DNA of 64,000 bases from Paracoccaceae bacterium (GTDB lineage: Bacteria; Pseudomonadota; Alphaproteobacteria; Rhodobacterales; Rhodobacteraceae): NCBI GenBank assembly GCA_013003075.1, contig JABDLJ010000019.1, positions 89,759 through 153,758 of the forward strand, written 5' to 3'. The notes below the pieces were generated by a model. That model had not been told where the DNA came from and did no database searches. It saw only the letters and a program-made list of their open reading frames with translations. Made by a program: the position numbers and the translations under genes. Positions 1 to 64,000 of this stretch are shown piece after piece. The number at the start of each line of letters is the position of its first letter. Within the stretch, counting starts at the first letter, position 1.

Positions 1-735
1 TATGGCCGCGATGTTGGCGGGGTGGAAAAGATCACGCTGGATATCGCACCCGGCGAAAAGCTGGGAATTGTCGGCGCATCGGGGGCAGGCAAATCGACGA
101 TGGTGGCGCTTCTTCTGCGCTTTTACGATCCCGAAACAGGGTCTATTTCGGTGGGCGGACATGATATCAGGCACGTCACGCAGGAAAGCCTGCGCCGCAA
201 TATCGGGATGGTCACGCAGGAAACCGCGATGTTCAACCGCTCGGCGCGGGACAATATCTGCTATGGCAGGCCCTACGCCAGCGAGGCCGAGGTGATCGCG
301 GCCGCAAAGCAGGCCGAGGCGCACGAGTTCATCCTGGACCTTGAGGATTTCGCTGGCCGCAAAGGCTATGATGCGCATCTGGGCGAGCGCGGCGTGAAGC
401 TGTCGGGCGGCCAGCGCCAGCGGATCGCCCTGGCCCGCGCGATCCTGAAGGACGCACCGATCCTGGTTCTGGACGAGGCGACAAGCGCGCTTGACAGCGA
501 GGTCGAGGCGCTGATCCAGACCGCGCTGGAGCGGCTGATGGAGGGCAAGACCGTGCTGGCCATCGCGCACCGTTTGTCGACGATCGCGCGGATGGACCGG
601 ATCGTGGTGCTGGATGCCGGACATATCGTCGAAGAGGGCACCCACGGTGATCTTCTGGCCAAGAACGGGCTTTATGCGCGCTATTGGAACCGGCAATCGG
701 GTGGCTTTATCGGCATGACCGAGGCCGCCGAGTGA
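1..735 (+). CDS. ABC exporter, C-terminal ATPase domain (partial)
   Basis: This is the 3' end of a gene that begins outside the window; reading frame 1 is open from the first base. What is visible is one nucleotide-binding domain: Walker A GASGAGKS, Q-loop VTQET, signature LSGGQRQRIALARA, Walker B ILVLDEATSALD and the H-loop IAHRLSTI, in the right order. The sequence is typical of fused half-transporters of the MsbA/ATM1 exporter class, whose transmembrane domain would lie upstream. The substrate cannot be told. The stop codon overlaps the GTG start of the following RNA methyltransferase, so the two are probably co-transcribed. The listed ATG at 22 is internal to the domain and is not the start. 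Confidence 0.9.
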   Translation, partial: YGRDVGGVEKITLDIAPGEKLGIVGASGAGKSTMVALLLRFYDPETGSISVGGHDIRHVTQESLRRNIGMVTQETAMFNRSARDNICYGRPYASEAEVIAAAKQAEAHEFILDLEDFAGRKGYDAHLGERGVKLSGGQRQRIALARAILKDAPILVLDEATSALDSEVEALIQTALERLMEGKTVLAIAHRLSTIARMDRIVVLDAGHIVEEGTHGDLLAKNGLYARYWNRQSGGFIGMTEAAE

Positions 736-1946
736 GCCTGAAGATCGAGCGGCTGGGCCATCAGGGCGACGGCATTGCCGCGGATGGCACGCTGGTGGCG
801 CGGGCGTTGCCCGGCGAGGTGGTCGAAGGCGAGATTGCGAACGGCCGGATCGATGCACCGCGTATCCTGACGCCGTCGGACCAGCGCGTCTCGGCCCCGT
901 GCCGGCACTACAAATCCTGCGGCGGTTGCGCACTTCAACACGCAGCGCCGGGTTTCGTGGAAGGCTGGAAGGCCGATGTGGTGCGCCGGGCGCTGGACGC
1001 GCGCGGGCTGCCGGCGCCTGTTCGTGCGGTGCACACATCGCCTGCGCAGTCCCGCCGGCGGGCGGTTTTTGCGGGACGGCGGCTTAAGACCGGCGCGCTG
1101 GTAGGGTTTCACGGACGGCGCTCGCAGACCCTTGTCGCAGTGCCGGACTGTCAGATCCTGGACCCCGCGATCCTGGCCTGCCTGCCCGCGCTGGAGGCGA
1201 TTGCATCACAGATCGGCTCGCGCAAGGGCGAGCTGCAGCTGACCGTGACGAGCTCTGCCAATGGGCCCGATGTGCTGGTGAGCGGGGCCAAATCGCCAAG
1301 TGTCGAAGACCGCATGGCGCTTTCGGACCTGGCCCGCGACCACGGGCTTGCACGTCTGACGGTGGGCGACGATCTTGTGGCCGGGCGCGCCGCGCCGGCG
1401 CAAAGCTTCGGCGGCGCCGAGGTGACGCCGCCGCCGGGCGCCTTTTTGCAGGCCACTCCGCAGGGCGAAGCCGCCCTGACCCGGGCCGCGCTGACCGCCA
1501 TCGGCGATACAGGCCCGGTGGCCGATCTTTTCGCAGGCTGCGGCACGTTCACCTTTCCCGCCGCGCGCAGGGTGCCGGTGCATGCGGTCGAAGGCTCTGC
1601 CGGGATGATCGCGGCGCTCGATCACGGGATGCGGCACAGCACTGGCTTCAAGCCGATCACCCATGAGGTGCGGGATCTCTTCCGCCGCCCGCTTCTGGCC
1701 GGAGAGCTGAAACGGTTTGCCGCCGTGATCATTGACCCGCCCCGCGCCGGGGCCGAGGCGCAGATGCGCGCGCTGGCCGAGGCCGGCGTGCCGCGCATCG
1801 CGTCGCTGTCGTGCAACCCGGTCAGCTTTGCCCGCGATACCGAAATACTTGTCGCGGCGGGCTACGCGCTGGACTGGATCGAGGTGGTCGACCAGTTCCG
1901 CTGGTCGCCCCATGTCGAGATTGCCGCGCAACTGACACGGGCTTGA
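732..1946 (+). CDS. 23S rRNA (uracil-5-)-methyltransferase, RlmD/TrmA family
   Basis: A 404-residue SAM-dependent RNA m5U methyltransferase. I chose the GTG at 732, which overlaps the preceding stop (GTGA), over the upstream ATG at 684, because homology begins at SLKIERLGHQGDG. A cysteine cluster CRHYKSCGGC (about residues 57-66, C-x5-C-x2-C) resembles the Fe-S cluster of RlmD. The SAM-binding motif is DLFAGCGTFTFP, followed by IIDPPRAG and the catalytic SLSCNP, whose cysteine attacks C6 of the uracil. In RlmD this modifies U1939 of 23S rRNA; the precise target base here is inferred. Some Rhodobacterales homologues are annotated only as class I SAM-dependent RNA methyltransferase. Confidence 0.88.
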   Translation: MSLKIERLGHQGDGIAADGTLVARALPGEVVEGEIANGRIDAPRILTPSDQRVSAPCRHYKSCGGCALQHAAPGFVEGWKADVVRRALDARGLPAPVRAVHTSPAQSRRRAVFAGRRLKTGALVGFHGRRSQTLVAVPDCQILDPAILACLPALEAIASQIGSRKGELQLTVTSSANGPDVLVSGAKSPSVEDRMALSDLARDHGLARLTVGDDLVAGRAAPAQSFGGAEVTPPPGAFLQATPQGEAALTRAALTAIGDTGPVADLFAGCGTFTFPAARRVPVHAVEGSAGMIAALDHGMRHSTGFKPITHEVRDLFRRPLLAGELKRFAAVIIDPPRAGAEAQMRALAEAGVPRIASLSCNPVSFARDTEILVAAGYALDWIEVVDQFRWSPHVEIAAQLTRA

Positions 1947-1999
1947 GAAATCGCGCAGATCACGGTTTTTGGGGGATTCCGAAACCTTAACCTTGGCCC

Positions 2000-2005
2000 T
2001 ATACT
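2000..2005 (+). promoter_or_regulatory. Possible -10 element for the L,D-transpeptidase lipoprotein gene
   Basis: TATACT lies 66 nt before the GTG start at 2072 in a 125-nt gap. The hexamer 17 nt upstream, TTCCGA, is a weak -35. No terminator with a T-run is visible after the methyltransferase gene. Confidence 0.3.
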
Positions 2006-2071
2006 ATCGCTTAAAACGCGCAGATACGACGAACGCCGAAAGGCGCCGAAAGGCAAGGACACAGGCCCATC

Positions 2072-2566
2072 GTGACCCTTTCAAGATTGATCCCGCTGCT
2101 GCTGATCGCCGCGCTCGTGTCGGGCTGCAGCAGTAAGTTCCGCAGCTATGACGGCCCCGAGGTTACGCGCGTCGTCGTCTTCAAGGAAAACCGGCGGATG
2201 TACCTGCTGCATGAAAAAGAGGCCCTGCGCGCCTTCGATATCGAGTTGGGGTTCGAGCCGGAGGGAGACAAGGAAATCTCGGGTGACGGCAAGACCCCGG
2301 AAGGGCATTACCTGATCGACCGGCGCAATCCTGACAGTACGTTCCATTTGTCACTGGGGGTGTCTTATCCCAGCCAGTCGGATGTCGAGAACGCCCAGAA
2401 ACTGGGCATTGATCCCGGCGGCGATATCTTCATCCACGGCACCCCGTCACGCTTCGCCTCGCGCGGGCCGGACTGGACCTGGGGCTGCATCGCGGTTTCG
2501 AACCGCGAGATAGAGGATATCTATGCGATGGTTGGCCTTGGTACGGTGATCAGTATCTATCCTTGA
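2072..2566 (+). CDS. L,D-transpeptidase (YkuD) lipoprotein
   Basis: A 164-residue predicted lipoprotein. The N-terminus RLIPLLLIAALVSGC is a type II signal with lipobox LVSGC. The rest is a YkuD domain: HGTPS (about residue 123) and WGCIAVSN with the catalytic cysteine. Such enzymes cross-link peptidoglycan 3-3 or attach outer-membrane proteins to it, in the periplasm. The start is GTG. It lies convergent to a CAP-domain lipoprotein and close to a second YkuD-family protein at 3258, making a small cell-wall cluster. The substrate (cross-linking or anchoring) is not decided by the sequence. Confidence 0.85.
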   Translation: MTLSRLIPLLLIAALVSGCSSKFRSYDGPEVTRVVVFKENRRMYLLHEKEALRAFDIELGFEPEGDKEISGDGKTPEGHYLIDRRNPDSTFHLSLGVSYPSQSDVENAQKLGIDPGGDIFIHGTPSRFASRGPDWTWGCIAVSNREIEDIYAMVGLGTVISIYP

Positions 2567-2578
2567 GAACGGCGCCTG

Positions 2579-3094
2579 TCAGGTGCCCAGGATCAGGGTC
2601 CACCAGATCTTGCCGTTTGGCTCCTGGAACCAGGCAAATCCCATCTGACGGGCCCGCGGATCGACGATCACGCCGCGGGTGTCCTGCATCGCCATCCAGG
2701 CGGCCAGCGTCTGCAGCTCGCTCTCGTAGGTCTCCGAGATGTTCTCGCCCAGAAGCGTGCCGGTGTAGCCCACCCGCGCCACCCGGTCGAGCGGCGATGA
2801 GCCGTCAGAGCCGAAATGCCACGGCCGGTTTTGCACGCTCATATCGCGCGCGTGGGTGGCGGCGGCGGCGTTCAGCTCTGCATTCAGCGCCACGTTCTCT
2901 GCGCCCGAGGCGCCGCGCAGCGTGTTCACCGCGTCCAGCATGCGGAACTGGATTTCCGCGGTGTCGCGCGGCTGGATCTGATAGATCCGCGGCAGGGGTT
3001 TTCCATCGGGCCCAAAGACCGGCGCCACAGCGCCCCCGCCACAGGCGGCCAGCAGAAAGAGAAGTGGCAGCACAGAGAAAAAGCGGCGGGTCAT
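2579..3094 (-). CDS. CAP-domain lipoprotein
   Basis: 171 residues from the ATG at 3094; the longer ORF start at 3136 only adds a non-signal stretch. The N-terminus TRRFFSVLPLLFLLAAC is a lipoprotein signal with lipobox LAAC. The CAP/SCP-like fold is recognisable from AATHARDMS, RPWHFGSDG, GENISE and GFAWFQEPNGKIWW near the C-terminus. Bacterial CAP proteins are secreted or surface-anchored; their activity is mostly unknown. It is convergent with the YkuD lipoprotein (12 nt apart) and divergent from the Tat-exported YkuD protein at 3258. The gap to that gene (about 160 nt) must hold both promoters, but I cannot pick clear hexamers. Confidence 0.78.
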   Translation of the reverse strand: MTRRFFSVLPLLFLLAACGGGAVAPVFGPDGKPLPRIYQIQPRDTAEIQFRMLDAVNTLRGASGAENVALNAELNAAAATHARDMSVQNRPWHFGSDGSSPLDRVARVGYTGTLLGENISETYESELQTLAAWMAMQDTRGVIVDPRARQMGFAWFQEPNGKIWWTLILGT

Positions 3095-3257
3095 GGGGTG
3101 TCTTGCTCCTGAAAGGTTGCCCTGCCTTACAGACAAGTGCGCGGCGGTTCAAACTCATCTCACGGCGACTTGGCAAACTAACGCTTGTTTGATTTGCGAC
3201 TGAGGCTTTCTCGCCATATGGTGCGCGGCAAAGCAAGAGACATGACGAAGGTGACAT

Positions 3258-3863
3258 ATGTCTGACCTGAAAAAGAGCAGCCTGACCCGGCGCGGGTTCC
3301 TGGGCACGACGATGGCCGCCACGGCCAGCGGCCTGGCACTGCCGGCGCTGGCGCAAAACGACAACAGTACCGAGTTCCGGACCGGCGTCTCGGAAACCGT
3401 GAAGCGCAACGCCTCCAGCTTCCGCTCGCTGGAATGGGCCCCCTATTTCGACAATCTGCGCAATGGCGCGATTTTGGTCGATACCACGTCGCGCGCGCTG
3501 CATTACTGGTCGGCGGACGAGACGATCTACAAGCTTTACCCCACCAGCGTGCCGATGACCGAAGATCTGACGCGCCGCGGCCGCACCAAGATCGTGCGCA
3601 AGGTCGAAGGGCCAGACTGGCGCCCGACGCCGGCGATGAAAGAGCGCAATCCCGAATGGCCCGACTATGTGCCACCGGGGCCGGACAACCCGCTTGGCAC
3701 CCATGCGCTGTACCTGTCTTGGACCTATTACCGGATCCATGGCACGCATGACACGCGAAAGATCGGCCGCCGATCGTCGAACGGCTGCATCGGGCTTTAC
3801 AACGAACATATTTCCGAACTTTTCGGGATGGCCGTGAACGGCACGCAGGTGCTGCTGATCTGA
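3258..3863 (+). CDS. Tat-exported L,D-transpeptidase family protein
   Basis: 201 residues. The N-terminus SLTRRGFLGTTMAAT is a twin-arginine signal that ends near PALAQN. The body is an ErfK/YbiS/YcfS-type YkuD domain: LYLSWTYYRIHGTHD and SSNGCIGLYN, where the cysteine is the transpeptidase nucleophile. A GAAGGTGA ribosome-binding site precedes the ATG. Its likely role is modification of peptidoglycan cross-links or attachment of envelope proteins. It is the second YkuD protein within 2 kb and the two are only distantly alike, so they may have different acyl acceptors. Confidence 0.87.
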   Translation: MSDLKKSSLTRRGFLGTTMAATASGLALPALAQNDNSTEFRTGVSETVKRNASSFRSLEWAPYFDNLRNGAILVDTTSRALHYWSADETIYKLYPTSVPMTEDLTRRGRTKIVRKVEGPDWRPTPAMKERNPEWPDYVPPGPDNPLGTHALYLSWTYYRIHGTHDTRKIGRRSSNGCIGLYNEHISELFGMAVNGTQVLLI

Positions 3864-3886
3864 AGCGCGCGACACCGCCGGATATC

Positions 3887-3913
3887 AAAAAGAGCGCAGG
3901 ATCAGACCTGCGC
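3887..3913 (-). terminator. Intrinsic terminator of hemH (may also stop the plus strand)
   Basis: Perfect 7-bp stem GCGCAGG / CCTGCGC with a 6-nt loop. Read on the minus strand it is followed by a TCTTTTTG run, fitting the end of hemH at 3943. On the plus strand only CCTTTGG follows, so termination of the YkuD gene there would be weaker. Confidence 0.7.
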
Positions 3914-3942
3914 CCTTTGGCGTTTCGGCGACGTGCGGCGCG

Positions 3943-5073
3943 CTATTCGATCCAGCCGGCCAGGCTGTCGTCGATGGCATTGCACAGCGCGGTGATGTGA
4001 AGCGCGTCATCGTTCAGGCACGGGATATAGGTGAAGGCCTCACCCCCCGCTTCTTCAAAGCTTTCGCGGATCTCTTCGTTGATCTCTTCCAGCGTCTCGA
4101 TGCAGTCGGCCGAAAATGCCGGCGCGATGACGGCGATGTTCTTCTTGCCCTCTTCGGCAAGACGGGCCACCTGCTCTACCGTGTAGGGCTTCAGCCATTC
4201 CTCGGGACCAAAGCGCGACTGGAAGGTGGTCTGGATCTGGCTGTCATCCCAGCCAAGCCGCTCTTTCAGCAGCCGCGTCGTCTTCTGGCACTGGCAATGG
4301 TAGGGATCGCCCTCCATCAGATAGCGTTTGGGCACGCCGTGGTAAGAGGCGACCAGCACGTCCGGTTTGACGTCCATCTCGGCGTAGGCGCGCTCGACCG
4401 ATTTCGCCAGAGCCTCAATGTAGCACGCCCGGTCGAAATAAGGCGGCACCGTGCGCACCGTGGGCTGCCATTTCAGATCGATCAGCGAACGGAAAAATTC
4501 GTCATTGGCGGTGGCGGTCGTGGCGCCGGCATATTGCGGGTAAAGCGGGAAGAACAGGATCTTGCGGCAGCCCTGCTCGGTCAGCTTTTCGACCTTGGAC
4601 TTGGTCGAGGGGTTGCCGTAGCGCATCGCGAAATCGACGATCACATCGTCGCCATACCGCTTGGCCATCGCGGCGCGGATCTTCTCGGTCTGCGCCTTGG
4701 TGATCGTCATCAGGGGGCTTTCGCCGGCCTCTTCGTTCCAGATCGATTTGTAGGCCGCACCGGATGAGAACGGCCGCTTGGTCAGGATGATCGTTTGCAG
4801 AAGCGGCTGCCAGATCCACGGGCTGTAGTCGATCACGCGGCGGTCCGACAGGAACTCGTTCAGATAGCGGCGCATCGACCAGTAGTCGTAACCATCGGGG
4901 GTGCCGAGGTTGGCCAGAAGAACGCCGACGCGGGGCCGCGCAACTTTCGGGTGATCCTTCGGAAGATGTACGTTTTCGGTCAATGGTTTGTTCATGAACT
5001 CATCGCTTTTCGCGTTCGCATCCAACATAGCGGCATTCCACGTGTCTGTCTGTTCGAAGTTGTCCTGCGACAT
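3943..5073 (-). CDS. hemH: Ferrochelatase
   Basis: 376 residues from the ATG at 5073, the last step of protoheme synthesis (insertion of ferrous iron into protoporphyrin IX). Family features are clear: GVLLANLGTPD at the N-terminus, YLNEFLSDRRVID, the catalytic histidine in SYHGVPKRY, CQCQKTTRLL, and SADCIETLEEI near the C-terminus. The ORF track extends 52 codons further, into the neighbouring methyltransferase gene. The N-terminal 40 residues before the conserved core are variable, so a start at ATG 4995 is also possible. The gene follows a methyltransferase gene on the same strand by 19 nt. Confidence 0.93.
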   Translation of the reverse strand: MSQDNFEQTDTWNAAMLDANAKSDEFMNKPLTENVHLPKDHPKVARPRVGVLLANLGTPDGYDYWSMRRYLNEFLSDRRVIDYSPWIWQPLLQTIILTKRPFSSGAAYKSIWNEEAGESPLMTITKAQTEKIRAAMAKRYGDDVIVDFAMRYGNPSTKSKVEKLTEQGCRKILFFPLYPQYAGATTATANDEFFRSLIDLKWQPTVRTVPPYFDRACYIEALAKSVERAYAEMDVKPDVLVASYHGVPKRYLMEGDPYHCQCQKTTRLLKERLGWDDSQIQTTFQSRFGPEEWLKPYTVEQVARLAEEGKKNIAVIAPAFSADCIETLEEINEEIRESFEEAGGEAFTYIPCLNDDALHITALCNAIDDSLAGWIE

Positions 5074-5092
5074 AAGCGGAAAAAGCGGAAGG

Positions 5093-5962
5093 TCAATTGC
5101 CTTCGCGCGTGCGATCGGGGCCGGGGGCGGGCGGTACGCTCTCGCCCAGGGGGGTCTCGTCGGTGCCCAGCGCGTCGGCCAGCCGGGCGGCGGCACTGCC
5201 GGGGCGCAGCGGTTTCTGCTGGCTTTCATGCGGCGCCCAGCCTGTCAGATAGACGATCTCGAACGTCGCGGTGATCCGCCCCGACCCGTCGGCGTGATGC
5301 GCCGCATAAAGCGCGCCGGCTTCGGCGAACAGCGCGCGCGGGGGCGTGCGGCGATCGCGAGCGGCCAAGGCATTGCCTTCGCCCATCGCGCGCAGATCGC
5401 GGGCTAGATGCAGGATATCGCGGTAGGCGGCTTCGGTCCGCACCGCGTCGGCCACCGGCAGCGCAAAGCCCGCCCGTTGCAGCAGAGCGCCCAGATCGCG
5501 GACCTCGGCCATCGGCGCAACGCGGGGCGACAGCCCTCCTGTGATCCGCGCCTCGGCTTCGGCCAGCACCGCGCGCAGCTCGGCCAGCGTCTGCCCGGCG
5601 AAGAGCGCGGCGATGCACAGCCCATCGGGCCGCAGCGCCCGCCGCAGCTGTACCAGCTGGCCCACCGGATCGTTCGCCCAGTGCAGGCCCAGCGCATGGA
5701 TCACCAGATCATGCGCTTCGGGCTGAAGCGAGAGCACCTCGTCATCGGGGACGATCACCGCATCTGGAAAGGCATCCTGCCAGATCCCGCGATAGGGCGT
5801 CACGATCGCCGGTGCGGTAAAGGATTTGTTAACCTCTTGCAGCCTTTCCTGAACCTCGGCGCGCATTTCTTCATGCAGAAAGAGCGCGGGATCATCGCTG
5901 CGCATCGCGCGGGCGCGCTGGCGGGCAAGCTGGGCCCTGTCTGTCAGGTCGGGCGGGGTCAT
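5093..5962 (-). CDS. SAM-dependent methyltransferase-domain protein (NDUFAF5/BioC-like)
   Basis: 289 residues from the ATG at 5962, preceded by a GGAG box; the track start at 6388 runs into the divergent comF gene. The protein begins with a region rich in RARAMRSDD and LHEEMRAEVQERL, followed by a class I methyltransferase fold in which the LHWANDP and LRRALRPDGL elements are recognisable. The layout is that of the NDUFAF5 (C20orf7)/BioC group. In mitochondria NDUFAF5 hydroxylates an arginine of a complex I subunit rather than methylating it; whether the bacterial protein does so is unknown. It is divergent from comF and just upstream of hemH. Confidence 0.75.
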   Translation of the reverse strand: MTPPDLTDRAQLARQRARAMRSDDPALFLHEEMRAEVQERLQEVNKSFTAPAIVTPYRGIWQDAFPDAVIVPDDEVLSLQPEAHDLVIHALGLHWANDPVGQLVQLRRALRPDGLCIAALFAGQTLAELRAVLAEAEARITGGLSPRVAPMAEVRDLGALLQRAGFALPVADAVRTEAAYRDILHLARDLRAMGEGNALAARDRRTPPRALFAEAGALYAAHHADGSGRITATFEIVYLTGWAPHESQQKPLRPGSAAARLADALGTDETPLGESVPPAPGPDRTREGN

Positions 5963-6010
5963 CTTGAGGCTCCAGTTAGGCCGCGCGGGGCCGATTGCCA
6001 AGGAGACACC

Positions 6011-6727
6011 ATGCAAAACGCCCTGAGAGTCATTTATCCTCACCAGTGCCTTTCGTGCGACGAGATGGTGGAAGGCGCGCTGGCGCTGTGTGGGCCATGC
6101 TGGCGCGACACGCCGTTTCTGGGCGGGGTGCAATGCGCCACCTGCGGCGCCGGTCTGCCGGGCGAAGATGATGGCCTCGATGCGCTCTGCGACGACTGCC
6201 TGGGGCTTCCGCGACCGTGGACCAGGGGCACGGCAGTTCTGTCCTATGACGGCAACGCACGGCGCATGGTGCTGGCGCTGAAACATGGCGGGCGGCTGGA
6301 CATGGTTGCGCCCGCGGCCCGCTGGATCGCCGGTGCGGCGCAGCGGCTGGTCACGCCGCAAACTGTTGTCGTGCCGGTGCCGGTGCACTGGGTTCGGCTT
6401 GTCTCGCGCCGCTACAACCAGTCCGCGCTACTGGCGCAGGCAACCGCGCGGGCGCTGGGGCTGGGTTGCCAGCCAGACGCGCTGATCCGTCGCCGCGGGA
6501 CCGGAACGCAGGACGGCAAGACGGTTCAGGATCGCTTTGCCAACCTCGCCGGCGCGATCTGCCCGCACCCGCGCCGCGGCCAGCGGCTGGCCGGCAAACA
6601 CGTCCTGATCGTCGATGACGTGATGACCTCTGGCGCCACCTTCACCGCGACGACAAAGGCATGCCTTCAAGCCGGCGCAACTGACGTGTGCGTTATTGCA
6701 CTGGCAAGGGTGACCAAGCCGACCTAG
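6011..6727 (+). CDS. ComF family phosphoribosyltransferase-like protein
   Basis: 238 residues from the ATG at 6011, with AGGAGA 7 nt upstream; the track's start at 5408 overlaps the opposite-strand gene. The N-terminal third holds paired cysteines (CLSC, CGPC, CATC, CDDC) that form the zinc-ribbon of ComF proteins. The C-terminal half is a type I phosphoribosyltransferase fold with the PRPP-binding loop VLIVDDVMTSGATF. Homologues assist inward transport of transforming DNA; the exact biochemical role is unknown. grxC follows after 36 nt. Confidence 0.88.
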   Translation: MQNALRVIYPHQCLSCDEMVEGALALCGPCWRDTPFLGGVQCATCGAGLPGEDDGLDALCDDCLGLPRPWTRGTAVLSYDGNARRMVLALKHGGRLDMVAPAARWIAGAAQRLVTPQTVVVPVPVHWVRLVSRRYNQSALLAQATARALGLGCQPDALIRRRGTGTQDGKTVQDRFANLAGAICPHPRRGQRLAGKHVLIVDDVMTSGATFTATTKACLQAGATDVCVIALARVTKPT

Positions 6728-6763
6728 ATATTGGGCAACGCCAGATTTTTGGATGAGTGCCCT

Positions 6764-7021
6764 ATGAAAACCATCGATATCTACACCTCGCCCTTTTGCG
6801 GCTTTTGCCACGCAGCCAAGCGTCTCTTGTCGCAAAAAGGCGTCAGCTTTTCCGAATTCGACGTCGCCCGCGACCCTGACAAGCGCAAAGAGATGATGCA
6901 GCGCGCTCCGGGCAGCCGCACGGTGCCGCAGATCTTCGTCGGCGAAACCCATGTCGGTGGCTGCGACGAGCTTTACGCGCTTGAGCAATCCGGCAAACTC
7001 GACCCCTTGCTCAGCGCCTGA
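6764..7021 (+). CDS. grxC: Glutaredoxin 3
   Basis: 85 residues from the ATG at 6764; the track's TTG at 6731 adds residues not seen in the family. The active site is CGFC at residues 12-15, and the cis-proline and glutathione-binding region is RTVPQIFVGETHVGGCDEL. It is a cytosolic GSH-dependent dithiol oxidoreductase. It lies in a tight run comF-grxC-nitrilase-marR; the nitrilase-family start is 5 nt after the grxC stop. Confidence 0.92.
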   Translation: MKTIDIYTSPFCGFCHAAKRLLSQKGVSFSEFDVARDPDKRKEMMQRAPGSRTVPQIFVGETHVGGCDELYALEQSGKLDPLLSA

Positions 7022-7025
7022 TGCG

Positions 7026-7856
7026 ATGCGGGTCGCGCTGATTCAGTTGAATGCGTCGGACGACCCGCTTGCCAACCTGCCCGTTACCCAGGGCTACGTT
7101 AACGAGGCCGCCGAAAGCGGCGCTCGCTTCGTTCTGACGCCCGAAGTCACGAACTGCCTGTCGGCCAGCCGCGCACGCCAGATCGAGGTCTTGCACCACG
7201 AGGCCGACGATCCGACGCTCGCGGCGTTGCGCGGAACTGCTGCCGCGCATGGTATCTGGCTTCTCATCGGCTCTTTGGCGCTGAAGACGGACGATGCGGA
7301 CGTCCGCTTCGCCAACCGGTCCTTCCTTATCGATCCCAAGGGAGAGATCCGCGCGCGCTACGACAAGATCCACATGTTCGATGTAGAGGTGTCCGAGACC
7401 GAGACCTACAGGGAATCGGCCGGCTACCGGCCCGGCACGAAAGCGGTTCTGGCCAATATGGACGGCACCGCGCTGGGCATGACGATCTGCTATGATCTGC
7501 GCTTTGCGGCGCTGTACCGAAAGCTTGCGCAGGCCGGCGCGCAGATCCTTACGGTGCCCTCGGCCTTCTCGTCGGTCACCGGCACGGCGCATTGGGAGAC
7601 GCTGCTGCGCGCCCGCGCGATCGAAAGCGGCGCTTTCGTTCTGGCCCCGGCCCAGACCGGCACACATGGCGGATCTCAAGGAGCCTTGCGCAAGACCTAC
7701 GGGCACGCGATGGCCGTCGCGCCCTGGGGCGAGGTGCTGGCCGATGGCGGCACCGAGCCCGGTATCACGATGGTTGATCTTGAGCTTGCGAAAGTAGAGG
7801 ATGCGCGCAGGCGGATCCCGTCACTGCAGCACGACCGACCCATAGAAGGCCCCTGA
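7026..7856 (+). CDS. Carbon-nitrogen hydrolase (Nit1/Nit2-like amidase)
   Basis: 276 residues. The catalytic triad of the nitrilase superfamily can be placed: Glu40 in LTPEVTN, Lys114 in YDKIHMFDV and Cys155 in MTICYDLRF. The sequence resembles the Nit1/Nit2 branch (deaminated glutathione amidase or omega-amidase) more than true nitrilases. Its position directly behind glutaredoxin fits a role in repairing deaminated glutathione, but this is inference. The stop overlaps the ATG of the MarR gene (TGATG), indicating translational coupling. Confidence 0.86.
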   Translation: MRVALIQLNASDDPLANLPVTQGYVNEAAESGARFVLTPEVTNCLSASRARQIEVLHHEADDPTLAALRGTAAAHGIWLLIGSLALKTDDADVRFANRSFLIDPKGEIRARYDKIHMFDVEVSETETYRESAGYRPGTKAVLANMDGTALGMTICYDLRFAALYRKLAQAGAQILTVPSAFSSVTGTAHWETLLRARAIESGAFVLAPAQTGTHGGSQGALRKTYGHAMAVAPWGEVLADGGTEPGITMVDLELAKVEDARRRIPSLQHDRPIEGP

Positions 7857-8299
7857 TGGCAGACCAGAACGAGTCCCTGGCAGTTGCCCTGTTTAGCGAG
7901 TTGCTGATGACCGAGCAGCTGGTGCGAAACCAGCTTACCAAGGCTTTGCCCAAGGGCATGGAGATCTCGCATTTTTCCGTGCTGAACCACATGGCGCGCA
8001 CCAAGACCGACAAGACCCCGGCCGAGCTGGCACGGGTCTTTCACGTTACACGCGGAGCCATGACCAATACGCTTGGCAAGCTGGAGCGCGCCGGCCATAT
8101 CCACGTACGCCCCGACTGGGAGGATGCGCGCCGCAAGATCGTCTCGCTCAGCCCTGCGGGCGTTGCCGCGCGTGACGAGGCCATCGTCACAATCGCGCCG
8201 ATCATATCGGACGTCGTGGGCGATATCGGCGCTGACCGGGTCCGCGCCACGCTGCCGGTCCTGCGCGAGCTGCGCAGCAGTTTCGAGACCGGCGTCTAG
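7856..8299 (+). CDS. MarR family transcriptional regulator
   Basis: 147 residues with the winged-helix pattern of MarR: helix-turn-helix around [26 protein letters not shown], then the wing [20 protein letters not shown]. The ligand is unknown. It is translationally coupled to the amidase gene upstream. Its 3' end overlaps the 3' end of ubiG on the other strand by 4 bp, leaving no space for separate terminators. Confidence 0.88.
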
Positions 8300-9042
8300 C
8301 CCGGCTTCACGCTGGCTGTCACGTAATTCACCGACAGATCGCGATCCGACAGCCGCCAGGACCAGGTGACCGGATTGAACTGAAATCCCTTGCGATCCAC
8401 CGGATCCAGCCCGGCCTTCGAGATCAGGTCGAAAAGCTCTTCTGGGGTGATGAACTTCGACCATTCATGCGTGCCCTTGGGCAGCCAGCGCATCACGTAC
8501 TCGGCGCCGATGATCGCCATCACATAGCTTTTGGGATTGCGGTTCAGGGTCGAGCAGATCATCAGCCCGCCGGGTTTCAAAAGCGCTTGGCAAGCATCGA
8601 GATAGGCCTGCGGGTCGGACACATGCTCGACCACTTCCATGTTCAGCACCACGTCGAACGCTTCTCCTGCGGCGGCCAGATCCTCGGCGGTGGTGAAGCG
8701 ATAGTCGATGTCCAGCCCCTCTTGCTCGGCGTGGATCCGCGCCACGGGAATGTTGCGTTCGGCCGCGTCGGCGCCCACGACCTCGGCGCCCAGCCGGGCC
8801 ATCGGTTCGGATAAAAGCCCGCCGCCGCAGCCGATGTCGAGAAGCCGCAGCCCCTCGAAGGGACGCTCGGCCTTCAGATCCCGGTCGAACTCGGCTGCGA
8901 TCTGGCGGGTGATATAGTCGAGCCGGCAGGGGTTCAGCATGTGCAGCGGCTTGAACATTCCGTCCGGGTCCCACCATTCGGCGGCCATCGCCTGGAATTT
9001 CTCGATCTCACCGGCATCGATCGTCGATTGCGCGCTCTGCAT
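8296..9042 (-). CDS. ubiG: Ubiquinone biosynthesis O-methyltransferase
   Basis: 248 residues, the usual length. It performs both O-methylations in ubiquinone synthesis. Recognisable features are [18 protein letters not shown] near the N-terminus, the SAM motif [14 protein letters not shown], and [11 protein letters not shown] near the C-terminus. The start ATG at 9042 is 71 nt from the divergent iminopeptidase gene. A two-fold role in quinone supply fits the respiratory genes later in the window. Confidence 0.95.
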
Positions 9043-9079
9043 CTGTCCGCCTCGCGATTACTTTGCTATGTCTGGCCCT

Positions 9080-9106
9080 CTGACATACCGAATAACGCGC
9101 TATATA
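9080..9106 (+). promoter_or_regulatory. Candidate promoter for the prolyl iminopeptidase gene
   Basis: CTGACA and TATATA are separated by 15 nt. The -10 box ends 7 nt before the ATG at 9114, so transcription would begin at or next to the start codon. AGGGCGAA before the ATG is the only possible ribosome-binding site. Confidence 0.4.
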
Positions 9107-9113
9107 GGGCGAA

Positions 9114-10100
9114 ATGGACAAGTTTGCAGGACAAAAAAGCGCGGGGGCCTTTCTTTACCCGACGCTCGATCCCTTCGACCAGCGGATGCTGGACGTGGGC
9201 GACGGGCACCGTGTTTACGTCGAGCAATGCGGCCGGCCCGACGGGGTGCCGGTCATCGTTCTGCATGGCGGTCCGGGGGGCGGCTGCTCTCCGGCGATGC
9301 GGCGCTATTTCGACCCCAAGCACTACCGCGTCATCCTGTTTGACCAGCGCGGCTGCGGCCGCTCGCGCCCGCATGCCAGCGTCGAGGACAACACCACCTG
9401 GCACCTTGTCCGCGATATCGAACTGATCCGCGAAACGCTTGGTATCAACACCTGGATCGTCTTCGGCGGCAGCTGGGGTGCTACCCTGTCGCTGCTCTAC
9501 GCCCAGAGCCACCCCGACCGCGTGCTTTACCTGGCGCTGCGCGGGGTTTTCCTGATGACCAATGCCGAGCTTGGCTGGTTTTACGGTGGCGGCGCCGGGC
9601 AGTTCTGGCCCGAGATCTGGTCGCGCTTCACCGATCCCATCCCCGCGGATGAGCGCGGCGATCTGATCGCGGCTTACAACCGGCGGCTGTTCTCGGACGA
9701 CCTGGCGACCGAGACCCGCTTTGCCCGGATCTGGACCGCCTGGGAGAACACGCTGGCCTCGATCGGCAATGACGGCCCCGGCGGCGACAGCCCTGCCGAA
9801 TACGCCCGTGCCTTCGCCCGGCTGGAAAACCACTATTTCCACAACGGCGGATTTCTGGAGGAAGACGGCCAGATCCTGCGCGATGTCGGCCGCATCGGCG
9901 ATATCCCCGGCAGCATCGTGCAGGGCCGCTACGACATGATCTGCCCGCCCGCCGCCGCGCACCGGTTGCACAAGGCGTGGCCGGGGTCGAAGCTGACGGT
10001 GGTGCCGCGCGCCGGGCACGCGCTGTCCGAGCCGGGGATCAGCGCCCAGCTTGTGCGCACCATGAACGCCCTGCGCACCCGGTTCGAGCCAGGCACCTGA
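9114..10100 (+). CDS. pip: Prolyl iminopeptidase (alpha/beta hydrolase, S33)
   Basis: 328 residues. It is a serine aminopeptidase that removes N-terminal proline. The oxyanion-hole motif HGGPGGG, the nucleophile elbow GGSWGATL, the Asp-bearing segment [11 protein letters not shown] and the catalytic His in [10 protein letters not shown] are present in order. [13 protein letters not shown] is typical of the family. It probably acts in the cytoplasm; no signal peptide. It is transcribed alone, divergent from ubiG, with the rimP promoter beginning about 35 nt after its stop. Confidence 0.92.
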
Positions 10101-10133
10101 AAGCCCGCCCCTTCACGCGCCGGACAAACCCCC

Positions 10134-10162
10134 TTGCAGACTCGGCTGCATCCGCCTATATC
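10134..10162 (+). promoter_or_regulatory. Promoter of the rimP-nusA-infB operon
   Basis: TTGCAG, 17-nt spacer, TATATC. The spacing is ideal for the housekeeping sigma factor and the expected start near 10169 leaves a leader of about 86 nt before rimP. The dnaK promoter in this window has nearly the same hexamers (TTGCAG-17-TATATA). Confidence 0.6.
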
Positions 10163-10168
10163 CCCTTT

Positions 10169-10254
10169 CAACAGCGGCGCTTCGGCTTCCAAACCCGAGG
10201 CTCCACCGGGAAATATCAACGGGCCGCGCGCCCGTTTTTTTGTGCTTGAAAACC
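10169..10254 (+). promoter_or_regulatory. rimP leader, probable transcription attenuator
   Basis: The predicted 5' leader begins with a GC-rich segment that can fold around GGCGCTTCGGC and CCCGAGGC/CCGGG, and ends with an intrinsic terminator (next entry). The terminator finishes 13 nt before the rimP ATG, so it can only act on transcripts entering this operon or on read-through from pip. I recall that an Rfam 'rimP leader' family describes such attenuators in alphaproteobacteria, but I could not check the match. An alternative is that it simply terminates pip. Confidence 0.55.
10219..10241 (+). terminator. Intrinsic terminator directly before rimP
   Basis: Stem ACGGGC / GCCCGT with loop CGCGC, followed by seven T. 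It lies downstream of the candidate operon promoter and 13 nt upstream of the rimP start codon. Confidence 0.75.
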
Positions 10255-10845
10255 ATGTCCGACCTTGTTGCCAAAGCCACTCTGGATCGCCGGCTTGCCG
10301 AGATCATCACCCCTGTCATCGAAGACATGGGGTTCGAGCTTGTGCGCGTGCGCTTCATGGGCGGCAAAAGCAAGACGGTACAGATCATGGCCGAGCGCCC
10401 CGATGGCGGCATCGAGGTGGACGATTGCGCCAATATCTCGATCGCGGTCAGCGCCACGCTGGATGTGGAAGACCCCATCGAGGACGCCTATGCGCTTGAG
10501 GTTTCCAGCCCCGGGATCGACCGGCCGCTGACCCGGCTCAAGGATTTCGAGACCTGGGAAGGCTACGAGGCCAAGCTTGAGACCACCGAGTTGATCGATG
10601 GCCGCCGCCGCTTCAAGGGCGTGCTGCGCGGTGTCGAGGACGGCGAGGTTCTGGTCGATATCGACGTGAACGGTGAAACGGCCACCATTGGCCTGCAATT
10701 CGACTGGCTGAGCGATGCCAAGCTGGTCCTGACCGACGAGCTGATCCGCGAGATGCTGCAGCAGAAAAAATCCGCTGGCGTGATCGACGAAAGCCAGTTC
10801 GACGAGATTGAAACAGACGACACAGCCGGTTCTGAGGAGGACTGA
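10255..10845 (+). CDS. rimP: Ribosome maturation factor RimP
   Basis: 196 residues from the ATG at 10255; the track's TTG at 10240 lies within the terminator T-run and is unlikely. RimP assists 30S subunit assembly. The conserved core [23 protein letters not shown] and [12 protein letters not shown] is plain, with a C-terminal Sm-like domain and an acidic tail. No strong Shine-Dalgarno is visible; the terminator stem occupies its place, which suggests linked control of transcription and translation. nusA begins 2 nt after the stop. Confidence 0.95.
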
Positions 10846-10847
10846 GA

Positions 10848-12467
10848 ATGGCCATTACTTCGGCAAACCAACTGGAGCTTCTGCAAACCGCAGAGGCCGT
10901 TGCCCGCGAGAAGATGATCGACCCCGCCCTGGTGGTCGAAGCGATGGAAGAAAGCCTCGCCCGGGCGGCCAAAAGCCGCTACGGCGCGGAAATGGACATT
11001 CGCGTGTCCATCGACCGCAAGACCGGCAAGGCCACCTTCACCCGCGTGCGCACCGTTGTCGAAGACGAAGAGCTTGAAAACTATCAGGCCGAATTCACCG
11101 TCGCGCAGGCCAAGCAGTATCTCGAAGACCCCAAGGTCGGTGACACACTCGTCGAGGAAGTCCCGCCGGTCGAGATGGGCCGCATCGCCGCCCAAAGCGC
11201 CAAGCAGGTGATCCTGCAGAAGGTCCGCGAAGCCGAGCGCGACCGGCAGTTCGAAGAGTTCAAGGACCGCGCGGGCACGATCATTAACGGTGTCGTCAAG
11301 CGCGAGGAATACGGCAACGTCATCGTCGATATCGGCGCCGGCGAAGGCATCCTGCGCCGCAACGAGAAGATCGGCCGCGAGAGCTATCGCAATGGCGACC
11401 GTATCCGCTGCTTCATCAAGGATGTGCGCCGCGAAGTGCGCGGCCCGCAGATTTTCCTGTCGCGCACCGCGCCAGAGTTCATGGCCGAGCTGTTCAAGAT
11501 GGAAGTGCCGGAAATCTATGACGGTATCATCGAGATCAAGGCCGTCGCCCGCGATCCCGGCAGCCGCGCCAAGATCGCCGTTATCTCGTATGATAACTCG
11601 ATCGATCCCGTGGGCGCCTGTGTCGGTATGCGCGGCAGCCGCGTGCAGGCCGTCGTGAACGAGCTTCAGGGCGAGAAGATCGACATCATCCCGTGGAACG
11701 AGGACGCGCCGACCTTCCTGGTGAACGCGCTGCAGCCCGCCGAGGTGTCGAAGGTCTTGCTTGACGAAGAGGCCGAGCGTATCGAGGTCGTCGTGCCCGA
11801 AGAGCAGCTTTCGCTTGCCATTGGCCGCCGCGGCCAGAACGTGCGTCTGGCGTCGCAGCTGACCGGTCTCGATATCGACATCATGACCGAGGAAGAGGAA
11901 AGCGCCCGCCGCCAGGCCGAGTTCGAAGAGCGCACCAAGCTTTTCGTCGACACGCTCGACCTGGACGAGTTCTTCGCGCAGCTTCTTGTCTCGGAAGGCT
12001 TCACTTCGCTGGAAGAGGTCGCCTTTGTCGAGGTCGACGAGCTTCTGGTGATCGACGGTGTGGACGCGGATACCGCATCCGAGCTACAGGCCCGTGCCCG
12101 CGACTACATCGACGAGCAGAACAAGAAGGCGCTGGACGCGGCGCGCGCGCTGGGCGCCGAGGACAGCCTGATCAAATTCGAGGGCCTGACCCCGCAGATG
12201 GTCGAGGCGCTGGCCAATGACGACGTGAAAACGCTGGAAGATTTCGCAACCTGCGCCGACTGGGAACTGGCCGGCGGCTGGACCGTGACCGACGGAGAGC
12301 GCACCAAGGATGACGGCGTGCTGGAGCCCTTCGACGTCAGCCTCGAAGAGGCGCAACACCTGGTGATGACCGCCCGCATCCAGCTTGGCTGGGTCGATCC
12401 CGCCGATCTGGTCGCCGAAGAGGAAGAAGCCGAAGGCGAAGACGTAACCGAGGAGGCCGGGGCCTGA
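10848..12467 (+). CDS. nusA: Transcription termination/antitermination factor NusA
   Basis: 539 residues. Domains in order: N-terminal RNA polymerase-binding domain (1-125), S1 domain (about 135-200, GVVKREEYGNVIVDIGAGEG), KH1 and KH2 (about 230-345, with CVGMRGSRVQ and LAIGRRGQNVRLAS), and two C-terminal helix-hairpin-helix acidic repeats (about 365-510), ending in an acidic tail. The two repeats are the arrangement of E. coli NusA. It is the natural candidate for acting on the leader terminator upstream of rimP, as NusA autoregulates its operon in enteric bacteria. Confidence 0.96.
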   Translation: MAITSANQLELLQTAEAVAREKMIDPALVVEAMEESLARAAKSRYGAEMDIRVSIDRKTGKATFTRVRTVVEDEELENYQAEFTVAQAKQYLEDPKVGDTLVEEVPPVEMGRIAAQSAKQVILQKVREAERDRQFEEFKDRAGTIINGVVKREEYGNVIVDIGAGEGILRRNEKIGRESYRNGDRIRCFIKDVRREVRGPQIFLSRTAPEFMAELFKMEVPEIYDGIIEIKAVARDPGSRAKIAVISYDNSIDPVGACVGMRGSRVQAVVNELQGEKIDIIPWNEDAPTFLVNALQPAEVSKVLLDEEAERIEVVVPEEQLSLAIGRRGQNVRLASQLTGLDIDIMTEEEESARRQAEFEERTKLFVDTLDLDEFFAQLLVSEGFTSLEEVAFVEVDELLVIDGVDADTASELQARARDYIDEQNKKALDAARALGAEDSLIKFEGLTPQMVEALANDDVKTLEDFATCADWELAGGWTVTDGERTKDDGVLEPFDVSLEEAQHLVMTARIQLGWVDPADLVAEEEEAEGEDVTEEAGA

Positions 12468-12489
12468 TCTCAGGCCTCGGGAGCGTCCA

Positions 12490-13122
12490 GTGGCACGCGG
12501 TGGCGGGACCAAACTTCGCGATGCGCCTCAGCGGCGCTGCATCGCCACGGGTACGTCCGGTGGCGCGCGGGGCTTGATTCGCTTCGCGGTGGGCCCAGAT
12601 AACAAGATAGTGCCGGACGTGCTGGGCAAGTTGCCCGGTCGCGGCATCTGGGTCAGCGCCGATCGCGATGCGTTGGAAACCGCGGTGCAGAAGAAGCTCT
12701 TCGCGCGGGCGGCGAAACAGCCGGTCGAGGTGCCTCAAACGCTTGTCGCGGATGTCGAGACCGCCCTGACGCGGCGCCTCATCGATGTTCTGTCGCTGGC
12801 CCGCAAGGCCGGGCGCGCCGTGGCCGGCTACGAGAAGGTCAAGGACTGGCTGACAAGGGATCAGGCCGTGCTTTTGATGCAGGCCTCCGACGGCTCTGAA
12901 CGGGGCAAGTCGAAACTCCGCGCTCCGGGCGGCCGGGGCACATTATTCGAGGTTCTTACCGGGTCAGAATTGGGTTTGGCATTCGGACGGGAACATGTGA
13001 TACATGCGGCGCTTGCGAAGGGCGGACTCACTGACGCGGTCAGAGACGACGCCCTGCGGCTATCGGGCGTTCGCAAAATTGACGGCAGAGTGCCTGCCGG
13101 AAAGGTGAAGAAGACCATATGA
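12490..13122 (+). CDS. YlxR (DUF448) and L7Ae-like RNA-binding protein
   Basis: 210 residues from a GTG start with GGGAG upstream. The first 85 residues are a YlxR domain ([20 protein letters not shown]). The rest resembles the L7Ae/L30e fold ([33 protein letters not shown]), a fusion seen in alphaproteobacteria. It probably binds RNA; YlxR proteins have been linked to RNase P in other bacteria. The stop overlaps the infB ATG (ATGA). Confidence 0.85.
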
Positions 13123-15626
13123 GCGACAATGACGGCAAAAAGACACTGGGTTTGCGCGGAGGTCCGCGGTCAGGTCAGGTGAAGCAAAGCTTCAGCCATG
13201 GCCGGACGAAGAACGTGGTGGTCGAAACCAAGCGCAAGCGCGTTGTGGTGCCAAAGCCTGGTGCCGCCGCAACAGCTGCGCCCGCAGCAGCCCCGAAGAA
13301 ATCCGCAGCCCCCGCAGGCGGCGATCCCTCCAAGCGTCCTGCCGGCATCTCTGATGCCGAGCTCGAGCGCCGGATGAAAGCGCTGGCCGCGGCCAAGGCG
13401 CAGGAAGCCGAAGACGTAGTCCGCCGCGCCACCGAAGAGCGCGAGCGCGCCGAAGAGCGTGAGCGTCGCCGTGCTGAGGTCGAAGCCAAGGAAGCCGAAG
13501 AGCGAGACCGCGAAGAGCGGGCCCGCGTCAAGGCTGAAGAAGACGAACGCAAGGCCCGCGAAGCGGCTGCCGCCAAGGCAAAGCCCGCAGCGGCCCCGGT
13601 CGATCCTGCCGCTGTCGAAGCGGCGGCGGCTGCCCCGCGCGGCGGCGGCAAACCCGCCCCTTCTACGCGCAAGACAGACCGCGACGATCGCAGCTCCAAG
13701 CCGAAAGCCGGTCGCGACGATGGCCGCCGATCCGGCAAGCTGACGCTGAACCAGGCGCTTTCGGGTGGTGAGGGCGGCCGGCAACGGTCGATGGCCGCGA
13801 TGAAGCGCAAGCAGGAGCGTGCTCGCCAGAAGGCGATGGGCGGCCCGATCGAGCGCGAAAAGGTGGTACGCGACGTGCAGCTGCCCGAAGCGATCACCGT
13901 GCAAGAGCTTGCCAACCGCATGGCAGAGCGTGTGGCCGACGTGGTCAAGGCGCTGATGACCAACGGCATCATGGCAACGCAGAACCAGACGATCGACGCC
14001 GATACCGCGGAACTGATCATCGAGGAATTCGGTCATAAGGTCGTCCGCGTGTCGGACGCCGATGTCGAGCAGGTGATCGCCTCGGTGGAAGACGCCGACG
14101 AGGATCTCAAGCCGCGCCCGCCGGTCATCACCGTGATGGGCCATGTCGACCACGGCAAGACCTCGCTTCTGGACGCGATTCGCGACGCCAAGGTGGTGGC
14201 CGGCGAAGCCGGTGGCATCACCCAGCATATCGGCGCCTACCAGGTTGAAACCGATGACGGCACCAAGCTGACCTTCCTCGACACGCCCGGCCACGCCGCG
14301 TTCACGTCGATGCGGGCCCGCGGCGCGCAAGTCACCGATATCGTGATCCTCGTGGTCGCGGCCGACGATGCCGTCATGCCGCAGACGATCGAGGCGATCA
14401 ACCACGCCAAGGCGGCCGGCGTGCCGATGATCGTGGCGATCAACAAGGTCGACCGGCCCGCCGCCGATCCCGACAAGGTGCGCACCGATCTTTTGCAGCA
14501 CGAGGTCATCGTCGAGAAGATGTCCGGCGAGGTGCAGGATGTCGAGGTCTCGGCCATCAAGGGCACCGGGCTTGAAAGCCTTCTGGAAAGCATCGCGCTT
14601 CAGGCCGAACTTCTGGAGCTGAAAGCCAACCCCAAGCGCTCTGCGCAGGGCGCCGTGATCGAGGCCCAGCTTGATGTCGGCCGCGGCCCCGTGGCCACCG
14701 TGCTCGTGCAGCACGGCACCCTGCGCCAAGGCGATATCTTCGTCGTGGGCGAGCAGTGGGGCAAGGTCCGGGCGCTGATCAACGATCAGGGCGAGCGCGT
14801 CGAAGAAGCCGGCCCGTCGGTTCCGGTCGAGGTTCTGGGTCTCAATGGCACGCCCGAAGCCGGCGACGTTCTGAACGTGGTCGACACCGAAGCGCAGGCC
14901 CGCGAGATCGCCGAGTACCGCGAGAAAGCCGCGAAGGACAAGCGCGCGGCGGCTGGTGCGGCCACGACGCTGGAACAGATGATGGCGAACGCCAAGGCGG
15001 ACGAGAACGTCAACGAGCTGCCGATCCTGGTCAAGGCCGATGTGCAGGGCTCTGCCGAGGCGATCGTTCAGGCGATGGCGAAGATCGGCAACGACGAAGT
15101 GCGCGTGCGCGTGCTGCACTCGGGCGTCGGCGCGATCACCGAAAGCGATGTCGGTCTTGCCGAAGCCTCGGGCGCGCCGGTCATCGGCTTCAACGTCCGG
15201 GCCAACGCGACCGCTCGCAACGTCGCCAACCAGAAAGGCGTCGAGATCCGCTACTACTCGGTGATCTACGATCTGGTCGACGACGTGAAAGCGGCGGCGT
15301 CCGGTCTTCTGTCCGCCGAGGTGCGCGAGAACTTCATCGGCTATGCCGAGATCAAGGAGGTCTTCAAGGTCTCCGGCGTCGGCAAGGTCGCCGGTTGCCT
15401 CGTCACCGAAGGCGTCGCCCGCCGCTCGGCCGGCGTCCGGCTTCTGCGCGACGACGTGGTGATGCACGAAGGCACGCTGAAGACCCTCAAGCGCTTCAAG
15501 GACGAAGTTGCCGAGGTTCAGTCGGGCCAGGAATGCGGCATGGCCTTCGAGAATCACGAAGACATTCGCCCCGGCGACGTCATCGAGATCTTCGAGCGCG
15601 AAGAGGTCGAGCGCAACCTCGACTGA
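13119..15626 (+). CDS. infB: Translation initiation factor IF-2
   Basis: 835 residues. A long charged, Ala/Lys/Glu/Arg-rich N-terminal region (about 30-240) precedes the IF2 N-terminal subdomain and the GTPase domain: G1 GHVDHGKTS (about 342), [21 protein letters not shown] and SAIKGTG. Domains II-IV follow, with initiator-tRNA binding at the C-terminus. It places fMet-tRNA on the 30S subunit. It ends the operon, followed by a strong terminator. Confidence 0.97.
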
Positions 15627-15650
15627 TCGGCGATATGTGCGAAATCAGCC

Positions 15651-15690
15651 GGCCGGTGTCCCAAATTTGAATCGGGGCACCGGCCGTTTT
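15651..15690 (+). terminator. Intrinsic terminator after infB
   Basis: A 12-bp stem GGCCGGTGTCCC / GGGGCACCGGCC (one G-T pair) with an 11-nt loop, followed by GTTTTCGTT, 25 nt after the infB stop. Confidence 0.75.
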
Positions 15691-15695
15691 CGTTC

Positions 15696-15748
15696 GGCGT
15701 ACAAAACTGATTTTTGCCCGTCATGGCGGTGTACAAAGCTGAAATTTG
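15696..15748 (+). repeat. Short direct repeat pair downstream of infB
   Basis: GGCGTACAAAACTGATTTTTG and GGTGTACAAAGCTGAAATTTG: 17 of 21 bases agree, with starts 32 nt apart. They lie in the gap between the infB terminator and the 3' end of mutT. No gene or terminator explains them. Confidence 0.6.
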
Positions 15749-15787
15749 ACCCTTGGCGCGATGTACCGGACGTACAGGTGCGGCGCG

Positions 15788-16186
15788 CTAAAGCCAGTCG
15801 CGCAGGATCGGGATCAACGGGATGTCGGCCGGCGGCATCGGGTAATCTCGCAGGTCTTTCACATAGACCCATTTCAGCGCCTGACCCTCTTTCGGGTGTG
15901 GTTGCCCTTGCCATTTCCGGCAGGCGAATAGTGGCATAAGTATATGAAATTCCTCGTACTTATGGCTCGCGAATGTCAGTGGGGCCAGGCAGCTTTCCCA
16001 GGTATCGATGCCAAGCTCTTCGTGCAGCTCGCGGATCAACGCCGCCTCCGGTGTCTCACCGGGTTCCACCTTGCCGCCAGGGAATTCCCACAATCCTTCC
16101 ATGGATTTCCCCTTGGGCCGCTGCGCCAGAAGCAGGCGGCCATCCCGGTCGATCAGGGCGACGGCAGAAACCAGAACGGTCTTCAC
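15788..16186 (-). CDS. mutT: Nudix hydrolase, 8-oxo-dGTP diphosphatase (MutT)
   Basis: 132 residues from a GTG at 16186 that overlaps the argJ stop (GTGA); the track's longer start lies inside argJ. A complete Nudix box is present at residues 38-60 (G-x5-E-x7-RELHEELGI). Length, MEGLWEFPGGKVEPGE and the LKWVYVKDLRDYPMP C-terminus match MutT, which removes 8-oxo-dGTP from the nucleotide pool. The argJ-mutT coupling is common in Rhodobacterales. Confidence 0.9.
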   Translation of the reverse strand: MKTVLVSAVALIDRDGRLLLAQRPKGKSMEGLWEFPGGKVEPGETPEAALIRELHEELGIDTWESCLAPLTFASHKYEEFHILMPLFACRKWQGQPHPKEGQALKWVYVKDLRDYPMPPADIPLIPILRDWL

Positions 16187-17439
16187 GATCTGTAGTCCGC
16201 ATTTATCGTTATATATCCATGGGTTAGATCGCAGGTCCAGACTGAAGAGGCGCCTTGTCCCAGCCCCAGATCGACAGCGATGACGATCTGATCGCGCTTC
16301 ATGTAACCTGCGCCGGCCTCTTCGCTGTAACCCGTCGAAACCCAACCCTTCTCAGCCACCAGGATGTCCCCGAACCGGATGCTCAGCAGGTCCCTGTCCG
16401 CCACCGCGCCAGACTTGCCGACGGCCATTACGATACGGCCCCAGTTGGGGTCCTCGCCGGCGATCGCGGTCTTCACCAGAGGCGAATTTGCGATAGATAA
16501 TGCGACCTTGCGGGCATCTCCATCGCTCTCGGCTCCGGTTACGGCGACCTCGATGAACTTTGTTGCGCCCTCGCCGTCGCGCACAACCTGGTGCGCGAGA
16601 TCCAGCATCACGCCACCTAAAGCGCTGTGGAACGCCGCCGCGTTATCGCCGTTTATGTCAGTAATTTCAGGAGCTTCGCTCCTCCCCGTCGCCGCGAGCA
16701 GCAGCGTGTCCGAGGTCGATGTATCGCTGTCGACCGTGATGCAGTTGAACGTGGTGTCGGTAAGCTCTGCCAGCATCTGATCCAGCACTGGCTTGGCGAT
16801 TTTCGCGTCCGTGAAGATGTAGACAAGCATCGTCGCCATGTCCGGCGCGATCATGCCGGAACCCTTCGCAATACCTGAAATAGACACTGTTTTTCCGCCA
16901 ATTCGTGCGGTTGCGCCTGCGCCCTTGGGGTAGGTGTCGGTGGTCATGATCGCGCGAGCCGCATCGGCGATGCCGGTCTTTGACAGGCCCGCTGCAAGCT
17001 CTGCCAGCCTGGCGGTGATCCGGTCGTGCGGCAGCGGCTCTCCGATCACGCCGGTCGAGGCCGAGAACACGCGCTGCTCTGGCACGCCGGTGGCACCGGC
17101 GACGGCGCTTGTCACGGCGTCAACGGCGTCCGCGCCGTTCGAGCCGGTAAAAGCGTTTGCATTTCCAGAGTTTACGATAAAAGCCGCGCCGCTCTCGGAG
17201 ACGCCGCCGATCTTGTCCTGACAGTCCAGCACTGGCGCGGCGCGGGTCGAAGACCGGGTGAAGACACCCGCGATGACAGAGCCGGGCGCCAGCGTTGCCA
17301 GCATCACATCAAGACGGCCACTGTAGCGCACGCCGGCCTCGATTGCCGCAAACGCTGCCCCTTCGATTACCGGCAGGTCCGGAAAGCCGCCCTTCGGCGC
17401 AAGCGGAGAGATCGGTGCAGACGCTTTGGCCGCGCTCAT
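16183..17439 (-). CDS. argJ: Bifunctional glutamate N-acetyltransferase / N-acetylglutamate synthase
   Basis: 418 residues. ArgJ runs the acetyl cycle of arginine synthesis by moving the acetyl group from N-acetylornithine to glutamate. The autocleavage site with the nucleophilic threonine is in APDMATMLVYIFTD; KGSGMI precedes it. The precursor is cut there into alpha and beta chains. The C-terminus TCDLTHGYITINADYRS is typical. It sits between the upstream prsA-like gene (8 nt) and mutT (overlap), so the three genes form one operon. Confidence 0.96.
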   Translation of the reverse strand: MSAAKASAPISPLAPKGGFPDLPVIEGAAFAAIEAGVRYSGRLDVMLATLAPGSVIAGVFTRSSTRAAPVLDCQDKIGGVSESGAAFIVNSGNANAFTGSNGADAVDAVTSAVAGATGVPEQRVFSASTGVIGEPLPHDRITARLAELAAGLSKTGIADAARAIMTTDTYPKGAGATARIGGKTVSISGIAKGSGMIAPDMATMLVYIFTDAKIAKPVLDQMLAELTDTTFNCITVDSDTSTSDTLLLAATGRSEAPEITDINGDNAAAFHSALGGVMLDLAHQVVRDGEGATKFIEVAVTGAESDGDARKVALSIANSPLVKTAIAGEDPNWGRIVMAVGKSGAVADRDLLSIRFGDILVAEKGWVSTGYSEEAGAGYMKRDQIVIAVDLGLGQGASSVWTCDLTHGYITINADYRS

Positions 17440-17447
17440 ATCAGTGT

Positions 17448-18299
17448 CTATTCCTGCAAAAGCGAGGTGTCGCTGATGATGTTCACGTCAATATCGGCAG
17501 GCGCGACGCGGCTGATCTCGGCGCCATCTTCCAGCTTTGAAAGATAGCCCTCGATCGCGTCGCGTTGCAGCGTATCGGCAAGCTGGGGGCGCACCTGGTC
17601 GAGCGGCGGCGCGGCCTTGCTGCGCTTGTCGTTCAGCTTGATGACATGCCATCCGAACTGGGTTTGCACCGGCGCAGAGATAGCGCCGACCTCCAGCGTT
17701 TCGACCGCTGCCTCGAAGGGCGCAACCATCATGCCCTTGCCGAACCATCCCAAAAGGCCGCCGTTCGGGCCAGAGGGACCGGTCGATTTCTGGGCCGCCA
17801 GATTGGCGAAATCTGCTCCGCCCTCAAGCTCTGTCAACAGTTCGGCGGCCGCTTCCTCGGTTTCGACGAGGATATGCGAGGCGTTGAATTCGGGCTCTGG
17901 CTCGAGGTTGGTGTAGGTTTCGTCATAGGCGCTTTGCAGTGCCTCGTCCGTCACCGCATCCGCAGCCACTTGCTGGAACACCTGCGCGGCCTGCAGCGAG
18001 CGGGTCTCGTTTTCCAGCACCAGGGTGTTTTCCTTGCTGAGACCTTCGGAGATGTCGCTGAGAAGCGATTGCTGCACAAGCTGGTCCAGAAGCCCGGTGT
18101 AGAGCACGTCGTTGGGCAGGTCCTGATACTGCTCTGGCAGCCGCGCGCGCAGGGCGATCATGTGCCCGAGCGTGATCTCGGTACCGTTCACGGTGGCGAC
18201 TATGGTGTCGGCGGTCGGGGTTTCGTCCTGGGCCAGGGCCGGGAAGGCAACTGTGCACGAAAGCAGAGTTGTGGCGATGAAAGATGTGTGTTTTTGCAT
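17448..18299 (-). CDS. Periplasmic parvulin-type peptidylprolyl isomerase
   Basis: 283 residues with a Sec signal peptide ending near FPALAQDE. An N-terminal SurA/PrsA-like helical region is followed by a PpiC rotamase domain (about 135-225: ASHILVETEEAAAELLTEL, GGLLGWFGKGMMVAPFE, GWHVIKLNDKR). It would help folding of exported proteins, which suits the divergent secA gene. It heads the minus-strand run with argJ and mutT. Confidence 0.87.
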   Translation of the reverse strand: MQKHTSFIATTLLSCTVAFPALAQDETPTADTIVATVNGTEITLGHMIALRARLPEQYQDLPNDVLYTGLLDQLVQQSLLSDISEGLSKENTLVLENETRSLQAAQVFQQVAADAVTDEALQSAYDETYTNLEPEPEFNASHILVETEEAAAELLTELEGGADFANLAAQKSTGPSGPNGGLLGWFGKGMMVAPFEAAVETLEVGAISAPVQTQFGWHVIKLNDKRSKAAPPLDQVRPQLADTLQRDAIEGYLSKLEDGAEISRVAPADIDVNIISDTSLLQE

Positions 18300-18338
18300 C
18301 GAAACAGTCCTTGAGGCGGGCCGCAGCTTCCCGCGACG

Positions 18339-18367
18339 TTGACACTAACTTGGCGGGCCCTTACATC
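18339..18367 (+). promoter_or_regulatory. secA promoter
   Basis: TTGACA, 17-nt spacer, TACATC, a near-consensus housekeeping promoter. It predicts a start near 18374 and a leader of about 105 nt before the secA ATG at 18480. Confidence 0.65.
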
Positions 18368-18479
18368 GCCTTTTGACCTACGAGGGGCCGCGTTCCTGCC
18401 TGCTTTTATGGCGATGGCGAGACGCGGGCAAGCGCATCCCCTTACACGATCCTGTCAAATGCGCATTGAGGCAGAAAAC

Positions 18480-21179
18480 ATGCTAGGTTTCGGAACCATC
18501 GCCAAGAAGGTCTTTGGGACGCCAAACGACCGGTTGATCAAGGCCACGCAACCCTCGGTGGACGCGATCAATGCGCTTGAGCCGCAGTTCGAGGCCCTGT
18601 CCGACGAGGAGATCATCGCCAAGACCGAAGAGCTGCGCGGCCGGGCAAACAGCGGCGAGAGCCTCGAGGACCTTTTGCCCGAGGCGTTTGCCAACTGCCG
18701 CGAAGCGGCGCGCCGTGCGCTGGGTCTGCGGGCCTTCGATGTCCAGCTCATGGGCGGCATCTTCCTGCACCGGGGCAATATCGCCGAGATGAAAACCGGT
18801 GAGGGCAAAACGCTTGTTGCGACCTTCCCGGCTTATCTGAATGCGCTCACCGGCAAGGGCGTACATATCGTGACGGTCAACGACTACCTGGCCAAACGCG
18901 ACGCCGAATGGATGAGCAATGTCTACGGCGCGCTGGGCCTGACGACCGGCGTGGTCTATCCCCAGCAGCCCGAGGCGGAAAAGCACAAGGCCTATCGCGC
19001 CGACGTGACATATGCCACCAACAACGAGCTGGGGTTCGACTATCTGCGCGACAACATGAAGTCCGACCTGAAGGACATGAACCAGCTTCAGCACAACTTT
19101 GCCATTGTCGACGAGGTGGACAGCATCCTGATCGACGAGGCGCGGACACCGCTGATCATATCGGGCCCTGCGCAGGACCGCTCAGAGCTATACGTGACGA
19201 TCGACACGATCATCCCCGAAGTGCTGGACGTTCATTTCGATCTGGACGAAAAAACGCGCAATGTGACCTACACCGACGAGGGTAACGAGTTCCTCGAAGA
19301 GCGGTTGCACGCGGCGGGCATCCTGCCGGAAGAGCAGTCTCTTTACGATCCCGAAAGTACGACCATCGTGCACCACGTGAACCAGGGCCTGCGGGCGCAC
19401 AAGCTTTTCACCAAGGACAAGGACTACATCGTGCGCGATGGCGAGGTCGTCCTGATCGACGAGTTTACCGGCCGCATGATGCAGGGCCGCCGCCTGTCGG
19501 ACGGGCTGCACCAGGCGATCGAGGCCAAGGAGGGCGTGAACATCCAGCCCGAGAACGTGACGCTGGCCTCTGTGACCTTCCAGAACTACTTCCGGCTTTA
19601 CAACAAGCTGGCCGGGATGACCGGCACCGCCGCCACCGAAGCCGAGGAATTCGGTGAGATCTACGGCCTTGGCGTTATCGAGATCCCGACCAACCAGCCA
19701 GTCGCCCGCACCGACGAGCACGATCAGGTCTACCGAACCACGCGCGAGAAATACGAAGCGATCGTGAAAGAGATCAAGAAAGCCAACGAAAAGGGGCAGC
19801 CTGTCCTCGTGGGCACGACATCGATCGAGAAGTCCGAGTTCATCTCGGGGCTGCTGACCAAGGAAAGCATCAAGCACAATGTTCTGAACGCGCGCCAACA
19901 CGAGCAGGAAGCGCAGATCGTCGCGGATGCCGGCAAGTTTGCCGCGGTCACCATCGCCACCAACATGGCCGGCCGCGGCACCGACATTCAGCTTGGCGGT
20001 AATGTCGAGATGAAAGTGCTGGAGGCGCTGACCGCCGATCCAGAGGCCGATCCCGAGGCGATACGCTCCAAGATCGAGGCCGAGCATGCCGAGGAAAAGG
20101 CCAAGGTGATCGAAGCGGGCGGGCTTTATGTCCTGGCCTCCGAGCGTCACGAAAGTCGCCGTATCGACAACCAGTTGCGCGGCCGCTCGGGCCGCCAGGG
20201 CGATCCGGGGCGGTCTTCGTTCTACCTTTCGCTGGAAGACGACTTGATGCGGATCTTCGGGTCCGAGCGACTTGAAAAAGTGCTGTCGACGCTTGGCATG
20301 AAAGAGGGCGAGGCAATCGTTCACCCCTGGGTTAACAAATCGCTTGAAAAAGCGCAGGCGAAGGTCGAGGGCCGCAACTTCGATATCCGCAAGCAGCTTC
20401 TGAAATTCGATGATGTGATGAACGACCAGCGCAAGGTGATCTTCGGCCAGCGGCGTGAGATCATGGAAGCGGCTGATTTGTCCGAGATCGCGGAAGATAT
20501 GCGCCACCAGGTGATCGACGATATGGTCGACCACCGGATGCCGCCGAAAAGTTATGCCGACCAGTGGGATACCGAGGGCCTGCAAGGGGATATCAGCGAA
20601 AAGGTCGGGATTGATGTGCCGGTCGCGGACTGGGCCGATGAAGAGGGCGTCGACGACGACGAGATCCGCGAACGGCTCTACAAGGCATCGAATGAGTTCA
20701 TGGCGTCGAAGGCGGCGCAGTTCGGACCCGAAGCGATGCGCTCGATCGAAAAACAGATCCTGCTGCAAACGATAGACAGCAAATGGCGCGAGCATCTTCT
20801 GACGCTGGAGCATCTGCGCTCGGTCGTTGGCTTTCGTGGTTATGCGCAGCGCGATCCGCTCAACGAGTACAAGTCAGAGGCGTTCCAGCTCTTTGAAGGC
20901 CTGCTGGACGGTTTGCGCGAGGACGTCACGCAGAAGTTGTCGCAAATCCGTCCGATGAGCCAGGAAGAGCAGGACGAGATGATGCGCCAGATGCAGGCGC
21001 AGCGCGAGGCGATGCTGAAGGCCGCAGAGCCCGAGCGCGATGCAAAGGGCGCGGTCGGCGAAGCCGCCGAAGGCTTTGTCGAGGATGATCCCAGCACCTG
21101 GGGCGATCCGGGGCGGAACGACCGCTGTCCCTGCGGCTCTGGCAAAAAGTTCAAGCACTGCCACGGGCGGCTTGCCTGA
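18480..21179 (+). CDS. secA: Preprotein translocase ATPase SecA
   Basis: 899 residues from the ATG at 18480, preceded by GAGG; the track start at 18339 lies on the promoter. Recognised features: [13 protein letters not shown] at the N-terminus, Walker [12 protein letters not shown] (about 103), [18 protein letters not shown], the motor's second RecA domain with [13 protein letters not shown] and [10 protein letters not shown], and a C-terminal zinc-binding [14 protein letters not shown] that contacts SecB and lipids. It drives protein export through SecYEG. The two envelope genes that follow point the same way. Confidence 0.97.
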
Positions 21180-21404
21180 GGTCTTAATCGCGAGTCCGGT
21201 ACGCCGGGCTTGCGCGGCCATTGTGGCAACTTGGTGTCGCGCCCTCTGTCGTGGCGATCTCGCCCACACGATATATAGTGGTTTCAAGCAGATATAGAGT
21301 TTGATCGGTCGGCAACTCGCTGCCGGCACCGGCTTCCAACAGCCTTAAGATCGTCTGAATTGGGTGCAATTCTCTGCCGTGATGGGAAGCCACGGAGGCC
21401 GAGG

Positions 21405-22457
21405 GTGCTTACAAAAAAGACGTTGATGACCATAGCGGCGACCGTATTCGTCGCCGGAGCAACCGGGTACTACATGGAAAACGGGCTGGCGCCGATCGAG
21501 AAGGTCGATGGCCCTGCGCCGCGTCCGAACGGTCCCTCTCGCGCTGCGCCGAAGGTCGACACCTCTGACTTGAAACCCGGCGCGAGGCCGACCGTGAAGG
21601 CGCGCCCGGTCGCGCCGCAGACCGCGTCGGTGAAGCATTCACTGCCGAAGCCCCCGTCGCAGGCGCTGATCCCGGTTGCGCTTCCGGTTGCCGGGGTCGC
21701 CGAGATTGAAATCCCCGAAGACACAATGAACGTGCCACCCGCACCGACCATCACGGCACTCAGCGGTTTTGACATCTCTTGCGAGCCTGTGCTGGCCGCA
21801 TCCGCGACCGAAGGCGCGATGATCGAAGTCAGCTACGCTGCGGCCTGCAACCCGGGCGAGCGGATCATCATCAGCCATGCCGGTCTGCGATTCACACAAG
21901 AGACGGATGAGAATGGCGAGGTTGCGTTTTCGCTTCCGGCGATGACGCGCGCCGCCATGATCTCGGTCGAGACACGCGGCGGCGGCAAGACGACGACATC
22001 CCTTGCCGTTCCGGCTGTCGAAGACTTCGATCGCGTCGGACTGCAATGGTCCGGCTTGGATGCGCTGTCGATCCACGCCCTTGAATTCGGAGCGGAATAT
22101 GGCGCACCGGGGCACGTCTCGGCGCTCGATCCCAAGGCGCCGCAGCGCAGCCTCGTCGAAAGCGGCGGGTTCCTGACGCGACTTGGCGCCCTGGATGTGG
22201 ACAGCCCCATCGTGGCAGAGGTTTATTCCTTCCCGACCGGCCGGATCGATCGCGCCGGTGTGGTGCGGCTGTCGATCGAGGCGCTGGTGACTCCCTATAC
22301 CTGCGGCCAGACCGTCAATGCCGAAACCTTCCAGACCACGCGTGAGGGCAACGTCAATCGCATGAACCTGGCGATCGAAGTGCCGAACTGCGACGCCGTA
22401 GGCGATATCGTTGTATTGAAAAACCTGCTTCGAGACCTCAAGATCGCCCAGAACTAG
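21405..22457 (+). CDS. Unknown membrane-anchored or exported protein following secA
   Basis: 350 residues from the GTG at 21405 (GGAGG 8 nt upstream); the track ATG at 21360 has no such site. A single hydrophobic helix near the N-terminus (LMTIAATVFVAGATGYYM) is followed by a proline- and alanine-rich linker (to about 110) and a domain with CEPVLAAS and YAAACNPGERIIISHAGL, then a beta-rich region ending in CGQTVNAETFQTT and EVPNCDAVGDI. I recognise no family; homologues next to secA in Rhodobacterales are, as far as I recall, loosely labelled 'translocase'. It precedes a PstS/OmpA-like gene by 22 nt and is likely co-transcribed with it. Confidence 0.75.
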   Translation: MLTKKTLMTIAATVFVAGATGYYMENGLAPIEKVDGPAPRPNGPSRAAPKVDTSDLKPGARPTVKARPVAPQTASVKHSLPKPPSQALIPVALPVAGVAEIEIPEDTMNVPPAPTITALSGFDISCEPVLAASATEGAMIEVSYAAACNPGERIIISHAGLRFTQETDENGEVAFSLPAMTRAAMISVETRGGGKTTTSLAVPAVEDFDRVGLQWSGLDALSIHALEFGAEYGAPGHVSALDPKAPQRSLVESGGFLTRLGALDVDSPIVAEVYSFPTGRIDRAGVVRLSIEALVTPYTCGQTVNAETFQTTREGNVNRMNLAIEVPNCDAVGDIVVLKNLLRDLKIAQN

Positions 22458-22479
22458 AGCTTCAGGGTCTTGTCCTTGC

Positions 22480-24006
22480 ATGACACATCGACTGGCGGCC
22501 GTGCTGGCCGCGTCTCTGGCGTTTTTGCTGTGTCCCGCTGCGTCTGCGCAACCTGTCACCCTGCAATCGGATGATGGCGGCCTTCGCCTGCAAGGTGAGA
22601 TCCTTGATTACGATGGCGAATACTACCGAATAGACACCAAATACGGGATCTTGACGGTCTCTGCCGCGGCGATGCGTTGCCTGGGTGAGTCTTGCCCGGA
22701 TACCGAAGGCTTCATCCCCGAGTTCCGAATTTCAGGCGCCGCAACCACTGGCGACACGCTGATGCCCGGCATCGTCGAGGCTTTTGTCCGCGATCGCGGC
22801 TATCGCGCCGTGCGCGTCGTGCAGGACGACACGCATTTCAGATACGAGCTGTTTCGCGGTGCGTCAGAAACTGTTTTCGCGCGGATCCGGTTCCGCGTCT
22901 CGTCGACCGAAGAGGGTTTTGCCGATCTTGTGGCCAACCAGGCAGAAATCGCTATGGCGATCAGACCAGTTCGCTTTAACGAGATTGAGCGCGGCATCGA
23001 GGCCGGGATCGGCGATCTGGGCGCGGCCGGCAGGTCGATGGACATTGCCTTGGATGCGCTGGTTCCGATCGCGTCGCGCAAGAACGCGGTTACGGCCATG
23101 GGCGTCGATCGGCTGGCGGCGGCGTTTTCGGGCAGGGCGCGCGACTGGGCCGATCTGGGCGGCGCGCAGGGTCCGGTCCGGCTTTACCTGAAGAACGACC
23201 CGTCGGGGCTGACCGGCCGATTTCGCACCCAGGTGCTGGGCCCTCAGGACATGGCGCTGTCTTCGGATGTCCAGCGCTTCGGAAGCAATGCGGATCTTGC
23301 AGGCGCCGTTGCCGCCAATCCTGCGGCGCTTGCGATTTCGGCTCTCTCCGAGATTGGAAATGCGCGCACGCTGGCCCTGTCGGGATCCTGTGCGCGCGAG
23401 GTTGCGGCGACGACGAACACGCTCTTGACCGGCGACTATCCGTTCGTAATCCACCATCGGCTTTTCATGCCGGACTACGTGTTGCCGGCCATTGCCCGCG
23501 AGTTTCTGGAGTTTGTACGCGCGCCGGCCGGACGCCGCGCCGTCGAGGCCCTGGGCTATGTCCCGCCCGACCGGGTCCGTCTGCGGCTGCGCCCCGCCAG
23601 TCGGCCCGGGACAGAAAGCGACGCGCCGAAGACGCCGGAATTTCTGGATGGCGCCGAACGGCTTGCGTTCACCTTTCGCTTCGATGTCGGCACCGCGGAC
23701 CTTGACGCCAATGCCCAGGACGCCCTGCGCCGTCTCGCGGCTTGGCTGGAGGCCAATACCGAGCGCCGGCGACGTCTTTTCATCGTCGGCTTCACCGATG
23801 GCGTTGGCGCTGCGGGAGTGAACGAAAGACTGTCACAGCGGCGGAGCGCGCTGGTGCGCGCGTCGCTGGAAGACCTGGTAAGCCCCGAAGCATGGCAGAT
23901 CGCGCGGCCGCGCGCCATCGGTCTTGGAGAGCGCGCGCCGATTGCCTGCGACGACATGGGCTGGGGCCGGCAGGTCAACCGGCGGGTCGAAGTCTGGACA
24001 CGCTAA
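22480..24006 (+). CDS. Exported protein: PstS-like binding domain fused to an OmpA domain
   Basis: 508 residues with a Sec signal ending near AASAQPV. Residues about 80-370 resemble a phosphate-binding (PstS-like) periplasmic domain: FRISGAATTGDTLMPGIVEAF, AIRPVRFNEIERG, DALVPIASRKNAV, and YPFVIHHRLFM. Residues about 390-508 form an OmpA C-terminal peptidoglycan-binding domain (FRFDVGTADLDANAQDALRRLA, FIVGFTDGVGAAGVNERLSQRR, NRRVEVWTR). The ligand is unknown; the fusion would hold a solute-binding module near the cell wall. The stop overlaps radC (opposite strand) by 4 bp. Confidence 0.82.
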   Translation: MTHRLAAVLAASLAFLLCPAASAQPVTLQSDDGGLRLQGEILDYDGEYYRIDTKYGILTVSAAAMRCLGESCPDTEGFIPEFRISGAATTGDTLMPGIVEAFVRDRGYRAVRVVQDDTHFRYELFRGASETVFARIRFRVSSTEEGFADLVANQAEIAMAIRPVRFNEIERGIEAGIGDLGAAGRSMDIALDALVPIASRKNAVTAMGVDRLAAAFSGRARDWADLGGAQGPVRLYLKNDPSGLTGRFRTQVLGPQDMALSSDVQRFGSNADLAGAVAANPAALAISALSEIGNARTLALSGSCAREVAATTNTLLTGDYPFVIHHRLFMPDYVLPAIAREFLEFVRAPAGRRAVEALGYVPPDRVRLRLRPASRPGTESDAPKTPEFLDGAERLAFTFRFDVGTADLDANAQDALRRLAAWLEANTERRRRLFIVGFTDGVGAAGVNERLSQRRSALVRASLEDLVSPEAWQIARPRAIGLGERAPIACDDMGWGRQVNRRVEVWTR

Positions 24007-24761
24007 AGATAGCCGGACGCGCGAAACGACAGCTCGCGCTCTTTGCCGATGATGATGTGGTCGTGCAGCGTCAGGCCCAGTACGGCGGCGGCCTCACTGA
24101 TCTGGCGCGTCATCTCGATATCGGGCTCGGACGGTGTCGGATCGCCTGAGGGGTGATTGTGCACCAGGATCAGGGCCGAGGCATTCAGCTCCAGCGCGCG
24201 TTTCACCACCTCGCGGGGGTAGACAGGAACGTGGTCTACCGTGCCCTTGGCCTGCTCTTCATCGGCAATCAGGACATTTCTGCGGTCGAGAAACAGGACA
24301 CGAAACTGTTCGGTCTCGCGATGCGCCATCGTGGTGTGGCAGTAGTCGAGAACGCTGTCCCAGCTATCGACGATATGTCGTTGCATGACGCGCGCGCGCG
24401 CCAGGCGCTGCGCGGCGGCCTCGACGAGCTTCAGCTCGACGATGACCGCCTCGCCGACGCCGTTGATCCGGGCCAGCCGTTCGGGCGCGGCCGAGATCAC
24501 CCGGCCAAAATCACCAAGCGTGTCGAGCATCAGGCGCGCCAACGGTTTGACATCCCGGCGCGCGATCGCGCGGAAGAGCAAAAGTTCCAGCATCTCGTAG
24601 TCGGGCAGTGCTGCTGCTCCGCCGTCCATGAAGCGGGTGCGCAATCGCTTGCGGTGGTCGACCATGTAGGATGGGATCTTGCCCTCGATCGGGACCGGAA
24701 TGGCTTCGTCGGTGTCGAAGAATGGAAGCGGGGCCTCGGAGAAGCGATTGTCTTTTGTCAT
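24003..24761 (-). CDS. radC: RadC family JAB-domain protein
   Basis: 252 residues. The JAMM metal site is HNHPSGDPTPSEPD, preceded by LFLDRRNVLIADE and VYPREVVKRAL. An N-terminal UPF0758 helix-hairpin-helix part (RFMDGGAAALPDYEMLELLL) precedes it. The name comes from an old misassignment to DNA repair; the JAB domain suggests metal-dependent isopeptidase activity or a link to natural transformation. It is convergent with the PstS/OmpA gene. Confidence 0.9.
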   Translation of the reverse strand: MTKDNRFSEAPLPFFDTDEAIPVPIEGKIPSYMVDHRKRLRTRFMDGGAAALPDYEMLELLLFRAIARRDVKPLARLMLDTLGDFGRVISAAPERLARINGVGEAVIVELKLVEAAAQRLARARVMQRHIVDSWDSVLDYCHTTMAHRETEQFRVLFLDRRNVLIADEEQAKGTVDHVPVYPREVVKRALELNASALILVHNHPSGDPTPSEPDIEMTRQISEAAAVLGLTLHDHIIIGKERELSFRASGYL

Positions 24762-24836
24762 GCGCCCATAGCTGCAGGGTCATGCTGAACAAATTATTAA
24801 GGCGGACAGGCGGATTTGCGGAGCATCCACATAAGC

Positions 24837-24860
24837 AAAAGTCCGCAGATTTCGCTGCGG
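24837..24860 (-). terminator. Weak terminator-like hairpin after the lipoprotein gene
   Basis: Stem CCGCAG / CTGCGG with a 6-nt loop; on the minus strand it is followed by ACTTTTGC. The stem is short, so termination is uncertain. Confidence 0.4.
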
Positions 24861-24887
24861 GCCATGCCTGAAACTATGTGGCGCCGT

Positions 24888-25454
24888 CTAGCGTGCGGCC
24901 GCCTGAATACGCTGTCCGACGATCGGATGACCCTCCGGTAGCGTCTTCATCAACTCGGCGAGAAGCTGCGCCCGCGAGGGACCGCTGCGCACCCGGCGGG
25001 TGTCGAACTCACCGGGACCGAAGAAGCCACGCTTGGTTCTCACCAGGGCCCAATTGCCGATGTAATGAACACCCGGGCGCTGCACATCGACCTTGCCCGG
25101 CGCGCTGCCGAAGGGGCCGAAATCGTACTCGTTGATGGTGTTGGAGCAGATGATCGCGGCGCAGGATTGCAGCGCCATGCTGTGAAACTCGATGCGCGAT
25201 CCCGGCTTGGCCGCGTGCTGCCAAACGAGGTATCCGCCCTCGAATTTCTTGATGCCCATGTCGTAGAACGGCTGTTCGCTGCGCGGTGCGTATTGCCGCA
25301 TGGTCATCGAATACAAATGGTTACCGCTGATCTTGTCGACATTGATCCAACCGTAGATCGTTGCGCGGTTCGTGAAGTCGTTGACCGGTGTGCCGCCACC
25401 GATGGCGCAACCCATCAGGGTCAACGTAAGGAAGAATGCAAATAAGCGTTTCAT
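24888..25454 (-). CDS. Lipoprotein of unknown function
   Basis: 188 residues. The N-terminus MKRLFAFFLTLTLMGC is a clear lipoprotein signal (lipobox LMGC). The remainder holds a beta-rich region (TIYGWINVDKISGNHLYS, FEGGYLVWQHAAKPGSRIEFH, NTINEYDFGPFG) and a C-terminal helix (AQLLAELMKTLPEGHPIVG). I recognise no family with confidence. It stands alone between radC and dnaJ, with a terminator-like hairpin after it, and no gene next to it suggests a role. Confidence 0.7.
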   Translation of the reverse strand: MKRLFAFFLTLTLMGCAIGGGTPVNDFTNRATIYGWINVDKISGNHLYSMTMRQYAPRSEQPFYDMGIKKFEGGYLVWQHAAKPGSRIEFHSMALQSCAAIICSNTINEYDFGPFGSAPGKVDVQRPGVHYIGNWALVRTKRGFFGPGEFDTRRVRSGPSRAQLLAELMKTLPEGHPIVGQRIQAAAR

Positions 25455-25580
25455 GCCTGCCTCTTATTTCAAGTCAATTCGTCTGAGATGGCGCCGAAAT
25501 TTGGCGACAATCAGGAGTTGACTTGGGCGTTTCCAAGGCAGGAACAGTGCGTTTCCGAATAACGCAAGGTGCGGCTAAGC

Positions 25581-25609
25581 AAAAAAGCCCGCAGCGCTGC
25601 GTCGCGGGC
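25581..25609 (-). terminator. Intrinsic terminator of dnaK-dnaJ
   Basis: Stem GCCCGC / GCGGGC (extendable through a GACGCAGC loop region) followed on the minus strand by TTTTTT. It lies 33 nt after the dnaJ stop. Confidence 0.8.
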
Positions 25610-25641
25610 CTGGACGGTGATGTACTTGAAGGTCGCTTTGG

Positions 25642-26787
25642 CTAGCTCTTCATACCGTCCCAGAAGCTTTTCACCTTAGAAAAGAAGCTGGAGCTTTCGG
25701 GGTTGGTTTCATTTTCGCTGAGCTTGTCGAACTCGCGCAGGATCTCTTTCTGGCGCGACGTCAGGTTGACGGGCGTTTCGACCGCCAGTTCGATGAACAT
25801 ATCGCCGGTGCCGCCGCCGCGGAGCGCGGGCATGCCCTTGCTGCGCAGGCGCATCTGCTTGCCCGACTGGCTGCCGGCGGGAACTTTGACCCGGCTGCGG
25901 CCGCCGTCGATGGTGGGTACTTCGATGTCGCCGCCCAGCGCGGCCGAGGCCACGCTGACGGGTACCCGGCAGTAAAGGTTCGGCCCTTCACGCTGGAAGA
26001 GCGCGTGATCGGCCACGTCGATGAAGATGTAAAGATCGCCCGTGGGCCCGCCGCGCATGCCGGCCTCGCCCTCGCCGGACAGGCGGATACGGGTTCCGGT
26101 TTCAACGCCAGCTGGGATGTTCACGGACAGTGAGCGGTCCTTTTCGACCCGGCCCGCGCCATTGCAGGTTTTGCAGGGGTTCTGGATGATTTGTCCCATG
26201 CCAGAGCATGTCGGGCAAGTCCGCTCGACCGTGAAGAAGCCCTGCTGCGCGCGCACTTTACCCATGCCTGAGCAGGTCGGGCAGGTTGTCGGCTCTGCGC
26301 CGCCTTCCGAGCCGGAACCGTCGCAGGTCTCGCACGTCACGGCGGTTGGCACCCTGATCGTTTTGTGAAGCCCTGCATAAGCCTCTTCCAGCGACACCCG
26401 CAGGTTGTAGCGCAGATCAGAACCCCGTGCAGCGCGATTTCGGCCGCCACCGCGGCCCCCCATCATATCGCCGAACAGATCGTCGAACACGTCCGAGAAT
26501 GCGCTTGCGAAATCGCCGCCGCCCATACCGCCGCCACGCGGCCCGCCGCCGCCCATACCGCCTTCGAAGGCGGCGTGACCGAACCGGTCATAGGCCGCTT
26601 TCTTTTCCGCGTCTTTCAGGACTTCGTAGGCCTCGTTGGCCTCTTTGAACTGCGCTTCAGCCTTGGGATTATCGGCATTGCGATCGGGATGAAGTTCCTT
26701 GGCCTTCGTGCGATAGGCTTTCTTTATCTCGTCGCCGGTCGCGCCTTTGGCAACACCCAAGACGTCGTAGTAGTCGCGCTTTGCCAT
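25642..26787 (-). CDS. dnaJ: Chaperone DnaJ
   Basis: 381 residues from the ATG at 26787, with AAAGGTG upstream. J domain (1-70, with HPD in [10 protein letters not shown]), Gly/Phe-rich linker (about 75-125), four CxxCxGxG zinc repeats ([16 protein letters not shown] twice, CKTCNGAG) and the two C-terminal substrate domains. It stimulates DnaK ATPase and presents clients. It follows dnaK by 74 nt with a hairpin in between. Confidence 0.96.
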
Positions 26788-26811
26788 GACGTTCACCTTT
26801 CAGAAACGCGT

Positions 26812-26841
26812 GAGACCGGCCGGATCGAATCGGCCGGCCTC
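26812..26841 (-). promoter_or_regulatory. Strong hairpin between dnaK and dnaJ
   Basis: GAGACCGGCCG / CGGCCGGCCTC, 11-bp stem with one mismatch and an 8-nt loop. No T-run follows on the minus strand, so it is more likely an RNA-stability or processing element than a terminator. Confidence 0.55.
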
Positions 26842-26861
26842 GCTACATTTCAAAGCACCAT

Positions 26862-28787
26862 TTACGAGGCGCGCTTGTCGTCGTCGCCGAGGTCTTCGAA
26901 GTCGGCATCCACGATGTCTTCGTCAACACCGCGCATGTTCTCATCGTTTTCCTCGGGCGCTTCGCCGGCCGCTTTTTCCTGCTCGGCCTTGTAGATGGCC
27001 TCGCCCAGCTTCATCGCGGCCTCGGTGACGTTCTGGATGCCGGATTTGATCTTGCCAGCGTCATCGGTTTCCAGCTGATCTTTCAGCGCGGCGATAGCCA
27101 GCTCGATCGCTTCGACCGTGGTCGGGTCGACCTTGTCGCCATGCTCTTCGATCGATTTCTCGGTCGAGTGGATCATGCTTTCTGCCTGGTTCTTGGCTTC
27201 GACGAGCTCTTTGCGCTCTTTGTCGGCCTCGGCATTGGCTTCGGCGTCCTTGACCATCTGGTCGATCTCGTCGTCCGAAAGACCACCCGATGCCTGGATC
27301 GTGATGTTCTGCTCTTTGCCGGTGCCCTTGTCCTTGGCCGACACCGAAACGATGCCGTTGGCGTCGATGTCGAAGGTCACTTCGATTTGCGGCAGGCCGC
27401 GCGGCGCAGGCGGGATGTCTTCCAGATTGAACTGACCCAGGATCTTGTTGTCGGACGCCATTTCACGCTCGCCCTGGAACACCCGGATCGTCACGGCGTT
27501 CTGATTGTCCTCGGCGGTCGAGAAGATCTGGCTCTTCTTGGTCGGGATCGTCGTGTTGCGGTCGATCAGGCGGGTGAAGACACCGCCAAGGGTTTCGATA
27601 CCCAGCGACAGCGGTGTGACGTCCAGAAGAACCACGTCTTTCACGTCACCTTGCAGGACGCCGGCCTGAATGGCGGCGCCCATGGCGACGACCTCATCGG
27701 GGTTCACGCCTTTGTGCGGCTCTTTGCCGAAGAACTTGGTGACCTCTTCGACGACGCGCGGCATGCGGGTCATACCACCGACCATGACGACCTCGTCGAT
27801 ATCGCCGACCGAAAGCCCTGCGTCCTTCAAAGCGGCCTGGCACGGCTTGATCGAGTTCTTGATAAGATCGCCAACTAGGCTTTCCAGCTTGGCGCGGGTC
27901 AGTTTCATAACCATGTGAAGCGGCTGACCGCCATTGGGATCCATCGAGATGAACGGCTGGTTGATCTCGGTCTGGGTCGACGATGACAGCTCGATCTTCG
28001 CCTTTTCAGCGGCTTCCTTGAGACGCTGAAGGGCCATCTTGTCTTTCGTCAGATCGACGCCGTTTTCCTTTTTGAACTCTTCGGCGAGGTAGTTGACCAC
28101 GCGCATGTCGAAGTCTTCACCGCCAAGGAAGGTATCGCCGTTGGTGGATTTCACTTCGAAGAGACCATCGTCGATCTCGAGGATCGTGATGTCGAAGGTG
28201 CCGCCGCCAAGGTCATAGACGGCAATCGTCTTGGTCTCTTTCTTGTCGAGCCCGTAGGCCAGCGCAGCGGCGGTCGGCTCGTTGATGATCCGCAGAACTT
28301 CAAGGCCCGCGATCTTGCCGGCGTCTTTGGTGGCCTGGCGCTGGGCATCGTTGAAGTATGCGGGGACGGTGATGACGGCCTGGGTCACGTCTTCGCCAAG
28401 ATAGCTTTCGGCGGTCTCTTTCATCTTCTGCAGGATGAAGGCCGAGATCTGGCTGGGGCTGTACTTCTCGCCGCCGGCCTCGACCCAGGCGTCGCCATTT
28501 CCGCCATCGACGATGTCGTAAGGCAGGTTCTGCTTGTCCTTGGCCACTTCCGCATCATCGGTGCGGCGGCCGATCAGTCGCTTGACGGCGAAGACGGTGT
28601 TGTCGGGGTTCGTCACAGCCTGGCGCTTGGCGGGCTGACCGACCAGACGCTCGTTATCGGTGAAGGCAACGATCGACGGTGTGGTGCGTGCGCCTTCGGC
28701 GTTCTCGATCACGCGCGGCTGCGAGCCGTCCATGATTGCGACGCAGCTGTTGGTTGTTCCAAGGTCGATGCCAATGACTTTGGCCAT
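26862..28787 (-). CDS. dnaK: Chaperone DnaK (Hsp70)
   Basis: 641 residues from the ATG at 28787 with AGAGGATG upstream; the track start adds 17 residues. Signature stretches: [13 protein letters not shown] at the N-terminus, [27 protein letters not shown], the substrate domain with [13 protein letters not shown], and the [22 protein letters not shown] tail that resembles the usual EEVD-like acidic end. It is the central ATP-dependent folding chaperone. A TTGCAG-17-TATATA promoter lies about 100 nt upstream. Confidence 0.97.
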
Positions 28788-28894
28788 ATCTTCATCCTCT
28801 CTTAAGGCGATGTGCGGGACACGGGCCCATTGCGGCACCGCATGTCCAATCCCAGAGTTGCGGCCGGGCCCGAAGCCAGACCGGGTTCGGTGGG

Positions 28895-28923
28895 TATATA
28901 GGGAGATGGAAATAGCCCTGCAA
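28895..28923 (-). promoter_or_regulatory. dnaK promoter
   Basis: On the minus strand: TTGCAG, 17 nt, TATATA. The CCCTATATA context also resembles the -10 region of RpoH (heat-shock sigma) promoters, so either or both sigma factors could use it. The predicted leader is about 100 nt. Confidence 0.5.
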
Positions 28924-29012
28924 CCGCTCGGAGGGCCCTTTGCAGCGCATTTTTCGACTCTTTTTGCGGGTTTGTCGCGAAGACGCGCGGGCGCGGCTTG
29001 CCGATCGCGCCC

Positions 29013-29834
29013 CTAGCGCTTGGAGCCCCAGCTCAGCGAGGCGTGCTTGCGGGTGTAGAACTCGCCCATCATGCCGATCACCATCATTATGATCGACAGG
29101 TAGATCGGGTACATCACCGTCGTGAAATGCGGGTTGTAGTTTATGAACACATAGCCACGCGTCTGGTCGATCGTGTGAAAGAGCGGGTTCCAGTCGAACA
29201 TGGCAACCATGTAGCCCGGAAGCGTGTTGGCCACGAACATCTTGCCCGAGGCGATCATGTTCACACGCTGGTAGAATTGCGAGACCATGCCGACGAGGCC
29301 GGGGAACCACGGCTTCAGCGCCAGGAAGACCATCCCGATCGCAACGCCCGAAAACCAGGACAAAAGCACCATGTTAAAGGCGCCGAACGGCTGCTCGATC
29401 GTGATCGGGCCCCAGCCGATGTGATAGACATAAAGCACGATGACCATCGCCAGCACCTGGATGTAAAGCGCGCCCAACGCCGCCGACGCGATGGCGATCG
29501 CGGTGTTCATCGGCAAATGGTGCATCATCGGTGACGCTGGCCCTTCAGAGCTGACCACCGCGCCCAGCGCCTTCACATGGGTCATGAACATGAAGATGCC
29601 CGACATGATATAAAGCAGGAAATCGCCCCGCAGGGCCGCACTGCGCATCCCCAGGATCGAGAACATCACGTAAAAGACCGCAACCATGATCAGCGCCTGG
29701 CCGATGCTGATAAGCAGCGCCATGGCTGCATGGCCATGCGTTTTGCGCACGCTGCGCACGGTGTTGTGATAGATCAATCCGAGGATCGTCAGTACGGACC
29801 CAAACGTCCCGGATTGCATCGGTCTGTCGAACAT
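29013..29834 (-). CDS. ABC-2 type permease, polysaccharide export (KpsM/Wzm-like)
   Basis: 273 residues from the ATG at 29834; the long track N-terminus crosses the divergent cysQ start. Six or so hydrophobic helices are visible (AALLISIGQALIMVAVFYVMF, LLYIMSGIFMF, VLAMVIVLYVYHIG, GVAIGMVFLALKPW, YPIYLSIIMMVIGMMGEFY). The short form and the WNPLFHTIDQTRGYVF segment match permeases for capsule or O-antigen export. The partner ATPase (KpsT/Wzt) is not in this window. It is divergent from the polysaccharide genes that start with cysQ, which is the main hint to its substrate. Confidence 0.82.
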   Translation of the reverse strand: MFDRPMQSGTFGSVLTILGLIYHNTVRSVRKTHGHAAMALLISIGQALIMVAVFYVMFSILGMRSAALRGDFLLYIMSGIFMFMTHVKALGAVVSSEGPASPMMHHLPMNTAIAIASAALGALYIQVLAMVIVLYVYHIGWGPITIEQPFGAFNMVLLSWFSGVAIGMVFLALKPWFPGLVGMVSQFYQRVNMIASGKMFVANTLPGYMVAMFDWNPLFHTIDQTRGYVFINYNPHFTTVMYPIYLSIIMMVIGMMGEFYTRKHASLSWGSKR

Positions 29835-29964
29835 GCGCCCTTGCCTCGGCTGCTTTCGGTCTACGCCCCGCCTTACTACGGATTTCTTGCCGTTCGCTTG
29901 CCGACGGACCATAAGGTGATTGCGCAGCCATTTCAATCTCTGCGCGTGGTCTGGGAGTTTTGCG

Positions 29965-30765
29965 TTGGACTTTGACGAATTGGCCCGCGTGATGCGGCGG
30001 CTTGCGCTAGAGGCCGGCGAGGTGATCCTGGACATCTACGGCTCTGATGATTTCGACCTGCGTTCCAAATCCGACAACAGCCCCGTGACCGCTGCCGATG
30101 AAGCGGCGGACGCGCTGATTTCGGAAGGCCTGCGCAAAGCGTTTCCCGATACGCCGCTTGTCACTGAAGAGCAGGCACACACCCACGCCCGGACGCATGG
30201 TACGTTCCTGATCGTAGATCCCCTCGACGGCACCAAGGAGTTCATCCAGCGCCGCGGCGATTTCACGGTGAACATCGCCTATGTGGAAGATGGCGCGCCG
30301 ACGCGCGGTGTGGTCTACGCGCCCGCCAGGGGACGGCTGTTTTATACGCTTGCCGACGGCAGCTCGGTCGAAGAGGCCGGACCCTTCGACAACGACGCAC
30401 CCGGCGCAACCTCGCCGCTGGCCGTATCGAGCCCCGACAATTCGGGCCTGCGCATCGTTGCTTCCAAATCGCACCGCGACCAGGCGACGGACGATTATAT
30501 CGCGCGCTATGCCGTCAAGGACTTCACGAGCGCGGGATCATCGCTAAAGTTTTCGCTGGTTGCGGCTGGCGAGGCCGATTTCTATCCGCGCCTTGGCCCC
30601 ACTATGGAGTGGGATACTGCCGCAGGGGACGCGGTACTGCGCGGCGCCGGCGGCCGCGTGGTGCGGTTCGACGATCACACCGATCTGCGCTACGGTAAGC
30701 CGGGCCATGAAAACCCCTTCTTCATCGCATTTGCGCCTGGCGTGACGCTGAAATCGCCGGGATAG
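29965..30765 (+). CDS. cysQ: 3'(2'),5'-bisphosphate nucleotidase
   Basis: 266 residues from a TTG at 29965 with GGGAG 8 nt upstream; the track start at 29920 lacks a site and runs back towards the permease gene. The metal-binding IMPase-family motifs are VDPLDGTKEFIQRR and WDTAAGDAVLRGAGG; SDNSPVTAADEAAD is also typical. CysQ hydrolyses 3'-phosphoadenosine 5'-phosphate (PAP), the by-product of sulfotransferases and PAPS reductase. Its place at the head of a locus that ends in a sulfotransferase supports PAP recycling there. Confidence 0.9.
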   Translation: MDFDELARVMRRLALEAGEVILDIYGSDDFDLRSKSDNSPVTAADEAADALISEGLRKAFPDTPLVTEEQAHTHARTHGTFLIVDPLDGTKEFIQRRGDFTVNIAYVEDGAPTRGVVYAPARGRLFYTLADGSSVEEAGPFDNDAPGATSPLAVSSPDNSGLRIVASKSHRDQATDDYIARYAVKDFTSAGSSLKFSLVAAGEADFYPRLGPTMEWDTAAGDAVLRGAGGRVVRFDDHTDLRYGKPGHENPFFIAFAPGVTLKSPG

Positions 30766-30776
30766 GCGCGGCTTGG

Positions 30777-32003
30777 ATGCGAGGCACACCGATCAGCGTC
30801 ATCGTCGTCAGCCGGGACAGGCCAGACGATCTTGCGCTGTGCCTTTTGTCCCTGTCTCAGCAATACCACCACCCGTTCGAGGTGATCGTCGTGGCCGACC
30901 CGGTGACGATCGCCGGTCTTTGGGATACTCCGCTGAGCGACAAGTTGAAGTTGGTCGAATTCGCCGAAGAGAACATTTCGGCCGCGCGCAATGCAGGTCT
31001 GGCGCAAGCCGCCGGCGAGATCCTCGCGTTCATCGACGACGATGCGGTCGCAGAACCCACCTGGCTGGAGCATCTTAGCGCGCCCTTCTCTGACGGCGAT
31101 GTCTCGGCGGTCGGCGGATTTGTGCTGGGACGCAATGGGTTGTCGCTGCAATGGGGCGCGCGCAGCATCGATGGCCAAGGGTTTCACCATGACTTGCCTT
31201 TCAGCGGCGGCGATTGGCAGTGCCCGGACCCCGGGCCGGGCCGCGCCGTGAAGACCGAAGGCACCAACAGCGCGTTGAGGCGAAGTGTTCTGGCCTCGCT
31301 TGGCGGTTTCGATCGGGGCTTTCGCTTTTTTCACGATGAGGCCGACCTCAACGTCCGGCTTGCCCGCGCAGGACACCGCACTGCAATTGCTCCGCGGGCG
31401 CTGGTCCACCACAAAAGCGCGGCCTCCAAGCGGCGGACGGCAGAGCGCCGGCCAAGCGATCTGTTCGAGATCGCCGCAAGTTCGGCGCTTTTTGCCCGCA
31501 AGCACGACCCCTCGGGCGAGCTGGACGGCACACTTGCGGCGCGCCGCGACGAAGAGCGCAAACGCCTCTTGCAGCACATGGTCCGTGGCAGCTGCGAGCC
31601 GCGCGATGTGGCGCGGCTTCTGGGCACTTTCGATGCGGGCGTGGCGGACGGAAAGACCCGGTCTTTTCAGAAGGAAAGGATCGCCGACCCCGCGGCCGCT
31701 TTCCTGCCGATGAACGAGGCGCCGCCAGAGCGCAGCCATGAAATCCTCGCAGGCCGGTCGTGGCAGAAACGCAGACTTTGCCGGCAGGCGCGCGCGATCG
31801 TTTCGGCGGGGCGGGGCGCGACGGTCTTCTGTTTCAGCCCGACCTCGCTTTATCACCGGGTCCGGTACTGCCCGGGCGGGTTCTGGCTTCAGACCGGCGG
31901 CCTCTTTGGGCGCTCGGATCGCAGGCAACCGGTCTTTCGTCTTTTCAACCTCAAGATCAGGGTTGCCGAGGAATGCCGCCGACTGACAGATATTCGTACC
32001 TGA
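30777..32003 (+). CDS. Glycosyltransferase family 2 (GT-A fold)
   Basis: 408 residues. N-terminal GT2 domain: ISVIVVSRDRPDDLALCLLSL, the DxD-type FIDDDA (about residue 85) after NISAARNAGLAQA, and GGFDRGFRFFHDEADLNVRLARAG, the acceptor/base region. The last 150 residues are basic and low in recognised motifs (RRDEERKRLLQHM, CFSPTSLYHRVRYCPGGFW). It would add a sugar from a nucleotide donor to a growing glycan. It begins 11 nt after cysQ. Confidence 0.87.
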   Translation: MRGTPISVIVVSRDRPDDLALCLLSLSQQYHHPFEVIVVADPVTIAGLWDTPLSDKLKLVEFAEENISAARNAGLAQAAGEILAFIDDDAVAEPTWLEHLSAPFSDGDVSAVGGFVLGRNGLSLQWGARSIDGQGFHHDLPFSGGDWQCPDPGPGRAVKTEGTNSALRRSVLASLGGFDRGFRFFHDEADLNVRLARAGHRTAIAPRALVHHKSAASKRRTAERRPSDLFEIAASSALFARKHDPSGELDGTLAARRDEERKRLLQHMVRGSCEPRDVARLLGTFDAGVADGKTRSFQKERIADPAAAFLPMNEAPPERSHEILAGRSWQKRRLCRQARAIVSAGRGATVFCFSPTSLYHRVRYCPGGFWLQTGGLFGRSDRRQPVFRLFNLKIRVAEECRRLTDIRT

Positions 32004-32007
32004 CGGT

Positions 32008-32069
32008 AGCAAAATTAGCACAGTATTCGCTGCTATGCGCTTTTGCTGTATCTGTAATTGCCCTAGAAT
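32008..32069 (+). promoter_or_regulatory. Possible galU promoter with nested inverted repeats
   Basis: An AT-richer gap of 139 nt before galU. AGCAAAA (32008) and TTTTGCT (32041) can pair, enclosing TAGCA and TGCTA that also pair. TTTTGC, 17 nt, TAGAAT (32064-32069) is a possible promoter overlapping the right arm. This may be an operator or an RNA fold. Confidence 0.4.
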
Positions 32070-32142
32070 CGCCGGAAAGCTGCGTAAAGGTGCCCGCAAT
32101 TGGACGATTGTCCTCGTCTTGTTGCGAAGAGAAAGTTGACAG

Positions 32143-33036
32143 ATGAAGCGCAAGGTTACGAAAGCCGTCTTTCCAGTAGCTGGGATGGGTACGCGGTTTC
32201 TGCCCGCTACGAAATCCGTTCCTAAGGAGATCATGACACTGGTCGATCGCCCGTTAATCCAATACGCGATCGACGAGGCTCGCGCCGCCGGGATCACCGA
32301 GTTCATATTTGTCACCGCGCGCGGGAAAAGCGCGCTGGAAGACTATTTCGACATGGCGCCCGACCTCGAGGCGCAGCTTGAAAGCTCGGGCAAGAACGAG
32401 CTTCTGGAGATCCTGAAATCGACCAACATGGATTCAGGTGCGATTGCCTATATCCGCCAGCAGCGCGCGATGGGTCTGGGTCACGCTGTCTGGTGCGCGC
32501 GGCGCCTGATCGGGGACGAGCCCTTTGCCGTGATCCTGCCCGATGACGTGATTGCCGCCGACAAGCCCTGCCTTCAGCAGATGGTCGAGGCCTATGAATC
32601 CACCGAGGGCGCTATGGTTGCTGCGATGGAAGTGGCCCCCGAAGCGGTGTCGTCCTACGGTATCCTCGATATTGCCTCCGACGATGGGCAGCTTGTGAAA
32701 GTCCGTGGCATGGTCGAAAAGCCCAAGAAAGAGGTGGCGCCGTCGACTCTTGCGGTCATCGGTCGCTACATTCTCACGCCAAGCGTGCTGCGCAATCTCA
32801 GCAAGCTTGGCAGCGGTGCCGGCGGCGAGATACAGCTGACGGACGCGATCGCTCAGGAAATCCAGAAGGGCCATCCGGTTCACGGTCTGCGGTTCCAGGG
32901 CGACAGGTTCGATTGTGGATCCAAGGCGGGTTTCTTGAAGGCGACGGTCGCTTTCGGGATGGCGCGTGAAGATCTGCGGGACGAGTTCTACCAGTACTTG
33001 GCCGAAACGGTCTCTTTGCAAAAAGCGGCCCAATAA
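32143..33036 (+). CDS. galU: UTP-glucose-1-phosphate uridylyltransferase
   Basis: 297 residues, the normal size. KAVFPVAGMGTRFLPATKSVPKEIM is the nucleotide-binding N-terminus; FAVILPDDVIAADKP, VRGMVEKPKKEVAP and FDCGSKAGFLKATV complete the family pattern. It makes UDP-glucose, the precursor for UDP-galactose (by the next gene) and for surface glycans. galE begins 26 nt downstream. Confidence 0.95.
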   Translation: MKRKVTKAVFPVAGMGTRFLPATKSVPKEIMTLVDRPLIQYAIDEARAAGITEFIFVTARGKSALEDYFDMAPDLEAQLESSGKNELLEILKSTNMDSGAIAYIRQQRAMGLGHAVWCARRLIGDEPFAVILPDDVIAADKPCLQQMVEAYESTEGAMVAAMEVAPEAVSSYGILDIASDDGQLVKVRGMVEKPKKEVAPSTLAVIGRYILTPSVLRNLSKLGSGAGGEIQLTDAIAQEIQKGHPVHGLRFQGDRFDCGSKAGFLKATVAFGMAREDLRDEFYQYLAETVSLQKAAQ

Positions 33037-33062
33037 AAACCAAGGGGCAAGGGGCGTTCCAC

Positions 33063-34046
33063 TTGAAGACAGTGCTGGTCACCGGCGGAGCTGGCTATAT
33101 CGGCTCGCATGCCTGCAAGGCGTTGCGAGATGCGGGGATGATCCCTGTTACCTATGACGACCTGTCGACTGGCTGGGCCGATGCGGTGAAGTTCGGCCCG
33201 CTCGAAGTGGGCGATATCACCGATACAAAGCGGCTCGATGCGATCTTCAAGACATATGCGCCAGACGCAGTCATGCATTTCGCCGCCTGCTCGGACATCG
33301 CCGAAAGCGTTCGGGATCCGGGCAAGTACTGGCACAATATCCCCGGCGGCACGCAAGCGGTGGCGGAAGCCGCGCTGAAGGCGGGTTGCACGAAGTTCGT
33401 TCTGTCCTCCACCTGCTCTGTCTACGGCGATCAGGACGGTGTGATCCTGAAAGAGACGAGCACCATCGCCCCGAACAACGCCTATGGCGAGGCCAAACGC
33501 GCGGCCGAGGAGTTTCTTGAAGGCCGGGCCGCCGCCGAGGGCATGCGCAGCGTCATCCTGCGCTACTTCAATGTGGCCGGCGCGGATGAGGACGCCGAGG
33601 TCGGAGAGTGGCACAGGCCCGAAACGCACCTCGTTCCGATCATTCTGGACGTTGCCGAAGGGCGGCGCGACGCAGTTCGGATCTACGGTACCGATTACGC
33701 CACGCCGGACGGCTCTTGCGTACGCGACTATGTGCATGTGACCGACATCGCCGATGCGCATATGCAGGGGCTGGACTGGCTGAAGGCCAATGGCGGTGTC
33801 CGGACCTTCAACCTTGGCACCGGCACCGGGTTTTCGGTCAGAAGCGTCATTGCAGAGGCCGAGGCGATTACCCGCAAGGAAATCCCTGTGCTGGAAGACG
33901 CGCGGCGGCCCGGCGATGCGGCGTCGCTTGTATCGGGCGGTGATCGCGCCAGGCAAGAGCTGGGATGGTCGCCCGACCGGTCCACCCTGCCGCGTATGAT
34001 CAAGGACGCCTGGAGGTGGCACCAGACCGGTGACTACGCCAAGTAA
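33063..34046 (+). CDS. galE: UDP-glucose 4-epimerase
   Basis: 327 residues from a TTG start with AAGGGGCG upstream. NAD-binding TGGAGYIGSHACKAL, the STCSVYG segment and the catalytic Y-x3-K in NNAYGEAKRAAEE identify an extended SDR epimerase. YVHVTDIADAHMQGLDWL and FNLGTGTGFSVRSVI follow. It interconverts UDP-glucose and UDP-galactose (possibly the GlcNAc forms too). Its 3' end overlaps the next glycosyltransferase gene by 17 bp. Confidence 0.94.
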   Translation: MKTVLVTGGAGYIGSHACKALRDAGMIPVTYDDLSTGWADAVKFGPLEVGDITDTKRLDAIFKTYAPDAVMHFAACSDIAESVRDPGKYWHNIPGGTQAVAEAALKAGCTKFVLSSTCSVYGDQDGVILKETSTIAPNNAYGEAKRAAEEFLEGRAAAEGMRSVILRYFNVAGADEDAEVGEWHRPETHLVPIILDVAEGRRDAVRIYGTDYATPDGSCVRDYVHVTDIADAHMQGLDWLKANGGVRTFNLGTGTGFSVRSVIAEAEAITRKEIPVLEDARRPGDAASLVSGGDRARQELGWSPDRSTLPRMIKDAWRWHQTGDYAK

Positions 34047-35277
34047 CCCGCCGGCGATCTGCCTTGATGTCACGCGGCTTGTCAGCCGGGTGGGCCGCGG
34101 GCCATTCACCGGTATCGATCGCGTCGAGAACGCCTACCTGGCGCATTTTCTGAAAAACGATGTTCGTCTGTTGGGGCTGTCGCGGACTGCGGCGGGATAT
34201 GTGCTTCTTGATCGGCCTGGATTGGCGGCGCTGAAGGCGCGGCTGGACGGGCGGGCGCAATGGGGCGCGCCTGACCTGATCGGGCGGCTTTCGCGCCGGC
34301 TGCCGCCTGCTCGCAGGGGCGCCGAGGCGGATTTGCGCCGACTGGCCATCGCGCGTGCCGCGCCGCCGCTGCTTGCGCGCTGTCTGGCGCGGCATTTGCC
34401 TGCGGAAACGCTGTATCTCAATGTCGGGCACAGCAACCTGACCCGCCGCGTGTTAAGCGCCGTGCGCGGGGCCAAGGGCGCGCATGTCGCGGTGCTGCTG
34501 CACGATACGATCCCGCTGGACTATCCCGAACACCACGACCCGGCAATCAACGCGGGTTTTGCCCAACGGCTGAGCGCAGTCGCAGAGAAGGCCGACACGA
34601 TCATCGCGAACTCCGAGGCCACCGAGGCGTCCTTGGGCCGGCACTTGTCCAGCTTGCCGCGTCAGCCGAGGATCATCGTCTCGCATCTGGCGGCCGAGCG
34701 GCCTGCAAAGGCAACCGCGTCTTCGGCCGACCTGCTGCCGGACCGCCCGTTTTTTCTCGCGGTGGGCACCGTGACGCCGCGCAAGAACCAGGCGCTTCTT
34801 CTGGATGTCTGGGAAGTCTTGGCAAAAGAGCATGGCGCGGCCACGCCAACGCTCGTCATCGCTGGCGCGCAGGATCCGCGGACCGATGCTGTTGCCGGCA
34901 GGGTCCGGGCCTCTGCGCTGCTGATGCGCCACGTCAAGCTGCACGAGGATCTGAGTGATGCGGCCGTGGCGGCATTGATGGAGCAGGCTGTCGCCGTTCT
35001 GCATCCCAGCTTTTCGGAAGGCTTCGGCTTTGTGCCCATTGAGGCGGCGCTGGCCGGAACCCCGGTGATCTGCGCCGATCTGAGTGTCTATCGCGAGGTT
35101 TTGGGCGATATGCCCGTTTACGCAGACCCAACCGATATGTATCACTGGAAAGGCCTGATCGAAAAGGAAATGCAACAGTCGGGCGGCGAGCAGAAAGTGG
35201 CACGAGAATGGGCAATAGACCCAATGCGTCTGACGTGGGACACGCATATCAACACGGTATTAATCAAGCTGGGATAG
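34030..35277 (+). CDS. Glycosyltransferase family 4 (GT-B fold)
   Basis: 415 residues from a GTG within the end of galE. The C-terminal donor domain is typical: FFLAVGTVTPRKNQALLLDVW and HPSFSEGFGFVPIEAALAGTPVICAD with the E-x7-E pattern. The N-terminal domain holds VTRLVSRVGRGPFTGIDRVE and HVAVLLHDTIPLDYPE. A retaining sugar transfer is expected. The 17-bp overlap with galE suggests translational coupling. Confidence 0.9.
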   Translation: MTTPSNPPAICLDVTRLVSRVGRGPFTGIDRVENAYLAHFLKNDVRLLGLSRTAAGYVLLDRPGLAALKARLDGRAQWGAPDLIGRLSRRLPPARRGAEADLRRLAIARAAPPLLARCLARHLPAETLYLNVGHSNLTRRVLSAVRGAKGAHVAVLLHDTIPLDYPEHHDPAINAGFAQRLSAVAEKADTIIANSEATEASLGRHLSSLPRQPRIIVSHLAAERPAKATASSADLLPDRPFFLAVGTVTPRKNQALLLDVWEVLAKEHGAATPTLVIAGAQDPRTDAVAGRVRASALLMRHVKLHEDLSDAAVAALMEQAVAVLHPSFSEGFGFVPIEAALAGTPVICADLSVYREVLGDMPVYADPTDMYHWKGLIEKEMQQSGGEQKVAREWAIDPMRLTWDTHINTVLIKLG

Positions 35278-35317
35278 CGCGCCCGGGAAGCAACTGCCGG
35301 GTCAAGGGAGCACGTGT

Positions 35318-36328
35318 TTGAGCGCGGTGACGTCATACAGGCTGCGGCTGCAACGCAAGCGGTGGCGAATACGCGCGCTTCGCAAGCGCCGCGAGTTGCG
35401 GATGATTGCCGACCGCACCGCGCAAATCTCGGGCTCGGACGTGCTGTTGTTTTGTACATTGCGCAACGAACTGGTGCGGCTTCCCTACTTCCTGAAATAC
35501 TACCGCACGCTTGGCATCCGGCATTTTCTTTTCGTCGATAACGGCTCTGATGATGGCTCTTTGGAGTATCTGGCCAAGCAGCCCGATGTCTCGGTCTGGC
35601 GCACCGATAAAAGCTACAAGCGGGCGCGGTTCGGGATGGACTGGATGAACTGGCTCTTGCGGAAGTACGCGCATGGCCACTGGGCGCTGACCGTCGATGT
35701 CGATGAATTCTTCATCTTCCCGTTCTGCGACACCCGCTCTATCTCGGCGTTGACCGACTGGCTGGATGCGTCTTCGATCCGCTCGTTTGCCGCGATGCTG
35801 CTGGACATGTACCCAAAGGGCCGGATCGACGCCGAAACCTATCGCGAAGGCCAGAACCCCTTCGACATTGCCAACTGGTTCGACAGCGGCAATTACATGA
35901 TCAGCCAGAACCCGAAGTTCAAAAACCTCTGGATCCAGGGCGGCCCGCGCGCCCGCGCTTTCTTTGCCGACAACCCGGCGCGTGCCCCGGCGCTTAACAA
36001 GATCCCGCTGGTGAGGTGGGACCGCTCGTTCACCTATGTCAGTTCGACCCACAACCTGCTGCCGCGCGGCCTGAACCTGGTCTATGACGAATGGGGTGGT
36101 GAGAAAGCCTCTGGCTGCCTGTTGCATGCCAAGTTCCTCAACACCTTTGCTCAGAAATCGGAAGAAGAGCTGCAGCGGCGTCAGCACTATGCCAACAGTC
36201 ACGAATACCGGGCCTACAACAAGCGGCTGCGCGAAAACCCCGAGTTCTGGTGCAGTTGGTCCGAGAAATACATCAACTGGCGACAGCTTGAGATCCTTGG
36301 GATCATGTCGAAGGGCAACTGGGCATGA
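35318..36328 (+). CDS. Glycosyltransferase family 2-like protein (GT92/Glyco_tranf_2_4 type)
   Basis: 336 residues from a TTG with AAGGGAG upstream. FCTLRNELVRLPYFLKYYR, HFLFVDNGSDDGS and WALTVDVDEFFIFP (DxD) are the hallmarks of the Glyco_tranf_2_4 group. The protein is basic at the N-terminus (RLRLQRKRWRIRALRKRR). An alternative start is possible. The stop overlaps the next ATG (ATGA), so it is coupled to the GT14 gene. Confidence 0.85.
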   Translation: MSAVTSYRLRLQRKRWRIRALRKRRELRMIADRTAQISGSDVLLFCTLRNELVRLPYFLKYYRTLGIRHFLFVDNGSDDGSLEYLAKQPDVSVWRTDKSYKRARFGMDWMNWLLRKYAHGHWALTVDVDEFFIFPFCDTRSISALTDWLDASSIRSFAAMLLDMYPKGRIDAETYREGQNPFDIANWFDSGNYMISQNPKFKNLWIQGGPRARAFFADNPARAPALNKIPLVRWDRSFTYVSSTHNLLPRGLNLVYDEWGGEKASGCLLHAKFLNTFAQKSEEELQRRQHYANSHEYRAYNKRLRENPEFWCSWSEKYINWRQLEILGIMSKGNWA

Positions 36329-38022
36329 GCGTCGGGATCGTCATGCTGGTGCACGAGCCCCTGACCCGCGCCGTCGAGGTTGCGCGGCATTGGGCCGAGG
36401 CCGGCTGCCCGATCGTCATTCATGTCGACAGCCAGGTTCGGCCCAAGGCACACAAGTGGTTCGTCGGCGCGCTGTCCGAGTTCGACGACATCCGGTTCTG
36501 CGCCCGCCACCGCTGCGAGTGGGGCACGTGGTCGCTGGTGGCGGCCTCGCAGACGGCCTCGCAGATGATGCTCCACGAGTTTCCCGATGTCCGCCACGTC
36601 TACCTTGCCTCTGGCTCTTGCCTGCCGTTGCGGCCGGTCGAGGAACTGCGCGCGTACCTGGCGGAGAACCCGCGCACCAACTTCATCGAAAGCGTCACTA
36701 CCAAGGATGTGCCGTGGACGATCGGCGGTCTCGACAACGAGCGCTTCACCTTCAGCTTTCCGTTTTCGTGGAAGCGACAGAGGTTTCTCTTCGACCGCTA
36801 CGTTGCCCTGCAGCGGCTTTTGGGTGCCACGCGGCGTCTTCCCGATGGGCTGGTGCCGCATTTGGGCTCGCAATGGTGGTGCCTGACGCGGCAAACATTG
36901 TCGGCAATCCTGGATGATCCAAACCGCGCCATGTACGAGCGCTATTTCCGGAAGGTCTGGATCCCGGACGAAAGCTATTACCAGTCGCTTGTTCGGCTTT
37001 ACTCGGACAAGGTGGAAAGCCGGTCGCTGACCTTGTCGAAGTTCGACTTTCAGGGCAAGCCGCACATCTTCTACGATGACCATCTGCAACTTTTGCGCCG
37101 CTCGGATTGCTTTGTCGCGCGCAAGATATGGCCGCATGCGGATCGGCTTTACGAAAGCTTTCTCAACGACCCCACGACAACCAAGAACCGTGCCGAGCCG
37201 AGCCCAGGCAAGATCGACCGGGTCTTTGCGAAGGCCGTCGACAAGCGAACGCGGGGGCGGGCCGGCCTTGTCATGCAAAGCCGGTTTCCGAACTGGGACT
37301 GGGAGAACGGACGCACCGCCGCGCCCTATTCGGTCTTTGCGGGGTTCTCGGACCTTCTTGATGACTTCGATCAGTGGCTCGCACACTCTACCGGCGCGCG
37401 GGTGCACGGGCATCTGTTTCATCCCAAGCGCGCCGAGTTTTCGGGCGGTCAGCACGTGTTCGCAGGCGGCCTGCCCGACAGTGCCCATTTGCGGGACTAC
37501 AACCCCCAGGCCCTTCTGACCAACCTGATCTGGAACACCCGGGGCGAGCGGCAGTGTTTCCAGTTCGGCCCGCTCGACAATCAGGCGATCGCGCCGTTTC
37601 TGGCAGCCGACCCGAATGTGCAGATCTCGGTGATCAGCGGGGCATGGGCCGTACCGCTTTTCCATTCCAACCGGAATTTCGGCGAGATCCGGACGGTCGC
37701 GGCGCAATTGCAGAAGATCGAAACCGAGTTCCTGGAAATTCTGCGATCGCCACAGACAAAGGCGCGGGCGCGGATCTGGTCGATGGCCGAATTTATCGAG
37801 CAACCGATGGAGCCGCTGCAGACCGTCATCGAAGAGATCGGTCCGCGCTCCGGCGTGCGGCTGACCGAGGCGCCGCGGATCGTGAACCTCGAAGGCTTTG
37901 GGCAGTTTCTGCAGAACCTCAAGAACCAGGGCATGCACCCGCACCTGATGGGCGATTTCCCGGTTACGCTTGATGGCGAGCCCGAAAAGCCATCGGGCCA
38001 TCGGCCCTATTTGGTCAGGTAA
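36325..38022 (+). CDS. GT14-type (core-2/I-branching) glycosyltransferase with long C-terminal part
   Basis: 565 residues. The N-terminal 250 residues resemble core-2/I-branching beta-1,6-N-acetylglucosaminyltransferases: GIVMLVHEPLTRAVEVARHW, IVIHVDSQVRPK, VYLASGSCLPLRPVEEL, SQWWCLTRQTL and WIPDESYYQSLV. Another 280 residues follow with no family I can name firmly (GARVHGHLFHPKRAEFSGGQ, FQFGPLDNQAIAPFLAADP); homologues in Rhodobacterales carry, as I recall, a DUF592x label. Donor and acceptor are unknown. It is coupled to the gene before (4-bp overlap) and 6 nt from the sulfotransferase. Confidence 0.82.
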   Translation: MSVGIVMLVHEPLTRAVEVARHWAEAGCPIVIHVDSQVRPKAHKWFVGALSEFDDIRFCARHRCEWGTWSLVAASQTASQMMLHEFPDVRHVYLASGSCLPLRPVEELRAYLAENPRTNFIESVTTKDVPWTIGGLDNERFTFSFPFSWKRQRFLFDRYVALQRLLGATRRLPDGLVPHLGSQWWCLTRQTLSAILDDPNRAMYERYFRKVWIPDESYYQSLVRLYSDKVESRSLTLSKFDFQGKPHIFYDDHLQLLRRSDCFVARKIWPHADRLYESFLNDPTTTKNRAEPSPGKIDRVFAKAVDKRTRGRAGLVMQSRFPNWDWENGRTAAPYSVFAGFSDLLDDFDQWLAHSTGARVHGHLFHPKRAEFSGGQHVFAGGLPDSAHLRDYNPQALLTNLIWNTRGERQCFQFGPLDNQAIAPFLAADPNVQISVISGAWAVPLFHSNRNFGEIRTVAAQLQKIETEFLEILRSPQTKARARIWSMAEFIEQPMEPLQTVIEEIGPRSGVRLTEAPRIVNLEGFGQFLQNLKNQGMHPHLMGDFPVTLDGEPEKPSGHRPYLVR

Positions 38023-38028
38023 CGCGGG

Positions 38029-39462
38029 ATGGAGCGAGCGGCTTTCACCAGTTTCGTCATCCTGGCCGACATGCGCACCGGCTCGAATGCGCTGGAGGAA
38101 AAGCTGAACGGCTTCGACCGGGTGATGTCCTACGGCGAAGTCTTCAACCCACATTTCATCGGTGGCGCGGGCAAAACAGAGCTATTGGGCATATCGCTGG
38201 AGGCGCGCGAAAAGGACCCCGCGGCGATGCTGTCGAGGATGCGCAAGGCCACCGACGGGCTGGCGGGGTTCCGGCTTTTCAGTGACCACGACCCCAGGGC
38301 GTTTCAGCTGTGCATGGAAGACACGACCTGTGCCAAGATCGTGCTGACCCGCAACCCGGCCGACAGCTATGTGTCGCTGAAAATCGCGCGGGCGACGGGG
38401 CAATGGTGGCTGGGCGATCTGAAGACGGCCAGATCGGCCAAGGCTCAGTTCGATGCGGCAGAGTTCGAGGCCTATATCGAGGGGCTCAAGAGATGGCAGT
38501 CCGCCATTCAACGCGGGCTTCAGACGTCTGGCCAGACAGCCTTTCACATTCACTACGACGATCTGGCCGACAGGCAGATCATTGAAGGCATCGCAGGATT
38601 TCTCGGCGCGGGAGCCGGGCGCGGCAAGCCGCCCAGACGCGGCAAGGTGCAAAACCCCAAGCCGCTTTCCGAGAAGGTCACAAATTTCAAGGAAATGGAG
38701 CGGTCTCTGGCCGCCCGCGATCCCTTCGAACTTGATCGCCTGCCGATCTATGAACCGGTACGCGGCCCCAACGTGCCGGCCTTTGTCACGGCAAGCAAAG
38801 CCCCCTTGCTCTTCATGCCGATCAAGGGCGCCCGCGACGATCAGTTGCGGCAGTGGCTGGCAGCGCTGGATGACAAGGCGCCCGACGAGCTTGAAACCGG
38901 TCACAGCCAGAAGACGCTGCGGCGCTGGCTGCGGCAAACCCGGCCGCATACGGTCTTTTCGGTGATCGCGCATCCGCTGGAGCGGGCGCATACCGCGTTC
39001 TGCCGGCATATTCTGCCCGGCGGGGCAGAGCCCTATCCGGCCATCCGAGATGCGCTGGTGCGCAACTACAAGCTTGAGCTTCCGCAATCGGCGGATGATG
39101 CAGGCTATGACGCCAAGGCGCACCGGGCGGCGCTGGGCCGCTTCCTGGCGTTTCTGCAGGGCAATCTTGGCGGCCAGACCTCGGTGCGGGTCGATGGCGC
39201 ATGGGCGTCGCAAACGGCGATCCTGCAGGCAATGGCGCAAATCGCGATCCCCGAGCGCTTGCTGCGAGCCGATCGGCTGGCCGAAGACCTTTCGGCAATC
39301 GCCAAGCTGCACGGGGCCAGTGCGCCCGACCTAGCTGCGGTGCCCGAGTTCAGAATCGGGCTGAAGGACATCTACGATGCCGAACTTGAGAAGTTAGCCC
39401 AGAAGGCCTATCGCCGCGACTACATAATGTTCGGGTTCAAGACCTGGACAATCGGACGCTAG
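38029..39462 (+). CDS. Sulfotransferase with two sulfotransferase-like halves (NodH-like N-terminus)
   Basis: 477 residues. The first half carries a PAPS 5'-phosphosulfate loop (LADMRTGSNALEEKL) and a 3'-phosphate region (IVLTRNPADSYVSLKIARATG), as in NodH-type sulfotransferases. From about 250 a second unit begins (LLFMPIKGARDDQL, FSVIAHPLERAHTAFCRHI, YRRDYIMFGF) with the order of Sulfotransfer_2 proteins but without a convincing PAPS loop. The second half may be a degenerate, acceptor-binding domain. It would sulfate the glycan built by the preceding genes, with CysQ removing PAP. Its 3' end overlaps ptsN by 4 bp. Confidence 0.82.
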   Translation: MERAAFTSFVILADMRTGSNALEEKLNGFDRVMSYGEVFNPHFIGGAGKTELLGISLEAREKDPAAMLSRMRKATDGLAGFRLFSDHDPRAFQLCMEDTTCAKIVLTRNPADSYVSLKIARATGQWWLGDLKTARSAKAQFDAAEFEAYIEGLKRWQSAIQRGLQTSGQTAFHIHYDDLADRQIIEGIAGFLGAGAGRGKPPRRGKVQNPKPLSEKVTNFKEMERSLAARDPFELDRLPIYEPVRGPNVPAFVTASKAPLLFMPIKGARDDQLRQWLAALDDKAPDELETGHSQKTLRRWLRQTRPHTVFSVIAHPLERAHTAFCRHILPGGAEPYPAIRDALVRNYKLELPQSADDAGYDAKAHRAALGRFLAFLQGNLGGQTSVRVDGAWASQTAILQAMAQIAIPERLLRADRLAEDLSAIAKLHGASAPDLAAVPEFRIGLKDIYDAELEKLAQKAYRRDYIMFGFKTWTIGR

Positions 39463-39923
39463 GCTGCGTGCGAGGACTGCCGCTCGGTCAGGATGGTGTA
39501 AAGCGTCTGGATATCGGTATTCGAGCGCAGCATCGACACCTTGCCTGACACCCGCATCATGCGAGAGACCAGCGCCAGCGCCTTGAGGTGATCGACGCCG
39601 GCATCCTCCGGTGCAAACAGCGCGAAGATCAGATCGACCGGCTGGCGGTCGACCGCCGAAAATTCCAGCGGCTTTTCAACGCGGATGAACGCGCCCACGA
39701 CCTTGTCGAGGCCGTCAAGCCGTGCGTGAGGCAGCGCGATGCCATTGCCTACACCGGTGGGGCCAAGGGTCTCGCGCTCCTGAAGAGCGTCGAGCACAAG
39801 TCCCGAGTTCAGACCGTGTGTTTGCTCCATCAGGTCGCCAAGTTCCTGGAACAGCCGTTTCTTGCTGCTGACGGACGGGAAGATCTTCACCGCCTCCGGG
39901 CCGAGGATGTCTGCAAGTTGCAT
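39459..39923 (-). CDS. ptsN: PTS IIA-like nitrogen regulatory protein PtsN
   Basis: 154 residues with the EIIA(Ntr) pattern; the phosphorylated histidine is in GIALPHARLDGL (about residue 66). PRVEKPLEF-like and FALFAPEDAGVDHLKAL segments are as expected. It receives phosphate from the PtsP/PtsO chain and regulates potassium, nitrogen and envelope functions. It follows hpf by 45 nt, the common hpf-ptsN order. Confidence 0.93.
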   Translation of the reverse strand: MQLADILGPEAVKIFPSVSSKKRLFQELGDLMEQTHGLNSGLVLDALQERETLGPTGVGNGIALPHARLDGLDKVVGAFIRVEKPLEFSAVDRQPVDLIFALFAPEDAGVDHLKALALVSRMMRVSGKVSMLRSNTDIQTLYTILTERQSSHAA

Positions 39924-39968
39924 GCGCGATTGTCTCTTTGCTTTTCAGGTCCGTTGGACTGGCTGGGA

Positions 39969-40538
39969 TCAGCTGGGATCGATCCAGCCGATATTTCCAT
40001 CATCGCGGCGATAGACGATGTTCACGCCGCTCGAGTTCCCTTCCTTGCGGAACACCAGCACCGGGGCTCCGGCCAATTCCATTTGCATCACGGCCTCGCC
40101 GACGGTCAGCGACGGTATCTTCGCTTCCATCTCGGCTATGATCATCGGCTGAAGCGTGTCGGGCTCTGATTCTGCCGCTTCGTCCGATCCGGCGAGGATA
40201 TAAGAGGAAGCGCCCATGAGTTCAACCGGTTCCGACCGCTCGCGGTGGTGGTCCTTCAGCCGGCGCTTGTAACGGCGCAGCTGTTTTTCCATTTTTTCGG
40301 CGCAGCTGTCGAATGCGGCATAGATTTCGTTTTCGCTTGCTTTCGCAGAGGCCGTCAGACCGGTCGAAAGATGCACCGTGGCTTCGCATACGAACTCGTG
40401 AGCGCTCTTTGAGAAGATGACATTGGCGTCGGTCGGCCGTTCGGCGTATTTCTGAACGACGGCATCAAGCTCGGTCTTTACATGTGTCTGCAAGGCATTG
40501 CCGATGTCGATCTGTTTTCCGCTGATCTGGTACCGCAT
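39969..40538 (-). CDS. hpf: Ribosome hibernation promoting factor (long form)
   Basis: 189 residues. The N-terminal 100 residues are the YfiA/HPF fold (YQISGKQIDIGNALQTHVKTEL, ATVHLSTGLTASAKASENEIYAAFDSCAEKMEKQLRRYKRR). The C-terminal 60 residues (AEMEAKIPSLTVGEAVMQMELAGAPVLVFRK) form the dimerising tail of long HPF, which links 70S ribosomes into 100S dimers. A strong AGAGGAGAG ribosome-binding site precedes the ATG. It sits between lptB and ptsN without the rpoN gene that separates them in many proteobacteria. Confidence 0.92.
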   Translation of the reverse strand: MRYQISGKQIDIGNALQTHVKTELDAVVQKYAERPTDANVIFSKSAHEFVCEATVHLSTGLTASAKASENEIYAAFDSCAEKMEKQLRRYKRRLKDHHRERSEPVELMGASSYILAGSDEAAESEPDTLQPMIIAEMEAKIPSLTVGEAVMQMELAGAPVLVFRKEGNSSGVNIVYRRDDGNIGWIDPS

Positions 40539-40558
40539 ATTCTCTCCTCTTTTGCACT

Positions 40559-40575
40559 GTAAACCAAAGGTTTAC
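40559..40575 (-). promoter_or_regulatory. Hairpin in the hpf leader
   Basis: GTAAACC-TTT-GGTTTAC on the minus strand, a perfect 7-bp stem with a 3-nt loop. It lies 20 nt before the hpf start and 7 nt before the AGAGGAGAG ribosome-binding site. No T-run follows, so it is probably a leader structure or operator. The rest of the 297-nt gap to lptB holds one further GC palindrome (GGCCCC-GTCC-GGGGCC) and no convincing gene. Confidence 0.5.
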
Positions 40576-40835
40576 GGCGACAGCCCTGTGAGGTCTGCAA
40601 CTATTTTCGTTCACTGATATCGGAAGCCGGTCTGGCCCCGGACGGGGCCCCTTTCCTCACTGGCGCATCTTCTTTTGGATGCCGCCTCTTGAATGTCTGA
40701 TACTGCATTGGGCCCATTTGGAGGCATTTGAGCCCCCGCTGTCAATCGAAAGGCGCGCGCCGGCGCAACAGACATCAGACCGCTTCCCAGATATAGCGAA
40801 TGCGCCGATCCGGCATACAAGAGGGCGGGTGTTCG

Positions 40836-41594
40836 TCAGCCGATTTTGAAGTTCTGACCAAGGTAGACGCGGCGTACATTCTCGTCTCGTACCACCTCGT
40901 CGGTGGTGCCGCTCATCATCACCTGTCCGTCGTGGAGGATGTACGCCCGGTCAACAATCTCGAGCGTTTCGCGCACATTGTGGTCGGTAATCAGAACGCC
41001 AAGCCCGCGATCCTTGAGGTGCGAGACTAGGGTGCGAATCTCTCCAACGGCGATAGGATCCACCCCGGCGAAGGGTTCGTCCAGCAGAAGGTACTTGGGA
41101 TTGGCCGCAAGGCAGCGCGCGATCTCGACCCGCCGCCGCTCGCCGCCCGACAGCGACAGCGCCGGGGCGCGGCGCAGGTGCGTGATCGAGAAATCCGACA
41201 ACAGCTCGTCCAGCCGTTCGTGCCGCTTGTGAAGGTCGCGCTCGGTGATCTCGAGAATGGCGAGGATATTGTCCTCGACGCTGAGACCGCGGAAAATCGA
41301 GACTTCCTGCGGCAGATAGCCGATCCCAAGGCGCGCCCGCCGGTACATCGGCAGGAAGGTCACATCGCGGCCATCGACGATCACCCTGCCGCCCTCGGGG
41401 TTCACCAGCCCGGCAACCGCGTAGAAGGTCGTCGTCTTGCCCGATCCATTCGGTCCCAGAAGCGCAACCACCTCGCCGCGCTCAAGCCGCATACTGACAT
41501 CGCGGATCACCACGCGCTTTTTATAGCTTTTGCGCAGGTTGATGACGTCCAGGCCCTGACGGCCTTCGGCGATGCGAAGATCGGGGGCGTTCAT
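40836..41594 (-). CDS. lptB: LPS export ABC transporter ATP-binding protein LptB
   Basis: 252 residues. Walker A LLGPNGSGKTTTFY, the signature ALSLSGGERRRVEIARCLA, Walker B YLLLDEPFAGVDP and GYLPQEVSIFRGLSVEDN, typical of LptB. It powers extraction of lipopolysaccharide by LptFG. The start overlaps the lptA stop by one base (TGATG). A 297-nt gap separates it from hpf. Confidence 0.95.
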   Translation of the reverse strand: MNAPDLRIAEGRQGLDVINLRKSYKKRVVIRDVSMRLERGEVVALLGPNGSGKTTTFYAVAGLVNPEGGRVIVDGRDVTFLPMYRRARLGIGYLPQEVSIFRGLSVEDNILAILEITERDLHKRHERLDELLSDFSITHLRRAPALSLSGGERRRVEIARCLAANPKYLLLDEPFAGVDPIAVGEIRTLVSHLKDRGLGVLITDHNVRETLEIVDRAYILHDGQVMMSGTTDEVVRDENVRRVYLGQNFKIG

Positions 41595-42088
41595 CAGTTT
41601 TCCCCGGCCTGAAAGACCGTTCGGACCCGGCCCTCCACGACAGCCGTGCCATCAACGAGATTGATTCGCATCCGGTCGCCGGAAAGCGCGTTCGGTCCTT
41701 GTGTCAGAAGAACGTCGCCCGAAAAGCTGAGCGTGCCGTCATCCACGTTATAGACGACCTCGCGCCCCTCGGCGGCCTCGGTTTCGGTGACGAAGGTGAC
41801 ACCGCCCAGGGCGATAAGCTCGGCGATGCCGCCGTCGTCGCCGCTGGCATAGGTGACACGCACCGAGCCGGCCGACAGCTTCATGTCGCCCTGAACGACC
41901 AGGACGTTGCCGGAAAAGACTGCAGTGCCGCTTTCCTGATCGACCTCAAGACTGTCCGCCGACACTTCGACTGGCTGGCTGGTGTCATGCGTCAGCGCGC
42001 CCAGCGATACCTGCATGCCTTGCGCAGCGGCAAGCGCCGCCCATAAGACCGCAGCCAGAACGGCAATCGAGGTTCGAATGAGGTTCAC
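41594..42088 (-). CDS. lptA: LPS transport periplasmic protein LptA (OstA-like)
   Basis: 164 residues with a Sec signal (AVLAAVLWAALAAAQG). OstA/LptA repeats: VSADSLEVDQESGTAVFSGNVLV, GDMKLSAGSVRVTYAS, and DVLLTQGPNALSGDRMRINLVDG. LptA forms the periplasmic bridge for LPS. It overlaps lptB by one base and follows lptC by 6 nt. Confidence 0.93.
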   Translation of the reverse strand: MNLIRTSIAVLAAVLWAALAAAQGMQVSLGALTHDTSQPVEVSADSLEVDQESGTAVFSGNVLVVQGDMKLSAGSVRVTYASGDDGGIAELIALGGVTFVTETEAAEGREVVYNVDDGTLSFSGDVLLTQGPNALSGDRMRINLVDGTAVVEGRVRTVFQAGEN

Positions 42089-42094
42089 CGAAAT

Positions 42095-42703
42095 CTACCT
42101 TTGCTCCGTAGGCCGATATACCAGTTTCACGCCATCTTGGAAAACAAGAACATGTCTGCCGTCATCGTTGACGCGAAGAACCATTTTTCCGGCCGCCAGT
42201 TCACCGGCCGGCGTCTCGGCCCGGATGTCGCCCGAGGTTTCGGCATAGATGTCGCCCAGAGAGGCGGAAAACCCATCGGTGCGGATGGTGTAGCCTGTCG
42301 ATGTCTCGATCCGCACGTCGCCCTCCAGCATTGCGATCTGCTGGTCGATGTTGATGGCGCCCGACAGGCTTTGCACATCCACTCGGCCGCCGCCGGGGCT
42401 TTCAATGACACCGCGCAGATTGTCTGCCTGCAGGATTGCCGTATCGCCCTTCACGGGCCGCACCACATCCGCCCTGAAGGCCAGAGATGCGCCACCGCTT
42501 GTCATCCCGACGAAGCTTGGCTCGGACAGCCGCTGTTCGCCGGTGAATTCGCTGCCGTCATTGGCAAGAAACGGAAGTGTCCCATTCGGATCCGGAGCGC
42601 GCGCCAGTAGGAACAGGGTCGATAGAATAGCCAGCGCCAACAGCGGCAAGAAGACCTTCATGACCGCGATGAACCGCGAATAGGAGTTTTCCGAAAATGC
42701 CAT
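42095..42703 (-). CDS. lptC: LPS export protein LptC
   Basis: 202 residues with one N-terminal membrane helix (VFLPLLALAILSTLFLLAR) and a periplasmic beta-jellyroll domain (DVRPVKGDTAILQADNLRGVIE, GDVRIETSTGYTIRTDGFSASL). It couples LptBFG to LptA. First gene of the lptC-lptA-lptB run; the RNase D-like gene ends upstream-side by about 95 nt away. Confidence 0.88.
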   Translation of the reverse strand: MAFSENSYSRFIAVMKVFLPLLALAILSTLFLLARAPDPNGTLPFLANDGSEFTGEQRLSEPSFVGMTSGGASLAFRADVVRPVKGDTAILQADNLRGVIESPGGGRVDVQSLSGAINIDQQIAMLEGDVRIETSTGYTIRTDGFSASLGDIYAETSGDIRAETPAGELAAGKMVLRVNDDGRHVLVFQDGVKLVYRPTEQR

Positions 42704-42797
42704 AGGCCTGCTGTATCGATACCGGACGGGCGGCCGGCGTTGATGTCATGTTACCCGATCTGGCCGCAATGGAAACGCAAGCAAGCCTGCGCCGGCG

Positions 42798-43409
42798 TCA
42801 ATGAGCGAAAATATCCACTTCCGGGTAGCCGACCAGATCAAGCTGGGCGCGCGTCGGAAGGAAATCAAAGCAGGATTGCGCCAGTTCTGCGCGGCCTTCG
42901 CGCGCCAGCCGGGCATCCAGCGACTCTTTCAGACGGTGCAGGTACAGCACGTCGGACGCTGCATAGGCCAGTTGCGCCTCGGTCAGGGTTTCCGCGCCCC
43001 AGTCGCTCATCTGTTGCAGCTTGGACACGTCGACGCCGATCAACTCTTCGAGAAGGTTCTTCAGTCCGTGCCGGTCGGTATAGGTGCGCACCAGCTTGGA
43101 CGCGATCTTCGTGCAATAGACCGGCGCGGCAAGCGCGCCGAAGGCATGGTACATCGCCGCGATATCGAAACGGCCGAAATGGAACAGCTTCAGGACATCG
43201 GGATCGTTCAGCATCCGCGCCAGGTTGGGGGCCTCGGTCTGGCCCTTGGCGATCTGAACGAGATGCGCGTTGCCATCGCCGCCCGACATCTGCACAAGGC
43301 ACAGCCGGTCGCGGTGCGGGTTCAGCCCCATCGTTTCGCAATCGATCGCGACCACGGGACCCAGATCGAGCCCGTCCGGTAGATCGCTCTGGTAGAGATG
43401 GTTGGCCAT
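42798..43409 (-). CDS. RNase D-like 3'-5' exonuclease
   Basis: 203 residues from the ATG at 43409; the track start adds 18 residues. DEDDy exonuclease motifs are VVAIDCETMGLNPHRD (Exo I), KLFHFGRFDIAAMYHAFG (Exo II) and AQLAYAASDVLYLHRL (Exo III, Tyr/Asp). It lacks the HRDC domains of full-length RNase D, as do the short alphaproteobacterial proteins. It would trim structured RNAs or DNA in the cytoplasm. Confidence 0.88.
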   Translation of the reverse strand: MANHLYQSDLPDGLDLGPVVAIDCETMGLNPHRDRLCLVQMSGGDGNAHLVQIAKGQTEAPNLARMLNDPDVLKLFHFGRFDIAAMYHAFGALAAPVYCTKIASKLVRTYTDRHGLKNLLEELIGVDVSKLQQMSDWGAETLTEAQLAYAASDVLYLHRLKESLDARLAREGRAELAQSCFDFLPTRAQLDLVGYPEVDIFAH

Positions 43410-43502
43410 ATCGCGCCTCTTAGTCTGCCGGTCCCGAGGGGGATACGCGGCGAAGGTTACCAAATCAATGGCGGGATCGGCATTGTACCGGGGTGTGGCG
43501 CG

Positions 43503-44705
43503 TCAGGTCACACGGCTGGCCTGCTTGAGGTCGGGCCTGTCCCACAATCCGCGCTCCAGGATTTCCTGCAGGATATCGACCGCGCTGCGCACGTCGCCAT
43601 CGTCAAGATAAAGCGGTGTGAAGCCAAATCGCATGATGTCCGGCGCGCGGTAGTCGCCGATCACGTCGCGCTCGATCAGCGCGCGCATGGCGGCATAGCC
43701 ATTCTTGTATGCGAACGATACCTGCGAGCCCCGCTTGGCCGGATCGCGCGGGCTGGCCAGCGTCAGGCCGGGGCAGCGGCTCTCGACTTCGGCGATGAAG
43801 AGCTCTGACAGTGCGATACTGGCTGCGCGCAAAGCGCCGATATCCACATCGTCCCAGACCTTCAGCGCCTCTTCCAAAGCCGTCATCTGAAGCACCGGCG
43901 GTGTGCCAACCCGCATTCGCTCGATGCTTGCGGCGGGGCGGTAGGACGGCTCGAACGCGAACGGGGCATCATGGCCAAGCCAGCCGCTGAGCGCCGGCTC
44001 CACGCTGTCCACGATGTCGGGACGGACATAGATGAAGGCCGGCGCGCCGGGGCCGCCATTGAGATATTTGTAGGTGCAGCCCACGGCGAACTCGCAGCCC
44101 GAGCCCGCCAGATCAACAGGGACCGCGCCAGCGCTGTGGGCCAGATCCCAGACCATGACCGCGCCCGCCTCGTGCGTCTTGCGGGTGATGGCGTCCATGT
44201 CGTGCATTTGCCCGGTGCGGTATCCCACCTGGGTCAGCATGACGACGGCGATCTCGTCAGTGATTGCGCCAGACACGGCGTCCGGCTCGACCACCCGCAG
44301 CTCATGCCCCTTTCCGAGGTGCCGGATCAGACCCTCGGCCATATAAAGATCGGACGGAAAGTTGCCGCTGTCGGACAGGATCACCTTGCGGCCTGGGCGC
44401 ATCTCCAGCGCGGCTGACAACGCCTGGAACACCTTGATAGACAAAGTATCGCCCATGGTGACAGAGCCTTCAGGCGCACCGATCAGCCGGGCCACCTGGT
44501 TGCCGACACGGGCCGGCTGGTCCATCCATTCGTCCTGGTTCCAGCCCTTTATCAGGTGCTGGCCCCACTCATCGGACACCACCTGGTTCAGCCGCTCGGG
44601 CACGGCGCGGGGCAGCGGCCCAAGCGAGTTGCCGTCCAGGTAAATGACGCGCTTGGGCAGGATGAACCTGTCCTTGACGGGAAGCCGGGTCGACAGATCT
44701 ATCAT
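43503..44705 (-). CDS. kynU: Kynureninase
   Basis: 400 residues from the ATG at 44705, which overlaps the kynA stop by one base; the longer track start lies inside kynA. A PLP enzyme that cleaves kynurenine to anthranilate and alanine. YLDGNSLGPLPRAV, SDSGNFPSDLYMAEG, VWDLAHSAGAVP and the PLP-lysine segment GCTYKYLNGGPGAPAF are diagnostic. Together with kynA it degrades tryptophan to anthranilate; the arylformamidase gene (kynB) needed in between is not in this window. Confidence 0.95.
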   Translation of the reverse strand: MIDLSTRLPVKDRFILPKRVIYLDGNSLGPLPRAVPERLNQVVSDEWGQHLIKGWNQDEWMDQPARVGNQVARLIGAPEGSVTMGDTLSIKVFQALSAALEMRPGRKVILSDSGNFPSDLYMAEGLIRHLGKGHELRVVEPDAVSGAITDEIAVVMLTQVGYRTGQMHDMDAITRKTHEAGAVMVWDLAHSAGAVPVDLAGSGCEFAVGCTYKYLNGGPGAPAFIYVRPDIVDSVEPALSGWLGHDAPFAFEPSYRPAASIERMRVGTPPVLQMTALEEALKVWDDVDIGALRAASIALSELFIAEVESRCPGLTLASPRDPAKRGSQVSFAYKNGYAAMRALIERDVIGDYRAPDIMRFGFTPLYLDDGDVRSAVDILQEILERGLWDRPDLKQASRVT

Positions 44706-45538
44706 CACAGTTGGCCTCTCATGTTCCAAAGTTCGGGGAAAAGTTCGACCTCGAGCATTCTTCGCAGGTACTTCACGCCCGACGTTCCGCCGGTGCCGCG
44801 CCTCAGGCCGATGATGCGCTCGACGGTGGTGACGTGGTTGAAGCGCCAGCGGCGGAAGTAATCCTCCAGGTCCACCAGCTTCTCGGCAAGCTCGTAAAGC
44901 TCCCAATGTTCGGACGGCGCACGGTAGACGCTGGTCCAGGCCCGCATCACCTCATCTGCCGCGCGGTGCGGCTGATCCATCCGGTAGACCCCGCGATCGA
45001 AGGACAGGCCCAGCGCCTCGGCAAGGCAGTCGAGAACCACATGATAAAGCGACGGGGTGCCCAGTTCCTGCTTGAGCATGTGCAGAAGCTCGGGCCGGTG
45101 CTCGTGGACCTTCAGCATCGCGGTGTTGCGGTTGCCCAGGATGAATTCGATCAGCCGGTACTGGTGCGACTGAAAGCCCGAGGACGAGCCAAGGCTATCG
45201 CGGAACTCGGAATACTCGCTTGGCGTCATCGTCCGCAGCACGTCCCAGGCGCTGTTGAGCTGCTCGAATATCCGCGCAACGCGGGTCAGCATCTTGAAGG
45301 CGGGCGCGAATTGCCGCTGGCCCAGCACATCCCGCGCGGAAGACAGCTCGTGAAGCGCAAGGCGCATCCACAGCTCGGACGTCTGGTGCTGGATGATGAA
45401 CAGCATCTCGTCATGCGCATCGGTCTGCCGTTTCTGCGCGCCAAGGATCGGGTCAAGCGACAGGTAGTCGATGTAGCTCATGTCCTGAGCAAAGGACATC
45501 TTGGCGCCGTCCTTTGTGGGGTCATATGCACCGCTCAT
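44705..45538 (-). CDS. kynA: Tryptophan 2,3-dioxygenase
   Basis: 277 residues from the ATG at 45538 with a strong CGGAGGTG site. Heme dioxygenase pattern: [48 protein letters not shown]-like [10 protein letters not shown], the heme-ligating His in [12 protein letters not shown], and [14 protein letters not shown]. It opens the indole ring of tryptophan to N-formylkynurenine. The product feeds kynurenine hydrolysis by KynU after deformylation. Confidence 0.96.
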
Positions 45539-45953
45539 CGTACACCTCCGTTGATACCTTGATCGCGATGTCCGCTCGGTCCTCTTGGCTGTGAAAGGCG
45601 CCGGCACGCCGGCGCAAAGGTGCGCGCTGGGCGATGGTACAGGCTTTTCATGCCGCATCCCACTCTGCAACCGTTTCAGGCTTCTGCGGATCGCCACACA
45701 GCGCCTGGCGCTTCGGCACCCGCGAAATCGCGCCGCATGCATCCGAAAACCCGTTCTATCACCGTCCTGCCCAAAACTAAGGAACCTGTCCGGTTTTGGG
45801 GGCGCGTTCAGGAATATCATTCTGCGCGCCTGTCGGAGTGCCGGTAAGGCGTTCTGACATAGAGTATTTTTCCAGAACGAGCCGCCGCAGTGCCGCCCTT
45901 GAAGACCGCCTGAGGCCAAGCTAATTGCACCCGATCAGTGAACGGATACTGCC
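45539..45953. other. 415-nt intergenic region between kynA and the soxT-like permease
   Basis: The longest gene-free stretch in the window. It must hold the divergent promoters of kynA and of the YeeE/YedE gene. Three inverted repeats stand out: GCGCCGG-N4-CCGGCGC (45598-45615, in the expected kynA leader), CCCAAAAC-N15-GTTTTGGG (45770-45800), and GTTCTG-N16-CAGAAC (45851-45878). No convincing -35/-10 pair was found. The short ORFs here show no protein character. Confidence 0.6.
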
Positions 45954-47018
45954 ATGATTTTCGAGCTATACGATTTGAACGTGAGCCCCATGTTGCTTGC
46001 CGTTGTCTTTGGCGCGGTGATTGGTCTGCTGTTTGGCGCTGCCGCCCAGATCAGCCGGTTCTGCCTGCGCCGGGGGCTTGTTGCCGGTCCTGACAGGCGC
46101 GCCGCGCTGGGCGTATGGCTGTTTGCGCTGTTCGTGGCGACGGTCGCCACCCAGCTTGCGGCCTCGTTCGGGTGGATCGATCTGTCCGGCCACCGTTTTG
46201 CCGCGGCGTCGGTGCCGCTGGGCGCTGCCGTGATCGGCGGTCTGGCGTTCGGCGCCGGCATGGTGCTGACCCGGGGCTGCGTATCGCGCCTGACGGTTCT
46301 TGGCGGCAGCGGCAATCTGCGTGCGCTCTTTGTTCTTCTGGTCTTTGCCGTCGTGGCGCATGCGACGCTGAAAGGCGTCCTGGCGCCGCTGCGGGTGAGT
46401 GCCGGCTCGCTGACGGTCGATCTTGGCAGCGCGGCAACGGCGCACGGCCTGCCCGGCGGCGCCGCGCTTTGGACGGCAGTTCTGGGCGCGCTTTGCCTGG
46501 GGCTCGTCCTGCGCTCGGGCGCCGCGCTGCGCCATCTGGCGCTGGCGGGCGTGATCGGCGTGCTGGTGCCATTGGGATGGTTCGGAACAGGGGTCTTTTT
46601 GTACGACGACTTCGACCCGATCGCGCTGGAAACCCTGTCCTTCACCGCGCCCTGGGCCGACACGCTTTTCTGGAGCATTGCGTCCACATCGATCCCTGCC
46701 GGCTTTGGCACTGGACTGCTGGCGGGCGTGATCGTCGGCGCCGCGGTCTCTGCGTTTATTCGCCGCGAAACCGAACTGGTCAGCTTTGAAAGCCCCGCGC
46801 AGACGCTGCGCTATCTTGCCGGAGGCGCCCTGATGGGCTTTGGCGGTGTTCTGGCGGGCGGATGCACCGTCGGCGCAGGCCTGTCCGGTTTCTCGAGCCT
46901 GAGCGTTGCTGCCGGTCTTGCGCTGTTGTCGATGATGGCGGGCGCAGTTCTGACCGATCGCGCCGTCGACCGCCCGCGGCGCGGCACGGTTGCGGGCTTC
47001 GCAACGCCAGCCGAATAG
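45954..47018 (+). CDS. YeeE/YedE family sulfur-compound permease (SoxT-like)
   Basis: 354 residues, mostly membrane. Three cysteines lie in the positions conserved in thiosulfate transporters of the YeeE (TsuA) family: SRFCLRRG, LTRGCVSRL and LAGGCTVGAGLSG. Nine or ten hydrophobic segments are visible. It flanks the sox locus on the left as the 57087 gene flanks it on the right, so it may bring thiosulfate or another sulfur compound into the cell, or act in signalling. Convergent with the DUF302 gene. Confidence 0.85.
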   Translation: MIFELYDLNVSPMLLAVVFGAVIGLLFGAAAQISRFCLRRGLVAGPDRRAALGVWLFALFVATVATQLAASFGWIDLSGHRFAAASVPLGAAVIGGLAFGAGMVLTRGCVSRLTVLGGSGNLRALFVLLVFAVVAHATLKGVLAPLRVSAGSLTVDLGSAATAHGLPGGAALWTAVLGALCLGLVLRSGAALRHLALAGVIGVLVPLGWFGTGVFLYDDFDPIALETLSFTAPWADTLFWSIASTSIPAGFGTGLLAGVIVGAAVSAFIRRETELVSFESPAQTLRYLAGGALMGFGGVLAGGCTVGAGLSGFSSLSVAAGLALLSMMAGAVLTDRAVDRPRRGTVAGFATPAE

Positions 47019-47060
47019 CCCGGCCGTTTCGTAATCGCCCCTCAGAATGCACAGCTGATT

Positions 47061-47082
47061 ACCGCGCCCCACGGGGCGCGGT
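47061..47082. terminator. Bidirectional terminator-like hairpin
   Basis: ACCGCGCCCC / GGGGCGCGGT, a perfect 10-bp palindromic stem with a two-base centre, between two convergent genes. Plus strand continues TTGCG, minus strand AATC, so U-runs are poor and a helper or Rho may be needed. Confidence 0.5.
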
Positions 47083-47096
47083 TTGCGTTCCGGGCG

Positions 47097-47540
47097 CTAC
47101 TGTTCGGCAGCTTCGCGGCTGATATCATCGAGTAGCGCCTGGACCTCTTGCATCGGCCCGTCCGGGAAATGGCGATATCCGATTTCAACCGAACCGTCCC
47201 GGTCAGTCACGAAGATCGCGTAGGGACAATGCCGGATGTTCGAGGGATCGGCCTCCATCACTTTCCGCGACAGGACCGCCGAGCAGAACAGAAAAATATC
47301 GGCATTGTCGAAGATCACCGCGTCGCTGCCGACATCCGCGCCGGTGCGGGTCAGCATTTCGCCGGTGTGGCTGACATAGTCGATGACCAGGCCCCGATCC
47401 AGGATTGCGCTTTCGACGTTGAAGGTCGCGTCGTCGAATTCCCCGTCGAAGGCGTAACTGGTCATATCCTGCGCCAGTACGGCTGGTGCGATGAGGCATG
47501 TCGCGGCAAAAATGGCCGCTGCGGTTCGTGTTGGCTTCAT
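47097..47540 (-). CDS. DUF302 protein at the end of the sox run
   Basis: 147 residues with a Sec signal peptide ending near PAVLAQDM. The body resembles DUF302: FDDATFNVESAILDRGLVIDYV, TGADVGSDAVIFDNADIFLFC and HCPYAIFVTDRDGSVEIGYR. Function is unknown. It follows soxD by 20 nt on the same strand, so it is probably co-expressed with the Sox system and works in the periplasm. Confidence 0.75.
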   Translation of the reverse strand: MKPTRTAAAIFAATCLIAPAVLAQDMTSYAFDGEFDDATFNVESAILDRGLVIDYVSHTGEMLTRTGADVGSDAVIFDNADIFLFCSAVLSRKVMEADPSNIRHCPYAIFVTDRDGSVEIGYRHFPDGPMQEVQALLDDISREAAEQ

Positions 47541-47560
47541 ATCGGCTCCTTTCCGGCCGG

Positions 47561-48649
47561 CTACATCTCGGCACTGTCGAAGGTTTTGAGGTATTCGATG
47601 ACGGCCTTGGCATCTGCATCGCTTTTGAAGCCCCGGAACGACATCTTGGTGCCCTTCATGTATGTCTTGGGGTTTGCCATAAAGGCAGCAAGTTCGTCTT
47701 CCGTCCAGACAAGCCCCTTTTCACCGGCCGCCTGCATGGGCCGAGAGTAACGGAAACCCTCCAGGGCGCCTGCCGTACGACCGACAATGGCGTTCAGAAC
47801 CGGGCCAGAGCGATTTTTCGCGCCGGCGCCGACCTGGTGACAGGACTTGCACTGGCGGAATAGCTTCTCACCGGCCGCTGCAAGCTCGGTATCAATTGAC
47901 GCCATCTGCATAGTTGCTTCTTCTGCGGGCTCTTCTGCCGGGGCCTCGGCCATATCGGCGGTTGCGTCAATCTTGGGCTTGGGGTTGCGCACGGCCTCCA
48001 CAGCGTCCTTCAACTGCCTGGCCTTGGTCTCTTCGGGGGTAACGTCCAGAACAGCGGCCCGCATCGTGATCTCGACGCTGTCTTTGCAGTTTTCCATGCA
48101 GACCTCGCCACTGAGCGCTGTAAGCTCCACCTCGGCCCGATCGTCCAGGAAGAAGTTATCCTCGTTCGGCAGACGGATCCCGGCGAAATTCTCGTGGCTA
48201 AGCTCGAATTCATCGTCGACGATATCGTTGAGATACAGAAGATATGCCGTGATCGCGTAGACATCATCGGCCGGCAGGGATTGTGCATCGCCGAAGGGCA
48301 TCGCGCGGTGCACGTAGTCATAGACGGTCGACAGATATGGCCAGTAGGATCCGATGGTCTTGACCGGTCGCTGATCGGTCAGTGTATCGAACCCTCCGGC
48401 AAGCTGCGGCCAGCGGCCAACCGCTTCGCCAAAGTCACCGTGACAGATGGCGCATTTCTCCGAAAAAATCTCTTCGCCGGTGAAGACATCGCCGCTGCCT
48501 TCGGGAAGTCCCATGCCATCTGGCCGTACGTCGATATCCCAGGCTGCGATTTCCTCGGTCAGGGCAGGGCGGCCAAGACCATATCCGTCCGCCAGCGCGG
48601 GACTGGCGACAAGCAGCGCGCCTGCGCAGGCTTTAAGAAACTTCGACAT
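47561..48649 (-). CDS. soxD: SoxD, diheme c-type cytochrome subunit of sulfane dehydrogenase
   Basis: 362 residues from the ATG at 48649; the track start lies inside soxC. Sec signal (FLKACAGALLVASPALADG). Two heme c sites, CAICH (about residue 70) and CKSCH (about 275). A variable acidic linker (EAPAEEPAEEATMQ) joins the halves. In Paracoccus SoxCD removes six electrons from the sulfane sulfur bound to SoxY, avoiding sulfur deposition. Overlaps soxC by 17 bp. Confidence 0.94.
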   Translation of the reverse strand: MSKFLKACAGALLVASPALADGYGLGRPALTEEIAAWDIDVRPDGMGLPEGSGDVFTGEEIFSEKCAICHGDFGEAVGRWPQLAGGFDTLTDQRPVKTIGSYWPYLSTVYDYVHRAMPFGDAQSLPADDVYAITAYLLYLNDIVDDEFELSHENFAGIRLPNEDNFFLDDRAEVELTALSGEVCMENCKDSVEITMRAAVLDVTPEETKARQLKDAVEAVRNPKPKIDATADMAEAPAEEPAEEATMQMASIDTELAAAGEKLFRQCKSCHQVGAGAKNRSGPVLNAIVGRTAGALEGFRYSRPMQAAGEKGLVWTEDELAAFMANPKTYMKGTKMSFRGFKSDADAKAVIEYLKTFDSAEM

Positions 48650-49889
48650 TTTCAGCCACCCCCTGCTCGTTGACGTACCAGGTCTGGATACCGTTGTTGT
48701 GATAGATCGAGTTCTCGCCCCGGAACGCGCGCAGCTGGTCCTTGGTGGGTTGCACGTAGCCGGTTGAATCGTGGGCGCGGCTTTGCAGCAATAGCGGCCC
48801 GCCATCCCAGTCGAACTCGTAGTAAAAGCGATGCAGCGATTTTTCCGCGCTGGGGCCAGACATGCGGGCCTGATGCCAGGTCTTGCCGCCATCGATCGTG
48901 ACATCGACGCGCGGGATCGAGCCGCGACCCGACCATGCCACACCGGTGATCACCGTGTGTCCCCGGCCATGCGTGATCGGTGCCTGCGGGCTTGGATTGG
49001 TGATGACCGATTTTGCGTCCATCACCCAGGTGAAGCGCCGCGCGCTGCCGTCTTCGAGAAGGTCGGTGTATTTAGAGGTCTCTTCGCGGTGGTGCCACGG
49101 CTGATCGCCAACCTCGAGCCGGCGCAGCCATTTCACCCACATGTTGCCTTCCCAGCCCGGCACGACCAGCCGCACCGGGTATCCCTGCTCGGGCCGCAGC
49201 GCCTCGCCGTTCATCTTGAAGGCGACAAGGCAGTCATCCATCGCCTTCTCGATCGGGATCGAGCGCGTCATGGCGCTGGCATCGGCGCCTTCCGGCATCA
49301 CCCATTTGCCGTTTGTCTTCACGCCGGCTTCTTCCAGAAGATACCGCAGCGGCACCCCGGTATAGAGAACGTTGTGGATCATGCCGTGAGTGAACTGGCA
49401 GCCGTTCAGTTGCGAGCCGCGCCACTCCATCCCCGAGTTAGCGGCGCACTCCAGGAAGTACATCCGGTTTTCGCGTGGAAACCGCATGATATCCTGCATC
49501 GTGAAGACCAAAGGTGTGTCGACCAGACCGTTGATCATCAGCCGGTGCCGGGCGGGATCGACTTCGGCGATGCCGGCATGGTGCCGCTCAAAGCAAAGGC
49601 CGTTCGGCGTAATGACACCGTCAAGCTCGTGCAGCGGCGTGAAGTTGACCGATGACACCGGATCGGCCGTCAGCCACTCGACATTGCGCCGCTTGACATG
49701 CGCTTCATGCGGTGAGGGAGAGCCGTAGGGGCGCGCATCGACACCGTCGCCCAGCGCCTGGTTCCAGGGCTGAAGATTGGTGATCGCGGGATCTGCCGCC
49801 TGGGCTTTGGCCCCGCGGCCTGTCAGCGCAGCCGCGCCTGCGGCCAGCCCTGCGCCAAGCACCCCGCGGCGTGTTGGGTTCGATGTCAT
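48633..49889 (-). CDS. soxC: SoxC, molybdenum subunit of sulfane dehydrogenase
   Basis: 418 residues with a Tat signal (TRRGVLGAGLAAGAAAL), as expected for export of a folded molybdopterin enzyme. The fold is that of sulfite oxidase: the Mo-ligating cysteine is in YFLECAANSGMEW, followed by RLVVPGWEGNMWVKWLRRLEV. The dimerisation domain includes ITGVAWSGRGSIPRVDVTIDGG. It pairs with SoxD. The stop lies within the soxD start region. Confidence 0.95.
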   Translation of the reverse strand: MTSNPTRRGVLGAGLAAGAAALTGRGAKAQAADPAITNLQPWNQALGDGVDARPYGSPSPHEAHVKRRNVEWLTADPVSSVNFTPLHELDGVITPNGLCFERHHAGIAEVDPARHRLMINGLVDTPLVFTMQDIMRFPRENRMYFLECAANSGMEWRGSQLNGCQFTHGMIHNVLYTGVPLRYLLEEAGVKTNGKWVMPEGADASAMTRSIPIEKAMDDCLVAFKMNGEALRPEQGYPVRLVVPGWEGNMWVKWLRRLEVGDQPWHHREETSKYTDLLEDGSARRFTWVMDAKSVITNPSPQAPITHGRGHTVITGVAWSGRGSIPRVDVTIDGGKTWHQARMSGPSAEKSLHRFYYEFDWDGGPLLLQSRAHDSTGYVQPTKDQLRAFRGENSIYHNNGIQTWYVNEQGVAENVEVS

Positions 49890-49917
49890 TGCGCGCTCCT
49901 TTGCTTGCGTATCCTGC

Positions 49918-50352
49918 CTACGGGCGGACGTAGGCGTAGCCCTGTTCTTGCAGCTCGATCAGGCGGACGACGCCCGAGGGCACGACCGAGGCCTCGTCCA
50001 TCAGTGCGATGTTGCTGCCGGCTTTCTCGCTCATTTTGCGATGCGTGTTGCCGCAGGCGGCAAAGCTGAGATTGTCAAGCTCCAGCGACATCACCGAGAT
50101 CCGGTCGGCGACCGGGCTTTTGTCCGGTATCAGCATATTCAGCCCGGGCCCGTAGGCCACGACTTCGACAACGACCTCGTCTCCCTGGCTTTCATAAAAC
50201 GCATTGATATTGGCCACGTTATTCAGGGCCATGTTCATCACCGCGGGATCGTTCTGATTGACATGCACGGCAACGTAGTGAGTCTGGCCATCTGCCAGCG
50301 CGCCGGTAGCGCCCGCCACAGCGAGCGCGAGTGCCGAAAGTGTCGTTTTCAT
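49918..50352 (-). CDS. Secreted DsrE-like protein between soxB and soxC
   Basis: 144 residues from the ATG at 50352 with GGGAGG 8 nt upstream. A Sec signal (TLSALALAVAGATGALADG) precedes a DsrE/DsrF-like fold: THYVAVHVNQNDPAVMNMALNN, VVVEVVAYGPGLNML, and a single cysteine in FAACGNTHRKM at the usual active-site region. Cytoplasmic DsrE/TusD proteins carry persulfides; a periplasmic version in the sox run may do so for SoxY or SoxCD intermediates. This is inference. It lies 22 nt after soxB. Confidence 0.82.
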   Translation of the reverse strand: MKTTLSALALAVAGATGALADGQTHYVAVHVNQNDPAVMNMALNNVANINAFYESQGDEVVVEVVAYGPGLNMLIPDKSPVADRISVMSLELDNLSFAACGNTHRKMSEKAGSNIALMDEASVVPSGVVRLIELQEQGYAYVRP

Positions 50353-50374
50353 CAATTCATCCTCCCTTGGATGG

Positions 50375-52069
50375 TTACGCGCCGGTCACCTTGACCGACG
50401 TGTTCGGTTCGACAGAGACGGTGCCGTTGCGCCGAATGTAGTTTTCCACGACATCCCAGATCGGCGGCCCTTCGGTGGCCTCGTTCACGCTGGCCCAGCC
50501 TGCGACAACGTAGGTCTTGGCCGGGTCGATCTTTTCGCCGGTCTTCAGGATCGTCATGTCGGTGATCCGGCTGCCCTGCGGCTGGCTGATGTCGATCTGA
50601 TAGCCCATGCCGCCGACCCGGACCATATCGCCGCCCTGCTGGTAATAGGGATCGGGGTTGAAGAGGTTGTCTGCCACGTCCTCGAGCACGACATGCAGGA
50701 ACTCTCCGGTGAACTCGGTGCGATAGGCTGCGGGATAGCTCATGGCCGTGGCGTTGAAGATATCCTCGCGGGTGATGTCCTGGCCTGGTAAAACGCTGGC
50801 GCCCCAGCGGAAGCCCGGCGACAGGGCGATATCGGCCTCGCGTTCTTCCAAAAGCGCATTGCAGATCAGATCGTCCCACGTCCCGTTGAAATTGCCACGG
50901 CGATAAAGCAGGCTTTCGGTCTGGCCGATCACCTCGCCAAGACGGTCCGCATACGGCGCGCGCTCGGTCTTGACCAAAGCGGTCATCTCCGGGTCCGGCG
51001 CGATCACGTCCGAGAAGATCGGAATCAGCTTGTGGCGCAGCTCTTTGACCTCGCCGTCGCGCACATCGAGGTCGACGCGAGCCAGGAACTTGCCGTGGCT
51101 TCCGGTCGCGATGAGATGCGTCTTGCCGACCAGCACAGGCTCTGGCAGCGCATCGTGCGTGTGCCCGGTCAGGATCACGTCGATCCCGTCGATCTCGCCG
51201 GCCAGCTTGCGGTCTACGTCAAAGCCGTTATGGCTCAGCAGAACCACGACCTCGGCGCCTGCATCCCGGACTTCTTGCACGACTTCGGCCATGCGTTCTT
51301 GGCGTACTCCGAAGCTCAGCCCGGGGAACATCCAGCCGGGGTTCGCGATCGGCATGTAAGGGAAGGCCTGCCCGATAACGGCAATCTTGGTGCCGCCGCG
51401 CTCGAACATCTGGTAGGGCTCATAGGCCGGCTCATCCCATTCGTTGTCGAAGATATTGGCGCCGAGGAAGGGGAAGTTCAGCTCGTTCTCGACGATCTCG
51501 GTGACCCGGTCGATGCCCAGCGTGAACTCCCAGTGCGAGGTCATCGCCTCGACGCCCAGGGCATTCATCGCACGCACCATGTCGCCGCCGTTCGTCTCAA
51601 GCGCCGTCAGGCTGCCCTGCCAAGTGTCGCCGCCATCCAGCAAAAGCGCATCGGGGCGCTCGGCCCGGATGGCGTTCACAACCGTGGCGATCCGGTCCAT
51701 GCCGCCCATCCGCCCATAGGTTCGGGCAAGCGCCGTGAAATCGTCATAGGTCAGCGCGTAATCCAGCGGGCTGCCGTCGGCGATACCGTAAAGCTTGCGG
51801 TAGTCGGCGCCGGTGATATGCGGCACAAACCCCTTGGCACCGCCGACGCCCAGATTGATCTGTGGCTCACGGAAATAGACCGGCATCAGCTGCGCATGGA
51901 TGTCGGTAATGTGGATCAGAGTGACATTTCCGAGTGTGTCGAACTCAAGCAGCTGGTCTTGGCTCAGCACCTGCTGAGCGGCCAGCCTGGACCAGTTTCC
52001 AAAGCCCGACGCGCCGTAAAGCGCTGACGTGGCCATCGCCACCTGAAGAAAATCACGACGGGAAATCAT
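50375..52069 (-). CDS. soxB: SoxB, manganese thiosulfohydrolase
   Basis: 564 residues with a Tat-type signal (SRRDFLQVAMATSAL). 5'-nucleotidase-like metal sites: ITDIHAQLMPVYF, LLDGGDTWQGS, TSHWEFTLG, VVLLSHNGFDVD and LTGHTHDA. SoxB hydrolyses sulfate from the SoxY-bound thiosulfonate. It is preceded by a terminator and by the third copy of the candidate SoxR operator, so it may start its own transcription unit. Confidence 0.96.
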   Translation of the reverse strand: MISRRDFLQVAMATSALYGASGFGNWSRLAAQQVLSQDQLLEFDTLGNVTLIHITDIHAQLMPVYFREPQINLGVGGAKGFVPHITGADYRKLYGIADGSPLDYALTYDDFTALARTYGRMGGMDRIATVVNAIRAERPDALLLDGGDTWQGSLTALETNGGDMVRAMNALGVEAMTSHWEFTLGIDRVTEIVENELNFPFLGANIFDNEWDEPAYEPYQMFERGGTKIAVIGQAFPYMPIANPGWMFPGLSFGVRQERMAEVVQEVRDAGAEVVVLLSHNGFDVDRKLAGEIDGIDVILTGHTHDALPEPVLVGKTHLIATGSHGKFLARVDLDVRDGEVKELRHKLIPIFSDVIAPDPEMTALVKTERAPYADRLGEVIGQTESLLYRRGNFNGTWDDLICNALLEEREADIALSPGFRWGASVLPGQDITREDIFNATAMSYPAAYRTEFTGEFLHVVLEDVADNLFNPDPYYQQGGDMVRVGGMGYQIDISQPQGSRITDMTILKTGEKIDPAKTYVVAGWASVNEATEGPPIWDVVENYIRRNGTVSVEPNTSVKVTGA

Positions 52070-52096
52070 CGAGCCTGGTCCTTTCCATCCACACGG

Positions 52097-52112
52097 ATGC
52101 GCATTTTTGAAT
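52097..52112 (-). promoter_or_regulatory. Candidate SoxR operator before soxB
   Basis: On the minus strand ATTCAAAAATGCGCAT, 27 nt before the soxB ATG and just after the soxA terminator. It matches 14 of 16 bases of the site before soxX. Confidence 0.5.
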
Positions 52113-52124
52113 ACGTGTCGGCCG

Positions 52125-52158
52125 AAAAAACCCGCGCCGGGATCAGTCGGCGCGGGTT
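52125..52158 (-). terminator. Intrinsic terminator between soxA and soxB
   Basis: AACCCGCGCCG / CGGCGCGGGTT, a perfect 11-bp stem with an 8-nt loop, followed on the minus strand by TTTTTT. It lies 7 nt after the soxA stop, inside the sox run. Confidence 0.8.
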
Positions 52159-52164
52159 CCTGTT

Positions 52165-53019
52165 TTAGTTGCGGACCGACGGTCCTTCGACCGATAGGCC
52201 GTTGCCACGTGAAGTGACGTAAAGCTCCAGGGCGATGAACTCGGGGCTTGCTACCGAGAACGTGTGTGCCCGCGTATCGCGAATGCAGCCGCGGAAGCGG
52301 TCATGCACCGTGTTCAGCTTGGTGTTCTTCAGACGGTAGGTCGGAAAGCCGTTGATCTGACCCTGGCTGAGATGGTCGGCGCGGATCATGTTGCCGTAAT
52401 TGTCCTCGTGGCAATTCGCGCAGGACAGTTCCAGCTGACCATAGCGGGTGTAGTAGATCTCTTTGCCCTTCTCCCAGGTGGACTGGGCCGGGCCATCGAT
52501 CGCCACATTGACCGGCAAGCCGCGCGACACCGACGCCAGAAGCGCGACCGTGTTGGTCATTTCGCCGCCGTTGTACTTCCACTCTTCGGCGCCCATCCGG
52601 GTCTTGCGGCAGTCGTTGATCTGCATCTCGATGGTGCGGACTTCGCCTGCACCTTCGTTCCACTTGGGATAGACCGCCTTCACGCCAGCCATATCTTCGA
52701 CATCGCCGTGACAAGAGGCGCAGCTCTCGCCCTCGGATCCGTCGACCGCGCTCCATTGCTCGATCCCCAACTCGACACCCAGCATACCGGGGTTGTCGAA
52801 GTCGTCCATCTGGACGGCCTGGGTTTCATCCGACCGGAAACGCCAGCCCGAATACACCGTATCGACGTATTCCAAATGCGCCGGGGCAGCCGCTTCGGTG
52901 ACGATCGCGATCTCTCCGTTGATCGTCAGACTGTCGTCGTCCGGCTCTGCCGTCGCAACGCCTCCAAGACCGACGGTCAACGCCAGTGCAGAGAGCAGTC
53001 CTCCGTTAAATCCGTTCAT
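52165..53019 (-). CDS. soxA: SoxA, c-type cytochrome of the SoxAX complex
   Basis: 284 residues with a Sec signal (LLSALALTVGLGGVATAE). Two CxxCH sites: SCASCHGD and LSCANCHED, so this is the diheme form found in Paracoccus-type SoxA. A further cysteine in RFRGCIRDTRAH is at the place of the axial ligand and substrate-binding cysteine. With SoxX it couples thiosulfate to the SoxY cysteine. Followed at once by a strong terminator. Confidence 0.94.
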   Translation of the reverse strand: MNGFNGGLLSALALTVGLGGVATAEPDDDSLTINGEIAIVTEAAAPAHLEYVDTVYSGWRFRSDETQAVQMDDFDNPGMLGVELGIEQWSAVDGSEGESCASCHGDVEDMAGVKAVYPKWNEGAGEVRTIEMQINDCRKTRMGAEEWKYNGGEMTNTVALLASVSRGLPVNVAIDGPAQSTWEKGKEIYYTRYGQLELSCANCHEDNYGNMIRADHLSQGQINGFPTYRLKNTKLNTVHDRFRGCIRDTRAHTFSVASPEFIALELYVTSRGNGLSVEGPSVRN

Positions 53020-53036
53020 GTATTTCCTCCCTGGAG

Positions 53037-53065
53037 CGGTCCTGCCGCCAAGGCGACAGGGACCG
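53037..53065 (-). promoter_or_regulatory. Hairpin between soxZ and soxA
   Basis: CGGTCCTG / CAGGGACCG (one bulged G) enclosing CCGCC / GGCG. No T-run follows, so it is probably an mRNA-stability or processing element. Confidence 0.4.
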
Positions 53066-53070
53066 GACCG

Positions 53071-53400
53071 TCAGCCTACGCTGATGCTTTTTGTTTCTGT
53101 GTAGACGTCGCCATCGTCGTCGTACCAGGTGAACGTGAAGTCACCGGATTCAGGGACGACCGCCTCGAACTCGAAGTAAGGGTTCGTCGAAATTGCCGGC
53201 TCGAGGTTCACGTCGATGACCATTTCGCCATTAAACTCGGCCGTGAACCGATTGATGATCGACCGGGGAATTACGTTGCCGTCGGCGTCTTTGCGCTGGC
53301 CCGATTCCATTTTGTGGCTGATCAGGGTTTTGATGATGATCACCTCACCTGCACTTGCAGATTTGGGGACCTTGACGCGGGGTTTGACACCAGATGCCAT
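53071..53400 (-). CDS. soxZ: SoxZ, sulfur-carrier subunit partner
   Basis: 109 residues, no signal peptide, as is normal since SoxZ is exported with SoxY. MASGVKPRVKVPKSASAGEV, LISHKMESGQRKDADGNVIPR and FTWYDDDGDVYTETKSI are typical. SoxZ holds SoxY in the carrier complex. Between soxY (19 nt) and soxA. Confidence 0.93.
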   Translation of the reverse strand: MASGVKPRVKVPKSASAGEVIIIKTLISHKMESGQRKDADGNVIPRSIINRFTAEFNGEMVIDVNLEPAISTNPYFEFEAVVPESGDFTFTWYDDDGDVYTETKSISVG

Positions 53401-53419
53401 GTCAGAATTCTCCTAATGC

Positions 53420-53836
53420 TTAGCCGCCGCAGCCGCCGATTGTGACCTTGACCGACTGCGAAGCCTGTACGAACGAGCCGTCCGCCATTTTGGCAATTGC
53501 AATCACGTCCTGAGTGCCTGCAAGGCGGATCCGGGTGGATGCCGATTGCGAAGCGGCGAGCGGGCCGAAGTTGAAGGTCACGACACCCGGGTTGGGGTTG
53601 CCGGCCGCAAGTACGACGATTGCCGTCGCACCTGGCGCGTTGACCTCGATCGGAACGGTGTTGCCGTTCTCGGCGATCTCGGGCGCGGTCAGCGTGATGC
53701 CGCCCTCGCCAACCTCGGCGCCGCCGGTGAAGGCCGCGATATCGTCTTCGGTCGCAGCCATGGCGCCGAAAGGCAGCGCCGCTGCGGCTGCCGCACCCAA
53801 CCCGATGGCGAGTGTCTGACGTCTTGTAACGTTCAT
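53420..53836 (-). CDS. soxY: SoxY, sulfur-carrier protein
   Basis: 138 residues from the ATG at 53836, chosen for its GGAG 8 nt upstream; the track start is in soxX. Tat signal (TRRQTLAIGLGAAAAAAL) for export with SoxZ. The C-terminus is VTIGGCGG: the cysteine on the flexible GGCGG arm carries thiosulfate-derived intermediates between SoxAX, SoxB and SoxCD. Confidence 0.95.
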   Translation of the reverse strand: MNVTRRQTLAIGLGAAAAAALPFGAMAATEDDIAAFTGGAEVGEGGITLTAPEIAENGNTVPIEVNAPGATAIVVLAAGNPNPGVVTFNFGPLAASQSASTRIRLAGTQDVIAIAKMADGSFVQASQSVKVTIGGCGG

Positions 53837-53862
53837 CGTCATTTCTCCATTCCTTTGTTCGA

Positions 53863-54333
53863 TCACTCTTTCAGCGTCAGCAGGAACGCGACAACGTCTT
53901 CGATCTGCTGTGCTGTCAGAAGCGGCTCCAGCTCGCCCTCGGCGGCCTTGCCGGTGAATGCGTTTCCAGGGCGAATGTAGCCGTCTGTCTTGTAGAATGA
54001 CGGCATCATCGTCTCGGGGAACATCATCTTCGCATTCGAAACGATGCCGCGCAGTTCCGCCTCGCTCCAGCGATCGCCCACGCCATCGAGCGCCGGCCCG
54101 ACCTCTCCGTGAAACGGCCACTCGGACAAAACGGACACTTCGTGGCAGGCAATACAATTGCCGGCACCCTTGTTCATAACAAGGCGCCCGGCCTCCGGAT
54201 CTCCGGGCTGGCCGGAAATCGAAGACGCAACTGCGCCGTCATCGAACGAAACGCTTGCCGGCATGATCGCTTCGGACCATCCAGCGCTTGCCGTGACGGC
54301 CAGAGCGGCCGACACCATCAACAGTTTTCTCAT
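53863..54333 (-). CDS. soxX: SoxX, c-type cytochrome of the SoxAX complex
   Basis: 156 residues with a Sec signal. One heme site NCIACHEV and a Met-containing segment ETMMPSFYKTDGYIRP. Works with SoxA. Its promoter region holds the second candidate SoxR operator. Confidence 0.94.
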   Translation of the reverse strand: MRKLLMVSAALAVTASAGWSEAIMPASVSFDDGAVASSISGQPGDPEAGRLVMNKGAGNCIACHEVSVLSEWPFHGEVGPALDGVGDRWSEAELRGIVSNAKMMFPETMMPSFYKTDGYIRPGNAFTGKAAEGELEPLLTAQQIEDVVAFLLTLKE

Positions 54334-54374
54334 AGTCCCTCCCTGAGACAGAGCTGAGTTTTGTTATTTTTGCT

Positions 54375-54404
54375 AGGGTAGACGACAGAATCGCGTTCAT
54401 GCAA
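54375..54404 (-). promoter_or_regulatory. Possible soxX promoter
   Basis: On the minus strand TTGCAT, 18 nt, TACCCT, 41 nt upstream of the soxX start. The candidate SoxR operator lies 6 nt upstream of the -35. Confidence 0.35.
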
Positions 54405-54410
54405 CGATAA

Positions 54411-54426
54411 ATTCGAATTTTTGAAT
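54411..54426 (-). promoter_or_regulatory. Candidate SoxR operator between soxW and soxX
   Basis: Minus-strand ATTCAAAAATTCGAAT, a near-palindrome with ATTC/GAAT ends. It is next to the soxW stop and upstream of the soxX -35. SoxR binding in the soxW-soxX interval is known for related Sox clusters. Confidence 0.6.
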
Positions 54427-54427
54427 T

Positions 54428-55006
54428 TCATCGTGTGTTGCCGTCGTCACGTTCTCGTATGCGACGCGCGTGATAGCGTTGGAAATCCTCTTCTGATTGA
54501 TCCAGATAGCGCTCTTCCTTGACCCAGGTCAGCAGGTCGAGCGTGGTTCCAGCGGAAAACGCGCCGGGCATGGTCGCAACCGATTGCGCCGTAGCGGATC
54601 GATCGGTGTCGATTTCCGGCGGCAGTAGAATCATCGTTGGCGTGAACAGAACGCCCCATTTCCGCGTCGCGTCCTTTTCGCTCAGCGTCTCGCCGTCGGT
54701 GTCCACGATCTCTATGTCGCCGTGCAGATTGATCTGGACCGGATAGTAGTCGTCTTCCAGCATCGTTTTGACCCGCGCATCGGTAAACGTCTTTTCGTGC
54801 ATATCCTGGCAATAGCTACAGCCGCGTTGTTCGACCAGGATCAGGATACGTTTGCCCTCGGCCGAAGCCTCGGCGGCATCTTCCTGAAGGTCCTTGAAGG
54901 TATCGCGCAGCCAATCGGCCTTGTGCAGACCATCGTCGCCCAGTTCGGCAGCCGCTACGGGAAGCGCCAGGCAGATTGCCAGGGCGGCATGCAAAACTCT
55001 TTTCAT
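54428..55006 (-). CDS. soxW: SoxW, periplasmic thioredoxin
   Basis: 192 residues from the ATG at 55006 with GGAGG upstream. A Sec signal ends near PVAAAEL. The CxxC active site is CSYC in VEQRGCSYCQDMHEK. The cis-proline is in LFTPTMILL. SoxW is thought to receive electrons from SoxV and keep Sox proteins reduced. 16 nt after soxV. Confidence 0.9.
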   Translation of the reverse strand: MKRVLHAALAICLALPVAAAELGDDGLHKADWLRDTFKDLQEDAAEASAEGKRILILVEQRGCSYCQDMHEKTFTDARVKTMLEDDYYPVQINLHGDIEIVDTDGETLSEKDATRKWGVLFTPTMILLPPEIDTDRSATAQSVATMPGAFSAGTTLDLLTWVKEERYLDQSEEDFQRYHARRIRERDDGNTR

Positions 55007-55022
55007 GTAAGCCTCCTTCGGT

Positions 55023-55754
55023 TCATCCAAGCTGCGGCCAGTAAAGCACCATCCAGTTGGCAATGACATTCACAGTTTCGGTGGCGATCAGAACGCCGAA
55101 AAGAACCAGCATTGCGCCCATGACCTTCTCGATCGTCCCAAGATGCCGCCGAAACCCCTTCATCCAGCGCAGGAACGGGCCGACGAAAAGGGCGGCGACG
55201 ATGAAGGGCAGCGTCATTCCGACACCGTAGACAAAGAGCAAAAGCGCGCCGCGCGCCGCGGTTTCGGTCCCTGCTGCAGTGAACAGGATCGCAGCCAGAA
55301 CCGGACCGACGCACGGGGTCCAGCCAAAGGCGAACGCCAGCCCGATGACGAAGGCGCCAAGATAGGTGACGTTCGATGTATCGCCCACGTCCGCGCGCAA
55401 CTGGCGATACAGGATCCCGATCTTGATGATCCCCAGGAAGTGCAGGCCCATCGCGATGATGATCGCCGCCGCGATCCAGCGCAGAACGTCGAACCAGTCG
55501 CGGAAAACCTGGCCGAACACGCTTGCCGTTGCGCCAAAAGCCATGAAGACCATGATCACCCCGGCCGCGAAAAACACCGAAGAGACGACTGCGCGCCGCC
55601 GCACGCTGGCATCGATCGGGCCTTCAGCGGTCAGCCGGTCCATCCCGACCCCCGCCAGATAACTGAGGTAAAACGGGACAATCGGCAACACGCAAGGCGT
55701 CAGAAACGACATAAGACCAGCAAGACCGGCCCAGGCCAAAGACACATCCAGCAT
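55023..55754 (-). CDS. soxV: SoxV, CcdA-type thiol electron transporter
   Basis: 243 residues from the ATG at 55754. Six-helix CcdA/DsbD-like membrane protein: LMSFLTPCVLPIVPFYLSY and FGWTPCVGPVLAAILF carry the two redox cysteines. It moves reducing power across the membrane to SoxW and SoxS. The divergent soxS gene is 73 nt away, with the first candidate SoxR operator between. Confidence 0.93.
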   Translation of the reverse strand: MLDVSLAWAGLAGLMSFLTPCVLPIVPFYLSYLAGVGMDRLTAEGPIDASVRRRAVVSSVFFAAGVIMVFMAFGATASVFGQVFRDWFDVLRWIAAAIIIAMGLHFLGIIKIGILYRQLRADVGDTSNVTYLGAFVIGLAFAFGWTPCVGPVLAAILFTAAGTETAARGALLLFVYGVGMTLPFIVAALFVGPFLRWMKGFRRHLGTIEKVMGAMLVLFGVLIATETVNVIANWMVLYWPQLG

Positions 55755-55771
55755 ACAAGTTGCCTTGATCA

Positions 55772-55787
55772 ATTCACATATTCAAAT
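55772..55787 (+). promoter_or_regulatory. Candidate SoxR operator between soxV and soxS
   Basis: ATTCACATATTCAAAT, 13 of 16 bases shared with the soxX site. It overlaps a possible soxV -10 (TTGTCA-17-ATATGT on the minus strand) and fills the spacer of a possible soxS promoter (TTGATC-17-TACGTT), so one site could silence both. Confidence 0.6.
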
Positions 55788-55827
55788 TACGTTGTATTTG
55801 ACAAATCAGTCAATCGGGTCTTTGAAC

Positions 55828-56196
55828 ATGCGCTGGATTGCCTCGCTGCTTACTGCTCTTTTCCTGCTTCCGGGCGGCAGTTCAGATGCGGCACAGCTGG
55901 TCTTGGTCGAAGAGCAAGGCTGCATCTGGTGTGCAGTCTGGAACAACGAGATTGCGCCGATTTATCCCAAGACCGCAGAAGGTAGATTCGCTCCGCTTCG
56001 GCGGATCGATATCCGGGAACCGTTCCCTGACGATCTGAAATTCGCCAGCCGCCCGGTTTTCACGCCCACGTTCATACTTGTGGAAGACGGCCAGGAAGTT
56101 GCTCGTATCGAAGGCTATCCGGGCGAGGATTTCTTCTGGGGTCTGCTGGAACGCATGCTTCTCGATCACACCAACTACGAAGGGCCAACATCATGA
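55828..56196 (+). CDS. soxS: SoxS, periplasmic thioredoxin-like protein
   Basis: 122 residues from the ATG at 55828 (signal RWIASLLTALFLL). The redox motif is CIWC in VEEQGCIWCAVW; the cis-proline is in VFTPTFILVED. In Paracoccus SoxS reactivates SoxYZ by reducing off-cycle disulfides. Its stop overlaps the start of the GlcG/HbpS-like gene by 4 bp. Confidence 0.9.
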   Translation: MRWIASLLTALFLLPGGSSDAAQLVLVEEQGCIWCAVWNNEIAPIYPKTAEGRFAPLRRIDIREPFPDDLKFASRPVFTPTFILVEDGQEVARIEGYPGEDFFWGLLERMLLDHTNYEGPTS

Positions 56197-56696
56197 CACG
56201 ACTTTGCACAGCCGCCATACTCAGCGTTGTCCTTGCCGCTCCGGCGGTGGCTCAGGACGAAGAGCCACTGGTCATATTCAAGATGCTGCGCCCTGAGCTT
56301 GCGCTCAAGATGGCGCAGACCGCGCTGGAAAACTGCCGCGAGGCGGGGTTTCAGGTCGGTGTTGCGGTTGTCGATCGCTTCGGCGTGCCGCAGGTCTTTC
56401 TGCGCGACCGTTTTGCCGGCCCGCACACGTCCGAGACGGCAACGCGCAAGGCCTGGACCGCCGTCAGTTTCCGCGCCAGCACGCTTGAGCTGGGCAAGGT
56501 GATGAACACCGAGTCCGACAGCTTCGGTGTCCGGTTCATCAGCGACGCGCTGCCACTGGGCGGCGGGATGCCGGTACTTGACGGCGATGGCAGCATTGTC
56601 GCAGGTATTGGCGTGTCAGGCGCCCCAAGCCCCGCCGCCGATGAGGTTTGCGCCGAGGCGGGCATCGAAGCTATCGCCGACGAAATCGCCTTCTAG
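56193..56696 (+). CDS. Exported GlcG/HbpS-like protein
   Basis: 167 residues with a Sec signal (AILSVVLAAPAVAQD). The body matches the GlcG/HbpS fold: ALENCREAGFQVGVAVVDRFG, ATRKAWTAVSFRASTLEL, GGMPVLDGDGSIVAGIGVSGAP, ADEVCAEAGIEAI. Some members bind heme; the function in Sox clusters is unknown. It lies between soxS and soxR and is coupled to soxS, so it belongs to the same transcript. Confidence 0.82.
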   Translation: MTRLCTAAILSVVLAAPAVAQDEEPLVIFKMLRPELALKMAQTALENCREAGFQVGVAVVDRFGVPQVFLRDRFAGPHTSETATRKAWTAVSFRASTLELGKVMNTESDSFGVRFISDALPLGGGMPVLDGDGSIVAGIGVSGAPSPAADEVCAEAGIEAIADEIAF

Positions 56697-56705
56697 GAGA
56701 GCCCG

Positions 56706-57053
56706 ATGGTTCTGCCCGTCATATCCGAAGACATTACCGATGCGGAAATTGAGCGGATGATGGTCAGCGCCTGCGACGCTGCCAATTTCCTGAAGGCAAT
56801 CAGTCACGAGGGCCGCCTGATGATCTTGTGTCACCTGGCGACGGGCGAAAAATCGGTCACCGAGCTGGAACGGCTGCTGTCGGCCAGGCAGGCCGCGGTC
56901 TCGCAGCAGCTCTCGCGTTTGCGGATGGAGGGACTGGTCCAGCCCCGACGCGACGGAAAGACCATCTACTACAGCCTCACCGACAAGCGCGCGACCAAGA
57001 TGCTGGACGTCGTCTATGATCTGTTTTGCGAAAAGACAGGGAACGATGTCTAA
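56706..57053 (+). CDS. soxR: SoxR, ArsR-family repressor of the sox genes
   Basis: 115 residues with the ArsR winged helix (LERLLSARQAAVSQQLSRLRMEGLV, then RRDGKTIYYSL). Cysteines occur at 23, 42 (MILCHLATG) and 108 (DLFCEKTG). The 42/108 pair has the position and spacing of Cys41/Cys107 of SqrR, which form a tetrasulfide with persulfides and release DNA. SoxR is known to repress sox genes from the soxS-soxV and soxW-soxX intervals. Preceded by AGGAGA. Confidence 0.92.
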   Translation: MVLPVISEDITDAEIERMMVSACDAANFLKAISHEGRLMILCHLATGEKSVTELERLLSARQAAVSQQLSRLRMEGLVQPRRDGKTIYYSLTDKRATKMLDVVYDLFCEKTGNDV

Positions 57054-57086
57054 GCGTTTGCTTGGGCCAAAGGGGAAGGGGCTGCA

Positions 57087-58139
57087 GTGATCGAAGTCAT
57101 CGGTGAACCGGCATCGGCGGCGCTTTTTGGCCTTGCGGGCGGGATCGTCCTGGGGCTGGCGGCGCGGCTTGCCCGGTTCTGCTCGCTTGGTGCGATCGAG
57201 GACGCTTTTCTGGGCGGCTCGAACAAACGCATTGCGATGTGGGCGATTGCCATCGGAGTAGCGCTTGTCGGATGCTTCACCCTGTCCGCCACCGGCCAGC
57301 TTGATCTGGCAGGCACCTTCTATCACACACAGCCCTTCAGCCCAATTCTCGTGGTGGTCGGCGGCCTTGTGTTTGGCTACGGCATGTCGCTTGCCGGCAA
57401 TTGCGGCTTCGGGGCCCTGGCGCGGATGGGCGGCGGCGATCTTAGATCGTTCGTGATCGTCCTGGTTCTTGGAATTTGCGCCTACGTTACTCTGACGGGT
57501 CCGCTGGCGCCGTTGCGCGTGGCGGTACTTGAGGCCACCGCGGTCTCGCTTCCCGAGGGCGGTATCGCTGGCATGCTGGCGGGGATAGGCATCCCGCCGC
57601 TGCTGACCGGGCTTGTTGCGGGCGCGGCCTTTCTGGCGCTTGGGCTGGCGCAAAGCGGGTTGCGCCATGACAGAACGGCACTGATCTGGTCGGTGCTGGT
57701 CGGCCTTGCGATCGTATCCGGCTGGGCCGGGACGCAACACATCGCCGCGCATGGGTTCGAGGCGATCGGAGTGGCCTCGCACACCTATTCGGCCCCGGTC
57801 GGCGAGACGATCCTCTTCGTGATGACCGCAAGCGGCGGAGGCCTCAGTTTCGGCGTCGGTTCGGTTCTGGGTGTCGTGGTCGGGGCGGTGATCGGTTCGC
57901 TCTGCAAAGGCCAGTTTCGCTGGGAATCCTGCGAGGACCCCCGCGAACTACGCCGCCAGATCGCCGGGGCCGCCGGCATGGGGGTCGGGGCGGTTCTGGC
58001 GGTCGGCTGCACCATCGGACAGGGCATCTCGGCGTTTTCGGTTCTGGCCTACAGCGCGCCCCTGGCCGTCGTATCCATCCTTATCGGGGCAGCTGCCGGA
58101 CTGAACTATCTGGTCACGGGCCGGCTTTCGTGGCGGTAG
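57087..58139 (+). CDS. soxT: SoxT, YeeE/YedE family permease
   Basis: 350 residues from a GTG start. Three conserved cysteines: LARFCSLG, AGNCGFGAL and VGCTIGQGISAF, the pattern of the TsuA/YeeE thiosulfate transporter family. Membrane segments cover most of the length. Order soxS-soxR-soxT matches known lithotrophic clusters. It may import thiosulfate or a sulfur signal for SoxR. Convergent with dppF, 11 nt away. Confidence 0.87.
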   Translation: MIEVIGEPASAALFGLAGGIVLGLAARLARFCSLGAIEDAFLGGSNKRIAMWAIAIGVALVGCFTLSATGQLDLAGTFYHTQPFSPILVVVGGLVFGYGMSLAGNCGFGALARMGGGDLRSFVIVLVLGICAYVTLTGPLAPLRVAVLEATAVSLPEGGIAGMLAGIGIPPLLTGLVAGAAFLALGLAQSGLRHDRTALIWSVLVGLAIVSGWAGTQHIAAHGFEAIGVASHTYSAPVGETILFVMTASGGGLSFGVGSVLGVVVGAVIGSLCKGQFRWESCEDPRELRRQIAGAAGMGVGAVLAVGCTIGQGISAFSVLAYSAPLAVVSILIGAAAGLNYLVTGRLSWR

Positions 58140-58150
58140 CCGGCCACTGC

Positions 58151-59122
58151 CTACTGGTCTTCGCCGACACCATCGGGAAAGAAGCACGCCGCGCCATGCG
58201 GCTCGCCTTCTAGCTGGGGCACCTCGGCGCGGCAGCGGGCCTGCACTTTCCAGCAGCGCGGCGCGAACGGGCATCCGTCAGGAATGGCCAGCGGCGAGGG
58301 CAGCTCTCCGGTCAGCTTGATCCGCTCTTTGGCGGCGTTCGGCTCTGCACGCGGCGTCGCCGACAAAAGCGCCCGCGTGTAGGGATGCCGCGGCGCCTCG
58401 AAGACCTGCTCCTTCGGTCCCTTCTCAACGGCGCGCCCCAGGTACATGACGATCACGTCGTCCGCGATATGGCGCACAACGCTAAGGTCATGGCTGATGA
58501 AGAGATAGGCCAGCTGCAGCCGCTCCTGCAGCTCCATGATCAGGTTCAGGATCGCCGACTGGATCGACAGATCAAGCGCCGACACAGGCTCGTCCAGCAC
58601 CAGCACCTTGGGATCCAGCATCAAGGCGCGCGCCACCGCGATCCTCTGGCGCTGCCCGCCCGAGAACATGTGCGGGTAGCGGTCGAAATGTTCGGGGCGC
58701 AAGCCGACCAGTTTCAGCATCTCGCGCGCCTTGGTCTCGCGCTCTTCCCGGCTAAGTTCGGGGTGATTGATGACAAGCGGCTCTTGCAGGATCGTGCCGA
58801 TGCGCTGGCGCGGGTTGAGCGAGCCGTAAGGGTCCTGGAACACGATCTGAACAGAACTGCGCAACTCGGCCCAGCCTTCGGGGCGTATCTCTTTGCCCTC
58901 CAGCGTCAGCGAGCCCGCCGTGGGCTCTTCGATCATCGCGACCATCCGCGCCAGCGTGGACTTGCCGCAGCCGCTTTCTCCGACGACCGCCAGCGTCTTG
59001 CCCGGCGTCAGCGTGAAATCGAGCCCTCCGACCGCGCGCAGCACCTGCGGGCTGCGAAAAAGGCCCGATGAGACGTTGTAGTGGCGCTGAAGCGCAGTTG
59101 CCTGCATCACGGTGTCGGTCAT
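58151..59122 (-). CDS. dppF: Dipeptide/oligopeptide ABC transporter ATP-binding protein (DppF type)
   Basis: 323 residues. Walker A VVGESGCGKSTLARM, signature FSGGQRQRIAVARALM, Walker B VLVLDEPVSALDLSIQ. The C-terminal oligopeptide extension contains a cysteine-bearing PDGCPFAPRCWKVQARC, the Fe-S-like motif seen in DppD/DppF. Overlaps dppD by 4 bp. Last gene of the peptide transport run. Confidence 0.92.
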   Translation of the reverse strand: MTDTVMQATALQRHYNVSSGLFRSPQVLRAVGGLDFTLTPGKTLAVVGESGCGKSTLARMVAMIEEPTAGSLTLEGKEIRPEGWAELRSSVQIVFQDPYGSLNPRQRIGTILQEPLVINHPELSREERETKAREMLKLVGLRPEHFDRYPHMFSGGQRQRIAVARALMLDPKVLVLDEPVSALDLSIQSAILNLIMELQERLQLAYLFISHDLSVVRHIADDVIVMYLGRAVEKGPKEQVFEAPRHPYTRALLSATPRAEPNAAKERIKLTGELPSPLAIPDGCPFAPRCWKVQARCRAEVPQLEGEPHGAACFFPDGVGEDQ

Positions 59123-60096
59123 GAGGCGGCCCTTTCATCGACGTTCAGCGGATAGAAACACCGGGCCATCCCCAGGTCGGCGCTTTGCGTGCCCGGCGGC
59201 GTCGATTTGCACCTGGCGTCAGCGTATTTGCAGCGCGGCGAAAAGAGACAGCCTTGCGGGCGGTCATACTGCCCTGGCACAACGCCGGGGATCGTCGGCA
59301 GAAGCCTTTCGGTCGCGCGCTCTGGCAGCGCGTCGAGAAGCGCGGCGGTATAGGGATGGTGCGGCGTGGAAAACAGCGGCCCGACCGGCTGCTCTTCGAT
59401 CTTCTGGCCAGCATACTGAACGCTGACACGCTCGGCGGTCTCGGCCACAACGCCCATGTCATGCGTGATCAGTACAAGCGCCATGCCGGTTTCGTCGCGC
59501 AAGGTGGCCAGCAGATCCAGGATCTGCGCCTGGATCGTCACGTCCAGCGCAGTTGTCGGCTCGTCGGCGATCAGAAGCTTGGGCTTGCAGGCAATCGCCA
59601 TCGCGATCATCGCCCGCTGGTTCATGCCGCCCGACAACTGGTGCGGAAAGGCCGACAGGCGTTTTTCGGGATCGGGAATTCCGACCTGCTCGAAAAGCTC
59701 GATGGCCCGCGCATGGCGGGCGGTGCGGTCGAGACCAAGATGATAGCGCAGCGCCTCCTTGATCTGCCAGCCGACCGTGAAGCACGGGTTCAGCGAGGAC
59801 ATGGGCTCTTGAAAGATCATCGACAGATCGTTGCCGATAATGCGCCGCCGGGCGCGGCTATCCATGCGCAGCAGGTCATGGCCGTCGAAATTAACCTCGT
59901 CTGCCGTGACCGTCGCGGTCCAGGGCAAAAGACCCATCAGCGCCAGCATGGAAACCGACTTGCCTGAGCCGCTTTCGCCGACGATCGCCAGGATCTCCGA
60001 GGTATCGACATCCTGGTCGACGGCATCGACCGCGCGAAACTGCCCCGAGGCTGTCGAGAAATCGACACTGAGATTGCGAATACGAAGAAGTGGCAT
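59119..60096 (-). CDS. dppD: Dipeptide/oligopeptide ABC transporter ATP-binding protein (DppD type)
   Basis: 325 residues. Walker A IVGESGSGKSVSMLAL, signature QLSGGMNQRAMIAMAIA, Walker B LLIADEPTTALDVTIQ, and the C-terminal CLFSPRCKYADARC. It pairs with DppF to power DppBC. Three nucleotides separate it from dppC. Confidence 0.92.
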   Translation of the reverse strand: MPLLRIRNLSVDFSTASGQFRAVDAVDQDVDTSEILAIVGESGSGKSVSMLALMGLLPWTATVTADEVNFDGHDLLRMDSRARRRIIGNDLSMIFQEPMSSLNPCFTVGWQIKEALRYHLGLDRTARHARAIELFEQVGIPDPEKRLSAFPHQLSGGMNQRAMIAMAIACKPKLLIADEPTTALDVTIQAQILDLLATLRDETGMALVLITHDMGVVAETAERVSVQYAGQKIEEQPVGPLFSTPHHPYTAALLDALPERATERLLPTIPGVVPGQYDRPQGCLFSPRCKYADARCKSTPPGTQSADLGMARCFYPLNVDERAAS

Positions 60097-60099
60097 GGC

Positions 60100-61005
60100 T
60101 CAGCTCCTCTTCAGCTTTGGATCAAGCGCATCGCGCAGCCCGTCGCCCATCAGGTTGATCGCCAGGACCGTGACCAGGATCGCAAGGCCTGGGAAAGTGA
60201 CCACCCACCAGGCGCGCAGAATGAACTCGCGCGCCTCGGCCAGCATGGTGCCCCATTCCGGTGTCGGCGGCTGCGCGCCCATCCCCAGAAAGCCAAGCGC
60301 GGCGGCATCGAGGATGGCGGTCGAAAAGGACAGGGCGGCCTGCACGATGATCGGGGCAAGGCAGTTGGGCAGCACCGTGATGAACATCTGCCGCAGCCGG
60401 CCCGCGCCCGCGACTCGCGCAGAGATCACGTAGTCCTTGGGCTTTTCGGACATCACGCTGGCGCGTGTCAGCCGGACGTAGTGCGGCTGCAAGACGATCG
60501 CGATAGCGATCATCGCATTGGTCAGCGAGGGGCCAAGGATCGCCACCAGAACAAGCGCCAGCAGCAGCGACGGAAAGGCCAGGATGATATCCATGATCCG
60601 CATGATGATCGTATCAAGCCACTTGGGCGCAAAGCCTGCGATCAGGCCGACCAGGATGCCGCCGGATGCCGCGATGCTGACCACGACGATCCCGACGAAG
60701 AACGAATAGCGCGCGCCCTCGATCAGCCGCGACAGCATGTCCCGGCCAAGCGGATCGGTGCCCAGCGGAAAGGTCCAGTCGCCGCCCTCCTGCCAGAACG
60801 GCGGTTGCAGCGTGTTGCTGCGAAACTGGGCGGTCGCGTCATGCGGCGCGAGCCACGTTCCGAACAGCGCCAGAAAGGCGAAGATTGCGAAGATCCACAG
60901 GCCGATCACGGCCCCCCGGTTTTCCCGAAAGTAGAACCAGAACTCACGCAACCTGCCCGGGCGGACCTCGTTGGTTGCGGCTTTGGCTGCGAGTGCGTCG
61001 TCCAT
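60100..61005 (-). CDS. dppC: Dipeptide/oligopeptide ABC transporter permease (DppC type)
   Basis: 301 residues. An N-terminal cytoplasmic tail, a first helix (GLWIFAIFAFLALFGTWLA), and the BPD transporter core with the EAA loop region (VSARVAGAGRLRQMFITVLPNCLAPI). LGTDPLGRDMLSRLI is diagnostic of the OppC/DppC family. Overlaps dppB by one base. Confidence 0.93.
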   Translation of the reverse strand: MDDALAAKAATNEVRPGRLREFWFYFRENRGAVIGLWIFAIFAFLALFGTWLAPHDATAQFRSNTLQPPFWQEGGDWTFPLGTDPLGRDMLSRLIEGARYSFFVGIVVVSIAASGGILVGLIAGFAPKWLDTIIMRIMDIILAFPSLLLALVLVAILGPSLTNAMIAIAIVLQPHYVRLTRASVMSEKPKDYVISARVAGAGRLRQMFITVLPNCLAPIIVQAALSFSTAILDAAALGFLGMGAQPPTPEWGTMLAEAREFILRAWWVVTFPGLAILVTVLAINLMGDGLRDALDPKLKRS

Positions 61006-62012
61006 CAGCGCTTCCTGATCTTGGGGTTGATGACACCGTAGAGCATGTCGACGGTCAGGTTCACGATCATGACCATCACCGCGATAAGCAGTAGCCCACC
61101 CTGCACCACAGGATAGTCGCGGCGGAAGATGCTATCGACCATCCACTTGCCGATGCCGGGCCAGCTGAAGATCGTCTCGGTCAGGATCGCGCCCGCCAGA
61201 AGCGTGCCGACCGAAAGGCCGATCACCGTGATCACCGGGATCAGCGCATTGCGCAGCGCGTGCACGCCGTTGATGCGTCCCGGCGACAGGCCCTTGGCGC
61301 GCGCCGTGCGGATGTAATCCTCTCCCAGCACCTCCAGCATGGCCGACCGGGTCTGCCGCGCGATCACCGCAAGCGGGATGGTGCCCAGAACGATCGTCGG
61401 CAACACCAGATGGCGCACGGCTGAAGCGAACGCTCCGGTCTGGCCCGACGCGAGGCTGTCGATCAGCATGAAGCCGGTCGGATCGGGGAAATAGTAGATC
61501 AGGTCGATCCGGCCCGACACCGGCGTCCATTGCAGGTTGCCCGAAAAGACGATGATCAGCAGAAGCGCCCACCAGAAGATCGGCATCGAATACCCGATAA
61601 GGGCAGTCGACATCAGCGCGCGGTCAAAGAACTTGCCGCGGTTCACCGCCGCGATCACTCCGGCGGGCAGTCCCAGTGCCACGGCAAAGATCATCGCGCA
61701 GATCGACAGCTCCAGCGTTGCGGGGAAAAGCGAGAAAAACTCGTCCCAGACCGGTCTTTTGGTGACGAAGGAATTGCCAAGATCACCCTGCAGAACGCCC
61801 GTCAGGTAGTCCCAGAACTGCGCGTAGATCGGCCGGTCGAATCCGAATTGCTCGCTTAGCTCGGCATAACGCTCTTCGGTCAGCCCGCGCTCTCCGGCCA
61901 TCACGATGATCGGATCGCCGGGCAGTACCCGGATGAACGCAAACGAGATCAGCGTGACCCCGATAAAGGTCGGCACGAACGTCAGAAGACGGCTCAGGAC
62001 ATAGTTCAGCAT
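61005..62012 (-). CDS. dppB: Dipeptide/oligopeptide ABC transporter permease (DppB type)
   Basis: 335 residues. N-terminus RLLTFVPTFIGVTLISFAFIRVLPGDP, the core with YIRTARAKGLSPGRINGVHALRNALIPVI (EAA loop), and the final helices. Overlaps the M24 peptidase gene by 7 bp, pointing to one transcript. Confidence 0.93.
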   Translation of the reverse strand: MLNYVLSRLLTFVPTFIGVTLISFAFIRVLPGDPIIVMAGERGLTEERYAELSEQFGFDRPIYAQFWDYLTGVLQGDLGNSFVTKRPVWDEFFSLFPATLELSICAMIFAVALGLPAGVIAAVNRGKFFDRALMSTALIGYSMPIFWWALLLIIVFSGNLQWTPVSGRIDLIYYFPDPTGFMLIDSLASGQTGAFASAVRHLVLPTIVLGTIPLAVIARQTRSAMLEVLGEDYIRTARAKGLSPGRINGVHALRNALIPVITVIGLSVGTLLAGAILTETIFSWPGIGKWMVDSIFRRDYPVVQGGLLLIAVMVMIVNLTVDMLYGVINPKIRKR

Positions 62013-63115
62013 GACAGCACCGTCAGTTCCTTTGGATAGTGGGTGAGCGACGTGGCCCCGGTTTCGGTGACCAGGACGTCGTCTTCGATCCGGACGCCGA
62101 AATTGTCGATCTCGTAAAGCCCCGGCTCGTTGGTGAAGACCGTTCCGGCGGGAAGCGCCATGTGATTGCCGCGCATGATATAGGGCGCTTCATGTACGTC
62201 GCGGCCAAGGCCGTGGCCGGTTTTCGTGCGAATGCGGTCCGCGAAGGGCGAGGCTTCCAGAACGCCGATCACGGCATCGTCGATCTGGTGTGCGGTCACG
62301 CCCGCCTTGGTCACCTCAAAGCCCTTGAGGTTGGCGCGCAGCACCGTGTCATAGACGGCCTGGGCCTCGTCGGTGGCGTGGCCCAGAAAGACCGTCCGGG
62401 TGATGTCTGCGGCAAACCCGTGCTTGCGGGCACCGAAATCCAGCAAAAGCGCGTCACCCGCCTTCACCGCGTAGTCGGCGCGCGCCTTTGCGTGCGGGCG
62501 GGCAGAGCCGTCCCCGGCGGCGACGATGGGATGAAAGGCCTGATCCTCGGCCCCTTCCGCAAAAAGCGCCTGGATCAGAACCTGCTCGATCTCTTTCTCG
62601 GTCTGGCCAAGACGCACCGTCTTCAGGGTGCGGTCCAGCGCGCGCTCGGAAATCGCAATCGCCGCCTTCAGCGCTTCGATGTCTTCTGCTGTCTTGACCA
62701 AGCGCAGGCCCGATATCTCACGCTCGGCGTCGATGATCTTCAAATCGGGCTGCGCGTGCTTCAACGCGTGATGCACGAAGACCCGCATCACCTGGCCTTC
62801 GACACCCAGCGAGCCGATCTCAAGATGCGCCAGCAAGTCGGTGAAGGCGGCGCCGTACCCGTCTTGGTCGCGCCAGTCGAAAACGGCGCCTTCGAACCCG
62901 ACCAGATCCCAGCTTCGCAGTTCAAGGTTGGGCACCAGCGCCGCCGGATCGCCGTGGGCCGGAATGACCAGAAGGAAAGGGCGCTCGTGGCTCATGAAGG
63001 CATGGCGCACGGCCCGGGTAAAATTCGGTCCCGGCACAAGCGCAACCGCATCGACACCAAGCTCAGCGGCCACACCGGCATAGGCTGAAAGGCGGTCAGA
63101 TAGCGTTTGCGTCAC
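62006..63115 (-). CDS. M24 family metallopeptidase (Xaa-Pro dipeptidase/aminopeptidase P type)
   Basis: 369 residues from a GTG at 63115; the exact start is uncertain as no strong Shine-Dalgarno is visible. N-terminal creatinase-like domain, then the M24 fold: DALLLDFGARKHGFAADITRTVFLG carries two metal-binding Asp, TGHGLGRDVHEAPYI the metal His, NEPGLYEIDNFGVRIED the last Glu residues. It likely cleaves imported proline peptides in the cytoplasm. It sits between dppA and dppB, an intimate link between uptake and use. Confidence 0.88.
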   Translation of the reverse strand: MTQTLSDRLSAYAGVAAELGVDAVALVPGPNFTRAVRHAFMSHERPFLLVIPAHGDPAALVPNLELRSWDLVGFEGAVFDWRDQDGYGAAFTDLLAHLEIGSLGVEGQVMRVFVHHALKHAQPDLKIIDAEREISGLRLVKTAEDIEALKAAIAISERALDRTLKTVRLGQTEKEIEQVLIQALFAEGAEDQAFHPIVAAGDGSARPHAKARADYAVKAGDALLLDFGARKHGFAADITRTVFLGHATDEAQAVYDTVLRANLKGFEVTKAGVTAHQIDDAVIGVLEASPFADRIRTKTGHGLGRDVHEAPYIMRGNHMALPAGTVFTNEPGLYEIDNFGVRIEDDVLVTETGATSLTHYPKELTVLSC

Positions 63116-63149
63116 GATGCAAGGCCCGGGTGATAATTGGGATGAGTTG

Positions 63150-63177
63150 AAAAGGCGGCGCACGGTGCGCCGCCTTT
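63150..63177 (-). terminator. Intrinsic terminator between dppA and the M24 gene
   Basis: AAAGGCGGCGCA / TGCGCCGCCTTT, a perfect 12-bp stem with a 3-nt loop, followed by a further T on the minus strand. It lies 16 nt after the dppA stop and would make the binding protein more abundant than the downstream genes. Confidence 0.7.
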
Positions 63178-63192
63178 GATGTTGAACGCGGC

Positions 63193-64000
63193 CTACTGCG
63201 CCAGTCCGACCTGGTTGAAGATGTGCCCGCCCAGGGGGTGGACGACATAGCCATCAACTTCGGGACGCATCACCATGTAGACCACCGAATGCGCGATGGT
63301 CGCCCACGGCGCCTGCTCTTTGAAGACGACCTGGGCCTCTTCGTAAAGCGGGGCACGTTCGGCTTGCGTCGGCAGGATCTTCGCCTTCTGGATCAGATCC
63401 TCGAACGGCTGGTGGCACCACTGGGCGCGGTTGGAATTCTCGCGTCCATCGCAGCCCAGAAGAACCGCAAGGAAGTTGTCCGGATCGCCGTTGTCGCCGG
63501 TCCAGCCGAGTAGCACCGCGCCGTCGCGATCCTCATCCTTCGAACGCTCGAGATACTCGCCCCACTCGTAGGAGACGATCTCCACGTCGACGCCGATCTC
63601 GGACATGTCTTCCTGGATCAGCTCGGCCATGCGCCGCGCGTTCGGGTTGTAGGGGCGCTGCACCGGCATCGCCCAGATCTTCATCGACAGGTCCGAAACG
63701 CCGGCCTCTTCGAGCATCGCCTTGGCGCCTTCCGGATCGTAGGCGTCATCCTCGACCGCGTCGTTGTAGGACCACATGGTCGGCGGGATCGGGTTCTTGG
63801 CGACCTTGCCGGAGCCTTGGAACACCACGTCGAGGATCGCCTGCTTGTCGATCGCCATGTTGAGCGCTTTGCGGACCTCGGGCTGGTCGAACGGCGCCTG
63901 CTTGGTGTTGTAGGCGAGGTAGCCGACGTTCAGGCCTTCCTGCTCCATCACCTCGATGCCCTCGGCCTCCTTCATCGCGGCGATGTCGGCGGGGTTGGGG
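63193..64000 (-). CDS. dppA: Peptide ABC transporter substrate-binding protein (partial)
   Basis: The 3' part only; the frame is open to the window edge, so the N-terminus and signal peptide are outside. About 269 residues remain: LNVGYLAYNTKQAPFDQPEVRKALNMAIDKQAIL is diagnostic of SBP_bac_5 proteins, with WTGDNGDPDNFLAVLLGCDG and NRAQWCHQPFEDLI later. It captures peptides in the periplasm. First gene of dppA-M24-dppBCDF. Confidence 0.92.
   Translation of the reverse strand, partial: PNPADIAAMKEAEGIEVMEQEGLNVGYLAYNTKQAPFDQPEVRKALNMAIDKQAILDVVFQGSGKVAKNPIPPTMWSYNDAVEDDAYDPEGAKAMLEEAGVSDLSMKIWAMPVQRPYNPNARRMAELIQEDMSEIGVDVEIVSYEWGEYLERSKDEDRDGAVLLGWTGDNGDPDNFLAVLLGCDGRENSNRAQWCHQPFEDLIQKAKILPTQAERAPLYEEAQVVFKEQAPWATIAHSVVYMVMRPEVDGYVVHPLGGHIFNQVGLAQ

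Follow-up and report, generated by a model that had tools for sequence, protein, structure and literature searches.

Three predicted SoxR operators in the sox locus of a Paracoccaceae bacterium, one of them spaced regularly from a hairpin between soxA and soxB

The sox locus and its three 16-bp sites

We analysed a 64,000-nucleotide stretch of DNA from a Paracoccaceae bacterium (the window), which carries a sox locus; the sox system is a main route of thiosulfate oxidation in marine Rhodobacteraceae-type bacteria. The genes soxB, soxA, soxZ, soxY and soxX were called by NCBIfam equivalogs, and these calls, together with that of an ArsR-type regulator, upheld the gene assignments of an earlier note on this DNA. 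The divergent side of the locus holds soxS, a heme-degrading-domain-like gene, the ArsR-type regulator and a YeeE/YedE-like protein (Table 1). The gene between soxS and soxR (56193-56696), weakly similar to heme-degrading-domain proteins, was present in 26 of 101 clusters (see below).

Table 1 Genes, sites and putative promoters of the sox locus, in window positions
Feature	Position	Strand	Remarks
soxB	50375..52069	-	TIGR04486, above cut-off
soxB-side operator-like site	52097..52112	-	ATTCAAAAATGCGCAT; 2 mismatches vs soxX site; PSSM 8.9 bits
GC-rich hairpin and U-tract after soxA	52123..52158	-	stem-loop 52158-52129, T-run 52130-52125
soxA	52165..53019	-	TIGR04484
soxZ	53071..53400	-	TIGR04490
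soxY	53420..53836	-	TIGR04488
soxX	53863..54333	-	TIGR04485
soxX promoter (probable)	54375..54404	-	TTGCAT (54404-54399), 18 bp, TACCCT (54380-54375)
soxX operator (predicted)	54411..54426	-	ATTCAAAAATTCGAAT; exact ATTC-N8-GAAT; PSSM 24.2 bits
soxW, thioredoxin-like	54428..55006	-	position and reading frame; conserved gene order; no NCBIfam model
soxV, CcdA/DsbD-like	55023..55754	-	
soxS promoter (probable)	55765..55793	+	TTGATC, 17-bp spacer holding operator, TACGTT
soxV/soxS common operator (predicted)	55772..55787	+	ATTCACATATTCAAAT; 3 mismatches vs soxX site; PSSM 26.1 bits
soxV promoter (probable)	55786..55813	-	TTGACT (55813-55808), 16 bp, CGTAAT (55791-55786), overlaps operator
soxS, thioredoxin-like	55828..56196	+	
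soxR, ArsR/SqrR-type repressor	56706..57053	+	cysteine pair C42, C108

The 16-bp near-palindrome that the earlier note had described at three places in this locus was recovered at each of them, and two of the copies share with the one before soxX the claimed 13-14 of 16 positions. The pattern ATTC-N8-GAAT is exact in the soxX site and altered in one half in the other two (AAAT, GCAT); the soxB ATG lies 27 nt beyond the soxB-side site. Dinucleotide shuffles of the window gave an expectation of 0.26 such sites, and three were reached in 0 of 100 shuffles. The genome scan that had been proposed as a check, run over the assembly to which the window belongs (2.47 Mb, 65% complete) on both strands and with up to 3 mismatches, returned just the three sox sites, and the pattern read backwards, as a control, matched once. 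Exact ATTC-N8-GAAT occurs at seven sites of the assembly, six of them outside sox and with GC-rich middles unlike those of the sox sites. A PSSM match at 20403 lies within secA and was taken as chance. Two of the three sites occupy intervals said in the earlier note to be bound by SoxR of relatives, and this agrees with the binding regions that Rother et al. reportedly located in 2005, namely the soxS-soxV and soxW-soxX gaps.

Just one SoxR-like gene, that at 56706-57053, was found in the assembly at its 65% completeness. The best solved match of its product was a chain set, 13ct/6o8l and others (E 3e-37), which we take to be R. capsulatus SqrR; both an ArsR fold and a cysteine pair were found, C42 and C108 aligning with cysteines of the matched chain. 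The sulfide-responsive repressor SqrR recognises ATTC-N8-GAAT (PMC9774250), and in Hyphomicrobium a SoxR of this same type senses sulfane sulfur (PMC10451225); the latter paper also cites SoxR binding regions in the sox clusters of Paracoccus and Pseudaminobacter. All three sites are very probably operators of the cluster's own SoxR, which would be a SqrR-like repressor of the ArsR type that senses sulfane sulfur.

Conservation of the sites and of the promoters around them

The window was compared with 100 sox clusters from relatives, nearly uniform in gene order, and counts are given per 101 clusters; since the loci were picked by similarity to the window SoxB and are mutually related, these counts are not independent events. 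The motif was derived by expectation-maximisation with the soxV/soxS and soxW/soxX gaps as sole input, the soxA-soxB gap being unseen; unguided, it settled on ATTCA-N7-GAAT(T) (17.6 bits). At a threshold of at least 6 bits, a site was found in 67 of 101 soxA-soxB gaps, in 90 of 99 soxV/soxS gaps and in 97 of 98 soxW/soxX gaps. The background rate was 4.2% of dinucleotide shuffles of the soxA-soxB gaps and 0 of 402 coding stretches, and at the same threshold the gaps before soxY, soxZ and soxA gave 0 of 101 each and the gap before soxW 1%. Among 70 further named loci the soxB site was present in 46, with about five more slightly below threshold at the right spacing, and records of Ruegeria, Phaeobacter, Salipiger, Sedimentitalea, Roseovarius and Sulfitobacter carry it. 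The site is thus conserved in related sox loci in both sets, a point on which the earlier note had made its proposal depend.

The soxB site was the weakest of the three in 48 of 66 clusters, and 32 of the 67 soxB sites had GCAT instead of GAAT. Their strongest symmetry is centred as in the soxX site. Many of them also hold a second overlapping inverted repeat, ACACATGCGNATGTGT, at operator positions 4-19; this symmetry is weaker, its centre falling 4 bp downstream of that of ATTC-N8-GAAT, and as an RNA hairpin (centre 11.5) it was rejected, there being no covariation. Seven relatives lacking the operator (L057, L059, L065, L070, L073, L084 and L113) have another conserved run after the hairpin, ATTCGTTTGTTCCTTT or nearly so, and several operator-less relatives differ in the soxV/soxS gap as well, ACATATaaaaatcgtaATATGT; it is possible that these have an altered type of operator or another element.

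Alignments anchored on the operator gave TTGACG-16-CATAAT with the operator over the -10 for soxV, TTGAnn-17-TATGTT with the operator as the spacer for soxS, and TTGCGT-18-TACGGT directly downstream of the operator for soxX. The claim that the first site overlaps core elements of both divergent promoters was borne out by this conservation, the operator filling the soxS -35/-10 spacer and overlapping the soxV -10. Within 55765-55813 the promoters of soxS and soxV face each other, overlap and have one operator in common, an arrangement conserved in relatives, so that a single SoxR dimer should shut both. These two sites would accordingly be ordinary promoter operators, one common to soxV and soxS and the other just upstream of the soxX promoter.

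At soxB, the 67 operator-anchored sequences conserve the hairpin, the U-tract and the operator and have no conserved -35/-10. In rank of consensus promoter score soxB stood at 0.47, as shuffles do (null 0.5), against 0.06 for soxV, 0.12 for soxS and 0.38 for soxX. The soxX promoter, the best-scoring pair in the window and kept in position in relatives, is weak by score yet fixed in position in 51 of 97, and for this reason a weak promoter at soxB could escape the score alone; alphaproteobacterial promoters can be weak and match the consensus poorly, and a non-canonical promoter at soxB is conceivable. A sigma-70 scan of the window gave 4 promoter-like matches against 3.0 expected, none of them at soxB, where the best candidate in the window was a poor one (TTTTTT-16-AAAAAT, 2.8 bits). 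The T-tract as a -35 with a -10 inside the operator was also considered and rejected, as the hexamers do not fit. The third SoxR-controlled promoter suggested in the earlier note was therefore not borne out at soxB, whereas those of soxV, soxS and, by position, soxX are plain.

The hairpin, the U-tract and the soxB site

A GC-rich hairpin with a U-tract follows soxA, so that the soxB site does lie beside an intra-locus terminator and soxB is set apart from soxA, as had been claimed. In the window the final G-C pair of the stem is 18 bp before the operator and the U-tract has 6 T in 8; the whole soxA-soxB gap folds at -39 kcal/mol (z -2.85). The distance from stem end (last G-C pair) to operator was 15-18 bp in 57 of the 67 site-bearing clusters, most often 17, whereas about 6 clusters would fall in this range if placement were uniform; in the further loci it was 15-19 bp in 37 of 46. 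This fixed spacing could in part reflect common descent. The distance from operator to soxB ATG varied from 11 to 65 nt among the same 67 clusters, and distances of 11-14 nt were met in several genomes. In two genomes, L205 and L213, the operator ends right at the soxB ATG (0 nt) with a hairpin spacing of 17 bp (12 in L213 by the automatic measure, which called the stem end differently); their sites scored 5.8 bits, slightly sub-threshold, and 8.9 bits, respectively. A promoter starting at or after the operator is impossible in these two, since the operator abuts the ATG.

A U-tract, defined as at least 4 T in 8, accompanied the hairpin in 59 of 67 clusters with the site versus 10 of 34 without it, whereas hairpins were present in both groups and their stability was alike (medians -21.7 and -22.0 kcal/mol with and without the site). 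On a quick tree of concatenated SoxX, Y, Z and A, with SH-aLRT support only, the state of the site changed at least 19 times and that of the U-tract 26 times. Among independent pairs drawn from supported branches, site and U-tract agreed in direction in about 7 of 10 and 8 of 16, and opposite pairs were virtually absent (about 7:0 and 8:0; median p values 0.016 and 0.008). The contrast in U-tracts was weaker among the further loci, where 14 of 24 without a scored site keep at least 4 T, several of these having sub-threshold sites. Of the SoxR regulon with a separate soxB unit put forward in the earlier note, the motif, which is the SqrR sequence, the conserved soxB site and the terminator setting soxB apart all stood; its third promoter was not supported.

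Possible roles of the soxB site and comparison with known systems

We tentatively favour the reading, drawn from sequence comparison, that SoxR controls passage through the soxA-soxB terminator. By position the soxB site is downstream of soxX, and this third operator would be tied to the terminator, with hairpin, U-tract and operator acting together and about 17 bp from stem end to operator. A polymerase from soxX that reaches the U-tract would touch the operator with its leading edge, and there bound SoxR would block it or lengthen its halt, so that basal transcripts would end before soxBCD. Removal of SoxR by thiosulfate-derived sulfane sulfur would leave the intrinsic terminator alone to set the read-on into soxBCD. 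What inclines us to this reading is the fixed register of the hairpin, the absent promoter elements and the contact of operator and ATG. On the other side, SoxR would also shut the soxX promoter and few polymerases would reach soxB, so that a roadblock would act mainly on leakage; the soxB site, usually the weakest of the three, would moreover empty first. In addition, since intrinsic termination reportedly includes a forward step of the polymerase (Santangelo and Roberts 2004, cited in PMC3913778), a protein bound shortly beyond a terminator could also impede RNA release, which makes it uncertain whether SoxR would lower or raise read-through. Leakage and RNA release are the objections that keep our preference a cautious one and an ordinary promoter a serious contender.

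That contender, the view of the earlier note, is that a promoter of its own, repressed by SoxR, serves soxB from behind the terminator, which we regard as somewhat less probable though quite conceivable. A separate unit would need both terminator and operator, and once the U-tract was lost soxB would be read from soxX and the operator would decay; the joint coming and going of operator and U-tract is therefore explained equally well by an own promoter and by control at the terminator. The logic would also be simpler, soxBCD having its own inducible supply, soxS offers a case with the operator inside the promoter spacer, and in some relatives, L037 and L043 among them, the operator is followed immediately by a TATAAT-like run. 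Against it stand the lack of a conserved -35/-10 in the anchored sequences with scores equal to those of shuffles, the short or absent distances from operator to ATG, which exclude a start at or after the operator in those genomes, and the fixed spacing of hairpin and operator, which an own promoter does not need. It is improbable that the soxB site is an auxiliary operator that, through looping or cooperative binding, helps SoxR to occupy the soxX operator at a distance of 2.3 kb. Such a site would often be weaker than the main ones, as the soxB site is, and the SoxR of Pseudaminobacter is reported, according to the title of Mandal et al. 2007, to bind cooperatively, but the 17-bp hairpin register and the joint loss of U-tract and site would go unexplained. 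Slighter still is the chance that another regulator binds the element or that it acts as RNA near the soxB start: the frequent GCAT half and the second symmetry 4 bp on would suit it, but the strongest symmetry is centred as in the soxX site, the soxB site is recovered by a motif trained only on the two other SoxR gaps, clear covariation and an Rfam match were both lacking, and the assembly, at its stated completeness, has no second SoxR-like gene.

Returning to control at the terminator, the arrangement may also be, though we put this a shade more guardedly, a conserved terminator-operator module in which a ligand-sensing repressor, bound to the DNA roughly a polymerase footprint beyond an intrinsic terminator, sets the passage from soxXYZA to soxBCD, that is, attenuation by a DNA-binding repressor and not by RNA. 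If SoxR does gate the terminator, this would be a natural and widely conserved case of a repressor tuning the ratio of two parts of an operon, by way of elongation and not initiation, and it would be simple to test. As the operator is absent from the studied Paracoccus strains, the regulation of soxBCD has probably gone unnoticed in most of the group.

The SoxR operators of Paracoccus pantotrophus and Pseudaminobacter salicylatoxidans resemble those described here in gene order, in the two promoter gaps and in repressor family, and two of the window's three sites fall in their operator gaps (soxS-soxV, soxW-soxX). P. pantotrophus, the organism in which SoxR was studied, and P. versutus have weak soxV and soxX sites, no soxB site and a soxA-soxB hairpin without a U-tract; that a third operator was not met with in P. 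pantotrophus would follow from the missing soxB site. The literature searched, to which the original P. pantotrophus and Pseudaminobacter SoxR papers did not belong, held no report of a soxB operator. The SoxR of Hyphomicrobium denitrificans is likewise responsive to sulfane sulfur and binds at several gaps within the sulfur-oxidation region (PMC10451225); with its different gene order (soxYZB divergent from soxXA) that organism does not have the soxA-terminator-operator-soxB module. Nearly all of 20 clusters from other alphaproteobacterial families lacked the soxB site, and the module therefore looks like an invention of the window's family; several of these clusters had SoxR-like sites elsewhere. 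In one of another family (L235) a U-rich hairpin followed by ATTCGAAGTACGGAAT lies about 15-50 nt upstream of soxB, with ATTC-N8-GAAT some 23 nt after the hairpin, possibly an independent origin of the same arrangement.

SqrR of R. capsulatus and YgaV of E. coli have the identical operator pattern ATTC-N8-GAAT and two sulfur-sensing cysteines, but their sites are in promoters, whereas the soxB site is behind a terminator and often has a GCAT half. We know of no fixed operator-terminator pair conserved across a family. Roadblocks have been reported for ArsR, PurR, GalR, CcpA and CodY (PMC10310618; PMC4132739). In repressor roadblocks such as those of LacI, CodY, CcpA and ArsR the operator is in the transcribed region and expected to halt the elongating polymerase, as that of soxB, by position downstream of soxX, would be; the soxB operator differs from them in being held in register with an intrinsic terminator.
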